DNA from: Hyphomicrobiales bacterium
GTDB lineage: Bacteria > Pseudomonadota > Alphaproteobacteria > Rhizobiales > Aestuariivirgaceae
Length of the DNA stretch: 42,920 bases
Direction of reading: 5' to 3'
NCBI GenBank assembly: GCA_027024225.1
Contig: JALVSR010000044.1
Coordinates: 1-42,920 of the forward strand
Shown here: positions 1 to 42,920 of the stretch, one piece after another
How the letters are laid out: each line of letters opens with the position of its first letter
How positions within the stretch are numbered: position 1 is the first letter of the stretch
Position numbers and translations under genes: made by a program
Notes under the pieces: generated by a model
What the model was told of the DNA's origin: nothing
The model's database searches: none
The model's input: only the letters and a program-made list of their open reading frames with translations

Positions 1-63
1 GCCGAGAACAGGGACTTGGGCGGGTCTCGTGCCGCTGCCGCTGTGCCCTTGCACGAGTTGGCG

Positions 64-459
64 TTACATGGAGGCGTGCAGGCTCGGGTGTGAGCCGGGC
101 ATCATCGGCATGTCCACGCCATCGCGCTCGGCGGCTTCGCGCAGGCGCTCCATTTCCGCCTCTTCCTCGCGCACGCGTTTCAGCGCCAGTTTCAGCTGCT
201 GTTCCAGGTCCTCGATGGAGCTGCCCAGGTTTTCCTTGCGCTTGCGCATTTCCGCTGCGGCCAGTGGATAGCGCACATCCTTGGGGTCCGAAATTCCCGC
301 GCGCTCTTCCTCGTATTTGATGGCCAGTTCCAGCTCCTGCTGCTTCTTGCGGAAATCCGCGATCATCAGCTCGATATCGCCCACCTGGCGGCGCACCTCT
401 TCGAGCTGGAAGGTCTGCAGGCGCAGCCGGGCTTCCCATTCTCTCTGACGGATAGACAC
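64..459 (-). CDS. fliJ: Flagellar export protein FliJ (Caulobacter-type)
   Basis: This is a 131-residue, almost wholly helical and charged protein with long coiled-coil heptads, as expected for FliJ, the stalk-like chaperone that links the flagellar ATPase FliI to the export gate. Recognisable stretches are REWEARLRLQTFQLEEVRRQ near the N-terminus and EEERAGISDP around residue 52, which match the alphaproteobacterial FliJ pattern. I chose a GTG start at 459 because AAGGGAG lies about 8 nt upstream; a longer reading from 495 would add an atypical N-terminus. The stop is TAA. It runs away from ctrA, whose product controls flagellar genes in Caulobacter, and probably closes a flagellar cluster outside the window, although no fliI is next to it here. 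Family assignment is good but rests on a short coiled-coil protein. Confidence 0.75.
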   Translation of the reverse strand: MSIRQREWEARLRLQTFQLEEVRRQVGDIELMIADFRKKQQELELAIKYEEERAGISDPKDVRYPLAAAEMRKRKENLGSSIEDLEQQLKLALKRVREEEAEMERLREAAERDGVDMPMMPGSHPSLHASM

Positions 460-1024
460 GTTACCCACTCCCTTGAATACACGCGACAAACACACATTCC
501 TCTCCAGCGCCGGCAGGGCTGGCAGTCAAATGGCTTTGCGCCACGTGCCCGAATCAAATAGCCTCCATGAAAGAGACGGTGATTCGGGCTTTCTGCCGTT
601 CGCCCGTCAATTGTTCGCCGGGCTGGCGTTTCGTGCGGTATTTAAGCGCCGCCTCCCTTAAGGGCGGGTAAATTCCACCGTGGGAACTTTTCCGCCAGTT
701 CAGGCCGGGCGCGACAGCGGAGGGGAGCCGTGAAAATCGGAGATGCGCCGGTGGCGGCGCCTTTAACTTCGGTTAACCATTTTTGTTTATCTTGCGTTTG
801 TGACGGATGACGAAGGCGGTTTTGGCCAGGGAGCGCTTCCCCGCGGGGAGGGCGGCCGGAAAAGGCGGAGCCATCGGGCTTGTGATCATCAAGGACTGCC
901 TTCGGGCCTTGGGGTCTGGTGATTTTGAGTTGATTGGCCTGGCCGCGCCGGAAGCTGGCATGGCGGATGGCCGGATTCATGAAACGCGGTTTGCCGCTTG
1001 GGGGATATCAGGGGAACTTGGACA
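460..1024. promoter_or_regulatory. Divergent fliJ/ctrA control region with CtrA-like and GANTC sites
   Basis: This 565-nt stretch between divergent fliJ and ctrA holds no convincing gene. TTAACTTCGGTTAACCAT at 763-780 contains two TTAA half-sites separated by 6 nt; the second is TTAACCAT, a known CtrA half-motif. The canonical CtrA box is TTAA-N7-TTAA, so the spacing is one short. GANTC sites, targets of the CcrM methylase in alphaproteobacteria, occur at 551-555, 581-585 and 974-978; the last is about 50 nt before the ctrA start. Autoregulation and methylation control of ctrA are inferred by analogy with Caulobacter. Confidence 0.45.
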
Positions 1025-1753
1025 ATGCGTGTGCTCTTGATTGAAGACGATCCTGCCACTGCCCAGAGCATCGAGCTGATGCTGAAATCGGAAGGATTCA
1101 ATGTCTACACGACCGACCTGGGCGAAGAGGGCATCGACCTGGTGAAGGTCTATGACAATTATTACGACATCATTCTGCTGGACCTGAACCTGCCCGACAT
1201 GAGCGGCTATGACGTTCTGAAGGCGCTGCGGGTGAGCAAGAAAGACGTGCCGGTGCTCATCCTGTCCGGCCTGGCGGACACCGAGAACAAGGTGCAGGGC
1301 CTTTCCATCGGCGCTGACGACTACATGACCAAGCCCTTCCACAAGGATGAGCTGATCGCCCGCATCCGCGCCATCGTGCGCCGCTCGAAGGGACATGCGC
1401 AGTCCGTGATCAAGACCGGCGACCTGGAAGTGAACCTGGACACCAAGACCGTCTCCGTCGGCGGCCAGCGCGTGCACCTGACCGGCAAGGAATACCAGAT
1501 GCTGGAACTCCTGTCCCTGCGCAAGGGCACGACGCTGACCAAGGAGATGTTCCTGAACTATCTTTACAACGGCATCGACGAGCCCGAGCTGAAAATCATC
1601 GACGTGTTCATCTGCAAGCTGCGCAAGAAGCTCAAGCAGGCCTCTGGCGGCCGGGAGTATATCGAAACCGTCTGGGGCCGCGGTTACATGCTGAAGGACT
1701 TGGAGCCCGAGGAAGTGGATGAGGCCGAGCCAAAAATGAAGGCCAAGGCGTAG
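1025..1753 (+). CDS. ctrA: Cell-cycle response regulator CtrA
   Basis: This 242-residue OmpR-family regulator is nearly colinear with Caulobacter CtrA. The receiver domain (about 1-120) starts MRVLLIEDD and has acidic residues E7, D8 and D9, phospho-acceptor D53 in [12 protein letters not shown], and the conserved KPF lysine. The C-terminal winged-helix DNA-binding domain (about 125-230) carries the CtrA hallmark blocks [20 protein letters not shown] and [16 protein letters not shown]. The ATG at 1025 is chosen over 998 because it gives the canonical N-terminus and follows AGGGGAA. The C-terminus has a short acidic then lysine-rich tail and ends KAKA, not in the AA degron of Caulobacter CtrA. 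It should control flagellar, division and cell-cycle genes after phosphorylation through CckA and ChpT; chpT lies convergently just downstream. Confidence 0.97.
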
Positions 1754-1833
1754 GGCCGCGCGGGTTCATCGGATTTGCCGCGAGGGCGGCTTGCGATGAT
1801 CAAGGCCGCCCGCCCAATGAACGGGAATTCACG

Positions 1834-1861
1834 AAAGCCCCGGCGACCGCCGGGGCTTTTT
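1834..1861 (+). terminator. Rho-independent terminator of ctrA
   Basis: A perfect inverted repeat (AGCCCCGGC at 1836-1844, GCCGGGGCT at 1849-1857) closes on a 4-nt loop. Flanking A and T bases extend the stem, and a T-run follows to 1861. It lies 80 nt after the ctrA stop and could also stop readthrough from convergent chpT. Confidence 0.9.
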
Positions 1862-1982
1862 CATCGATGACGCAAGCCCCCATCGTGGGAGGCAAGAAGC
1901 GGAGAAGGAAGGGAGCCGCTGCGGAATGGCCGCCGTGAAAGGAGCCGCCGGGGAAGGAGTCCGGCGATGAAATGGCGCCCGC

Positions 1983-2612
1983 TCAGGGCGCGGCGTGCAG
2001 CACGATCTCGTCCTCGCCCTGCTCAACGTCCAGCCCATAGCCCGTTTCTCGCAGCAACAGCAGGGTGTAGTAGGTCTGCACCAGGTGGGCGTCGATCTTT
2101 TCCGCAGGCATTTCGCCGGTGAGCACTGCGGCGACCTTTTCCGGCAGCATGGCGCGCGGCCCCCTGGCGGTCAGCACGATTTCGGCGCCGTTCATGTCCA
2201 CCGTCAGCTCGCCGCCGCGCGGAATGCATTCACGCGCGATCAGCAGCAGGTTCAGCAGCAGCTTCACTACCGATTTCGGCGCGGTTTGCCGTGGCGCCTG
2301 CCAGCTCAGAGTGGCGCGCCGGTCATCCGCCAGCAGGTCCCTGGCCAGCTTTCCGGCTTCCTCCAGCGAGATTTCCGTGCCCATGGAACCCGCAGCACCG
2401 AAGGCCAGGCGGGCGAAGGCCAGACGGCTGGCCGCGCGCTTGCCCGAGGAGAGGAGCATGTTCAGCGCCGCCTCGCGCAGCTCCGGGTCGTCGGACTGCA
2501 TCATTTCCAGTCCGTTCTCGATGTTTCCCACGGAAGGGAGGATGTCGTGGCAGATGCGGCTGCAGAGCAGCGAGGCAAGCTGCAGGTCGTTCAGGCGGCT
2601 GGCGTCGGTCAT
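1983..2612 (-). CDS. chpT: Histidine phosphotransferase ChpT
   Basis: This 209-residue protein matches ChpT, the dimeric phosphotransferase that passes phosphate from the hybrid kinase CckA to CtrA and CpdR. The signature LASLLCSRICHDILPSVGNI near the N-terminus contains the phospho-accepting H22 followed by D23. The C-terminal half has the degenerate HATPase-like fold typical of ChpT, including the block SVVKLLLNLLLIARECIPRGG. Length agrees with the family. It is convergent with ctrA, so both phosphorelay partners sit within 1.6 kb, while the kinase cckA is not in this window. The stop is about 120 nt from the ctrA terminator. It is divergent from cysQ across a 133-nt promoter region. Confidence 0.9.
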   Translation of the reverse strand: MTDASRLNDLQLASLLCSRICHDILPSVGNIENGLEMMQSDDPELREAALNMLLSSGKRAASRLAFARLAFGAAGSMGTEISLEEAGKLARDLLADDRRATLSWQAPRQTAPKSVVKLLLNLLLIARECIPRGGELTVDMNGAEIVLTARGPRAMLPEKVAAVLTGEMPAEKIDAHLVQTYYTLLLLRETGYGLDVEQGEDEIVLHAAP

Positions 2613-2685
2613 GGCAAGTGTTCCCCTCCATTGCGCGCCGGAGAGCCAGGATGGTGGAATTCAGCCCCCGGTTTTTTGCGAATCG

Positions 2686-2714
2686 TTGCATTGTAGCGCC
2701 ATATTTTCCATACA
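2686..2714 (+). promoter_or_regulatory. Candidate sigma-70 promoter of cysQ
   Basis: TTGCAT (2686-2691) and CATACA (2709-2714) are spaced by 17 nt and end about 31 nt before the cysQ ATG, which has AAGGGGAG just upstream. The -10 match is modest. Confidence 0.4.
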
Positions 2715-2745
2715 GGGCGCAGGGCGCATTGCAAGGGGAGAACAC

Positions 2746-3558
2746 ATGAGCCTTTCCGTGCCGGAACCGATCGCAAGCATCGCCAGCATGGCGCACGGTG
2801 CGGGACGCATCGTGCTTGATGTGCGCGAGGGCGGTATAAACGTGCGGCGCAAACCCGATGAATCACCGGTGACGCAAGCCGATACCCTGGCCGAGGAATT
2901 TATCGAGCGGGAGCTGGAAAAGGCCTTTCCCGGCGTGCCGGTGATTGGCGAGGAGCTGGTTGCGGCCGGGCGCCAGGTGGCGCCAAAGGAACGGTTCTTC
3001 CTGGTGGATCCGCTGGACGGCACCAAGGAGTTCATCGCCGGGCGTGATTCCTTTTCCACCAATATCGCGCTCGTCGAACATGGCCGGCCGAAGGTCGGCG
3101 CCCTGTATGCGCCCGCCAGCGGCGAGTTGTTCGTCGGCGGGCCGGAGATGGGGCTGTGGCGGGCGCGGGTGGACGCGCATGAAAGCTTCCGTGCCGCCGC
3201 GCTGGAGCCGTTTGCGCCCGTGGGGGAGGCGCGGTCCATGCGCCGGGCGGCGGTGTCGCATTCCCACCTGGATGAAAAGACCGTGGAGTGGCTGCGGGCG
3301 CATGGAGTGGAGGAGCTCATCCGCATGGGCTCGGCCTTCAAGTTCTGCCTGCTGGTGAAGGGCGAGGCGGATGTCTATCCGCGCTTCGGCCCCACCATGG
3401 AATGGGACACCGCCGCAGGGCAGGCCATCCTGGAGGCCGCGGGCGGCGTCGTCCTTTTGCCGGACGGGTCGGGGCCGCTCACCTATGGCCATGCGGAGAC
3501 GGGTTTCCTGAACCCCGGATTCATCGCTTTTGCGCCCGGCGTCGAGGTGAGGGCATGA
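2746..3558 (+). CDS. cysQ: 3'(2'),5'-bisphosphate nucleotidase CysQ
   Basis: This 270-residue enzyme belongs to the inositol-monophosphatase/FIG superfamily. It should hydrolyse 3'-phosphoadenosine 5'-phosphate, a by-product of sulfate assimilation and phosphopantetheinyl transfer, to AMP. Metal-binding motifs are intact: E69-E70 in IGEE, DPLDGT at 88-93, and W220-D221 in MEWDTAAGQAI. The ATG at 2746 is preceded by AAGGGGAG at a good distance; an upstream in-frame extension is ruled out as it would run through the chpT promoter region. Its stop overlaps the start of the following lytic transglycosylase by ATGA, so the two are co-translated. An inositol monophosphatase role is the main alternative, but the overall pattern fits CysQ better. 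Confidence 0.9.
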   Translation: MSLSVPEPIASIASMAHGAGRIVLDVREGGINVRRKPDESPVTQADTLAEEFIERELEKAFPGVPVIGEELVAAGRQVAPKERFFLVDPLDGTKEFIAGRDSFSTNIALVEHGRPKVGALYAPASGELFVGGPEMGLWRARVDAHESFRAAALEPFAPVGEARSMRRAAVSHSHLDEKTVEWLRAHGVEELIRMGSAFKFCLLVKGEADVYPRFGPTMEWDTAAGQAILEAAGGVVLLPDGSGPLTYGHAETGFLNPGFIAFAPGVEVRA

Positions 3559-4859
3559 ACGCTCCATCGATCCTTCGCGGGCGTCTGCGCGCGGCGTTGC
3601 TCGTGTCGCTGCTGATCCTGGCCGGGGTGGCCGCGCCGGCCATGCCGGCATTGGCGTTGCAGGTCACGGAGCGCCAGCAGGCGCGCTTGCAGGCGGACTT
3701 TCGGCGCTGGCTGCAGGGGCCGTTTCGCCAGCAGGCGCTGAAAAGCGGCGTGCCGACGCGGGTGTTCGACACCGCGCTGGAAGGGGTACGGGCGAACCTG
3801 AAGCTGCCCGACCTGGTGTTGCCCCGCACGGCGCCCATTCCGCCGGAACAGCGGCAGGCGGAGTTTTCCGCTCCGGCGCGTTATTTCAACGAGCGCGGTC
3901 TGCGCCTGCATGCGCGGCGGGGCCGGAAGCTCTATCGCCAACACGCCCGTCTGCTGCGCCGCATCGAGAAGCGCTTTGGCGTTCCGGGCGAGATCGTGCT
4001 GGCCATCTGGGCGCGCGAATCCAATTATGGCCGCGCGCGCATCGTTCATGATGCCTTTGCCATTCTCGCCACGCAGGCCTGGCTGGGGCGGCGCAAGGAC
4101 TTGTTTCGTCACGAGCTGCTGGTGGCGCTGAAGCTGGTGGCCTCGGGCGAGGTGCCGCTTGAGCGCATGAAAAGCTCCTGGGCCGGGGCGCTGGGGCAGC
4201 CGCAGATGATGCCGTCGGATTTTCTGGAACATGCGGTGGACTTCGACGGTGACGGCAGGCGGGACATCTGGCGCTCGGTGCCGGACGTTCTGGCCTCCAT
4301 CGCAAACCACCTGGCGCGGCACGGCTGGCGCCGGGGCGTGCACTGGGGCGTGGAGGTGAAGCTGCCCAAGGCCGTGCCCTGCCATCTGGAGGGGCCGGAT
4401 CAGGGCAGACCGCTGCGCGCCTGGGTGCGCGCCGGCATCACGCGCATCGACGGCCGGCCGTTTCCCAGAAGTTGGTGGAAACAGAAGGCGATCCATCTGC
4501 TCACCCCGGCCGGACGGCACGGCCCCGTCTTTCTCGTCAGCCGCAATTTCCATGTGTTGAAGGACTACAACACCAGCGATCTCTACGCCCTGTTCGTCGG
4601 GCACCTGGGCGATCGCATCACGGGCCGCGCGAAGGGGCCTTTCGCCACGCGCTGGCAGGACGTGGGGCGCATGAGCCGGGCGGACGTGGCGCGTATTCAG
4701 CGGGTGCTGGAACGGCTGGGGCATGACGTGGGCGGGGTGGACGGCCTGCTCGGCTTCAAGACCCGCCGTTCGATTGGCCGCTGGCAGGAAGCGGCGGGCA
4801 TGTTTCCCACCTGCTTTCCCACGCCCGAGCTGAAACGCCGGATATTGGCGCGTCGGTGA
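3555..4859 (+). CDS. MltB-family lytic murein transglycosylase with peptidoglycan-binding domain
   Basis: The 434-residue product cleaves peptidoglycan glycan strands with formation of 1,6-anhydromuropeptides in the periplasm. A signal peptide with hydrophobic core LLVSLLILAGVAAPAMPALA occupies about residues 13-35. The MltB-like SLT domain (about 45-340) holds the catalytic glutamate E155 in IWARESNYG, the GALGQPQMMPSDF block, and DFDGDGRRDIW. A C-terminal PG_binding_1 repeat (about 375-430) contains RIQRVLERLG and VDGLLGFKTRRSI. It overlaps cysQ by ATGA, so no separate promoter is expected. A second, shorter member without the binding domain lies at 26239, suggesting specialisation. No lipobox is seen, so it is probably soluble. 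Confidence 0.92.
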   Translation: MNAPSILRGRLRAALLVSLLILAGVAAPAMPALALQVTERQQARLQADFRRWLQGPFRQQALKSGVPTRVFDTALEGVRANLKLPDLVLPRTAPIPPEQRQAEFSAPARYFNERGLRLHARRGRKLYRQHARLLRRIEKRFGVPGEIVLAIWARESNYGRARIVHDAFAILATQAWLGRRKDLFRHELLVALKLVASGEVPLERMKSSWAGALGQPQMMPSDFLEHAVDFDGDGRRDIWRSVPDVLASIANHLARHGWRRGVHWGVEVKLPKAVPCHLEGPDQGRPLRAWVRAGITRIDGRPFPRSWWKQKAIHLLTPAGRHGPVFLVSRNFHVLKDYNTSDLYALFVGHLGDRITGRAKGPFATRWQDVGRMSRADVARIQRVLERLGHDVGGVDGLLGFKTRRSIGRWQEAAGMFPTCFPTPELKRRILARR

Positions 4860-5023
4860 ATGGCATGTCGGCTGAATGGCGTGTCAGTGGATGGCGCGCC
4901 GGCTGTATGGCCGGGTGTATGGCGCCAACGGTTTTGCGGCGGGCGGATCGATGCGCGGGGCCCCGATTCCATCGTTGCCGGCGTTGCATTGCCGGCATGA
5001 ACGAAAACGGATCGTGCGGCCTC
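4860..5023. other. Spacer with imperfect ATGGC-type repeats
   Basis: Just after the transglycosylase stop, degenerate copies of a roughly 15-nt motif (TGAATGGCATGTCGGC, TGAATGGCGTGTCAG, then GGATGGCGCGCCGGC and related) run to about 4925. I see no coding signal or terminator; the remainder leads into the tRNA-Glu promoter. Confidence 0.35.
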
Positions 5024-5052
5024 TTGCACAAACGCCCGCATGCACTTATAGA
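5024..5052 (+). promoter_or_regulatory. Promoter of tRNA-Glu
   Basis: TTGCAC (5024-5029) and TATAGA (5047-5052) are separated by 17 nt. Transcription would start near 5059, about 19 nt before the mature tRNA, a typical arrangement for a stable-RNA promoter. Confidence 0.75.
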
Positions 5053-5077
5053 AAGGGCATGCCGCGCTTGGCTTTCC

Positions 5078-5153
5078 GCCCCCATCGTCTAGCGGCCTAG
5101 GACGCCGGCCTCTCACGCCGGAAACAGGGGTTCGAGTCCCCTTGGGGGCGCCA
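5078..5153 (+). tRNA. tRNA-Glu (CTC anticodon)
   Basis: A full cloverleaf is visible. The acceptor GCCCCCA pairs with TGGGGGC, the anticodon stem CCGGC/GCCGG encloses loop CTCTCAC (anticodon CTC), the T-arm is CAGGGGTTCGAGTCCCCTT, and CCA is encoded at 5151-5153. It has its own strong promoter just upstream. Confidence 0.95.
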
Positions 5154-5374
5154 TTCGTCATTTCGCTTCGATTGGCTTGCCCATTTGCTGCGGTTTTCAC
5201 CTTTCAGATCGTGCGCGAGCCCCCCGCCAAGGCCTTTTGGCCGTTGCGCCACCGGACCTTTCGGAGGCGTTTCGGAGGCGTTTTCACTTCATTTCGCTGT
5301 CTGCACTCCATGTTGCTGTCTTTCGCTCCTGGAAACGGCCCTGGCCCCTCCTTTTCGGAGGCGGAGGATCGGCG

Positions 5375-8300
5375 CTAATCCGTGAAAACGCCGCCATCTT
5401 CCGCGCTCTTCATGAGCTCCGTGCCCGACGCGGCGGCATCCAGCATGCGCGCGGGAATTTCCAGCCACTTGGGCCCCGCGGTGAAGAGCAGGACGCAACG
5501 AATGGCCTTGTCGGGCCAGAGATACCGCATGGCCAGGCGATAGATGGCCATCTGCCGGACATAGGAGGCGGGGACGTCCTCGATGCGCTCCGGCACAGGG
5601 CGGGCGGTCTTGAAATCGGCCAGCAGCACCTCTCTTTCGCCCACCACCAGCCGGTCGATCTGCCCGCCGATGAGGATGGGGCTCCCTTGGGCGCCGGCCT
5701 CGTTGGCGGAAGGCCGCAGGCGCGTGGCGAAGGGCACCTCCGCCCGTGATCCCGGCCCGAACAGGGCGGAAAATCGCGGATCCTCCATCACTCCTTTCAC
5801 CTCCTCCCATATGTCCGCCAGCTGTCTTTCGCCCAGGTGCGGCTCGGCATGTTTCAGCCAGCGCAGGGCGCGTTGTCGGCGTTGTTCCGCCGGTATGCCG
5901 GGCAAGTATTGCAGGAGCGTATGGATGAGCTGCCCCCGCCGGAAGGGATCGGCCAGCGGGTCGTCCGCACCGGCCCGCTGGCCGGCAAGGGGCGAGAGCA
6001 CCGGCTCTTCCGGCAGGGTCGATGGCGTCGGGCCGGTGGCGGGCACCTCGTCCAGTCCCGGCGCGGCAAGGCGTGAAGGAGCGATCCATTCGGCCGGGCC
6101 CGGCTCCGGCCGGGCGGGGGCAAGGGCCCAGGCCGGCAGACGCGGAGCGGCTTCGTCATCTTCCCCCCGGCGGGCGCGGCAGACCGGGGTGTCGGGCGGA
6201 TAACGCCAGATGGTGCGGCCATCGGGCAGGGACAAGGCATAATCGTCGCGCTGCAAAACCTCGCGCAGACGCTCATGCCAGCTCTTGATGCGGCTGGCGT
6301 CGGGCTTTTTCTTTTTCCCCTCGGAATCGCCACCGCCGCCCCTGCCGCTTTCCGCGCCGCAGACGATGAGCCGGTCGGCGGCGCGGGTCATGGCCACGTA
6401 GAGCAGGCGGTTGTATTCTTCCTCCTGCTCGCGCAGGGCGTCTTGCACCAGCTCTTCCACGGCTTCCGGCCGCTGGGCGGCGGAAAGGGGCCACAGCGGC
6501 AGGCGCAGTTCCCGGTTATCCGCCGACAGGGGCACCTCTATCAGCCCCAGCTTTCCCTTGTCCGGAACGCGCACGGTATCGGCCAGGAACACCACCGGGC
6601 TTTCGAGCCCCTTCGCGCCGTGCACGGTCATGACCTGCACCTCGCCGGGGTCGTCGCCATGCGCCATGCCTTCCTGCTCGCGCCTGATTTCCGGCGCATC
6701 GCGCTCCAGCCAACGGATGAAGGCCTGCAACGAAGGCTGGGCGACCTGCTCGTGCTGCAGGGCGAGGTCGAGGAAGGCCTCCAGCGGCTCCACGGCCTCG
6801 TGCGACAGGCGCCGCAGGAACCGCCACATGCCGCCATCGCGCCACAGCACCTGGCCGAACAGCTCGAAGGGCGGCAAGTGACCGGCCATGCGCCGCCAGC
6901 GCCGCAGCCGCCGCACGGCCTCGCCTACCGGAGCGCCATTTTCCGCCGCCTGTTGCAACTGCCGCCACAGGGGCTTGTCGGCGTGGATTTGATCTATGTC
7001 TTGCAGCGGGGCCTCGAAATCGAACGCTTCCCCGCGCAGGCGCAAGAGATCGTCGTCGGTAAAGGGCCGGCCGTCGTCGCGTTCCAGCAACGGGCTTTTC
7101 AGCACCTCGGCCAGGGACAGGTCGTCGGTGGGCAACAGCAGGAAGCGGGCCAGCGCGATAAGATCGCGCACGGCGATATGCTCGCTGATTTTCAGCCGGT
7201 CGGCTCCCGCCACTGGCACGCCGCGCTGCTTGAGGGCGGAAATGATGGGCTCCATGAAGCCGGAGCGGCGCTGCACCAGTATCAGGATGTCGCGCGGCCG
7301 GATGGGACGGGGTGCATCCGGCCCGGCGGCGTCCTTTTCGCCTTCGCAGGCGTCGTTCTCCTCATCGTCCAGCCCATCCGGGGGCAGGGCCTCGCCGTCG
7401 CGCAGCCAGCGGGCGATGGTGTCGGCGATGCGCATGGCCAGCCGCAGCTGCGGGCGCATGGTGGGCAAGAGCTCCCGTGGAGGCTCCCAGATGGCGGCGG
7501 GATCGTCCACGTCGTCCTTTTCCGCCACTTCTTCCAGCGGCCACAGCTCCACCAGCCCGCGCACGTGTGGGCGGGCGGAGGCGTGTGGGCGCACGCCCTC
7601 TTCACCCAACCGGAAGTCGGGCTGCCGGATGACCGCGTCCACCACCCCCAGCACTTCCGGCGCGCTGCGAAACGATACGTCCAGCGGCACCATCTCGAAA
7701 TGCTCGCCACCCTCGCGTACCAGCCGCTCGAAGAAGCGGCGCCGGGCGTGAAAGGCCTCCGGCGCTGCGCCCTGGAACGAATAGATGGATTGCTTGACGT
7801 CACCAACGGCGAAAATGGTGCGCGGCAGGGAACGCTCCGCTCCCTCGCCGGCGAAGAAGTCCTCCGTGATGCGCTCCAGGATTTCCCATTGTTCGGGCGA
7901 GGTGTCCTGCGCCTCGTCCAGCAGGATGTGGTCGATGCCGCCATCGAGCCGGTAGAGCACCCAGGAGGCCTTCAGGTTCTCGTGATCGAGCAGCGCGAGG
8001 GTGCGGATGATCAGATCGTCGTAATCGAACTTGCCGGCGCGCAGCTTTTCCTTTTCATAAAGGTCGAGGATGGCCATGCCGGTTTCATACAGGGCCACGT
8101 TGGCCGCCAGCAGGCGGCGGGCCAGGTAGCCCTGCCAGGCGTTCCAGAAGTCTTCGCGCGCGGCCAGCAGCCATTCATGCACCCCGGGCACCTCCGCCGC
8201 CACCTTCTTCGTCAGCGGGGCGCGGCTCGGCATTTTGCCCTCGGCGGTCAGAAAGCCCCTGCGCGCGGCGTTCCAGGCGGCTTGCACGTCCCCTGCCGCC

Positions 8301-9220
8301 AAGGCCTCGGACAGCGCCTGCAGCAGTGTCAGGCCGCGTCTGTCCGCGCCACGAGGACTGGCATCGGGGGGCACGTGTGGGGCCAGGGCGTTGCGCAGGG
8401 CGTCGATTTCCGCGGCATCGAGGCGGTTGAACCAGCGCTCCTGCCAGGCGTGTGCATCGCGTGGCTTCTCCGCCGCGCCCACCTTGTGGGCCAGGGCTTC
8501 GTAAACGCTGTTTCTGAGGTCATCATCTTGCGCCATCTTGCGTAGCAGGCGGCGGTGGCGGAGCAGTTCCATGAGCAGGGCGGACAGGCCGTTTTCCTGT
8601 TGCCAGGTGCCCAGCAAGGCCAGGTGGCGCCGCACCTCCCTGCTAGTCTCGTCGGGCGCGGTGAGCAGGTGGGTGCGGGCGCGGCCCAGGAGCTCCGCCG
8701 CCTCGGCCTCTTCCAGCACCTCGAAACCGGGCGGCAGCCCGGCCTCCACGGGAAAGGCCTGCAACAGCCGCTCGCAGAAGCCATGAATGGTGAACACCCG
8801 CAGGCCGCCGGGTGTTTCCAGGGCGCGGGCGAACAGTTGCCGGGCCAGCGGCAGGGAATCGGCGGAAAAATCGCTCTGCTTCAACTCGTCGTGAATGCTT
8901 TTCAGCAGGTCCTCGTCGCTCAGGTGAATCCATTTCGCCAGCCGCTGAAAGATGCGCGAGCGCATCTCGGCTGCGGCGGCACGGGTGTAGGTGATGCACA
9001 GGATGCGCTCCGGTGGCGTGCCGGAAAGCAACAGGCGGATAACGCGGTTGACCAGCAAATAGGTCTTGCCCGAACCGGCGTGCGCGCTGACAAACACCGA
9101 AGCCCTCGGATCGGCGGCCTTGTGCTGGGCCTCGCTGGCCTCGAGACCGATCGTTCTGGCCTTTTGTTTCAGTGCCTTGATCTCGCCTTGCGGGCGGTTC
9201 TGGCAGTCGTGCTGGGTCAA
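5375..9220 (-). CDS. addA: Double-strand break repair helicase-nuclease AddA
   Basis: The 1281-residue protein is full length for alphaproteobacterial AddA, the UvrD-like helicase and nuclease subunit that resects double-strand breaks for RecA. Visible motifs in order are Walker A SAHAGSGKT (residues 45-53), Walker B LLDEAQDTSPEQW, VGDVKQSIYSFQGA, motif V VMTVHGAKGLESPVV, and motif VI LLYVAMTRAADRL. The C-terminal PD-(D/E)XK nuclease shows LIGGQIDRL, LLADFKTARP and QMAIYRLAM, so both activities look intact. The only usable start is TTG at 9220; an in-frame stop lies 11 codons upstream and no clear Shine-Dalgarno is present, so translation may be weak. The usual partner addB is not next to it: a tRNA-Pro terminator and gene lie immediately upstream instead. 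Confidence 0.93.
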   Translation of the reverse strand: MTQHDCQNRPQGEIKALKQKARTIGLEASEAQHKAADPRASVFVSAHAGSGKTYLLVNRVIRLLLSGTPPERILCITYTRAAAAEMRSRIFQRLAKWIHLSDEDLLKSIHDELKQSDFSADSLPLARQLFARALETPGGLRVFTIHGFCERLLQAFPVEAGLPPGFEVLEEAEAAELLGRARTHLLTAPDETSREVRRHLALLGTWQQENGLSALLMELLRHRRLLRKMAQDDDLRNSVYEALAHKVGAAEKPRDAHAWQERWFNRLDAAEIDALRNALAPHVPPDASPRGADRRGLTLLQALSEALAAGDVQAAWNAARRGFLTAEGKMPSRAPLTKKVAAEVPGVHEWLLAAREDFWNAWQGYLARRLLAANVALYETGMAILDLYEKEKLRAGKFDYDDLIIRTLALLDHENLKASWVLYRLDGGIDHILLDEAQDTSPEQWEILERITEDFFAGEGAERSLPRTIFAVGDVKQSIYSFQGAAPEAFHARRRFFERLVREGGEHFEMVPLDVSFRSAPEVLGVVDAVIRQPDFRLGEEGVRPHASARPHVRGLVELWPLEEVAEKDDVDDPAAIWEPPRELLPTMRPQLRLAMRIADTIARWLRDGEALPPDGLDDEENDACEGEKDAAGPDAPRPIRPRDILILVQRRSGFMEPIISALKQRGVPVAGADRLKISEHIAVRDLIALARFLLLPTDDLSLAEVLKSPLLERDDGRPFTDDDLLRLRGEAFDFEAPLQDIDQIHADKPLWRQLQQAAENGAPVGEAVRRLRRWRRMAGHLPPFELFGQVLWRDGGMWRFLRRLSHEAVEPLEAFLDLALQHEQVAQPSLQAFIRWLERDAPEIRREQEGMAHGDDPGEVQVMTVHGAKGLESPVVFLADTVRVPDKGKLGLIEVPLSADNRELRLPLWPLSAAQRPEAVEELVQDALREQEEEYNRLLYVAMTRAADRLIVCGAESGRGGGGDSEGKKKKPDASRIKSWHERLREVLQRDDYALSLPDGRTIWRYPPDTPVCRARRGEDDEAAPRLPAWALAPARPEPGPAEWIAPSRLAAPGLDEVPATGPTPSTLPEEPVLSPLAGQRAGADDPLADPFRRGQLIHTLLQYLPGIPAEQRRQRALRWLKHAEPHLGERQLADIWEEVKGVMEDPRFSALFGPGSRAEVPFATRLRPSANEAGAQGSPILIGGQIDRLVVGEREVLLADFKTARPVPERIEDVPASYVRQMAIYRLAMRYLWPDKAIRCVLLFTAGPKWLEIPARMLDAAASGTELMKSAEDGGVFTD

Positions 9221-9325
9221 GGCGCCAACCCGTATGTCTGGTCATGGGGTTCGTGAATCGCTGGCCAGCGGGAAGACTACATCATGAATGGAGAAAAGTC
9301 GCGCAGGCGTTGTGGCGAGTGGGAC

Positions 9326-9357
9326 AAAAAAAGGCCCGCCGCGACAAGGCGGCGGGC
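9326..9357 (-). terminator. Terminator of tRNA-Pro
   Basis: Read on the minus strand, GCCCGCCGC and GCGGCGGGC form a 9-bp stem with a 6-nt loop, followed by CC and seven Ts (plus-strand 9326-9332). It separates the tRNA-Pro transcript from addA, which therefore needs its own promoter in the following ~100 nt; none is obvious. Confidence 0.85.
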
Positions 9358-9416
9358 TTGAAGGCTTCGCAAGGGCCAACATCCTGCATGGAACGTCGGC
9401 CCGGCGAAATCCGAAA

Positions 9417-9493
9417 TGGTCGGAGTGGGCAGATTCGAACTGCCGACCCCCTGCTCCCGAAGCAGGTGCGCTACCAGGCTGCGCTACACTCCG
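9417..9493 (-). tRNA. tRNA-Pro (CGG anticodon)
   Basis: On the minus strand the acceptor CGGAGTG pairs with CACTCCG, the anticodon stem CCTGC/GCAGG encloses loop TTCGGGA (anticodon CGG), and the T-arm GGCAGTTCGAATCTGCC and encoded ACCA end are present. It lies between a strong promoter and a Rho-independent terminator, so it is a single-gene transcript. Confidence 0.95.
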
Positions 9494-9512
9494 CCAGTCC
9501 TGTTACGCCTGC

Positions 9513-9541
9513 TATATAACGCCGCCCGCCAACGGCTGCAA
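9513..9541 (-). promoter_or_regulatory. Promoter of tRNA-Pro
   Basis: On the minus strand TTGCAG (9541-9536) and TATATA (9518-9513) are spaced by 17 nt. The predicted start near 9506 is about 13 nt before the mature tRNA. Confidence 0.75.
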
Positions 9542-9636
9542 GACGCTGCGCGGAAGAAAATGGCCACCATGCACGGCTGAGGCTTGAGGCGTGTCGGCCG
9601 GTTGCGGACAAAGATGAAGGTGTGGTAATCAACACC

Positions 9637-9712
9637 CGCATGATGCCGGCTTGCCCTCACGGAATCACCGGGGGCATTTTCTGATTCCGGCGGGCTGGTC
9701 TGGCATCATGCG
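9637..9712. repeat. Nested inverted repeat (possible structured RNA or MITE-like hairpin)
   Basis: In the 362-nt gap between tRNA-Pro and tRNA-Gln, an 11-bp perfect inverted repeat (CGCATGATGCC 9637-9647, GGCATCATGCG 9702-9712) encloses a GCCC/GGGC pair (9653-9656, 9692-9695). Inside that is an 8-bp inverted repeat, CGGAATCA 9660-9667 and TGATTCCG 9682-9689. The whole can fold as one rod of about 76 nt. No gene is seen in this gap. Confidence 0.5.
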
Positions 9713-9855
9713 CTCGCCGCCCAAAGGGATCGGGCTTGCATGTTGCCGGCCACGATGACCGCCTTGTGCATTTTTGCTTGCTCTCGCCCGACCGCTGGCA
9801 TAAATCCATTGCGAATCGGCAAGACATGCCGGCAAGGAACTCTCGGCAATCCTGT

Positions 9856-9929
9856 TGGGGCGTAGCCAAGCGGTAAGGCAGCGGGTTTTGGTCCCGTGAT
9901 CGCAGGTTCGAATCCTGCCGCCCCAGCCA
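9856..9929 (+). tRNA. tRNA-Gln (TTG anticodon)
   Basis: The acceptor TGGGGCG pairs with CGCCCCA, the anticodon stem GCGGG/CCCGT encloses loop TTTTGGT (anticodon TTG), and the T-arm GCAGGTTCGAATCCTGC and CCA (9927-9929) are present. A 94-bp tandem repeat array begins only 2 nt after the CCA and is probably part of the primary transcript. Confidence 0.95.
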
Positions 9930-9931
9930 CT

Positions 9932-10247
9932 GACGTTGTCAGCCTTGAATCTCGCAAACGTAGGGTGGTGAAAGGCGCGCTTGTGGAGACACGCGAGCGC
10001 TGGAGCCTGGCGTTCTGGCCTTCCTGACGTTGTCAGCCTTGAATCTCGCAAACGTAGGGTGGTGAAAGGCGCGCTTGTGGAGACAAGCGAGCGCTGGAGC
10101 CTGGTGGACCGGTTTTCCCGGCGTTGTCAGCCTTGAACCTCGCAAACGTGGGGTGGCTGAAGGCGCGCTTGTGGAGACACGCGAGCGCTGGAGCCTGGTG
10201 GACCGGTTTTCCCGGCGTTGTCAGCCCTGAATCACGCAAATGCGGCG
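9932..10247 (+). repeat. 94-bp tandem repeat array downstream of tRNA-Gln
   Basis: Three full units start at 9932, 10026 and 10120, each exactly 94 bp, and a partial fourth runs from 10214 to about 10247. Units share the core GTTGTCAGCCTTGAAtCTCG, AACGTAGGGTGGTGAAAGGC and GGAGACACGCGAGCGCTGGA with few substitutions. Units 1 and 2 begin with the small palindrome CTGACGTTGTCAG; the junctions from 2/3 onward carry CCGG-type arms around TTTT. Repeated minus-strand reading frames here are a by-product of the array. The layout resembles the repeats that follow the E. coli tyrT tRNA genes (rtT), though these units do not appear to copy the tRNA 3' end. Confidence 0.85.
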
Positions 10248-10262
10248 AGAGAGATGGCGCTT

Positions 10263-10301
10263 GCCAAAAGGACAGCCGTCCGTTTGGCCTTGATCGGCCA
10301 G
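10263..10301 (+). terminator. Candidate terminator after the tRNA-Gln/repeat transcript
   Basis: GCCAAA-A-GGAC and GTCC-G-TTTGGC form a hairpin at 10263-10288 with loop AGCC. A second small stem, GGCC/GGCC, overlaps its end and is followed by AGTTTTC. The T-run is short, so this is tentative. Confidence 0.4.
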
Positions 10302-10381
10302 TTTTCTTCGCGCGTTCTTCTCCTGGCCGTGGTCGGGAAAAAACGTCAGGATTTTCGGAAAATCATCGACAGGGGAACAAA

Positions 10382-10458
10382 TGGTGGGCCCGGCAGGACT
10401 CGAACCTGCAACCAGTCGGTTATGAGCCGACAGCTCTAACCAGTTGAGCTACGGGCCC
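10382..10458 (-). tRNA. tRNA with CAT anticodon, probably tRNA-Ile2 (lysidine type), else tRNA-Met
   Basis: On the minus strand the acceptor GGGCCCG pairs with CGGGCCC, the anticodon stem GTCGG/CCGAC encloses loop CTCATAA (anticodon CAT), and the T-arm GCAGGTTCGAGTCCTGC and ACCA end are present. It is not an initiator: there is a normal first pair and no GGG/CCC run in the anticodon stem. C4:G69 and C5:G68 in the acceptor are features TilS uses to recognise the isoleucine tRNA that reads AUA, so Ile2 is preferred over elongator Met. Confidence 0.9.
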
Positions 10459-10616
10459 CAAGACTTGCGAGGTGCATTGCCCCGGCGCCGCCACACGACA
10501 CCGCCCGCGCCGGCGGGGCTTCCTCCATTGCCATATAATCGCCATTGCCAGCGGCACAATCCGCATACGTGTTCACGCGTCGAGCATCCATGTCTCATTA
10601 CACAGGGAGGCCCACC

Positions 10617-11381
10617 ATGCGCAAGCGTATCTTCCGTCAGGTCCGGATGCAGCTTCTGTTTTCGCTCTTGCTGTTGCTGCTGGTGCCGCTGACGCCGGCC
10701 GCGCAAGCGGGCGGTGGCTGGGGCGAATCGTTTCGCTTTTCCGTTACCGGCCATGGCGAGGTGAAGGCCGAACCAGACGTGGCCTTCGTGAGCGTGGGCG
10801 TGCAGACCCGTGCGAAAACCGCGGCGGAGGCGCTGCGGAAGAATACCGCCGCCATGCGCAGGATCTTCGACCTGCTGAAGGGCAGGTTCGGCATTGCGGA
10901 CAAGGACATGGCCACGAGCAACTTTTCCATCACGCCGGTGATGCAGCACTTTCAGCCGAAGCCCGGCAAGCCGACGCCGCCGCCGAAAGTGGTGGGATAT
11001 GATGTCTCCAACATGCTGAACCTGCGGGTGCGGGACCTGGACAAGCTGGGGGCCATTCTGGACGCGGTGGTGCGCGATGGCGCCAATCGGTTGCATGGCG
11101 TTTCCTTCGGCTTTTCCGACCGGCGCAGGCTGCTGGACGAGGCGCGGCGCAAGGCCGTGGAAGAGGCCAAGGCCCGGGCGCGGCTTTATGCGGAGGCGGT
11201 GGGCTTCCGGCTGGGGCCGGTGGTGGACGTGCGCGAGGGAGGCGCGCGGCCCGTGCCGGTGCGCGGCATGCGCATGATGGCCAAGGCCATGGTGGCCGAT
11301 GCGGCGCCAGTGCCCATCGCCAGGGGCGAGCAGGGCGTGCGGGTGGATGTCACCATCACCTGGCTGGCGCGCGGGGAGTGA
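10617..11381 (+). CDS. SIMPL-domain (DUF541) exported protein
   Basis: This 254-residue protein has an N-terminal signal peptide (basic MRKRIFRQ, then a leucine-rich core and AAQA cleavage region around residue 31). The SIMPL domain (about 38-252) shows the opening VTGHGEVKAEPDVAFVSVGV, the segment GYDVSNMLNLRVRDLDKLG, and the basic helix ARRKAVEEAKARARLYAEA. SIMPL proteins are periplasmic or surface-associated, form oligomers, and have no settled biochemical function; some are stress related. The ATG at 10617 has a strong GGGAGG 6 nt upstream, and a TATAAT-like element lies at 10534-10539 without a good -35. Its stop is close to the following gamma-glutamyltransferase-like gene, so the two are probably co-transcribed. 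Confidence 0.88.
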   Translation: MRKRIFRQVRMQLLFSLLLLLLVPLTPAAQAGGGWGESFRFSVTGHGEVKAEPDVAFVSVGVQTRAKTAAEALRKNTAAMRRIFDLLKGRFGIADKDMATSNFSITPVMQHFQPKPGKPTPPPKVVGYDVSNMLNLRVRDLDKLGAILDAVVRDGANRLHGVSFGFSDRRRLLDEARRKAVEEAKARARLYAEAVGFRLGPVVDVREGGARPVPVRGMRMMAKAMVADAAPVPIARGEQGVRVDVTITWLARGE

Positions 11382-11458
11382 GCCCGCTTTCCGGCGGAGC
11401 CTGTCCTGGCGGATTTGCCCTGTTGACGCCGCCGACGGGAAGGCGCAAATGCTGGTGC

Positions 11459-12970
11459 ATGGCGCACCTTGCGGAACATGGAGCCATCGCGGCGGGGCAT
11501 GAGCTGACGGCGCGGGCGGCGGTGGAGACTTTGCATGCGGGCGGCAACGCGGTGGATGCCGCCATCGCCGCGGCGGCCATGGCCTGCGTGGTGGAGCCGG
11601 TGTTGGCCGGGCCGCTGGGGGGTGGCTTCGCCGTGGTCCAGCGGGACGCGCGCGCCGAGCCGGTGTTTTGCGACTTTTTCAGCCAGACACCGAAACGGCG
11701 CAATCCGCGGGCGCGGGTGGAGGCGGCGGAAGCCGACTTCGGCGACGCCACGCAGATCTTCCACATCGGCCCTGGCACGGTGGCGACGCCGGGAGTGATC
11801 CCGGGCTTCGCGGAGTTGCATCGGCGGCATGGACGCCTGCCCTGGGCCGAGCTGTTCGCGCCGGCCGCAGAGGTGGCCGAGCGTGGACACGCGGTCAGCC
11901 ATTTCCAGGCCGGGTTGTTGCGCATCATCGAGCCCATCGTGACCCATACGGAAAGCGTCCGGGCGCTGTTCGCCCCTTCCGGCAGGCTGCTGGAGGCGGG
12001 GGAAACGCTGCGCAATCCGGGTCAGGCGCGTTTCTGGCGGCTGATGGCGACGAGCGGATTGGAGGCCTATCTGAACGAGGTCGGCTCCCTGCTGCTGGCG
12101 GAAGCCGGACCGGATGCGGGGGGGCATTTGCGTGCGGATGACCTGGCGGATTACCGGGTGCATTGGCGTGCGCCCTTGCACGCGGTGCTGCATGCGGCGG
12201 AGGCGGAAGCGTGGCTGAACCCGTTGCCCGCGGCCTCGGGGGTGTTGATCGCGCTGGCGCTGGACTGGCTGGAGCGCCATGGAGAGGAGGCGATGGCGGC
12301 GGATGCCGCTTGCGAGGGGAGCGCCGTCTGCGCCAGGGCGCAGGCCCTGGACTTCGCCGATGCACGCCGTCGGGCGGCGGATCACGATCTGACGAAATTG
12401 CTGGCGGACTTGCCGGCGAGCTGGCGCGGCACCACCCATATTTCGGTGGTGGATGCCCATGGCATGGTGTGCTCCATGACCGTGAGCAATGGCGAGGGCA
12501 ACGGCCGGATGTTGGGAGATTTCGGCTTCATGCCCAACAACATGCTGGGCGAGGAAGACGTGAACCCGGCCGGGGCGCTGCATTTTCGGGAAGACGTGCG
12601 GCTGTCGTCCATGATGTCGCCGGTGCTGGCCCGGCGGCGCGATGGCGCCCGCTTCGCCCTCGGCTCGGGTGGGTCGAACCGCATTCGCTCCGCCCTGCTG
12701 CTGGTGCTGGCGCGCCTGTTGCACGACATGGCGGCGCTGGAGAAAGCCGTGCGCGCGCCACGGCTGCACGTGGAAGAAGGCTTCCTGGATGTGGAGCCCG
12801 GCCTGCCGCCGAGCGACGTGACGGCCCTGAAGAAGGCCTTTCCGCGGCACCGCTTCTGGTCACGGCCCAGCATGTTCTTTGGCGGCGTGCACGCGGTGAT
12901 GCTGGGGGCGGATGGCAGGCTGGAGGCGGTGGGCGACTTCCGCCGCGAAGGTGTGGGCGTGGTGGTGTGA
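11459..12970 (+). CDS. Gamma-glutamyltransferase-family enzyme (Ntn hydrolase)
   Basis: The 503-residue product matches gamma-glutamyltranspeptidase, which self-cleaves at a threonine and then hydrolyses or transfers gamma-glutamyl groups. The N-terminal block AAVETLHAGGNAVDAAIAAA, GPLGGGFAVV and the GPGTVATPGVIPGF segment are typical. The autocleavage site is TTHISVVDAHG with the catalytic threonine near residue 325, and GSGGSNRIRSAL near 430 is the oxyanion/substrate glycine motif. It is slightly short for the family and I see no signal peptide, so a cytoplasmic location is likely, unlike E. coli Ggt. The ATG at 11459 has only a distant purine-rich stretch; a GTG at 11378 overlapping the SIMPL stop is an alternative but adds an atypical N-terminus. 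The natural substrate cannot be told. Confidence 0.85.
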   Translation: MAHLAEHGAIAAGHELTARAAVETLHAGGNAVDAAIAAAAMACVVEPVLAGPLGGGFAVVQRDARAEPVFCDFFSQTPKRRNPRARVEAAEADFGDATQIFHIGPGTVATPGVIPGFAELHRRHGRLPWAELFAPAAEVAERGHAVSHFQAGLLRIIEPIVTHTESVRALFAPSGRLLEAGETLRNPGQARFWRLMATSGLEAYLNEVGSLLLAEAGPDAGGHLRADDLADYRVHWRAPLHAVLHAAEAEAWLNPLPAASGVLIALALDWLERHGEEAMAADAACEGSAVCARAQALDFADARRRAADHDLTKLLADLPASWRGTTHISVVDAHGMVCSMTVSNGEGNGRMLGDFGFMPNNMLGEEDVNPAGALHFREDVRLSSMMSPVLARRRDGARFALGSGGSNRIRSALLLVLARLLHDMAALEKAVRAPRLHVEEGFLDVEPGLPPSDVTALKKAFPRHRFWSRPSMFFGGVHAVMLGADGRLEAVGDFRREGVGVVV

Positions 12971-12999
12971 AACGCCAGCCATTCCCAGGCGCGCGGCGC

Positions 13000-13980
13000 C
13001 TATTTCACCAGTCCCTTGCGCAGCAGCCAGGGCAGCATCAGCAGGCCCGCCAGCAGCGGATGGCGGCGTTGCCAGTCGGAAAGCTCGATGCGCTCGCCGG
13101 TATGGCGCTCTATCTTGAAGGCGATGTAGTCCGCCCCGCCACTGAAGGTGAAGGCCGCCTTGGCAAGCCGCATCAGAGCCAGCAGCTTGCCCCGGCGGAT
13201 GGTGCGCCGCCAGTTCAGCCTGCCGCGCATTTTCTCAAGCGAGGCGGGAAAGGCGATGTTCTCATCCGCGCCGAACATGGCGCGCACCGCGCCGCGATAC
13301 CATTCCTCGTCCGCCGTCACGATGCTTTCCGCCCGGTCGGCGCTTTCCACCCGCAGTTCCGTGCGGTAGGTGGCGCGCAGCAAGGTCGTCCACAGTTCGC
13401 GCCAGCCGGGCCGGGGCGTCTCGCACAGGATGGCGGCGGTGGCGAGCGTGGTGAACACGGCCTGCACGATGGCGTCCTCCAGCGCCGCCGTTACCTGGTC
13501 ATCGGTCCACCAGACCAGGCGGCTGGGCTGGGCGAAACGGGCCCAGAAATAGGGATTGTCGATATCCGGCTCCAACCAGCGGCGGAACTGCGCAAGCGGC
13601 AGCACGGCATACTTGGCGCGCAGGGGGGCGCCGTCGGGGCGGGGCAGCGAGAGATAGTGGACGTTCGGCGGCAACAGGCGACAGCCGAGCCGGGCGAAGG
13701 GGTTCTTGCTGACGTGCGCAAGGTCGGTGGTGAGCGCGTAAAGATCCGCCAGGGTTTCCTGGAAGGAAGCGTCGCGCAGGGTGGAGCCATAGGCCAGCAC
13801 CGCGCGCACGCCTCGTTCGCCGCCGTGGCGTCCGGCGGCCTCTTGCGCCAGCAGGCGCAGCTCCTCCGGCGCCGGTGCCAGCAGGCGCGAACGGACGAGT
13901 GCGCGCAGGGCCGCCTCGTCGGCGATGTCCACCGGCGCGAATGGGCGCGCGGAGCGCTTCGTGCGAGATACGGTGCTCAT
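13000..13980 (-). CDS. Tam41-like phosphatidate cytidylyltransferase (nucleotidyltransferase fold)
   Basis: This 326-residue protein resembles mitochondrial Tam41/TAMM41, which makes CDP-diacylglycerol from phosphatidate and CTP. The parallel runs in order along the protein: VLAYGS (61-66) for the AYGSG nucleotidyltransferase loop; D79 and D86 in ADLYALTTD for the DF..VDD metal site; AHVSKN (88-93) for WHSKN; KYAVLPLAQF (123-132) for KYGV; WARFAQP (146-152) for AGRLQKP; and a helical region with TYRTELR (204-210) for SYSGDFRM. No transmembrane CdsA signature is present, so it would be a peripheral membrane enzyme. It overlaps the lipid kinase by ATGA, forming a kinase then cytidylyltransferase pair. 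Family assignment is from pattern recognition alone; the lipid acceptor (diacylglycerol- or ceramide-based) is not known. Confidence 0.7.
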   Translation of the reverse strand: MSTVSRTKRSARPFAPVDIADEAALRALVRSRLLAPAPEELRLLAQEAAGRHGGERGVRAVLAYGSTLRDASFQETLADLYALTTDLAHVSKNPFARLGCRLLPPNVHYLSLPRPDGAPLRAKYAVLPLAQFRRWLEPDIDNPYFWARFAQPSRLVWWTDDQVTAALEDAIVQAVFTTLATAAILCETPRPGWRELWTTLLRATYRTELRVESADRAESIVTADEEWYRGAVRAMFGADENIAFPASLEKMRGRLNWRRTIRRGKLLALMRLAKAAFTFSGGADYIAFKIERHTGERIELSDWQRRHPLLAGLLMLPWLLRKGLVK

Positions 13981-15008
13981 GCCGAAAGAAGATAGCGCAT
14001 TTGCGGGCCGCGCTCGATAACCAGTGGTTTGTCCGCGCTTTCGGGGACCATTTCCTCGCCGTCCATGGCGAAGCGAGCGGGGGTTTGGACCTCGGCGCGT
14101 TCGATGACGCGGCTTGCCATGCCGGGGGGCAGCTTGCGGCTTTCACCGCCGTAAAGCACCACCGGCAGCCAGCGGGGAATGAACGGCAACGGCCAGCCAA
14201 AGACGGACAGGCGCAAGGGCGAGGGCGCCTCTCCGCTGGCGATGCGCCGGGCGGTGGTTTCGTCAAGCCCCCAGAAAGGGCGCGCCCCAAGCACCAGCTT
14301 CCTGAGCGTGGAGGCCAGCAGGGCAACCTGCCAGCCATCGGCGAGGGGAGCGCCATCGGCCAGCACGCGCATCCGGTGGGGGCGGTCGATGCGGTGTTCG
14401 TCTTCCGGCCGGGCGGGGCGGAAGATGGCCTTCGCGCCGACGCTCAACAGGGTCAGCAGGGGCCCCAGCTGGCCGCGCATGCCGCGCCGGTTGAAGGTAT
14501 CCCGGCAATACAGGGTGGCTTCCGCCACCACCCCGGCGCCCAGGAACATCCCGTGCTGCGGGCCGCCTTTCACGTTGAGCAGGCGAACGGTGGGGCGGCT
14601 GGCAACCCGGGCGGAGGCCTGGCGCCAGCCACGTTGTCGTATCAGCCCGGCCTGTTGCGGCACCTTTTTCAGCCGCAGGCCGATGTCGGCGGCGGTCATG
14701 TTGGTGGAGCCGTGCGGCAGCAGAACCAGCAGGGGCCAGCGTTCTTGCGGCAGGCTGCTGCGTTCGGCCAGCCATGTCTGCACGTATTGAATGGTGCCAT
14801 CACCGGACGAGATGAAAATCGCTTCCGGCGGATTTTGCGCCAGTTCGGCCAGCGCCGGTTCCAGCCGGGCGAATTCGTCCAGCCGCACGATGCGCGTGCC
14901 GGCATCCGCGCGCAAGGCTTCGGCCAGCGCCAGACCGCTCCGGTTGCGGCCACCGGAGCGCGGGTTGACGATGAGCGCGGCGGCGGGTTGGCGTGGAGTG
15001 TCAGTCAT
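13977..15008 (-). CDS. Diacylglycerol/ceramide kinase-family lipid kinase
   Basis: The 343-residue protein has the DAGK catalytic fold that phosphorylates a lipid hydroxyl with ATP. Motifs are ALIVNPRSGG (11-20), the nucleotide loop ISSGDGT (66-72, with serine where GGDGT is usual), LLPHGSTNMTAADIG (96-110), which corresponds to PxGTxN, and a C-terminal FAMDGEE that carries the DGE element. The substitutions from GGDGT and GT to SGDGT and GST place it in a divergent subgroup, so diacylglycerol cannot be assumed as substrate; ceramide or another lipid alcohol is possible. It starts inside the end of the CDP-alcohol phosphatidyltransferase gene (8-nt overlap) and its stop overlaps the Tam41-like gene by ATGA, which implies fixed stoichiometry and a shared pathway. 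Confidence 0.85.
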   Translation of the reverse strand: MTDTPRQPAAALIVNPRSGGRNRSGLALAEALRADAGTRIVRLDEFARLEPALAELAQNPPEAIFISSGDGTIQYVQTWLAERSSLPQERWPLLVLLPHGSTNMTAADIGLRLKKVPQQAGLIRQRGWRQASARVASRPTVRLLNVKGGPQHGMFLGAGVVAEATLYCRDTFNRRGMRGQLGPLLTLLSVGAKAIFRPARPEDEHRIDRPHRMRVLADGAPLADGWQVALLASTLRKLVLGARPFWGLDETTARRIASGEAPSPLRLSVFGWPLPFIPRWLPVVLYGGESRKLPPGMASRVIERAEVQTPARFAMDGEEMVPESADKPLVIERGPQMRYLLSA

Positions 15009-16188
15009 GCGCCTCTTGTGCCATCCATGAGGTCAGCTTGCCATGGCGGCGCTTTTCGGCGAACGCCTGCGCCAGTTGCACCGCGTGCACCAGCAGGGAG
15101 ACGAGCGTCCAGGCGGCCACGGCGACAAGCCCCCAGTCCGGCCTGCCGACGAGCCAGAACAGCGTAAGCAGCACCAGGTTGGGGTTGCGCCGGGCGGTGA
15201 TTTCGCGAAACCAGGTGTCGAAGCGGCGCCAGATGTGGATTTCCATGCCCAGCAGGGCGATGGATATGCCCTCCATGAGCCGCTGCACCACGTAGCCGAC
15301 GATGATGACGATGAGGCTGCCCCACCACCATTCCGGCGGCAGGGGGTGGCCCGCGGTCTCGAGCCCCACCGCCCAGGCCCAGTACCAGAAGGGCGGATGA
15401 ATGAGGTCTATGCCGTGGTCGAAGATGTCGCCGAACCTGCTGGAGGTCAGCGTGGTGCGCGCCAGCTTGCCGTCCACCGTGTCAAGGAAGGTCATGAGCC
15501 AGGCCGCCAGCAGGCCCCAGCCGTATTCTCCGGCCGCGAACAGCCCGAAGGCCACCAGCACCAGCAGGAAGGAGAGGAAGGTGACCATGTTGGGCGTGAT
15601 GGAGGTGTGCTCCGCCAGCCAGCGGGTCACGTGAAAGGCTGGCCGGGGCCATAGCCGTTTGGTCACCAGATCGGTTGCGCCCTTGTAGGTGCCCATGAAC
15701 ACGCGCCATTCCTGCTCCTTGCGCTTTTCCGGCCGGAAGACGAAAGCGTAAGGCGCCTCGCGCTTGCGCAATTTCTGCTGGAAGGCGGCCTCGCCCAACC
15801 GTTGGGGGGGCGCCACCCGCCAACCCCTGGCGCGGGCGAGCTCCACGTCGCCCTCCTCCAGAACGCGGCGGGCCGTTTCCGCCTCGGCCAGGGGGACGTG
15901 CGCCAACAATGGCGCGCGCTCATCGGAGCTCAACAGTATCAGTCCCGGCCGGTTCAGGATGGCCTCCACCAATGCCGGATCCAGCACGGCGTCGGCGCGC
16001 ACCAGCACCACCGTGTCGTTTTCCGATGGCGATGCGGGAAGCTCCGCCAGGGAGCCGGCGCGCACCCCGGCGCGGGCGAAGATGCGCGTGGTGCGGCGGG
16101 CCGTGTCGAGGCCGAACAGGCGCCCGGGGGTGCCGCCGGTTATCACGAGTAGCCGCACGGGGGCTGGTTTTGATGTTTCGTGTGCCAT
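15001..16188 (-). CDS. CDP-alcohol phosphatidyltransferase with degenerate N-terminal nucleotidyltransferase domain
   Basis: The 395-residue membrane enzyme transfers a phospho-alcohol or phosphatidyl group from a CDP-activated donor. The catalytic motif is complete: D236-T-V-D239-G240-K-L-A243-R244, then G253, D257 and D261 (D-x2-D-G-x2-A-R-x8-G-x3-D-x3-D). At least five hydrophobic segments follow residue 200. Residues 1-165 look like a sugar-phosphate nucleotidyltransferase domain that has lost the GxGTRL signature, as in fused inositol-phosphate cytidylyltransferase/DIPP synthases, with a typical linker GTYKGATDLVTKRLWPRP. The start is ATG at 16188; a GTG directly before it is possible and neither has a clear ribosome site. 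It overlaps the lipid kinase by 8 nt and follows lptG by 105 nt. Substrate is unknown. Confidence 0.85.
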   Translation of the reverse strand: MAHETSKPAPVRLLVITGGTPGRLFGLDTARRTTRIFARAGVRAGSLAELPASPSENDTVVLVRADAVLDPALVEAILNRPGLILLSSDERAPLLAHVPLAEAETARRVLEEGDVELARARGWRVAPPQRLGEAAFQQKLRKREAPYAFVFRPEKRKEQEWRVFMGTYKGATDLVTKRLWPRPAFHVTRWLAEHTSITPNMVTFLSFLLVLVAFGLFAAGEYGWGLLAAWLMTFLDTVDGKLARTTLTSSRFGDIFDHGIDLIHPPFWYWAWAVGLETAGHPLPPEWWWGSLIVIIVGYVVQRLMEGISIALLGMEIHIWRRFDTWFREITARRNPNLVLLTLFWLVGRPDWGLVAVAAWTLVSLLVHAVQLAQAFAEKRRHGKLTSWMAQEAHD

Positions 16189-16293
16189 CACGTCGAGAAT
16201 GCTGAAACGAAAGCGAAAGGTGCGCGCGTGTTCGTCGCTTGTGATACCGGCATGGGGATGGTTTGTCGAGGATGGGAAAGGCCGCCTGCTGGC

Positions 16294-17370
16294 TCATGAA
16301 ACGGTTTGTGCACGCACATAGAACGCCGCGCTGATGAGCCCCAGGAGAGTGACCGGCAACCAGCCGGCCAGCCAGGCCGGAACCAGCCCCAGTTCGCCAA
16401 CGGTGAGGGATATGCCGTCGAAGATGAAAAAGGTGAATCCCACCGTGATGCCCGTCAGCAGCACCGGCACGGTGATGCCGCCGCGACGGAAGCGCACCGC
16501 CAGGGGAATGCATACGGCGATGATGAGCAATGGCACCAGCAGGTTGGCCAGCCGGCGGTGCCACCAGACCTCGTAAACGTGCACCGGGCGCAGGCCGAAT
16601 CCCTTGTTCTCGATGAAGTATCGCAGATCGGCCAGTGGCATCTCCTCCGGATCGCCGGAGCGGAATTCTTCCGACGCCAGCCGCAGCTCGCCCGCGTAGA
16701 CCAAGGTGTCCAACCGCATGTGTGGCACGGGTTCGCGCCGATAGATGACAACGTCGTGAAGCAGCCAGCGGCCGCTTTCGCGCTGGGCGCGTGCGACGTG
16801 GATCTGCTCCGTCAGCAGGCCGGTGCGGTCGCGCCGGAATATGATGATATCCTCCAGTTGGGTGGCCTTGGCGTTGGCCTTGCCGGCCCTCAATATGTCC
16901 TGGCCGGCGCGCAGCCAGATTTCGCCCTCGCGCGAAGCGCGGAGTTTCTTCGTGGCAAACTCTCCCACCCCCCAGTTCGACAGGACCCTGACCGTGGCGG
17001 GCACGATCTGATCATTGAGCAGAAACAACGCCATTCCCATGATGATTCCCATTGGCGCCAGCATGAGAAGAAGTTGCAGCGGGGTGGCGCCGGCGGCCCA
17101 GATGGGAACGATTTCGTTGCGGTAGCCCAGCTCCACCAGGGTCAGAACCATGGCCAGCAGCAGCCCCAGCACGAAGAACACGGCGGCGATGCCGGGGAAG
17201 CGCAAGAGGGCGTATTTGACCAGTTCGACGTAACTGTCGTTCTGGGCCAGGATGCTGTCCAGATTGGACAGGACTTCCAGCGTGATGACGAAAACCGAAA
17301 CGCCGAAGAGGATGAGAAGGAAACGCGCCAGCACCATGCGCGAAATCATGCGTCCCAGAATGCCCATCAT
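16294..17370 (-). CDS. lptG: LPS (or lipid) export permease LptG
   Basis: The 358-residue inner-membrane protein fits LptG, which with LptF and the LptB ATPase extracts lipopolysaccharide and passes it to LptC. It has three hydrophobic segments near the N-terminus (VLARFLLILFGVSVFVITL; the AVFFVLGLLLAMVLTL region; LLLMLAPMGIIMGMALFLL), a periplasmic beta-jellyroll middle (about 130-255), and three C-terminal segments, including LLVPLLIIAVCIPLAV. The ATG at 17370 overlaps the lptF stop by ATGA and has AGGGGG upstream; a second ATG follows directly. It is not followed by lptD-surA as in many alphaproteobacteria but by the phospholipid-type genes, so its cargo could differ from canonical LPS. 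Confidence 0.88.
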   Translation of the reverse strand: MMGILGRMISRMVLARFLLILFGVSVFVITLEVLSNLDSILAQNDSYVELVKYALLRFPGIAAVFFVLGLLLAMVLTLVELGYRNEIVPIWAAGATPLQLLLMLAPMGIIMGMALFLLNDQIVPATVRVLSNWGVGEFATKKLRASREGEIWLRAGQDILRAGKANAKATQLEDIIIFRRDRTGLLTEQIHVARAQRESGRWLLHDVVIYRREPVPHMRLDTLVYAGELRLASEEFRSGDPEEMPLADLRYFIENKGFGLRPVHVYEVWWHRRLANLLVPLLIIAVCIPLAVRFRRGGITVPVLLTGITVGFTFFIFDGISLTVGELGLVPAWLAGWLPVTLLGLISAAFYVRAQTVS

Positions 17371-18590
17371 GCCGCCCCCTGTTTCTTGCGTCGCCAGCGG
17401 GCGGGCCAGGCCCTGCGCAGGTGTTCGGCAGCCTTGCTCATGGCCAGATACACCGAATCGAAAATGTCTTCCTTGAGCGTGAAGCAACTGCGGTAATAGC
17501 GGAAGCTGGCCAGGACAAGCAACGCCACCCACGGGGCCCATATGCCCAGCCAGATGGGCAGGGCGCCGTGTCGCGCCGCCACGGATCCCTGCTGCAGCGC
17601 TTCCTGGTAGGCGATGAGAATGATCAGTCCCACGGCAAAGCGGTAGGCGCGCTGCTGGCGCCGATGGCCAATGGCGAAGGGGATGGCCAGAAATGGCAGC
17701 ACCAGGATGGTGAGAATGGACACGATGCGTCTGTGAAATTCGGCCCTGAGCTCGCGCACGCTGGCGAGTTTCAGCGGTTTGTCCAGGGTGGCGTACAGTT
17801 CCGGCAGGGTCAGCTCGCGTTCGTCCAGTCCGCGCGGGCGGAACGTGAGGGCGCTCTTGCGGCCTATGGGGGTTTCCGCACGGGAGAAGAGCTTGCTGGT
17901 GGCCTTGGGCAGTTCGCGCGCGGTGGGGTCCACCCGGCCCTTGATCTCCAGCTGGTGGCCGTGAAGCAACACCAGCAGGGGACGCGGGTCGCGCTGCTGG
18001 CGCACGAGATAGCCGGAACGCGCGGTGATGGTTCGCGTGCCCCGGTCACGCCCGTATTGTTCGAACACGAAGATGCGATAGAAGCGCTGGTCGCGGCGCT
18101 CCAGCTTGTCGACGATGAAGGTGCGGTTGCCGGTTTGCATGAACACGCCCTCCTCGGCGAGGTAGAAGACCTCGACGTTCTGAACGGCGTGCTTGAGCGC
18201 GCGGTAGGCGTAGCGGGTATAGGGCTGCAACCAGCCGAAGATGAACATGGCGAGGATGGCGATAAGCACCGACAAGGCGATCACCGGACGGGCGAGACGG
18301 TGCAGCGATATGCCGGCGGCGAGGCAGGCGTCGATCTCGGCGTTGCGCGACATCTGGTTGAAGCCGAACAGCAGCCCAAGGAAGATGGACGCCGGAATGG
18401 CCAGGCCCAGATAGTGCGGCACCAGGTAGCCGAGCATCTCGAACACCAGGCTCAACGAGCCCTTCTTGCCCAGGGTCAGATCCAGGATGCGCACGAAGCG
18501 TTCCGCCATCAGCATGAGCAGGCCTATGACAAGGGACACCAGCAGGGGCTTGCCCACCTGTCGCAGAACGTAACGGTCCAGGATCGTCAT
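17367..18590 (-). CDS. lptF: LPS (or lipid) export permease LptF
   Basis: This 407-residue protein matches LptF: start MTILDRYVLRQVGKPLLVSL, membrane segments near 20, 65 and 105, the cytoplasmic coupling helix FGFNQMSRNAEIDACLAAGI that contacts LptB, a periplasmic beta-jellyroll domain (about 145-270), and three C-terminal membrane segments. The ATG at 18590 gives the canonical N-terminus; an upstream start would add an unlikely basic leader. GGAG lies 11 nt upstream. It follows the metallophosphoesterase by 56 nt on the same strand and overlaps lptG, so phosphoesterase-lptF-lptG may be one transcript. A charged 40-residue C-terminal tail rich in Arg and Lys extends past the last membrane segment. 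Confidence 0.88.
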   Translation of the reverse strand: MTILDRYVLRQVGKPLLVSLVIGLLMLMAERFVRILDLTLGKKGSLSLVFEMLGYLVPHYLGLAIPASIFLGLLFGFNQMSRNAEIDACLAAGISLHRLARPVIALSVLIAILAMFIFGWLQPYTRYAYRALKHAVQNVEVFYLAEEGVFMQTGNRTFIVDKLERRDQRFYRIFVFEQYGRDRGTRTITARSGYLVRQQRDPRPLLVLLHGHQLEIKGRVDPTARELPKATSKLFSRAETPIGRKSALTFRPRGLDERELTLPELYATLDKPLKLASVRELRAEFHRRIVSILTILVLPFLAIPFAIGHRRQQRAYRFAVGLIILIAYQEALQQGSVAARHGALPIWLGIWAPWVALLVLASFRYYRSCFTLKEDIFDSVYLAMSKAAEHLRRAWPARWRRKKQGAA

Positions 18591-18646
18591 ACCTTGCCAA
18601 CTCCGGAAATGGCCACACGCGCGACGTGCGATTCTCCCTGGATGTA

Positions 18647-19567
18647 TCATGGGGAGCAGAGCAGGGTAAATGCCTCACGCTTTCCGAGTCCTTCCTTAAG
18701 GCCCACCTCGTATCGGGCGACATCGATCCGCCAGGTCTCCCGCGTGCGCGAGATGCGGATGTGCTGCCAGCCCGCGGGCGGCGCCTTGTGGCCCGCGGCC
18801 ATGGAGGCGGATGGAGCGGAAAGCACATGCATGAGGCGCGTGTCTCTTCCGGCCGGGTCCGCGATGGGCATTTCGTGGCGGGTCCAGCGATGGGTATGGC
18901 CAAACAACACAAGTTCCGCGCCGGCTTCGGCCAGCACTTGCGCCAGTGCGGGAGCGTCCTTCAACGCCTTGCGGGGATTGGCGTTCAGCGCCGGCAGGGG
19001 AGGGTGGTGCACCAGAACCACGCGGCAAAGCCCCCGTTGTCCGCAGTCGCGCAGTATCCTTTCCAGCCGTTGCAACTGCCGCTCGCCCAGTCGGCCGGAA
19101 GCCTCGCGCCAGGGGGCGGCGTAGGCCGAGTTGAGCCCGATGAGCGCCACGTCGCCCACCTGGCGCACGAAGGGAAAGGCCGTGGCATCGCGGATGTCGG
19201 CATTGGCCATCCAGGGGGCGAGCGTGTCTCCGGCGATGCGGCCGGCCGCGGCCACGTAATAATCATGATTGCCAGGGACGAGGGTAGTTCCGCTAAAGGA
19301 TTCCAGGCCTTCGAGCCAGGCGCGCGCGGCGGCGAATTCGCCGTGGGTGGAGATGTTCACCAGATCACCCGTGATGACCAGGTGCGCCCGGGGCGCCTTC
19401 TTGCGAATGTCATCAAGCACGGCGGCCAGCACTTCCGGCCGGTGCATTCGGCGGCGGCGGAGGGTCCACGACAGCCAGCCTAGAATGCGCTTGCCCAGCA
19501 GTTCCCGCGGGCGCGTAGCCACCAGGGGCAGGTGTGGGTCGGTGATGTGGGCCAGTTCGATGGTCAT
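18647..19567 (-). CDS. Calcineurin-like metallophosphoesterase
   Basis: The 306-residue protein has the full set of dimetal phosphoesterase motifs: HITDPHL (D-x-H) at the N-terminus, ITGDLVN, VPGNHDYY, VLVHHPP and FGHTH. The closest recognisable group is the class III cyclic-nucleotide phosphodiesterase (CpdA-like) and related lipid phosphohydrolases; substrate cannot be assigned. No signal peptide or membrane segment is seen. The ATG at 19567 is chosen because the first conserved strand begins directly after it; ATG at 19579 is an alternative. It heads a same-strand run with lptF, lptG and the lipid genes and is divergent from the nucleotidyltransferase gene, so a role in lipid-headgroup turnover is possible but only inferred from position. 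Confidence 0.85.
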   Translation of the reverse strand: MTIELAHITDPHLPLVATRPRELLGKRILGWLSWTLRRRRMHRPEVLAAVLDDIRKKAPRAHLVITGDLVNISTHGEFAAARAWLEGLESFSGTTLVPGNHDYYVAAAGRIAGDTLAPWMANADIRDATAFPFVRQVGDVALIGLNSAYAAPWREASGRLGERQLQRLERILRDCGQRGLCRVVLVHHPPLPALNANPRKALKDAPALAQVLAEAGAELVLFGHTHRWTRHEMPIADPAGRDTRLMHVLSAPSASMAAGHKAPPAGWQHIRISRTRETWRIDVARYEVGLKEGLGKREAFTLLCSP

Positions 19568-19748
19568 GGATTTCCGCATTCGCGCATACCGGCGGGCGCT
19601 TGGCATTGACGACGCCGGCAAATGTTGCCATTGCAGGAATGGTCACATGCCGTGGCCACACGCTGGTATGCCATTTGTTCACGCGCCTGACTGTATGCAA
19701 GGCGGGAAGCGCGCAAGTCAAACCCGCATTTCCGGGAGAAGGTTTTTC

Positions 19749-20516
19749 GTGAAGGCCATCATTCTTTCCGCAGGGCAGGGCAGCCGCCTGTTGCCATTGA
19801 CCCAGGACAGGCCGAAGGCGCTGTTGGATATTCATGGTCAAACGCTCATCGGTCGCCAGATCGACGCGCTGAGCGAGGCCGGGGTGCGCACCTTCGTGGT
19901 GGTGACCGGTTTCAGGCCCGAGTTGATGGAAGAGGCGCTGGAACGCATCGGGCGGCGCAACGGGGTGAATATCCGGCTGATCCACAACCCCTTTTACGCC
20001 GTGGCCGACAATCTGGCCAGTTGCTGGATGGCGCGGGCGGAAATGGATGCCGATTTCATTCAGGTCAATGGCGACAATGTCTTTCGCGCCGAGCTGGTGA
20101 AGGCCCTGCTGGCCGTCAACGATGCCCCGGTGAGCGCGGCCGTTGCGCGCAAGCAGTCCTATGACGCCGATGACATGAAGGTCGTGGAAAGGGGGGGCAT
20201 TCTGCGGCGTATCGGCAAGAACCTCCCCCTGGCGGAAGTGAATGCGGAAGCACTGGGATTTTACGTGTTTCGCGGGCAGGGCGTGATCCGGTATCGCGAG
20301 ACACTGGAGCGCATGATACGCGAGCCGGACGGCCTGCAACAGTGGTTTCCCGCCGCCATCGACCGGCTGGCGAAAAGCGTGCGGGTAAGGGCGGTGGACC
20401 TGAGTGGGCACGAGTGGTGCGAAGTGGATTATCCTACCGATCTGAAGCTGGCCAACGAGCTGGCCGCGCGCTGGGATGCGCAACGCCGTCGCCCGCGGCT
20501 GGTGCATCCGTCCTGA
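19749..20516 (+). CDS. NTP-transferase family nucleotidyltransferase (LicC/inositol-phosphate cytidylyltransferase-like)
   Basis: The 255-residue protein is a Rossmann-like NTP transferase. It opens with KAIILSAGQGSRLLPLTQDR, the nucleotide-binding GxGxRL loop followed by RPKALL. FYAVADNLASCWMA and FIQVNGDNVF carry the metal-binding aspartate, and HEWCEVDYPTDLK near the end closes the family pattern. These features point to small-alcohol-phosphate cytidylyltransferases such as LicC (phosphocholine) or inositol-1-phosphate cytidylyltransferase rather than glucose-1-phosphate enzymes. The start is GTG at 19749 with a strong GGGAGAAGG 6 nt upstream. It is divergent from the phosphoesterase-lptFG-lipid gene run, whose CDP-alcohol phosphatidyltransferase has a broken nucleotidyltransferase domain, so it may supply the CDP-activated headgroup. 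Confidence 0.78.
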   Translation: MKAIILSAGQGSRLLPLTQDRPKALLDIHGQTLIGRQIDALSEAGVRTFVVVTGFRPELMEEALERIGRRNGVNIRLIHNPFYAVADNLASCWMARAEMDADFIQVNGDNVFRAELVKALLAVNDAPVSAAVARKQSYDADDMKVVERGGILRRIGKNLPLAEVNAEALGFYVFRGQGVIRYRETLERMIREPDGLQQWFPAAIDRLAKSVRVRAVDLSGHEWCEVDYPTDLKLANELAARWDAQRRRPRLVHPS

Positions 20517-20537
20517 GGGTTCCGGGCGCTAGCCTAT

Positions 20538-21965
20538 TCAGGCCGGCAGGGTGATGATCACGCGCAGGCCACCGTGTGGCGAATCGGCCAGCTCCACCTC
20601 GCCGCCGTGCGTATGCACGATGTCGCGCACGATGGCGAGCCCCAGGCCGGTGCCGGCATTGTCCTGGTTGCGGGCGTTGTCCAGCCTGGTGAACGGGCGG
20701 AAAGCGTCCTTGCGGTATTCGGGGGCGATGCCCGGACCATCATCATCGATGATGATGCGTATGTGATTTGCTCCTTTTTCAACCCGCACGTCTATGCGTT
20801 TGCGCGCATGACGCACGGCGTTTTCCAGCACGTTCAGCAGCGCGCGTTTCAGCGCCCCGGGGCGCACCGACAGACGCAGCCGCCGATCTTGGCAATGCAG
20901 CCGGATGTCGTGACCGGAAGCCGGCATGCGCCGCAGGGCTTCCTCCAGCAATTCGCACAGATCCTGCTCGGTGGCGGGTTCCGCCTCCGCTCCGCGCACG
21001 AAATCCATGTAGCCTTGCAGCATGTGCTGCATTTCGTCCACGTCGTGTTTCAGGGCCTCGATGTGTTCCCGGTCGCCATCGAGCAGGGACAGTTCCAGGC
21101 GGAAGCGCGTGAGAATGGTCCGCAAATCGTGTGAAATGCCGGCCAGCATGGCGGCGCGCTGCTCCAGGTGGCGCTCGATGCGTTCCTTCATGACCAGGAA
21201 CGACTTCCAGGCGGTGCGCACCTCCAGCGCCCCGCGTACGCGCGTGCTGGCGACCGCGCGACCCTTGCCGAAATCTTGCATGGCCTGCGCCAGGTCGATG
21301 ATGGGTTCGATTTGCTTGCGCAGGAACAGGATGGCCACTCCGATCAGGATGGCGGCGGCGATGACGATCCACAACAGCAGCAAGGGGGTGGAAGAGGCAT
21401 AGACCCTGTCGCGCGGGGGACGGAAATGAAACACCAGATCCTGGTCCACCAGGATGCGCACGTCCACCCGATCGGGTTGGCTGGCGTCAATCCAGAACGG
21501 CCGGCCGGGCGCAAAGCGGACCATGTACTTGGCCAGCCGGTAATGGAGGATGGAATACCACGGATGCGGCTTTATCGGAGGCAGGGAGCCACGTTCTATG
21601 GAAAACCCGATGTCGAGCGTTTCCTCCACCATCCTTTCGAGCCGTTTCAGGGCCTGAGGCGTCTTGGGGCCGTTGTCGTAGAGCCTGATCACCAGTCCCA
21701 CGTCACGCCCGAAACTCTTGGACAGGCGCTTCGTGACCTCCTCCCAGTGGCGTTCCAGCACGATGCCGATGATCACCAGCATCAAGAGCAACACCGGCAG
21801 GACCACGATGAGCAGGGCGCGGCGATAAAGGTCGCGCGGTAGATGCCGCTCCAGGAAACGGTTGAACCGCCACCAGAGCAACGGCCAGCCGCTGTCGGGA
21901 CGCGGTGGCGGGGCGAAGGCATCGTCGCTGGCCTGCAGGCGGATCTTTTTTCTCGCGAACTTCAT
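20538..21965 (-). CDS. EnvZ-type sensor histidine kinase
   Basis: The 475-residue membrane kinase has a cytoplasmic N-tail, a first membrane segment (about 50-70), a periplasmic sensor of about 120 residues, and a second segment (about 193-215). A HAMP domain follows, then a DHp domain with phosphoacceptor H279 in GISHDLRTILTRFRLE, and a HATPase domain with N-box LLNVLENAVRHA, G1 DDDGPGI and G2 GTGLGLAI. This is the EnvZ/OmpR arrangement. Its ATG overlaps the stop of the response regulator gene by ATGA, so it is the cognate kinase. It stands with a MarR gene upstream, as in the petP-petR layout known from Rhodobacter. The signal sensed is not known. Confidence 0.9.
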   Translation of the reverse strand: MKFARKKIRLQASDDAFAPPPRPDSGWPLLWWRFNRFLERHLPRDLYRRALLIVVLPVLLLMLVIIGIVLERHWEEVTKRLSKSFGRDVGLVIRLYDNGPKTPQALKRLERMVEETLDIGFSIERGSLPPIKPHPWYSILHYRLAKYMVRFAPGRPFWIDASQPDRVDVRILVDQDLVFHFRPPRDRVYASSTPLLLLWIVIAAAILIGVAILFLRKQIEPIIDLAQAMQDFGKGRAVASTRVRGALEVRTAWKSFLVMKERIERHLEQRAAMLAGISHDLRTILTRFRLELSLLDGDREHIEALKHDVDEMQHMLQGYMDFVRGAEAEPATEQDLCELLEEALRRMPASGHDIRLHCQDRRLRLSVRPGALKRALLNVLENAVRHARKRIDVRVEKGANHIRIIIDDDGPGIAPEYRKDAFRPFTRLDNARNQDNAGTGLGLAIVRDIVHTHGGEVELADSPHGGLRVIITLPA

Positions 21966-22681
21966 TGGTTCCGCGCACTTTCACCCGGTGCGGGCGTTGT
22001 GTTCAGCATGTAGCCCCGCCCGCGCACGGTGCGAATGAGCTTCGGGTTTGCGGGATCGTCCTCCACCTTGCGGCGCAGGCGGGCAATCTCCACATCCACG
22101 GTGCGCGGCGCCCCGCCGCCGGCGGGCGCAAGCAGTTCTTCGCGTGGTACCGGTTCTCCGGCGCGGCGGGCCAGCAGGCGCAGAATTTCGCGTTCGCGTC
22201 CGGTCAATTTCAGCAATGCGCCATCGCGCCGCAATTCGCCGGTTACGGCATCCAGCGTGTAGGCGCCCAATTGCAACTGCCGCGCATCGTGCGGCGGCCG
22301 GTCTTGTGGCCGGTGACGGCGCAGCAGGGCCTTCAGCCGCAGCAACAGTTCTTCCGGATCGAAGGGCTTTGGCAGGTAGTCGTCGCAGCCGGCCGTCAGG
22401 CCGGCGATGCGATCGGACGTTTCCCCCAGGGCGGAAAGCAGGAGAATGGGAACGTTCGCGTTGGTCTCGCGCAGGCTGCGGGTGAGAGAAAGGCCGTCTT
22501 CTCCGGGCATCATGATATCCAGCACCAGGGCGTCGAAAACCAGCGCGTGCATGCGGGCGCGGGCGTCGGCCGCGTCGCTTGCGGTGGACACGCGAAAACC
22601 ATGACGGCGCAGAAAGTTGCGCAACAGGTCGCGGATGCGGGTATCGTCATCCACGATCAGCACATGGGGCGCCTCGTCCAT
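21962..22681 (-). CDS. OmpR-family response regulator (PetR-like)
   Basis: The 239-residue regulator has a receiver domain with VLIVDDDTRIRDLL, phospho-acceptor D55 in LVLDIMMPGEDGLSL and K in LPKPFDPEELL. A C-terminal winged helix follows, with LTGREREILRLLARRAGEPV and TVDVEIARLRRKVEDDPANP. The ATG at 22681 has GGAGGGCGGAG immediately upstream and lies inside the end of the MarR gene (35-nt overlap), implying translational coupling. The order MarR, OmpR-type regulator, kinase matches petP-petR of Rhodobacter, where PetR is linked to cytochrome bc1 expression; whether that role holds here is inference. Confidence 0.9.
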   Translation of the reverse strand: MDEAPHVLIVDDDTRIRDLLRNFLRRHGFRVSTASDAADARARMHALVFDALVLDIMMPGEDGLSLTRSLRETNANVPILLLSALGETSDRIAGLTAGCDDYLPKPFDPEELLLRLKALLRRHRPQDRPPHDARQLQLGAYTLDAVTGELRRDGALLKLTGREREILRLLARRAGEPVPREELLAPAGGGAPRTVDVEIARLRRKVEDDPANPKLIRTVRGRGYMLNTTPAPGESARNQ

Positions 22682-23330
22682 CTCCGCCCTCCGTCACAGA
22701 TGTCTCCTCGCCGCTTCCGGTCGCGGTTTTTCGTGATGTCGCAGAATGCGGCAAGCCGCACAGGGCGGCCACATGATGGCGGTCGGCCTCGTCCACCAGG
22801 CCCAGCAACATATGCGCGAAGGTCTCTCGCGCACCGTCTCCGGCGTCGGCGAGCGCGGCTCGAACCCGGGCGATCTGCGGAGCCTCCAGCCGCTCCAGCA
22901 GTCTTTGACCGGCCGGGGTCAGGTGCAGCAGCCGCTGGCGGCGGTCGGTGGTGCCTTCTTCCTGGACCACGTAGCCCCGCTCCAGCAATTCGCGCAACAC
23001 CCGGCCCAGGCTCTGCTTGGTGATGCGCAGGATGGCCAGCAATTCCGACACGCGCAGGCCCGGATGGCGGCCGATGAAATGCAGCACCCGGTGGTGCGCC
23101 CGGCCAAAGCCCAGTTCGGCCAGCATGGCGTCCGGCTCGGCGATGAAGTCGCGGTAGGCGAAAAACAGAAGCTCCATCAGCGGCATGACATCGTGGCCGA
23201 ATCCTGCCGCCTCGCGCTCCGGGGCGGGGGGGTCTCGTCGCGAAACCGATGCGGCAGTGGCGGCGTCGGCGTCAGCCTCGGCGCTGGCGGAGAATGGCGC
23301 TTTTTTCGTGCCGCTGGCGGTGGCGTCCAT
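22647..23330 (-). CDS. MarR-family transcriptional regulator (PetP-like)
   Basis: This 227-residue protein has a MarR winged helix in its middle (about 50-170): HHRVLHFIGRHPGLRVSELL, LRITKQSLGRVLRELLERGY for the recognition helix, and EEGTTDRRQRLLHLTPAG for the wing. The N-terminal 45 residues and C-terminal 25 are low-complexity (Ala/Asp/Ser and Gly/Thr) and unlike the family core; the C-terminal tail is the part that overlaps the response regulator gene, so the overlap may have been created by readthrough into it. It is divergent from ilvE across 151 nt that contain a GTCA-TAT-TGAC inverted repeat, a reasonable operator. The ribosome site at 23330 is weak. Confidence 0.85.
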   Translation of the reverse strand: MDATASGTKKAPFSASAEADADAATAASVSRRDPPAPEREAAGFGHDVMPLMELLFFAYRDFIAEPDAMLAELGFGRAHHRVLHFIGRHPGLRVSELLAILRITKQSLGRVLRELLERGYVVQEEGTTDRRQRLLHLTPAGQRLLERLEAPQIARVRAALADAGDGARETFAHMLLGLVDEADRHHVAALCGLPHSATSRKTATGSGEETSVTEGGDGRGAPCADRG

Positions 23331-23378
23331 GGAACGTACCGTTTCTTCGAGTCTTGTTCCGGTCCTGCAAATACGTCA

Positions 23379-23412
23379 GTCATATTGACATATTTTTGTG
23401 CGCTTGTAATGT
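23379..23412 (+). promoter_or_regulatory. ilvE promoter with overlapping inverted repeat (possible MarR operator)
   Basis: TTGACA (23385-23390) and TAATGT (23407-23412) are spaced by 16 nt. The inverted repeat GTCA-TAT-TGAC at 23379-23389 overlaps the -35 box. Since the MarR gene starts divergently about 50 nt away, binding here could repress ilvE and autoregulate marR; this is inferred. Confidence 0.45.
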
Positions 23413-23481
23413 CCCTTTCAATTGCGGCGAAAAAATGCGGCGCCGTGTGGATATCCGCCCGGACAATCGGAGGTGAGAGCC

Positions 23482-24387
23482 ATGGCCGGCAAGGGGTTCG
23501 ACCAACTGGAAGGCGAGATTTGGTACGATGGTGAATTCGTTCCCTGGGCGGACGCGAAATTGCACGTGTTGAGCCACGCGCTGCATTATGCGTCGGCCGT
23601 GTTCGAGGGTTTGCGGGCCTATGAGGGGCGGATCTTCAAGCTGGAGGAGCACACGGCCCGGCTGTTCGAATCCGCGCGCATCCTGGACATGGAAATCCCG
23701 TGGACGGAGGAGGAGATCAACGAAGCCTGCAAGGCGGCGCTTGAGCGCAACAGGCTGAAGGATGCCTACATCCGGCCCATCGCCTGGCGCGGCTCGGAGC
23801 AGATGGGCGTGACCGCACGCGGGGCGAAAATTCACGTCGCCATCGCCACCTGGCAGTGGCCGTCGTATTTCGACCCTGAGCTGAGGGAAAAGGGCATTCG
23901 CCTGCAGCTTGCGCAGTGGCGCCGGCCGGACCCGCGCACCGCGCCGTCGAAGGCCAAGGCGGCGGGGCTGTACATGATCTGCACCTTGTCCAAGCATGCG
24001 GCAGAACGGGCTGGATATACCGACGCGCTGATGCTGGACTGGCGCGGACAGGTGGCGGAGGCCACGGGCGCGAACGTGTTCTTCGTCAACGACAAGGGCG
24101 AGATTCATACTCCCATCCCCGACTGTTTCCTGGATGGCATCACCCGGCGTACGGTCATCGACCTGGCCAGGGAGCGGCAGATACCGGTCGTGGAGCGGGT
24201 GATCATGCCCGATGAAATGGGTGAGTTCGAGCAGTGCTTCCTTACCGGCACGGCGGCGGAGGTCACGCCGGTGGGCGAGATTTCCGGTGAGCTGGAGGGC
24301 GAGGAGAAGCGTTTCATCTTTCAGGTGGGCGACATCACCCGCGCGCTGATGGAAGATTACGAGAAGCTGGTGCGGGGCGGGAAATGA
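23482..24387 (+). CDS. ilvE: Branched-chain amino acid aminotransferase
   Basis: The 301-residue protein is a fold-type IV PLP enzyme that makes leucine, isoleucine and valine from their 2-oxo acids with glutamate. It shows HVLSHALHYASAVFEGLRAY (residues 28-47), the Schiff-base lysine K159 in the APSKAKAAGLYM segment, the phosphate-binding region EATGANVFFV, DGITRRTVIDLA, and CFLTGTAAEVTPVGEI. The ATG at 23482 has CGGAGG 8 nt upstream. Length and motifs are typical. It is divergent from the MarR-response regulator-kinase set and followed by a 543-nt gap before prs. Confidence 0.95.
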   Translation: MAGKGFDQLEGEIWYDGEFVPWADAKLHVLSHALHYASAVFEGLRAYEGRIFKLEEHTARLFESARILDMEIPWTEEEINEACKAALERNRLKDAYIRPIAWRGSEQMGVTARGAKIHVAIATWQWPSYFDPELREKGIRLQLAQWRRPDPRTAPSKAKAAGLYMICTLSKHAAERAGYTDALMLDWRGQVAEATGANVFFVNDKGEIHTPIPDCFLDGITRRTVIDLARERQIPVVERVIMPDEMGEFEQCFLTGTAAEVTPVGEISGELEGEEKRFIFQVGDITRALMEDYEKLVRGGK

Positions 24388-24841
24388 GGTGATGGGCCCC
24401 GCCGGGTTCGGGGCGCCGGGATCGAAAGCGGGAAATGCGCCGGCAAATGATGTGGCCCGGCATGGCGGCTGGCGCGTCGTGCGCGCCGTTTCGGGAGGGC
24501 CACATGGCAGGCTGCGGCGAGGGCCGCGGGGCCGGGGGAGAAGGACACGGCCCGCGGCGCCATTATTCCGCTCTTTCCTGAACGATGGCTGAATGAGACA
24601 TTCAGTGCCAGGCCATGTGCGGCAGGGCAAATAGGATCTGACAATCCGAACCGGCGCAGGGATAGGGTGCCCGCAGCTGTCAACCCCCATCCGCCCTCCT
24701 GCCGTTGGGCACTTTTTCCGGCGAGGTTCGGGTTGTTCGTTGTTTGTTGGAGCCCGTGCCGATCCGTCGGTGCGGGCTCCGTTCGTTCGGGGCGTTTTTC
24801 GTGCGGGGGCTCGCCGCCGGTGGACGGCGTGCAGTTGCCGG
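24388..24841. other. Non-coding spacer between ilvE and prs with two hairpins
   Basis: No convincing gene is seen in this stretch. CTGAATG-AGA-CATTCAG forms a tight hairpin at 24589-24605. A stronger one at 24749-24780 pairs 14 bp (GGAGCCCGTGCCGA with TCGGTGCGGGCTCC, two G-T wobbles) over a 4-nt loop. The T-run expected of a terminator appears only about 17 nt later, so the function is open. Confidence 0.5.
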
Positions 24842-24870
24842 TTGACCGGGCGGGAACAGGCTGGTTTAAC
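24842..24870 (+). promoter_or_regulatory. Candidate promoter of prs
   Basis: TTGACC (24842-24847) and TTTAAC (24865-24870) are spaced by 17 nt. Transcription would start near 24877, leaving a leader of about 54 nt. Confidence 0.45.
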
Positions 24871-24930
24871 GGCGGACAGGGGAACGTCGGGGCAGGGCTC
24901 CGGCGCGGCAATTATTAGCGCGATGGGGAC

Positions 24931-25863
24931 ATGAAACTCATTTCGGGCAACGCGAACCGTCCCTTGGCGGAGGCCATTGCCGCCTACCTGGGACAGCCGC
25001 TGACCAAGTGTCTGGTGCGGCGCTTCGCCGACATGGAAATCTTCGTCGAGATCCAGGAGAACGTGCGCGGCGAGGACGTGTTCATCATTCAGCCGACCTC
25101 CTTTCCCGCCAACGATCACCTGATGGAGCTTCTCATCATCATGGATGCGGCGCGCCGCGCCTCGGCCCGGCGCATCACGGCGGTGGTGCCCTACTTCGGC
25201 TACGCCCGGCAGGACAGGAAGCCCGGCCCGCGCACGCCGATCACCGCCAAGCTGGTGGCCAACATGATCGAGCGGGCGGGTGCGGACAGGGTGCTGACCA
25301 TCGATCTGCACGCGGGGCAAATCCAGGGTTTTTTCGACATTCCGGTGGACAACCTGTACGCCGCGCCGGTGATGGTGCAGGATCTGAAGGAGCACTACGA
25401 CCTGGAAAACGTCATGGTGGTGTCGCCGGACGTGGGCGGCGTGGTGCGGGCCCGCGCGCTGGCCAAGCGCATCGGCGCGCCGCTGGCCATCGTGGACAAG
25501 CGGCGTGAGCGGCCCGGCGAATCGGAGGTGATGAACATCATCGGCGACGTGAAGGGCCGTGCGTGCATCCTGGTGGACGACATCGTGGATTCGGGGGGCA
25601 CGCTGTGTAACGCGGCCGAGGCCCTGCTGGAGCACGGAGCGCTGGAGGTGTCGGCCTACATCACGCACGGGGTGCTCTCCGGTGGCGCCGTGGCGCGCAT
25701 CGCGGCCTCGCCGTTGAAGGAGCTGGTCATTACCGATTCCATTCAGCCGACGGAAGCGGTGCGGGTGGCGCGCAACATCCGGGTCATTTCCGTGGCCGAG
25801 CTGCTGGGCGAGGCGGTGCGGCGCACGGCAGAAGAGCGCTCGGTGTCGTCATTGTTCTATTGA
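24931..25863 (+). CDS. prs: Ribose-phosphate pyrophosphokinase (PRPP synthetase)
   Basis: The 310-residue class I enzyme transfers pyrophosphate from ATP to ribose 5-phosphate, giving PRPP for purines, pyrimidines, histidine and tryptophan. It begins [20 protein letters not shown] and has the flexible-loop and ATP region [17 protein letters not shown], the [20 protein letters not shown] block, and the PRPP loop [14 protein letters not shown]. Length is standard. The ATG at 24931 has only a close GGGG, but the N-terminus leaves no other choice. Very large hairpins follow the stop and probably terminate transcription. Confidence 0.97.
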
Positions 25864-25916
25864 TTTTCGATGCGCTGAGGCGCGGGTTTTCCTTGCGCAG
25901 AAGCGCGTGCGGTTCC

Positions 25917-25988
25917 GGCCCGCTTTCCCACCCAACCACCCGAGATCGTGGGGCGAGGTGGTTGGGTGGGGAAGCGGGCCTTATTTTT
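25917..25988 (+). terminator. Very long hairpin terminator after prs
   Basis: Arms of 24 nt (25917-25940 and 25957-25980) pair with a single mismatch (G-T type in RNA) around a 16-nt loop, followed directly by TTATTTTT. The stem is much longer than a usual terminator and both arms contain CCACCCAACCACC or its complement. It lies 54 nt after the prs stop. Confidence 0.75.
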
Positions 25989-26017
25989 GCACGGAAGTGC
26001 ACGGCGCCAGTCCTTGT

Positions 26018-26075
26018 CCCCTTCCGGCCACCCAAATTGTGAAGCCAGGTGGCCGGGAGAGGGCGGGGGCTTTTT
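26018..26075 (+). terminator. Second hairpin terminator downstream of prs
   Basis: CCGGCCACC (26024-26032 region) pairs with GGTGGCCGG (26048-26056 region), and the stem continues outward for about six more positions with one mismatch. A G-rich stretch and TTTTT (26071-26075) follow. It shares the CCACCCAA string with the first hairpin, suggesting related origin. The rest of the gap up to 26238 shows no gene. Confidence 0.55.
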
Positions 26076-26238
26076 CATGGCAGCCAGGTGCTTGGGCGGG
26101 GGCGTGGGCCGGGAACCGGATGATGATTTCCGCGATTCCCCGAAATCGCCGCAAAATCTGCTATTCTCCGCGGCGAATCAACCGGTCGCGCCGGTTGCGG
26201 CGTGCCGGGCCTGTCACAGTGAACGAAGGAGCGGGATC

Positions 26239-27060
26239 ATGAAGCGAGCGGGGGCTTTCGTAATCGCGGGCATGGTGGCGATTTCACTGGTGCTGCCTGC
26301 GCAGGCGGCGCGTGACTGCGGCAACACCGGCCGGGGCTTCGATCAATGGCTGGCGCGCTTCAAGCAGCAGGCGGTGGCCCGCGGCATACCGCGCCGGGCG
26401 GTGGAGCGCGCGCTCAAGGGCGTGACCTATCATCCTTACGTCATCAAGCTGGACCGCAACCAGAAATCCTTCAAGCTCTCCTTCGACCGGTTCTGGCGGC
26501 TGCGGGTGAACAACGCGCTCATTCGCAAGGGCTGCAAGCTGATGCGCAAGTATGATCGCGTGTTCGACCGCATCGAGCGCCGCTATGGCGTGCCTCGCGA
26601 GGTGATTACCGCCATCTGGGGGCTGGAGACGGGCTATGGGCGCAATTCCGGCAAGATGTCGGTGCTGCGCTCGCTGGCCACGCTCGCCTATGACTGTCGC
26701 CGCGCGGATTTCTTCCGCCGCGAGCTGATGGCGGCCCTGCAAATCGTGGCGCGTGGCGACATGAGTCCGAGGCAGATGCGCGGCGCCTGGGCCGGCGAGA
26801 TCGGGCAGACACAATTTCTGGCCTCGAAATACATCCAGTTTGCCGTGGACGGCGATGGCGATGGCCGGCGTGACCTGATCCGATCGGTGCCGGACGCGCT
26901 GTTTTCCACGGCCAATTTCCTGCGCGCCCATGGCTGGCGCCCTGGCCAGTCCTACGAACCCGGCTCGGCCAATTATCAGGTCATCAAGCAGTGGAACCGG
27001 GCCACGGTGTACCAGAAGACCATTTCGAAAATGGCCCGCATGCTGCGCAAGTGCCGCTAG
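26239..27060 (+). CDS. MltB-family lytic murein transglycosylase (short form)
   Basis: This 273-residue periplasmic enzyme has a signal peptide (VIAGMVAISLVLPAQA, cleavage after about residue 23) and an MltB-like lytic transglycosylase domain. The catalytic glutamate is E130 in AIWGLETGYGRNSG; the GAWAGEIGQTQFLASKYI and DGDGDGRRDLI blocks follow. There is no C-terminal peptidoglycan-binding repeat, in contrast to the paralogue at 3555. AAGGAG lies 7 nt before the ATG. Two cysteines, one near the mature N-terminus (C27) and one near the C-terminus, could form a disulfide. It is convergent with the c-di-GMP phosphodiesterase gene. Confidence 0.92.
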   Translation: MKRAGAFVIAGMVAISLVLPAQAARDCGNTGRGFDQWLARFKQQAVARGIPRRAVERALKGVTYHPYVIKLDRNQKSFKLSFDRFWRLRVNNALIRKGCKLMRKYDRVFDRIERRYGVPREVITAIWGLETGYGRNSGKMSVLRSLATLAYDCRRADFFRRELMAALQIVARGDMSPRQMRGAWAGEIGQTQFLASKYIQFAVDGDGDGRRDLIRSVPDALFSTANFLRAHGWRPGQSYEPGSANYQVIKQWNRATVYQKTISKMARMLRKCR

Positions 27061-27194
27061 GATCGGGACCCATGAAGGCGTGGATGGCGGCGGCGTATCC
27101 GCCGTTCATGAGTTCATGGAGATGTATGAACTCCCGAGTTCAGGACCCAAGTGCACGTGGCTGCTGGCGCCGAGATGGGTGGAACGGGCCAAGC
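27061..27194. other. Convergent spacer with small inverted repeat
   Basis: The 134-nt gap between the convergent transglycosylase and EAL genes holds TGAACTC-CC-GAGTTCA at 27127-27142 and a GGCGG/CCGCC pair near 27086-27103. Neither has a T-run, so a terminator role is uncertain. Confidence 0.3.
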
Positions 27195-29204
27195 CTACAG
27201 GGCCGCGCTCTGGTGCGCCATGTCCGAGGCATCCTGCTGGCCGCAAAGCCTCTGGCGGCGCTGCCAGTCGCGCATGATGTGGGCGGACAGGTCTTCGGCC
27301 TTCATCGGTTTGCCGTAGTACCAGCCCTGGCCAAAATTGCAGCGGAACTTGCGCAGGAACACGGCCTGCTCCAGCGTTTCGATGCCTTCGGCCACCACGG
27401 GCAGCTTCAGTGACCTGGCCATGACCAGCAGCGAACGCAGGATGTTTCGCGCCTCGGCCGAGGCGAAGGTGGCCTGGGTAAAGGAGCGGTCGATCTTGAG
27501 CTTGTCGAAGTGGAACTTCCACAGATAGTTCATGGAGGAATAGCCCGTGCCGAAATCGTCGAGCACGATCTTCACGCCACGGGCCTGGAACTCCTCCAGC
27601 TGACCGCTTGCGGACTCCCAGTTGTCCATCATCAGGCTTTCCGTCACTTCCAGCTCCAACCGGCGTGGTGGCAGCCCGGAGATCTCGAGCGCCTTCCACA
27701 CGTTCGCCTTCAGCTTGCCGGACTGGAACTGGGTGGGTGAGAGGTTGACCGAAACATGCAGATGGTCCGGCCAGTGGGCGGCGACGGCGCACGCCTCCGC
27801 CAGCGCCCAGGCGCCGATTTCGTCCATCAGCCCCAGGCGCTCGGCGATGGGCACGAAAACGGCCGGGGAGACGGCGTTGCCTTCATCGTCCGTCAGCCGC
27901 AAGAGGGCCTCGAACCCATAGAGAACCTCCTCTTCCAGCTCCACGATGGGCTGGAAATGCAGGCTGAAGTAGCTGGCGCAGTTGCGGGCGGCCTTGTGCA
28001 GGAGACGCTCGATGCTGGCGACTTCGTTGTAGCGCCTGTCGAGATTTACATCATAGACGCAGATGCCCAGGTTGTTTTCCTTCGCCATTCGGCGCACCAG
28101 CGTGGACTGTCGCACCACCTCGGAGCGCGTGGCGGCATCTTCCGGGAAGAAGGTGATGCCGACAGACAGGGTCACCGCCAGCGACTTGCCACGCCAATAC
28201 ACGGCGCGCAGGGCCTCTCGCTCCAGTTTCCGGGCCAGCTCGAGGGCTGCCTCGCGGCTGTCCGGCCGCGGCAAGACCAGGATGAACTCGTCCCTTTCCA
28301 TACGGAAGATGTGGGCGCCGTTTTCGTGTGCGACGCGCGCGAAACGCCCGGCCATGGTGCGCAGCACGTGGCCCGCGCCTTCATGCCCTTCCGAACAGGT
28401 GATGCTGCCCAGCTCGTTGATGCTGAAGGAAATGCAGGCGAAGGGCGTTGCGCTCGTCGCGCTTGCGGAAGGAGACGAAAGCGTCTTGTCGTCGGCCCTG
28501 GCGCCGGTGAGCTTGTCCAGCAGTTCCTCGAAGGCATGATGGTTGGGCAGGCCGGTCAACTCGTCGAAGTCGCGCGCATGATGAATGCGCAGCTGCGCGT
28601 CTGTCTGCAAACGCCGGAAGAGGGACAGGGAGATGAGCAGGATCACGCCCAGCGCCATCAGCGCCGTCAGCAGAATATGCCGGAGCCCTTTCATCAGGCG
28701 GGCGCGCAGCTTCTTCTCGTCGGTAATGGCGACGACTTCGCCAATCTTGTTGCCCTTCAGGTCCCTCAGGGGAACGCGCACCTTCACCAGGCCATTGTCA
28801 TGTGACGACGCCGCGGAGGAGCCCGCGTGAAAGGCGGCGGTGGCCAGTTCGTGTTCGGGATCGGAAAAGGTGTTCTTGGCGTATATGCGCAACGCACCCT
28901 GGGGCTCGTGTGCGGGGTAGATCTCGAAAGCCTTCACGCCATACATTTCCGCCTCGCGGCGCAGGTCGGCCAGCTCTTCGTCCGGAATTGGCGCCTTGCC
29001 GAAGTTCCGGATGACTTCGGGATGCTTCTCCGCGATATGCGTGGCCCAGTCCTCGATGCGACTGGTGGCGACCAATGACACGATGCGGCCAATGCCTTTC
29101 CTGGCGTAATCGCTGGTGGACAGAGCGAACAGGCCAAGCACTATCAGGGTGCCTGCCAGGAGGAGATGCGACGAGGAGAAGAGTTGCCCGCGCTGTTTTG
29201 TCAT
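27195..29204 (-). CDS. Membrane c-di-GMP phosphodiesterase with degenerate GGDEF and intact EAL domain
   Basis: This 669-residue protein has an N-terminal membrane segment, a periplasmic sensor of about 140 residues, and a second membrane segment (about 175-195) before the GGDEF and EAL domains. The GGDEF site reads RMERDEF, so the two glycines are lost and cyclase activity is unlikely. The EAL domain keeps the catalytic set: FEALLRL, VNLSPTQF, ELEVTES, LDDFGTGYSS, LKIDRS, VAEGIETLEQ and GQGWYYG. It should hydrolyse c-di-GMP to pGpG, possibly with the GGDEF relic acting as a GTP sensor. It lies downstream of rpoH on the same strand after a 261-nt gap, and so near motility genes only in a broad sense. 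Confidence 0.92.
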   Translation of the reverse strand: MTKQRGQLFSSSHLLLAGTLIVLGLFALSTSDYARKGIGRIVSLVATSRIEDWATHIAEKHPEVIRNFGKAPIPDEELADLRREAEMYGVKAFEIYPAHEPQGALRIYAKNTFSDPEHELATAAFHAGSSAASSHDNGLVKVRVPLRDLKGNKIGEVVAITDEKKLRARLMKGLRHILLTALMALGVILLISLSLFRRLQTDAQLRIHHARDFDELTGLPNHHAFEELLDKLTGARADDKTLSSPSASATSATPFACISFSINELGSITCSEGHEGAGHVLRTMAGRFARVAHENGAHIFRMERDEFILVLPRPDSREAALELARKLEREALRAVYWRGKSLAVTLSVGITFFPEDAATRSEVVRQSTLVRRMAKENNLGICVYDVNLDRRYNEVASIERLLHKAARNCASYFSLHFQPIVELEEEVLYGFEALLRLTDDEGNAVSPAVFVPIAERLGLMDEIGAWALAEACAVAAHWPDHLHVSVNLSPTQFQSGKLKANVWKALEISGLPPRRLELEVTESLMMDNWESASGQLEEFQARGVKIVLDDFGTGYSSMNYLWKFHFDKLKIDRSFTQATFASAEARNILRSLLVMARSLKLPVVAEGIETLEQAVFLRKFRCNFGQGWYYGKPMKAEDLSAHIMRDWQRRQRLCGQQDASDMAHQSAAL

Positions 29205-29465
29205 TTTTCTCAGGCCTTGAATCAGCTGGACGAGACTGTTTGCCTTGATGGCGATGAATCAAGACAGCCCCCGCGCGCCCCCGCCTGCGAGTGACATGAA
29301 TAGGAAGAATTTGAAAAAATCCTTCGAAGTAGCTGATATCAAGGGTTTCTGAAGAAGTTGTAAATTCACGTGCGTGGAATCAGAACAATTCGAGCTTGAC
29401 CGCCCCGTGATTACGGGAACGCGCCATTGCCTGAACGTGGAGAAGCCAACGGGGAGGGAGGGCGG
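29205..29465. other. Spacer between rpoH and the EAL gene
   Basis: A small CCCGT-GATT-ACGGG hairpin lies at 29404-29417, downstream of the rpoH stop. The rest is an AT-richer stretch (about 29290-29370) that may hold the promoter of the phosphodiesterase gene; no clear -35/-10 pair was found. Confidence 0.3.
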
Positions 29466-30614
29466 TCAGTCGGTGCCGCGCATGCTCTGCATGGCCTCGC
29501 GCATGGCCTTCTGCACCTTCTCGAAGGCGCGCATCTCGATCTGCCGGATACGCTCGCGCGAGACGCCGAATTCCTTCGACAGCTCCTCCAGCGTCAGCGG
29601 CGGCTCGTGCAGGCGGCGGGCCTCGAAAATCCGCTTTTCGCGGTCGTTGAGCTGTTCCATGGCCTGGCGCAGCAGCTTCATGCGAAGCTCGAATTCCTCG
29701 CGCTCGGCCAGCTCCTCTTCCTGGTTGGTGGATTCATCCACCAGCCAATCCTGCCATTCGCCGCTTTCCTCGTCGGCGCGCAGCGGCGCGTTGAGCGAGG
29801 CATCGCCGGCGAGCCTGCGGTTCATGGCGATCACATCCTCTTCCGGCACGCCCAGACGTTCGGCGATTTCCTTCACCTGTTCGGGCTTCATGTCGCCCGA
29901 TTCCAGCGCGCTGATCTGGCTTTTCAGCTTGCGCAGGTTGAAGAACAGCTTCTTCTGCGCCGCCGTGGTGCCGATTTTCACCAGCGACCAGGAACGCAGG
30001 ATGTATTCCTGGATGGCGGCCTTGATCCACCACATGGCGTAGGTGGCGAGCCGATAGCCCTTGTCGGGCTCGAAGCGCTTGACCGCCTGCATCAGTCCCA
30101 CATTGCCCTCGGAGATGATCTCGGACATGGGCAGGCCATAGCCGCGATAGCCCATGGCGATGCGCGCCACCAGGCGCAGGTGCGAGGTGATGAGCTTGTG
30201 CGCGGCCTCCACGTCGGCGTGCTCGCGCCAGCGCTTGGCCAGCATGTATTCCTCTTCCGCCGAAAGGATGGGAAACTGCCGGATGCGCTGCAGGTAGGCG
30301 GCCAGCCCGCCCTCGTCGGTAGGGGCGGGCAGGGTCTGGCCGGTGATTTTCGGGGTGGGCAGGGCCACGTCCGCGGCGGTCTTCTTCTCCAGTTCCCTGG
30401 CGCGCTTGCGTGCTTCCTCGGCAGAGATGATCTCGCCCCTGGCGGCCTTGCCCTTCTTGCCGGTTTCGCCTGCCGGTTTCGCCCCGCCTGTCGTTCCTTC
30501 CGTCGGCCTGGACGGCTCGGCCTTTTCCTCGCCCCCGTTTTCGGCCTCGGGTGCAAGGGGAGGCAGATCCCGATCGATGGACCGTTCTTTCTGTTTGTTT
30601 TTCTGGCTGGCCAT
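29466..30614 (-). CDS. rpoH: Heat-shock sigma factor RpoH (sigma-32) with long N-terminal extension
   Basis: Residues from about 95 onward form a normal RpoH: EGGLAAYLQRIRQFPILSAE (region 1.2), GYGLPMSEIISEGNVGLMQA (2.2), RLATYAMWWIKAAIQEYILR (2.3-2.4), the RpoH box QKKLFFNLRKLK that binds DnaK and separates RpoH from RpoD, and region 4 LTLEELSKEFGVSRERIRQI. The protein is 382 residues, whereas alphaproteobacterial RpoH is usually about 300. The extra ~94 residues are charged and low in complexity (Lys, Glu, Ala, Gly, Pro). I chose ATG at 30614 (MASQKNKQ), with GGGAA and GTGAG upstream; a start farther inside would need a non-ATG codon. The leader of about 125 nt could allow translational control. 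Confidence 0.93.
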   Translation of the reverse strand: MASQKNKQKERSIDRDLPPLAPEAENGGEEKAEPSRPTEGTTGGAKPAGETGKKGKAARGEIISAEEARKRARELEKKTAADVALPTPKITGQTLPAPTDEGGLAAYLQRIRQFPILSAEEEYMLAKRWREHADVEAAHKLITSHLRLVARIAMGYRGYGLPMSEIISEGNVGLMQAVKRFEPDKGYRLATYAMWWIKAAIQEYILRSWSLVKIGTTAAQKKLFFNLRKLKSQISALESGDMKPEQVKEIAERLGVPEEDVIAMNRRLAGDASLNAPLRADEESGEWQDWLVDESTNQEEELAEREEFELRMKLLRQAMEQLNDREKRIFEARRLHEPPLTLEELSKEFGVSRERIRQIEMRAFEKVQKAMREAMQSMRGTD

Positions 30615-30746
30615 CTCACGTTTCCCGAAAATACGACCTCTCAGGAGAATTCCGCCTGCTCTCCCGTTGCGGGGCTCGGCAAGAAGCTTTTTCCTCCTCG
30701 CCGGACTGGGGGCGAACAACGATTTCTGAATCGATCGATAGCGGGC

Positions 30747-30774
30747 ATTATAGAATGGCGTCGGCAAAGGGCAA
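30747..30774 (-). promoter_or_regulatory. Candidate rpoH promoter
   Basis: On the minus strand TTGCCC and a perfect TATAAT (plus-strand 30747-30752) are spaced by 16 nt. The start would be near 30740, giving a leader of about 125 nt before the rpoH ATG. The region also covers the end of the rluD spacer. Confidence 0.55.
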
Positions 30775-30830
30775 TGATCGATATGATTGTGATGGGTTGG
30801 TGTTTCGGATGTCGGTCGTCGCGTGTTCGC

Positions 30831-31859
30831 TCATACCGCGCGCAGGGCCTTCAGAAGTCGTTGCATGTCTGGCGGAAGCGGGCTTTTGAAGTTCAGGCGC
30901 TGGCCGGTGACGGGATGGATGAAGGAAAGCTCCGCCGCGTGCAGGGCCTGGCGGTCTAGCGCCTTCAGGGCGGCTCGTGCCGGTGGTGGCAGCTTGCGGG
31001 CGGAGGCGGCGTGCGTGCGGGCATAGAGCGGATCGCCCATGACGGGATGGCCGATGTGCGCCATGTGCACGCGAATCTGGTGCGTGCGGCCGGTTTCCAG
31101 CGTGCAGCGCAGCAGCGATGCAACCGGCCTTTCCGCGTCGGGCGGATATGTTTCCAGCACCTCGTAGTGCGTGATGGCCTCGCGTGCCGTTTCGTCGCCG
31201 TGGCGCACGGTCATGCGGGTGCGGTCGTGCTTCGCGCGGCCGATGGGAGCGTTCACGGTGCCGCGTTTCAGCCGTGGCGCGCCCCATACCAGCGCGAGAT
31301 ACGCGCGGTGCAGGCGCCCGTCGCGGCCGTGGGCGGCGAACTGCTCGGACAAGTGCCTGTGTGCCTCGTCCGTCTTGGCGATGACCAGCAGGCCGGAAGT
31401 GTCCTTGTCCAGACGGTGCACGATGCCGGGACGCTCCACCCCTCCGATGCCGGAGAGCCTGCCGCCGCTCTTTTCAACATGGTGCAGCAGGGCGTTCACC
31501 AGCGTGCCGCCCTCGTGCCCCGGCGCGGGATGCACCACCAGTCCGGCGGGCTTGTCGATGACGATGAGGTGCTCGTCCTCGTAGACCACGCTCAGCGGAA
31601 TATCCTGCGCCTCCAGTTCGAGGGGCTTCGGCGGGGGCAGCTCCAGCTCCACCGTTTCGTCTGCGCGCACCTTGTAAGAGGGGCGGGAGACGGCCGTGCC
31701 GTTGACCCGCACGCGGCCCTCTGCAATGAGAGACTGGATGCGGCTGCGCGAGATGTCCGGCAGGCGGGCGGAGATGACCTTGTCCAGTCGCTGGCCGGCC
31801 TCTTCGGCCGACACGGTGAAGGCATGATGTTCGGGTTCTTGCGCGGGAGTGTCGTTCAT
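30831..31859 (-). CDS. rluD: 23S rRNA pseudouridine synthase RluD family
   Basis: The 342-residue enzyme has an N-terminal S4 RNA-binding domain (about 15-75: AGQRLDKVISARLPDISRSR, VRVNGTAV) and a RluA-type catalytic domain. The catalytic aspartate lies in GIVHRLDKDTSGLLV; YLALVWG and LETGRTHQIRVHMAHIGHPV are also typical. RluD modifies positions 1911, 1915 and 1917 of helix 69 in E. coli; RluC is the main alternative. The ATG at 31859 overlaps the start codon of the divergent small membrane gene at 31858 within a single CATG, so the two share an extremely compact divergent start. The ribosome site is weak. Confidence 0.9.
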   Translation of the reverse strand: MNDTPAQEPEHHAFTVSAEEAGQRLDKVISARLPDISRSRIQSLIAEGRVRVNGTAVSRPSYKVRADETVELELPPPKPLELEAQDIPLSVVYEDEHLIVIDKPAGLVVHPAPGHEGGTLVNALLHHVEKSGGRLSGIGGVERPGIVHRLDKDTSGLLVIAKTDEAHRHLSEQFAAHGRDGRLHRAYLALVWGAPRLKRGTVNAPIGRAKHDRTRMTVRHGDETAREAITHYEVLETYPPDAERPVASLLRCTLETGRTHQIRVHMAHIGHPVMGDPLYARTHAASARKLPPPARAALKALDRQALHAAELSFIHPVTGQRLNFKSPLPPDMQRLLKALRAV

Positions 31860-32244
31860 GGCGGCAAATGAGCACGGGATGGGGCAAAATGCAATCGGCC
31901 GGGCGGAGGAGGCGGCCGAAGCCGCGGCACGGCCGCTCTCGGAGGCCGAACAGCGGCAGATCCGCGTGCTCAAGGCGGTGGTCATCGGCCTTGGCGTGCT
32001 CATCGTGGTGGGGCTCATCGCGCTGCTCACGGCGGTGGTGCTGCGCGGCGGCGGCGGCTCGCGCGCGCTGCCCGCGGAAAAGGCCATGCACGTGCCGCTG
32101 CCGAAGGGTGCGGTGGTGGAGGAGATGCAGATCAGCGGCAACACGCTGGCATTGCGGCTGAAGTTGCCGCAGGGCGGGCGCGAGGTCATCGTCATCGACG
32201 CCAAACGCGGGCATGTCATCCGCCGGGTGCGGCTGGGGCCGTGA
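31858..32244 (+). CDS. Small single-pass membrane protein (DUF6476-like)
   Basis: This 128-residue protein has a charged N-terminus ([20 protein letters not shown]), one membrane segment (about 40-62, [20 protein letters not shown]) and a periplasmic C-terminal domain. That domain is predicted to be beta-rich, with [20 protein letters not shown] and [20 protein letters not shown]. It matches a short alphaproteobacterial family next to rluD that I know only as a domain of unknown function. The ATG at 31858 has GGGAG 8 nt upstream; ATG 31879 is an alternative that would remove the overlap with rluD. Confidence 0.75.
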
Positions 32245-32326
32245 ACGTTGGTGTGAATTGACGCCGCCGTCACCACTGTTACCATTCCCCTGCGGGAGAA
32301 CGATGAACAAGCAGGGAGGTAACGCA

Positions 32327-32908
32327 ATGGCGAAGAAAGTCCTGATGCTGGTGGGCGATTTCGCCGAGGATTACGAAACCATGGTGCCGTTTCAGACCCT
32401 GCAGGCGGTGGGGCACCGGGTGGACGCGGTATGCCCGGACAAGAAGGCGGGCGAGCAGATAGCCACGGCCGTGCACGACTTCGAGGGACACCAGACCTAC
32501 TCGGAAAAGCCCGGGCACAACTTCACACTGAACGCCACCTTCGACGAGGTGAGAGCCGATGATTACGACGCGCTGGTCATCCCCGGCGGCCGGGCGCCTG
32601 AATATCTGCGGCTGAACCCGAAGGTGATCGAGCTGGTGCGGGCCTTTCACGAGCAGGGCAAGCCCATCGCCGCTATTTGCCACGGCGTGCAGATACTGGC
32701 GGCGGCGGATATCGTGCGCGAGCGCGAGGTTTCCTGCTACCCGGCCTGCGCGCCGGATCTGGAGGCCGCGGGCGGGAAGTATTGCGACATTCCCATCGAT
32801 AGCGCGCACGTGGATGGCAACCTGGTGACGGCCCCGGCGTGGCCGGCGCACCCGGACTGGATGGCGAAGTTCCTGGACGTGCTGGGCACGAAGATCACCT
32901 ACGCCTGA
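32327..32908 (+). CDS. DJ-1/PfpI family protein
   Basis: The 193-residue protein has the class I glutamine-amidotransferase-like fold of DJ-1/Pfp[14 protein letters not shown] at the N-terminus, [15 protein letters not shown], and the nucleophile elbow [14 protein letters not shown] with C118 and H119. Members include glyoxalases, deglycases and putative proteases; the exact activity cannot be told. The 32327 ATG has AGGGAGGT 6 nt upstream. A second in-frame ATG at 32303 with its own GGGAG would add eight residues. It is convergent with the TIGR03808 gene; a CCCGCCAC/GTGGCGGG hairpin lies between them. Confidence 0.88.
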
Positions 32909-32932
32909 GGCTCGCGAAAGCATTTCCGCCTG

Positions 32933-32957
32933 CCCGCCACGCGTTGCGAGTGGCGGG
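32933..32957. terminator. Hairpin between convergent genes
   Basis: CCCGCCAC (32933-32940) and GTGGCGGG (32950-32957) form an 8-bp stem with a 9-nt loop. No T-run follows on the plus strand, so termination is possible but not assured. Confidence 0.4.
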
Positions 32958-32974
32958 TGTGTGCGGCGCTTTCT

Positions 32975-34483
32975 TCAGCGCCGCGAGACGGCGTTGGCGT
33001 GCAGCATCAGGAATGGTGGGCGCTTTTTCTTGTCGCGGCCCAGCAGGTCGCCGGTGATGCGCTCGTCGTGATCAAAGCCGGCCACCGCAAAGCGCACGCG
33101 GTCGAAGCTGTTGGCGGCCACCACGATGTTCTTCGCGCCTTTCACGAAGGACACCGCCGCGCCGACTGGGCAGTCGCGCACCACGTTGCCGGTGGCCACC
33201 AGGTTGCGGGCGGAACGGCCCCAGCCCAGCAACAGGCCATACTTGCGCGCGCTCTCTATCACGTTGCCGGTGATGGCCACCTCCGCCTCGGCCTGGATGC
33301 CGAAGCCCTCTTCACCCGGCTGGCCGCGTTTTGGCACCATGTCGCGGATGACATTGCCCGAAACGGTGGCCATGCGCCCGGTGTTGCCGCCTTCCCAGTT
33401 GGTGATGGTGATGCCGGATACGGCGTGCTCGATGAGGTTGTCCGCCACGATCGCCTTGAAGAAGGCGAACTCGACGAAAATGGCCACCTCGCCAAAGTGG
33501 CGGCAGATGTTGCGCGCGACGATGCAGCCATCGCCGCCATCCACCCGCACCGCCGTGTAGGCGCACTTCGAGATGTCGTTGTCCACCACGCGCACGTGCG
33601 CGGCGCGGAAGACGTTCACGCCATTGCCAAATTCACCATCGCCACCGGAATCGATGCGGATGTGGCGGATGCGGTTCATGGCCACCAGTGCGCCGTCGCG
33701 GCGTTTCTTTGACTGCCAGACCATGATGCCGTTGTTGCCGCAGTGGCTGATGTCGTTGCGGATGATCTCCATGTCCTGGCAGTCCAGCGCAAAGATGGCG
33801 GCATCGGCGATGTTCGCGAAGGTGCTGGCCTCCACGCGGCCCTTGCAGCCGGCCAGGGCCAGGCCCATGCCGCCGGAGCCGTTTATGACGCAGCCGCTGA
33901 TGTGCACGTCGTCGACACCTTCCAGCAGCACCACCCCCTCCGATTCAGCATCATCGGGGCCGCCCACGGTGTTGAGCTGGGCGGAGCCGTCGATGCGCAC
34001 GCCAAACATGTGGGCCCGCGGACCGCGAATGGTGAGCATGCGCCTGGCGCCGGGGCGGCAAGTCAGGCGCGCGCCGGGCATGCCGATGATGCTGACCGGC
34101 GCGTTCACCTCCACCTCGCCAATGACGATCTCGCCCGGCGGCAGGCGCAGCGCCCGGCCCATGCTCGCGGCGCGGGAGAGCGCCTCGGCGAAGGCGCTGG
34201 ACTGGTCGGCCGGGCTGGAGGGCACAAGGCCCAGTTCGGTGGCGGGGATGCCCCTTTCGCAGGGGGGAGGGCAGGCATTTTTCGCGCCTACGGATGTGGC
34301 GGAAGCGTTGGCCGGGGGCATGGCGCCCGCCGGGGAAGCGCCCATGGCCAGCCCGGCCATGCCCGCCAGCGCCGCCAGGGCCTGGCGGCGGCTTGGCAGG
34401 TCGGAAGAGGTGTCTCGTTCCGCAATCTTGTCCGGCGCATCCACGGGACCGGTCCGTGCCGTTTCGGGGCACTTTTTGCTCAT
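32975..34483 (-). CDS. TIGR03808-type Tat-exported parallel beta-helix protein
   Basis: The 502-residue protein has a twin-arginine-type signal (SRRQALAALAGMAGLAM, about residues 31-47) and then a right-handed beta-helix typical of pectate-lyase-like folds. Repeated rungs of the type HISGCVINGSGGMGLALAGC, EIIRNDISHCGNNGIMVW and RVVDNDISKCAYTAVRV cover about 170-450. It matches the alphaproteobacterial family of twin-arginine-translocated repeat proteins of unknown function. No pectinase catalytic residues can be assigned. The ATG at 34483 has AAGGAG 8 nt upstream. It is expected in the periplasm, possibly binding a polysaccharide. It is divergent from the small membrane protein gene at 34742. 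Confidence 0.85.
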   Translation of the reverse strand: MSKKCPETARTGPVDAPDKIAERDTSSDLPSRRQALAALAGMAGLAMGASPAGAMPPANASATSVGAKNACPPPCERGIPATELGLVPSSPADQSSAFAEALSRAASMGRALRLPPGEIVIGEVEVNAPVSIIGMPGARLTCRPGARRMLTIRGPRAHMFGVRIDGSAQLNTVGGPDDAESEGVVLLEGVDDVHISGCVINGSGGMGLALAGCKGRVEASTFANIADAAIFALDCQDMEIIRNDISHCGNNGIMVWQSKKRRDGALVAMNRIRHIRIDSGGDGEFGNGVNVFRAAHVRVVDNDISKCAYTAVRVDGGDGCIVARNICRHFGEVAIFVEFAFFKAIVADNLIEHAVSGITITNWEGGNTGRMATVSGNVIRDMVPKRGQPGEEGFGIQAEAEVAITGNVIESARKYGLLLGWGRSARNLVATGNVVRDCPVGAAVSFVKGAKNIVVAANSFDRVRFAVAGFDHDERITGDLLGRDKKKRPPFLMLHANAVSRR

Positions 34484-34741
34484 TTCATCATCTCCTTGTC
34501 GCTTGGGCGGGAAAACTGCAAGTTGCGTGCCGATGCGCGCTTGTGTCGCAAGCGGGTGCGGCGAGCGTTTGACAAAAGTCAAGGCGGGAAAGAGGGGGGC
34601 GGGTTCCAGTTTCGGGCGAGACGATTTGCGGCATTGAAGAGGGGGTAGGGCAAGAGCCATATTCATTGATGCTGAAGGCTGTGAATGTGGTTCTGGCCAT
34701 CCAGGTATTAGCCAAACTCTTGCGGAGGGAAGGAGACAGCC

Positions 34742-34945
34742 ATGCTCAAGATGTTCCTGATCATTTACATCCTCGCCGGGCCCACGCTGGCGGGTATCAT
34801 GATGACGGTGGCGCTGGCCGCGAGGATGGATAATGCGACCATGCTTTGGCTTACCGCCGCGGGCGCCGTGATTGCCATTCCCATCGCCTGGGTGGTGGCG
34901 AAGATGATCGTGGACAGGACCGGTTGGGGACAGAGAAACGCTTGA
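34742..34945 (+). CDS. Small two-pass membrane protein of unknown function
   Basis: This 67-residue protein has two hydrophobic segments (MFLIIYILAGPTLAGIMMTV at about 4-23 and LTAAGAVIAIPIAWVVAKMI at about 37-56) and a short polar tail. AAGGAG lies 9 nt before the ATG. Similar tiny proteins occur in many alphaproteobacteria, sometimes mislabelled as CTP synthetase; I do not know the function. It is followed by an imperfect hairpin at 35011-35034 that may end its transcript. Confidence 0.8.
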   Translation: MLKMFLIIYILAGPTLAGIMMTVALAARMDNATMLWLTAAGAVIAIPIAWVVAKMIVDRTGWGQRNA

Positions 34946-35010
34946 ACCCATGTGGGCTTGAGCAGCACGGGATTCATATCGGAATCACCCGCACGGTATG
35001 AATGAAAAGG

Positions 35011-35047
35011 GGAGCCGGGCTTGCGCCCAGCTCCTCTTGTGTCTTTT
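35011..35047 (+). terminator. Candidate terminator of the small membrane gene
   Basis: GGAGC-C-GGGC and GCCC-A-GCTCC form a stem with one mismatch around TTGC (35011-35034), followed by TCTTGTGTCTTTT. The broken T-run makes it moderate. Confidence 0.5.
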
Positions 35048-35129
35048 CGGAGGGCCGGTAAGCGAAAGGATGTCCTTCTCCACCGAGCCCATGTGCCGGG
35101 TGGGGTCGCGTGAGGCCCCTCCTTTTACC

Positions 35130-35414
35130 CTACATGTCTTTCGTGCTGGTCTTGCCGTTCTTCAGGCTCGCCACCTCCGCCTCCAGCGCGGCCACTTTCT
35201 CTTTCAGCTCTTCCACTTCCTGCCGCGCCTTGGAGGCCATGTCCTTCACCACCTCCAGTTCCTCGCGCTTGACCAGTTCCATGTCGCTGATAAGCCGGTC
35301 GAGCTGGCTCTTGATGAGGCTGTCGATTTCATCACGCAGGCCCTGGGCCATGCCGGCGGCGCCGGAGAGCAGCTTGGCCACCTCGTCGAAAATCTTCGTG
35401 CCGGTAGAAGTCAT
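35130..35414 (-). CDS. ubiK: Ubiquinone biosynthesis accessory factor UbiK
   Basis: This 94-residue protein of the BMFP/DUF526 family has a short amphipathic N-terminal helix (IFDEVAKLLSGAAGMAQGLR) and a C-terminal coiled coil with leucine heptads (EELKEKVAALEAEVASLK). UbiK helps the aerobic ubiquinone complex by binding UbiJ and lipids; its trimeric coiled coil also fuses membranes in vitro. GGAGG lies 9 nt before the ATG at 35414. It is followed downstream by the end of the small-membrane-gene region and preceded by the desaturase gene on the same strand, 64 nt away. Confidence 0.88.
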   Translation of the reverse strand: MTSTGTKIFDEVAKLLSGAAGMAQGLRDEIDSLIKSQLDRLISDMELVKREELEVVKDMASKARQEVEELKEKVAALEAEVASLKNGKTSTKDM

Positions 35415-35478
35415 CTGGCAAAGCCTCCAATGCGAGTTGCAGTTCTGCTGCGTAATCTACGCGCCACCTGTAGCTTGT

Positions 35479-36519
35479 TCAAGGCGCGCCGCTGCGCCTC
35501 TTTTCCCGTGCTTCCCGCCATATCTGCACCAGCGCCAGGCGCAGGCTGGGCCGCGTCATGCGGGCGTAGGCCTCGGGAAAGCGCGCCTTCAGTATGCGGT
35601 GCGCTTCGCCCAGATTGTGATAGGGCATGGACGGAAACAGGTGGTGCGTGGCGTGATAGCGCAGGCCCACCGGCGCCCAGAGAGTGGTGAAAAACGGGTG
35701 TCCCGGCACGTCCACCGAATCAAGGAATTGTTCCTCGCGGCTCATGACATGTTCCGGCGGGTTGCGGTAGGCATGCGCGGCCAGGGTGCGCAGGCCGTTG
35801 AGGAAAAACACGATGACCGCCGTGGCATACCATACAGCCAGCGCCTTCGCGGGCAGCACTCCCTGCCATATCATCAGCAATACCAGCCACGCCCACAGGG
35901 TGGCCGCCACTTCCTGCACGCGCCAGTTGGGATCGGAGCGGATGGCATGTTTCGGGCGCACGTAGGCCGGGTCGATGACCAGCGATGACGCCCGAGCCCA
36001 CACGATGGGCCTGAGCGGCGGAATGACCCAGGAAAGCGGCGCCAGCACCAGGAAGCGAATGGCAAACAACAGCGGAACGAGCAGGGCGGAGAGCAGGAAG
36101 ACAATCATCTCCAGCGGCCGGTGCAGCGCGAAGGGAACGTATTCGCCGTCCGCCCCGGTGCCATAGACATCCGGCTTGTGATGATCGTTGTGCACGCCGT
36201 CATACATGAAGGAGGGCACCAGCAGGGGGATGCCGATGAGGGCGTTCCAGGCAAGTCGGAACAATGGAAACTCGTCTGGCCGGAAGTGACTCAGCTCGTG
36301 TATGAAAATGGCCGCACGGTAAAATGCCAGGGCGGTCACCATCAGCGCCAGGAAAAAGCCCGGAGACGGAAACGGCGCCATGACCGCCAGATAGAACCCG
36401 CCCCAGCCCAGCGCGGTGGAAAACAGGAAGTCCGCCCAGTAGATATGGGCGTCTCGCCGCATCAGGTGCGCCACCAGGCGCCGTGCCTCGCGGATGGAAA
36501 TCAGCTCACGCTCGTTCAT
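35479..36519 (-). CDS. Membrane fatty acid desaturase
   Basis: The 346-residue integral membrane di-iron enzyme carries the three histidine boxes: HELSHF (HxxxH), HNDHHKPDVYG (HxxHH) and RYHATHHLFPSMPYH (HxxHH). Several hydrophobic segments lie between them, the first around 35-70. This places it with acyl-lipid or acyl-CoA desaturases/hydroxylases (FA_desaturase family); position of the double bond and substrate cannot be told. The start ATG at 36519 has AGGGAG 6 nt upstream, and this ribosome site is present twice in tandem (GGCGACAGGGAGATG and a GCGACGGGGAGATGA copy farther out). In context it could remodel membrane lipids. Confidence 0.9.
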   Translation of the reverse strand: MNERELISIREARRLVAHLMRRDAHIYWADFLFSTALGWGGFYLAVMAPFPSPGFFLALMVTALAFYRAAIFIHELSHFRPDEFPLFRLAWNALIGIPLLVPSFMYDGVHNDHHKPDVYGTGADGEYVPFALHRPLEMIVFLLSALLVPLLFAIRFLVLAPLSWVIPPLRPIVWARASSLVIDPAYVRPKHAIRSDPNWRVQEVAATLWAWLVLLMIWQGVLPAKALAVWYATAVIVFFLNGLRTLAAHAYRNPPEHVMSREEQFLDSVDVPGHPFFTTLWAPVGLRYHATHHLFPSMPYHNLGEAHRILKARFPEAYARMTRPSLRLALVQIWREAREKRRSGAP

Positions 36520-36679
36520 TGCATCTCCCTGTCGCCAATCATCTCCCCGTCGCCAGGTGGCAAAATCGTTGGCAGTCGCGCGTTTTCATGGAAACAATAG
36601 ATAGGCCCTGTTCCGAGACATGGCAAACGGTGGTAACACCACCCTTGACCTGACAGAGTGGATGCGGCACGGCTGAGCC

Positions 36680-37528
36680 ATGGTGGAGCTTGCCGCGATT
36701 CCCTTCCCTGCGTTCGACCCGGTGGCCATTCGCATCGGTCCGTTGGCCGTACGCTGGTATGCGCTGGCCTACATCGTGGGCTTGCTGCTGGCGGTGTTTT
36801 ACGCCAAGTGGCTGTTGCGGCAGGAGCGCTTCTTCGCGCCGGGCAAGCCCTTCATGAACCCTGAGGCCATGGACGATTACATGCTGTGGGCCATGCTGGG
36901 CGTGGTACTGGGCGGGCGGCTGGGTTACGTGCTGTTCTATGCGCCGGCACATTTTCTCGCGCACCCGGCGGACATCGTGAAGGTGTGGCAGGGGGGCATG
37001 TCGTTTCATGGCGGCTTTCTGGGGGTCATGCTGGCCACGTGGTGGTTCGCGCGGCGGCGCGGCATCCCCTTCTGGCGCATGATGGACGTCATCGCCGCGG
37101 CCACGCCCATCGGCCTGCTGCTGGGGCGCATCGCCAATTTCATCAACGGCGAGCTGTGGGGGCGGGTGGCGGATGTGCCCTGGGCCATCGTCTTTCCAAA
37201 GGCGGGCCCGGAACCACGCCACCCCAGCCAGCTTTACGAGGCGGCGCTTGAGGGCGTGGTGCTGTTCGCGGCGTTGCACGTGCTGGTGCGGCGCGGGGCC
37301 TTGCGCCGGCCGGGGCTGGTGGCGGGCGCCTTCGCCCTGGGCTACGGCGCGGCGCGCTTCTTGGTGGAGTTCTTCCGCGAGCCGGATCGGCACCTGGGCT
37401 ATCTCTGCTGTGGCTGGATGACCATGGGCATGGTGTTGTCCGTGCCGCTGATGCTCATCGGGCTGTGGCTCATCGCGCAGGCCATGCGGCGGAAGCCGGT
37501 GGCGGAAGGCGGGGCCGGGGCGGCATGA
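36680..37528 (+). CDS. lgt: Phosphatidylglycerol-prolipoprotein diacylglyceryl transferase
   Basis: The 282-residue membrane protein attaches diacylglycerol from phosphatidylglycerol to the lipobox cysteine of prolipoproteins. The catalytic pattern is present: [23 protein letters not shown] (conserved histidine), [14 protein letters not shown] (Lgt signature) and HPSQLYEA. About seven hydrophobic segments are seen. No strong ribosome site precedes ATG 36680. It overlaps the methyltransferase gene by ATGA; lgt, a MidA-like gene and pgeF is an order met in other alphaproteobacteria. Confidence 0.95.
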
Positions 37529-38643
37529 CGGACACGGGCGGGCAGACGCCGCTGGAACGCCTCATCCGCTGGCGCATTGCGCAAGAGGGCGGCTTGAGCG
37601 TGGCGGAGTACATGCACTTGTGCCTGTCGCACCCGGAACACGGCTATTACACCACGCGCCAGCCATTTGGCGCTTCGGGCGATTTCATTACCGCGCCGGA
37701 GGCCTCGCAGATGTTCGGCGAGCTTGTCGGCGCATGGGCGGCGGCCTGCTGGCAGCGGATGGGCGGGCCGAGACGATTGCACCTCGTCGAACTGGGGCCG
37801 GGCAGGGGATTGCTGATGCAGGACCTGCTGCGTGCGGCCAGGAGCTGGCCGGAATTTCACCGAACGCTCACGGTGCACATGGTGGAAATTTCGCCGCACC
37901 TGAGGGCGGAGCAGAAGGAGCGGCTGGCAAATGCGGGCATCGATGTGCGCTGGCATGAGCGCATGCCGGAGGCGGAAGAGCTGGGCGGCGATGGACCGGT
38001 CATTGTCATCGCCAACGAATTCTTCGACGCTCTGCCGGTGCATCATTACGAGCGCACGAAAGACGGCTGGCGGGAGCGGCTGGTGGTCATCGGGGATAAT
38101 GGCCGGCTCGCCTTCGCACCGGTGGGGAAACCGCTGGAGAACCTGCCCGAATGGGCGGTGGACGTGCCGGTGGGCGGCGTCATCGAGCTTTCGCCGGAGC
38201 GGGCGGACATGGCGCGGGGGCTTGCCCGGCTGATTGCCGCGCGGGGTGGGGTGGCGCTGGTTTTCGACTATGGGCATGTGCGGCCGGGTGCGGGCGAAAC
38301 CTTGCAGGCGCTGCATCGGCACGAGCGGGTGGACGTGTTTTTCCGCCCCGGGGAGGCCGATATCACGGCGCATGTGGATTTCGCCGCGCTGGCCGATGCC
38401 TTTCGCGAAGGCGGGCTGGTGGCGCCGGCGCCAATGGTGCAGGGGGCGTTTCTGCTCGCACTGGGGCTTCAGCAGCGTTTGCGCGCGTTGCTGGCAAGGG
38501 CGAACGATGCGCAGGCGGCGCGCCTGGTGCGCGGGGCGGAACGCATCGCGGGCAGGGAGCAGATGGGCGGCCTGTTCAAGGTCTTGTGCGCGCATCATTC
38601 CGGCATGTCCACGCCGGTGCCCTTTTCGCCCGCCGGAGCTTGA
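37525..38643 (+). CDS. MidA/NDUFAF7-family SAM-dependent methyltransferase
   Basis: This 372-residue protein shows the family opening [40 protein letters not shown], and the SAM-binding [26 protein letters not shown] and [17 protein letters not shown] follow later. Its mitochondrial relative NDUFAF7 dimethylates an arginine of the complex I subunit NDUFS2, so a role in NADH dehydrogenase assembly is a fair inference. It is translationally coupled to lgt (ATGA). A palindromic repeat element and an 18-bp tandem array separate it from pgeF. Confidence 0.9.
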
Positions 38644-38701
38644 ACGAAGTGTGCCTTGATTGCGCCACGGCCCTTGCGCAACATGGCGCGCATGCGGGAT
38701 T

Positions 38702-38784
38702 CGTCACCCCCGGCGCAAGCCGGGGTCTCGTGTCACGGACTCATGTGCCAGCTGCAGGAGATTCCGGCTTTCGCCGGAATGACG
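38702..38784. repeat. REP/MITE-like palindromic interspersed element
   Basis: Terminal CGTCA (38702-38706) and TGACG (38780-38784) flank two hairpins. One has ACCCC(C)GGC-GCAA-GCCGGGGT near 38706-38726; the other is the perfect ATTCCGGC-TTTC-GCCGGAAT at 38761-38780. This is the double-hairpin family dispersed in many proteobacterial genomes that translates as ...PAFAGMT.... It sits inside an operon. Confidence 0.75.
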
Positions 38785-38877
38785 AGAAAGGCCGCAATGA
38801 CGAGAAAGGCCGCAATGACGAGAAAGGCCGCAATGACGAGAAAGGCCGCAATGACGAGAAAGGCCGCAATGACGAGG
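38781..38877. repeat. 18-bp tandem repeat (five copies plus partial)
   Basis: The unit GACGAGAAAGGCCGCAAT occurs head to tail at 38781, 38799, 38817, 38835 and 38853 without change, followed by GACGAGG. The array starts within the end of the palindromic element and stops 14-18 nt before pgeF. In the pgeF frame it would read as (RNDEKG)n, uninterrupted by stops. Confidence 0.95.
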
Positions 38878-38894
38878 AAGCACCGGAGAAAGCG

Positions 38895-39677
38895 ATGGCC
38901 CAATTCCTGACCCACGAAGCCTTGCAGACGCTGGCGAGCGGCGGCGTGCGTCATGGCTTCTTCACGCGCCGGGGCGGGGTGTCGGAGGGCATTTACGCGG
39001 CGCTGAACACCGGCCTGGGGTCGCGCGATGATGTGGCCAACGTGCGCGAAAACCGTAGGCGGGCCATGGCCGCGCTGGGGGCGGAACGCCTGGCCACGCC
39101 GTATCAGCGCCACACGGACATCTGCGCCGTCATCGAGGACGTGAACGACTGGACATCCGACAATCCGCCGGTGGCGGATGCCATCGCCACGAACGTGGAA
39201 GGTCTGATGGTGGCCGTGAACACGGCGGATTGCGGTCCCATCCTGTTTGCCGATGCGAAGGCGCGCGTGGTGGCCGCCGCGCACGCGGGCTGGCGCGGGG
39301 CCATTGGCGGGGTGCTGGAATCCACCATCGAGGCCATGGAGGCGCTGGGGGCGCAGCGCAAAAATGTCGTCGCCGTGGTGGGACCGTGCATATCGCGGCG
39401 GGCCTACGAAGTGGACGAGGCCTTTCGCCAGCGCTTTCTGGAAGAGAGCGCGGAAAACGCGCGGTTTTTCGCGCCCGGCGAAAGGGCGGGGCACGTGATG
39501 TTCGATTTGCCGGGTTACGTTGCGCGGCGGCTGCGACGGGCGGGGCTGGGTGAGGTGCATGATGTGGCCCGCTGCACGCATGGAGAGGAAGAACTGTTCT
39601 TTTCCTTCCGCCGCACGTGCCAGCGTGGCGAGCCGGACTATGGCCGGCAGCTTTCCGCCATCATGCTGATGCCGTGA
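38895..39677 (+). CDS. pgeF: Peptidoglycan editing factor PgeF (YfiH/laccase-domain)
   Basis: The 260-residue protein belongs to the YfiH/LACC1 family. PgeF hydrolyses mis-incorporated muropeptide precursors, and relatives act as purine nucleoside phosphorylases. The zinc-site residues are in VNTADCGPILF, VAAAHAGWRGAIGG and VARCTHGEEELFFSFRR; RHGFFTRRGGVSEG opens the domain. The ATG at 38895 has GGAG 7 nt upstream. The frame is open through the upstream 18-bp array, but no start codon with a ribosome site supports an extended form. It is followed after 7 nt by a lipoprotein gene. Confidence 0.93.
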   Translation: MAQFLTHEALQTLASGGVRHGFFTRRGGVSEGIYAALNTGLGSRDDVANVRENRRRAMAALGAERLATPYQRHTDICAVIEDVNDWTSDNPPVADAIATNVEGLMVAVNTADCGPILFADAKARVVAAAHAGWRGAIGGVLESTIEAMEALGAQRKNVVAVVGPCISRRAYEVDEAFRQRFLEESAENARFFAPGERAGHVMFDLPGYVARRLRRAGLGEVHDVARCTHGEEELFFSFRRTCQRGEPDYGRQLSAIMLMP

Positions 39678-39684
39678 CGTGGCG

Positions 39685-40407
39685 ATGCGCAGCGAATGGA
39701 CATACGGGCCTTCGGGTCTGTCCATGGCCTTGCTGTTGGCGGCCTGTGCACCCGATCCGTCCATGCTGGAGCCCGCGCCGACGCGGGTGGAGCCGCCGCC
39801 GCAGCACGTGTTCGTCAAGCCCGGGCCGAAAGCGGAGGAGGAACTGGATCCGGATCTGTTCGCCGGTCTGCCGCCACGGGCGCGGGCCGAGCTGGGGCTG
39901 GAGAACAAGGCCCGTGCATCGGCCCTGACTGACCGCGAACCTGGCGAAACGAATGCCCGGAAAGATGCCCGGGAGAAGGCGGCCGCAAAAGGGCGCGGCG
40001 CGAAAAAAGCAGGTGACAAGAAAGGCGGGGTGCGCATTTCTTCCGTTGCCGTGCTGGGTGTGACCGGCGCGCCGGGCAAGGGCAACGTGGAATTGGCGCG
40101 TGCGCTCAGGCTGGTGTTGCGCAAGGCGGGCTGGCCGGTGACCACGCGCAAGAAGGCGGATGCCATGTGGGTGACGGGACGCGTGGAGATGGGGCCGAAG
40201 ACACCGCGAGGGCAGCGCGTGCGGCTGAAATGGACGGTGCGCGCGCCCAATGGGCGGTTGCTGGGGGTGATCAATCAGAGCAACGTGGTGCCCTCCGGCA
40301 CCCTCGACAAGGGCTTCGGCGCCGATGCCCTGCCCGCGGCGCAGGGCGCGGCGGAAGGCATTTTCAAGATCGTGCGGCAGCTGCAGGCCTCCAGCCGTGG
40401 CCGATAG
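39685..40407 (+). CDS. Hypothetical lipoprotein, lysine- and alanine-rich
   Basis: The 240-residue protein has a lipoprotein signal: LSMALLLAACAPDPSML with lipobox LAAC around residue 21, after which a proline-rich linker follows. Residues about 75-115 are highly charged (Lys, Arg, Glu, Ala). The C-terminal part (about 120-235) looks folded, with SSVAVLGVTGAPGKGNVELA, RALRLVLRKAGWPVTT, and a strand set such as RLKWTVRAPNGRLLG. I do not recognise the domain. It follows pgeF by 7 nt and is probably in the same operon; Lgt encoded upstream would lipidate it. A GTG at 39679 is an alternative start. Confidence 0.75.
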   Translation: MRSEWTYGPSGLSMALLLAACAPDPSMLEPAPTRVEPPPQHVFVKPGPKAEEELDPDLFAGLPPRARAELGLENKARASALTDREPGETNARKDAREKAAAKGRGAKKAGDKKGGVRISSVAVLGVTGAPGKGNVELARALRLVLRKAGWPVTTRKKADAMWVTGRVEMGPKTPRGQRVRLKWTVRAPNGRLLGVINQSNVVPSGTLDKGFGADALPAAQGAAEGIFKIVRQLQASSRGR

Positions 40408-40428
40408 CGTCGCATGCGCGAGCCCGGC

Positions 40429-40475
40429 AGCGGCCGGTCCGGGGGGCTTTCTTATTGGCCCGGCCGCTTAGGCGA
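40429..40475. terminator. Hairpin between convergent lipoprotein and ettA genes
   Basis: AGCGGCCGG (40429-40437) and CCGGCCGCT (40460-40468) can pair across 22 nt that include GGGGGGCTTTCTTATT. The long loop weakens the case; it may serve both directions. Confidence 0.4.
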
Positions 40476-42131
40476 TCAGTTGCGGGCGAATTTCTTGTAC
40501 TTGATGCGGCGCGGGATGATGGCGTCTTCGCCAAGGCGGCGTTTCTTGTCCTCCTCGTAGGCCTCGAAGTTGCCCTCGAACCATTCCACGTGGGAATCGC
40601 CCTCGAACGCCAGGATGTGCGTGGCCAGGCGGTCGAGGAACATGCGGTCGTGCGAGATGACCAGCACGCAGCCGGCGAATTCCTCCAGCGCGTCCTCGAG
40701 TGCCGAGAGCGTCTCGGTATCCAGATCGTTCGTCGGCTCGTCCAGCAGCAGTACGTTGCCGCCGGATTTCAGCATCTTGGCCAGGTGCACGCGGTTGCGC
40801 TGGCCGCCGGAGAGCTGGCCCACCAGCTTCTGCTGATCCGCCCCGCGGAAGCCGAAGCTGGAGACATAGGCGCGCGAGTTCACCTCGCGGTTGCCAAGCC
40901 TGATCACGTCCTCGCCACCGGAGATCTCTTCCCACACCGTCTTGTTGGGATCCAGCGCGTCGCGGCTCTGGTCGACATAGGCCAGCTGCACCGTGTCGCC
41001 GATGCGGATATCGCCGCCGTCTGGCTGCTCCTGCCCGGTGATCATGCGGAAAAGCGTGGTCTTGCCCGCGCCGTTGGGGCCGATGATGCCGACAATGGCG
41101 CCGGGCGGCACGCGGAAGGACAAATCGTCGATGAGCAGGCGGTCGTCGTAGCCCTTTTTCAGGTGCTCCACCTCGATGACGAGGTCACCCAGCCGCGGGC
41201 CGGGAGGAATGACGATCTGGCTGCCGGCGTTCTTCAGGCGCTCCTCGTTGGCCTTCAAGAGTTCCTGGTAGGACTTGATGCGCGCCTTGGACTTGGCCTG
41301 CCGGGCCTTGGGACTGGCGGCGATCCACTCGCGCTCGCGCGCCAGGATCTTCGCGCGCGCCTTGGCCTCGCGCTCTTCCTGCTCCAGGCGTTTTGCCTTC
41401 TTCTCCAGGTAGACGGAGTAGTTGCCCTCGTATGGGATGCCGCGGCCGCGGTCGAGCTCCAGGATCCAGCCCGTGACGTTGTCGAGGAAGTAGCGGTCGT
41501 GCGTGACGATGAGGATGGCGCCGGGATACTCCTTCAGGTGATGTTCCAGCCAGGCGGTGGTTTCGGCATCCAGATGGTTGGTGGGCTCGTCCAGCAGCAG
41601 CAGGTCGGGCTTTTGCAGCAGCAGGCGGGTGAGCGCCACGCGGCGGCGCTCGCCGCCGGAGAGGTGCTTCACCGAGGCTTCGCCCGGCGGGCAGCGCAGG
41701 GCCTCCATGGCCTGCTCGACCTGCGCGTCCAGATCCCACAGGTTCTGGCTGTCGATGATGTCCTGAAGCTCGGCGGCCTCTTCCGCCGTCTCGTCGGAAT
41801 AGTTCATCATCAGCTCGTTGTAGCGCTCGAGCACGGCGCGCTTTTCGGCCACGCCCTCGTTGACCACCTCCCAGACGGTCTTGCTCTCGTCCAGCTCCGG
41901 CTCCTGCGGCAGGTAGCCCACGGTTGCGCCCTCGGCCAGCCAGGCCTCGCCGGAAAAGTCCTTGTCGATGCCGGCCATGATGCGCAACAGCGTGGACTTG
42001 CCCGCGCCGTTGGGGCCCAGCACGCCGATCTTGGCGTCCGGGTAGAAGGAGAGGTTGATGTTATCCAGGATCTTCTTGCCGTTGATGACCTTGGTCAGGC
42101 CATTCATGTGGTAGATGAACTGCCGCGCCAT
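40476..42131 (-). CDS. ettA: Energy-dependent translational throttle protein EttA (ABC-F ATPase)
   Basis: The 551-residue soluble protein has two ABC ATPase domains and no membrane part. Each has Walker A (GPNGAGKST and GPNGAGKTT) and a signature LSGGERRRVAL or LSGGQRNRVHL. Walker B is LLLLDEPTNHLDAETT or VLLLDEPTNDLDTETL. The arm subdomain NELMMNYSDETAEEAAELQD and the linker REREWIAASPKARQAKSKAR match EttA, which binds the ribosomal E site and gates elongation by ATP level. The start at ATG 42131 gives MARQFIYHMNGLTKV. It is convergent with the lipoprotein gene and divergent from the unidentified secreted-protein gene at 42520. Confidence 0.95.
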   Translation of the reverse strand: MARQFIYHMNGLTKVINGKKILDNINLSFYPDAKIGVLGPNGAGKSTLLRIMAGIDKDFSGEAWLAEGATVGYLPQEPELDESKTVWEVVNEGVAEKRAVLERYNELMMNYSDETAEEAAELQDIIDSQNLWDLDAQVEQAMEALRCPPGEASVKHLSGGERRRVALTRLLLQKPDLLLLDEPTNHLDAETTAWLEHHLKEYPGAILIVTHDRYFLDNVTGWILELDRGRGIPYEGNYSVYLEKKAKRLEQEEREAKARAKILAREREWIAASPKARQAKSKARIKSYQELLKANEERLKNAGSQIVIPPGPRLGDLVIEVEHLKKGYDDRLLIDDLSFRVPPGAIVGIIGPNGAGKTTLFRMITGQEQPDGGDIRIGDTVQLAYVDQSRDALDPNKTVWEEISGGEDVIRLGNREVNSRAYVSSFGFRGADQQKLVGQLSGGQRNRVHLAKMLKSGGNVLLLDEPTNDLDTETLSALEDALEEFAGCVLVISHDRMFLDRLATHILAFEGDSHVEWFEGNFEAYEEDKKRRLGEDAIIPRRIKYKKFARN

Positions 42132-42477
42132 GATGTGCTCTTTACCTTCCGCGAGATTTTTCAGGCATTTGCGTGAAGCGGGCGAAAGCCGCCCGGCATG
42201 TTTGCGGGCGTCATAGCGCAAGCGCGCGCCGGAAGCAAAGGGAATGGTCGAAGAGCGGTATTTTCATGACACTGACAGGGTGGCAAGCCCTGACATTTTG
42301 TCAATTTGCGAGAAATCCCGGAAAATTAACAACTTGGTAACAATTGGCCGGAGAGGAGCTGACATGATGTCAGCATCCGGGCGGTCGCAAGCCTTGGAAA
42401 GATTATCGTTCGCCAAATGGAAAAGCCTGTAAAATCAAAGGCTTGATAGACGCCCTTCCCGGTTGGCACGTTCGTTG
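42132..42477. promoter_or_regulatory. Divergent spacer with CtrA-like box and palindromes
   Basis: TTAA-CAACTTG-GTAA at 42326-42340 differs by one base from the CtrA consensus TTAA-N7-TTAA. CTGACAT-G-ATGTCAG (42359-42373) is a perfect palindrome. AAGCCT (42423-42428) and AGGCTT (42439-42444) form another small stem. No convincing gene is seen here. Confidence 0.4.
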
Positions 42478-42511
42478 CTCTCCCTGTTGGCGAGCAGCCA
42501 AGCAGGGAGGG
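42478..42511 (+). promoter_or_regulatory. Hairpin that buries the Shine-Dalgarno of the next gene
   Basis: CTCCCTG-TTGGC (42480-42491) pairs with GCCAA-g-CAGGGAG (42497-42509) over a 5-nt loop, with one bulged G. One G-T and one C-G pair can extend it outward. The 3' arm contains AGGGAGG, the ribosome site 9 nt before ATG 42520, so the folded leader would block translation. Confidence 0.6.
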
Positions 42512-42519
42512 ACTACTTC

Positions 42520-42920
42520 ATGGGCAACTCGATGCGTCGAATGGGGCGGTTGGCCCTGGTGCTGTTGGCGGCGAGCATGGGGGGCGGTGCCGCCCTTGCG
42601 CAGGACGGTCAGAAAATTTGCGACGAGTGGTTCAAGGCCTGTTTCGTGGTGAAGGGAAAACCTCCCTACACGCCGGACAATCCGTTCGTGGCGGGGGTGA
42701 AGCCGAATCAGCGGCCGGAAGGGGCGCCGGTCATCGTCGCCTATGAAAAGGATGCGGCGTGGTACGAGCGCGCGCTGCATGGCGTGTCGGAGCCGTATCC
42801 GTGGAGCCTGCGATTCCTGGAGGACCAGGGTGCGTGGTTCAACCCGTTCGTGCATCCGGGCATGACGCCGCCATACGACATTCGCGGCTGGCACCAGGCG
42901 AAGCTGCGGAAAGCGGCCGC
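42520..42920 (+). CDS. Unidentified secreted protein (5' part; cut by window end)
   Basis: The frame is open from ATG 42520 to the window end, giving at least 133 residues. A signal peptide is clear: basic MGNSMRRMGR, hydrophobic LALVLLAASMGGGAA and cleavage at ALA before Q28. The mature part is aromatic- and proline-rich (WFKACFVVKGKPPYTPDNPF, PYPWSLRFLEDQGAWFNPFV, PPYDIRGWHQ) with two early cysteines (C34 and C41). I do not recognise the family. AGGGAGG lies 9 nt upstream but is held in a hairpin. The reading frame has no competing plus-strand gene and its codon use fits the neighbours. Confidence 0.75.
   Translation, partial: MGNSMRRMGRLALVLLAASMGGGAALAQDGQKICDEWFKACFVVKGKPPYTPDNPFVAGVKPNQRPEGAPVIVAYEKDAAWYERALHGVSEPYPWSLRFLEDQGAWFNPFVHPGMTPPYDIRGWHQAKLRKAA

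Follow-up and report, generated by a model that had tools for sequence, protein, structure and literature searches.

A cluster of seven genes at positions 13000 to 20516 of contig JALVSR010000044.1 (assembly GCA_027024225.1), from a Hyphomicrobiales bacterium of the alphaproteobacterial family Aestuariivirgaceae, raises the question of which lipid its enzymes make and whether the LptF and LptG proteins encoded among them export it. The window, by which we mean the whole stretch of DNA analyzed, is 42,920 nucleotides long. In a plasmid collection, the PRPP synthetase of this organism finds its best matches among alphaproteobacterial proteins. A preliminary description of it had proposed one route to an unusual anionic lipid, with diacylglycerol (DAG) as the starting point and a sphingolipid substrate, as in Caulobacter cpgABC, as a side note. 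The gene set, positions, and strands given there, the divergent cytidylyltransferase-like gene, and the three gene overlaps were confirmed by sequence and Pfam analysis. All seven genes are real, six on the minus strand and one, divergent, on the plus strand, and the overlaps are 4 nt (17367 to 17370, lptF and lptG), 8 nt (15001 to 15008, phosphatidyltransferase and kinase genes), and 4 nt (13977 to 13980, kinase gene and cpgC).

With the ceramide phosphoglycerate (CPG) locus of Caulobacter vibrioides DSM 9893, a genome located through its exact match to a published primer, as the reference, homology gives the genes one-to-one counterparts: cpgC, cpgB, cpgA, lptG2, lptF2, the CC_1158 phosphoesterase gene, and the divergent cpgD. 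The enzyme identities used below are assigned by this homology. CpgC, a nucleotidyltransferase-like orthologue of CC_1161 (13000 to 13980, minus strand), is 39% identical over 304 amino acids to its C. vibrioides counterpart and has a matching gene position. The CpgB orthologue (13977 to 15008, minus strand) is a DAGK-type lipid kinase (DAGK_cat, E = 3.4e-11; 28% identity over 299 amino acids) with conserved GDGT and DGE motifs. Because the identity is only 28%, its lipid specificity is carried by context: the gene adjoins cpgA and cpgC by homology and order, and the enzyme is a predicted ceramide kinase. The CpgA orthologue (15001 to 16191, minus strand; 46% identity over 375 amino acids) is a CDP-alcohol phosphatidyltransferase with an additional N-terminal part, which matches PF01066 (E = 6.9e-12) and contains the full DxxDGxxAR(8x)GxxxDxxxD motif. 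The metallophosphoesterase, an orthologue of CC_1158 (18647 to 19567, minus strand; Metallophos, E = 8.6e-14), is 41% identical over 270 amino acids to the product of the gene that cpgA and lptF2 flank in C. vibrioides. The orthologue of CpgD, the CTP:phosphoglycerate cytidylyltransferase (19749 to 20516, plus strand; 44% identity over 236 amino acids), retains the active-site residues R16, K26, D112, N90, G111, and W201, with T93 replaced by Ser. Its gene starts with a conserved GTG at 19749, upstream of which lies a purine-rich, ribosome-binding-like stretch, and the intergenic stretch of this divergent pair (19568 to 19748) probably holds the putative promoters of both the phosphoesterase gene and cpgD.

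The gene at 13000 to 13980 had been described as Tam41-like. It is present, but its product matched no Pfam family, and the label stands on weaker evidence: the Tam41 Pfam model matched neither the window protein, nor Caulobacter CpgC, nor seven further members, and matches of the same proteins to Polbeta, NTP_transf_2, and AsnC were weak and below the cutoff. A profile search of the PDB returned only a generic nucleotidyltransferase domain (E = 0.0016), and a single-sequence structure model was too poor to use (pLDDT of 38). The YGS...D, K123, W.R..QP, E.R.E, and RH positions are invariant. We predict that CpgC activates ceramide-1-phosphate with CTP; an NDP-activated ceramide has been suggested earlier for Caulobacter.

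In Caulobacter, CpgB was shown to be a ceramide kinase (PMC10331486) and CpgD a CTP:phosphoglycerate cytidylyltransferase (PMC12275187). CC_1158 is a phosphoesterase that contributes to CPG2 formation there, and cells with cpgB but without cpgA still make CPG. The cluster described here resembles CC_1152 to CC_1168 of Caulobacter crescentus (PMC11324152, PMC12275187, PMC10331486) in its orthologues of CpgA, CpgB, CpgC, CpgD, CC_1158, LptF2, and LptG2 and in the local orders cpgA-cpgB-cpgC and lptF-lptG. Unlike in Caulobacter, the genes for the phosphoesterase, LptFG, and CpgA, -B, and -C all lie on one strand, and cpgD adjoins the phosphoesterase gene instead of standing at the far end of the cluster.

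Genes for ceramide synthesis are present in both genomes; here they are on other contigs. Serine palmitoyltransferase (Spt), proposed as a target of search in the preliminary description, was found with a score of 575.8 bits (NCBIfam equivalog cutoff, 500). Its gene lies beside acpR and cerR on one contig, while another encodes CerS (44% identity to Caulobacter CerS) and, adjoining it, a CC_1153 homologue. The gene aasR, for the acyl-ACP synthetase that serves AcpR, was not found within 20 kb around spt, beside which it lies in relatives. Co-occurrence of the cluster genes across genomes had also been proposed for checking. When stretches of about 20 kb were compared, the order nucleotidyltransferase (divergent), phosphoesterase, LptF, LptG, CDP-alcohol transferase, kinase, CpgC was intact in all 14 relatives, and the arrangement is therefore far beyond chance. 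Ceramide genes adjoin it in 10 of the 14.

LptG2 (16294 to 17370) and LptF2 (17367 to 18590), both encoded on the minus strand, match PF03739 (E = 5.4e-53 and 1.3e-67, respectively) and fall below the NCBIfam equivalog cutoffs (185.3 versus 240 for LptG and 218.5 versus 230 for LptF). The LptF and LptG trees, built without L152, L155 (a swapped pair), L164, L167, and L173 (a long row), each consist of two clades, one of sphingolipid-cluster proteins and one of lptD-linked, LPS-type proteins, split by one branch with 100/100 support. Both proteins of the window belong to the sphingolipid-cluster clade (100/100), whose members come from ceramide clusters only. They share the Pfam family and the pair architecture with the permease of the lptF-lptG-lptD operon but differ from it in clade, in not being encoded beside lptD, and in a genome that has no lpxC or waaA. 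A second lptF/lptG pair, the presence of which had been raised as a point to check, was not found in the genome; the pair in the cluster is the only one.

The window's family appears to have lost lipopolysaccharide (LPS) and to have kept only the sphingolipid-type export pump. Judged from two marker families, in genomes that are mostly drafts, LpxC (over the cutoff) and WaaA were each found in 0 of 36 genomes of Aestuariivirgaceae, this genome included, whereas among the 24 genomes sampled from the remainder of the order, 22 had LpxC and 19 had WaaA. By these markers of LPS production, the genome differs from one with an LPS export system. At the family level, the cluster occurs in all 3 families that lack LpxC and in 1 of the 22 that have it (Fisher p = 0.0017). 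In the sole genome with both LpxC and the cluster (G041), one LptFG pair is encoded next to lptD and a second within the cluster. LptD is retained in 34 of the 36 family genomes; a search for lptD elsewhere, as had been proposed, did not find it in this assembly but did find it in 10 of 10 genomes of the same genus. The absence of LPS genes had not been foreseen in the preliminary description. Caulobacter still has LPS as well as a first LptFG set, its LptF2 and LptG2 being second copies, whereas this genome has no LPS markers and a single pair. Another known likeness is the LPS-free, sphingolipid-bearing outer membrane described for Sphingomonas (PMC11324152): the LPS markers are missing and ceramide synthesis is present in both, in our case as known from genes. 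The headgroup predicted here is phosphoglycerate, with genes largely clustered with lptFG, while those of Sphingomonas wittichii and Zymomonas mobilis are scattered.

Could the cluster instead serve a glycerolipid route, in which a DAG kinase makes phosphatidate, a Tam41-like enzyme converts it to CDP-diacylglycerol, and the CDP-alcohol transferase forms an unusual glycerophospholipid for export by LptFG? This was the main chemistry of the preliminary description, and the domain names DAGK_cat and CDP-OH_P_transf fit it, as does the InterPro CDP-DAG-synthase-like domain reported for CC_1161 (PMC11324152). However, all the proteins are homologous and syntenic to the Caulobacter CPG enzymes (the kinase, the CpgC-like protein, the phosphatidyltransferase, and the nucleotidyltransferase match CpgB, CpgC, CpgA, and CpgD), the nucleotidyltransferase retains the CpgD active site, and in relatives spt, cerR, acpR, aasR, and cerS lie beside the cluster. 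Since nothing beyond domain names supports it, we rejected the DAG route, which we consider very improbable. The side note was right in pointing to a sphingolipid substrate of the cpgABC type, given the CpgA to CpgD homologues in Caulobacter-like local order and spt in the genome, and the description was also right in proposing that the genes form a single conserved pathway for an unusual anionic lipid.

A sphingolipid headgroup pathway could still be accompanied by a general LptF/LptG export pair that merely lies nearby, the sphingolipids crossing by a flippase or by MsbA-type transporters as seen in related clusters. LptD is retained in the family, and the transport route to the outer membrane was stated to be unknown for bacterial sphingolipids in the Caulobacter paper (PMC11324152). 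Such a pair would, however, apparently have no LPS to carry, and its clade holds ceramide-cluster proteins only. Moreover, LptF/LptG remain among the ceramide genes in relatives that lost CpgA, CpgC, and CpgD, and sphingolipid-type LptF/LptG and ceramide genes have moved jointly onto a plasmid of a beta-proteobacterium. We regard a general pair as unlikely, and the proposed export link is plausible from gene linkage, the separate clade, and LPS loss. Somewhat less improbable, though still doubtful, is a related phosphosphingolipid of another structure, such as CPG only or one with another CDP-alcohol headgroup, if the substrate of the CpgD-like enzyme or of CpgA has changed. Members of the CpgD-like family use phosphocholine, phosphosugars, and phosphoglutamine (PMC12275187), the window protein is a 44% identical homologue with Ser for Thr93, and the cluster here lacks a counterpart of the HIT-family gene found in the Caulobacter cluster. 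The other CpgD residues named above are conserved, however, and the CC_1153 homologue is present.

We therefore favor, with a probability of roughly 80%, the reading that the cluster makes an anionic phosphosphingolipid, a substitute for LPS, and exports it through the Lpt system, with both lipid and cargo inferred. Ceramide would come from Spt, AcpR, CerR, and CerS, whose genes lie on two other contigs, and CpgB would phosphorylate it to ceramide-1-phosphate, a step shown biochemically in Caulobacter. CpgC may then combine ceramide-1-phosphate with CTP to give CDP-ceramide, and addition of glycerate or phosphoglycerate, a step with no enzyme assigned, would yield CPG. CpgD would form CDP-glycerate from CTP and phosphoglycerate, the reaction shown for the Caulobacter enzyme; CpgA, as a CDP-alcohol phosphotransferase, may add a second phosphoglycerate from it, and the CC_1158-type phosphoesterase may trim the product. 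The sphingolipid-type LptF/LptG, as gene linkage, phylogeny, and LPS loss suggest, would take the lipid out of the inner membrane and feed it into the Lpt bridge toward LptD. Because key genes for lipid A are missing from the family, we predict that this product is one of the main anionic lipids in the outer leaflet. Only slightly better than even, in our judgment, are the odds of the broader claim, that a whole alphaproteobacterial family swapped LPS for a phosphosphingolipid, losing the lptD-linked LptF/LptG together with lpxC and waaA and building its outer leaflet with sphingolipid-type LptF/LptG and the retained LptD.

The contrast with Caulobacter lies in the setting, a family without LPS markers and a genome in which the sphingolipid-type LptF/LptG is the single pair. 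Placement in one clade or the other gives a sequence-based way to distinguish LptF/LptG of the sphingolipid type from those of the LPS type, two kinds that annotation at present does not separate. CpgC is left as a defined candidate enzyme for CDP-ceramide synthesis. As no LPS competes as cargo, a family with one sphingolipid-clade LptF/LptG pair and a retained LptD would be a clean natural case for sphingolipid transport.

The gene set at 13000-20516 retained the reading frames of the preliminary description, its gene overlaps of 4, 8, and 4 nt proved exact, and Pfam agreed with the names given to five of the six minus-strand genes and to the divergent gene, whose start is most likely a GTG at 19749 behind a purine-rich stretch. 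The sixth minus-strand protein, previously called Tam41-like, had no matches in Pfam or NCBIfam. The sequence of a cpgD primer from the literature (PMC12275187) led to a Caulobacter vibrioides DSM 9893 record, in which the genes around the primer site were read. Their order is AasR, CerR, AcpR, Spt, CpgC, CpgB, CpgA, phosphoesterase, HIT protein, LptF2, LptG2, CerS, a MobA-like nucleotidyltransferase (CC_1153), and CpgD. BLASTP identities of the window proteins to their counterparts were 39% (CpgC), 28% (CpgB), 46% (CpgA), 41% (phosphoesterase), 32% (LptF2), 23% (LptG2), and 44% (CpgD). The window phosphoesterase is the counterpart of CC_1158, which is described as a phosphoesterase in published Caulobacter work; it was reported there as missing from several relatives, whereas it is usually present in the clusters studied here.

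We used the CDP-alcohol transferase as a query against 60 related genomes and found strong matches in 28, around which the order divergent nucleotidyltransferase, phosphoesterase, LptF, LptG, CDP-alcohol transferase, kinase, and CpgC-like protein recurs. Stretches of about 20 kb from 14 relatives were compared, and every one contains all seven genes; the set is one evolutionary unit. Since Spt, AcpR, and CerR lie within the same stretch in 10 of the 14 and CerS in 11, the neighborhood itself points to a sphingolipid. The genome under study also encodes a serine palmitoyltransferase (Spt), above the NCBIfam equivalog cutoff, on contig C37, adjoined by an acyl carrier protein and a CerR-like reductase. 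CerS, with 44% identity to the Caulobacter enzyme and found in 34/36 genomes of the family, is on contig C53 beside a CC_1153 homologue. No AasR was seen in the spt neighborhood of this genome. The original observation was sound, and its side alternative, a cpgABC-like sphingolipid pathway, is right; the route first favored, from diacylglycerol through phosphatidate to CDP-diacylglycerol, is unsupported. Kinases of the window's bacterial family (13977-15008 in the window) mostly carry S[SA]GDGT in place of the GGDGT motif, a lineage-wide variant not seen in Caulobacter CpgB. Beyond cpgD, on the opposite strand (20538-23330), lie genes for a histidine kinase, a response regulator, and a MarR-type regulator, kept there in the same-genus genome G007; these three may regulate the module.

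In Caulobacter, CpgB is a ceramide kinase (PMC10331486), and CDP-glycerate is the product of CpgD (PMC12275187). Among the CpgD contacts named from structures (Arg16, Asn90, Thr88, Thr93, Gly111, and Trp201; PMC13228409), the window protein keeps the arginine, asparagine, glycine, and tryptophan, has Ser for Thr93, and has Ala for Thr88, which acts through its backbone. Olea-Ozuna and colleagues proposed nucleotide-dependent activation of ceramide-1-phosphate for CC_1161 (CpgC) and a role as the CDP-alcohol transferase for CC_1159 (CpgA) (PMC11324152), and we retain both assignments. The invariant YGS...D motif of the CpgC family and its weak nucleotidyltransferase-domain matches agree with a predicted nucleotidyltransferase; kinship with Tam41 is only putative. 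Ceramide would be phosphorylated by the CpgB-type kinase and CDP-glycerate made by CpgD, activities shown elsewhere, while by homology CpgC would form CDP-ceramide, CpgA would transfer a second phosphoglycerate, and the phosphoesterase would trim the product. Caulobacter with cpgB but without cpgA still makes ceramide phosphoglycerate (CPG), so CpgA cannot be the sole transferase there. Several clusters (L094, L098, L101, and L104) have a second CDP-alcohol transferase; the clusters of C. vibrioides and of the window showed no such gene. Elsewhere in the window's genome, a 518-residue nucleotidyltransferase-CDP-alcohol transferase fusion (locus L061:7981-9537, contig C137) adjoins inositol monophosphatase-like and inositol-3-phosphate synthase-like genes, a set that probably serves the synthesis of an inositol phosphodiester or inositol lipid.

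Related clusters occur on plasmids. The conjugative IncP plasmid pDCB2 of the betaproteobacterium Diaphorobacter sp. JS3051 (NZ_CP065408.1, 41-69 kb; L171/L172) carries an apparent whole CPG set, with Spt-, AcpR-, AasR-, CerS-, and CpgD-like genes, two CDP-alcohol transferases, and sphingolipid-type LptF/LptG, flanked by a Tn3 transposase and mercury/arsenic genes; a self-transmissible module for an envelope lipid would merit separate study. On the IncP-type plasmid pPNP1 of Pseudomonas sp. JS425 (NZ_CP073662.1; L173), a cluster near a class 1 integron comprises CpgD-like, CDP-alcohol transferase, phosphoesterase, kinase, very divergent LptF/LptG, AasR-, CerR-, AcpR-, and Spt-like genes. Roseomonas mucosa plasmid p1 (about 360 kb; NZ_CP147881.1; L170) bears a Caulobacter-like cluster with LptF/LptG.

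In LPS-bearing relatives, coordinates place the LptF/LptG pair mostly beside lptD. The LptF tree has 54 rows and the LptG tree 57; in each, a single branch with 100/100 support parts all lptD-linked rows from all ceramide-cluster rows, among which are those of the window, Caulobacter LptF2/LptG2, and plasmid copies. The window's proteins are therefore of the sphingolipid-cluster type. The preliminary description had proposed looking for a second lptF/lptG elsewhere in the genome; the window's pair is the only one, and the LPS type is missing. In six relatives (G013, G023, G027, G028, G031, and G032), the cluster lacks CpgA, CpgC, and CpgD, yet the Lpt permease genes (in G028, LptG alone was recovered) and the phosphoesterase still lie between cerS and spt-acpR-cerR-aasR. 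The permease pair thus follows ceramide synthesis rather than any one headgroup. These LPS-less relatives (L130, L131, and L146 in G023, G027, and G031; L132, L136, and L169 in G013, G028, and G032), in some of which the kinase is also present, probably have a different sphingolipid as outer-leaflet lipid. At L133, L135, L138, and L149 (G013, G020, G028, and G032), an LptF-like permease of a third type stands alone, with no LptG partner; at L138 it lies beside glycosyltransferase-like and ABC-transporter-like genes. In an LPS-bearing relative, a divergent LptF/LptG pair directly beside a CerS-like gene (38% identity; L166, G054:C1:204301-209000) is perhaps another sphingolipid-export arrangement.

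LpxC was not found in the window's genome or, above the cutoff, in any of the 36 genomes of its family (one subthreshold match of 20.6 bits, in G018), and WaaA was found in none of the 36; in the 24 genomes from the rest of the order, LpxC is present in 22 and WaaA in 19. LptD is kept in 34/36 family genomes. It was not found in the window's own draft assembly, which is most simply read as a gap in the draft, since all 10 same-genus genomes have it. Outside the family, two genomes lack LpxC (G039 and G049), and the module is present in each. Counted by family, the module occurs in 3/3 LpxC-less and 1/22 LpxC-bearing families (Fisher P = 0.0017, with families perhaps not fully independent). G041 is the exception: it combines LpxC with the module and has two LptFG pairs, one next to lptD and the other within the module.

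Export of the module's product by LptFG to LptD is suggested by gene linkage, by the phylogeny, and by the loss of LPS. The enzymes are of a known kind; what is new is that, across a family, LPS genes are absent, the sole LptFG is of the sphingolipid type, and LptD is retained, a combination that makes the transport question testable.
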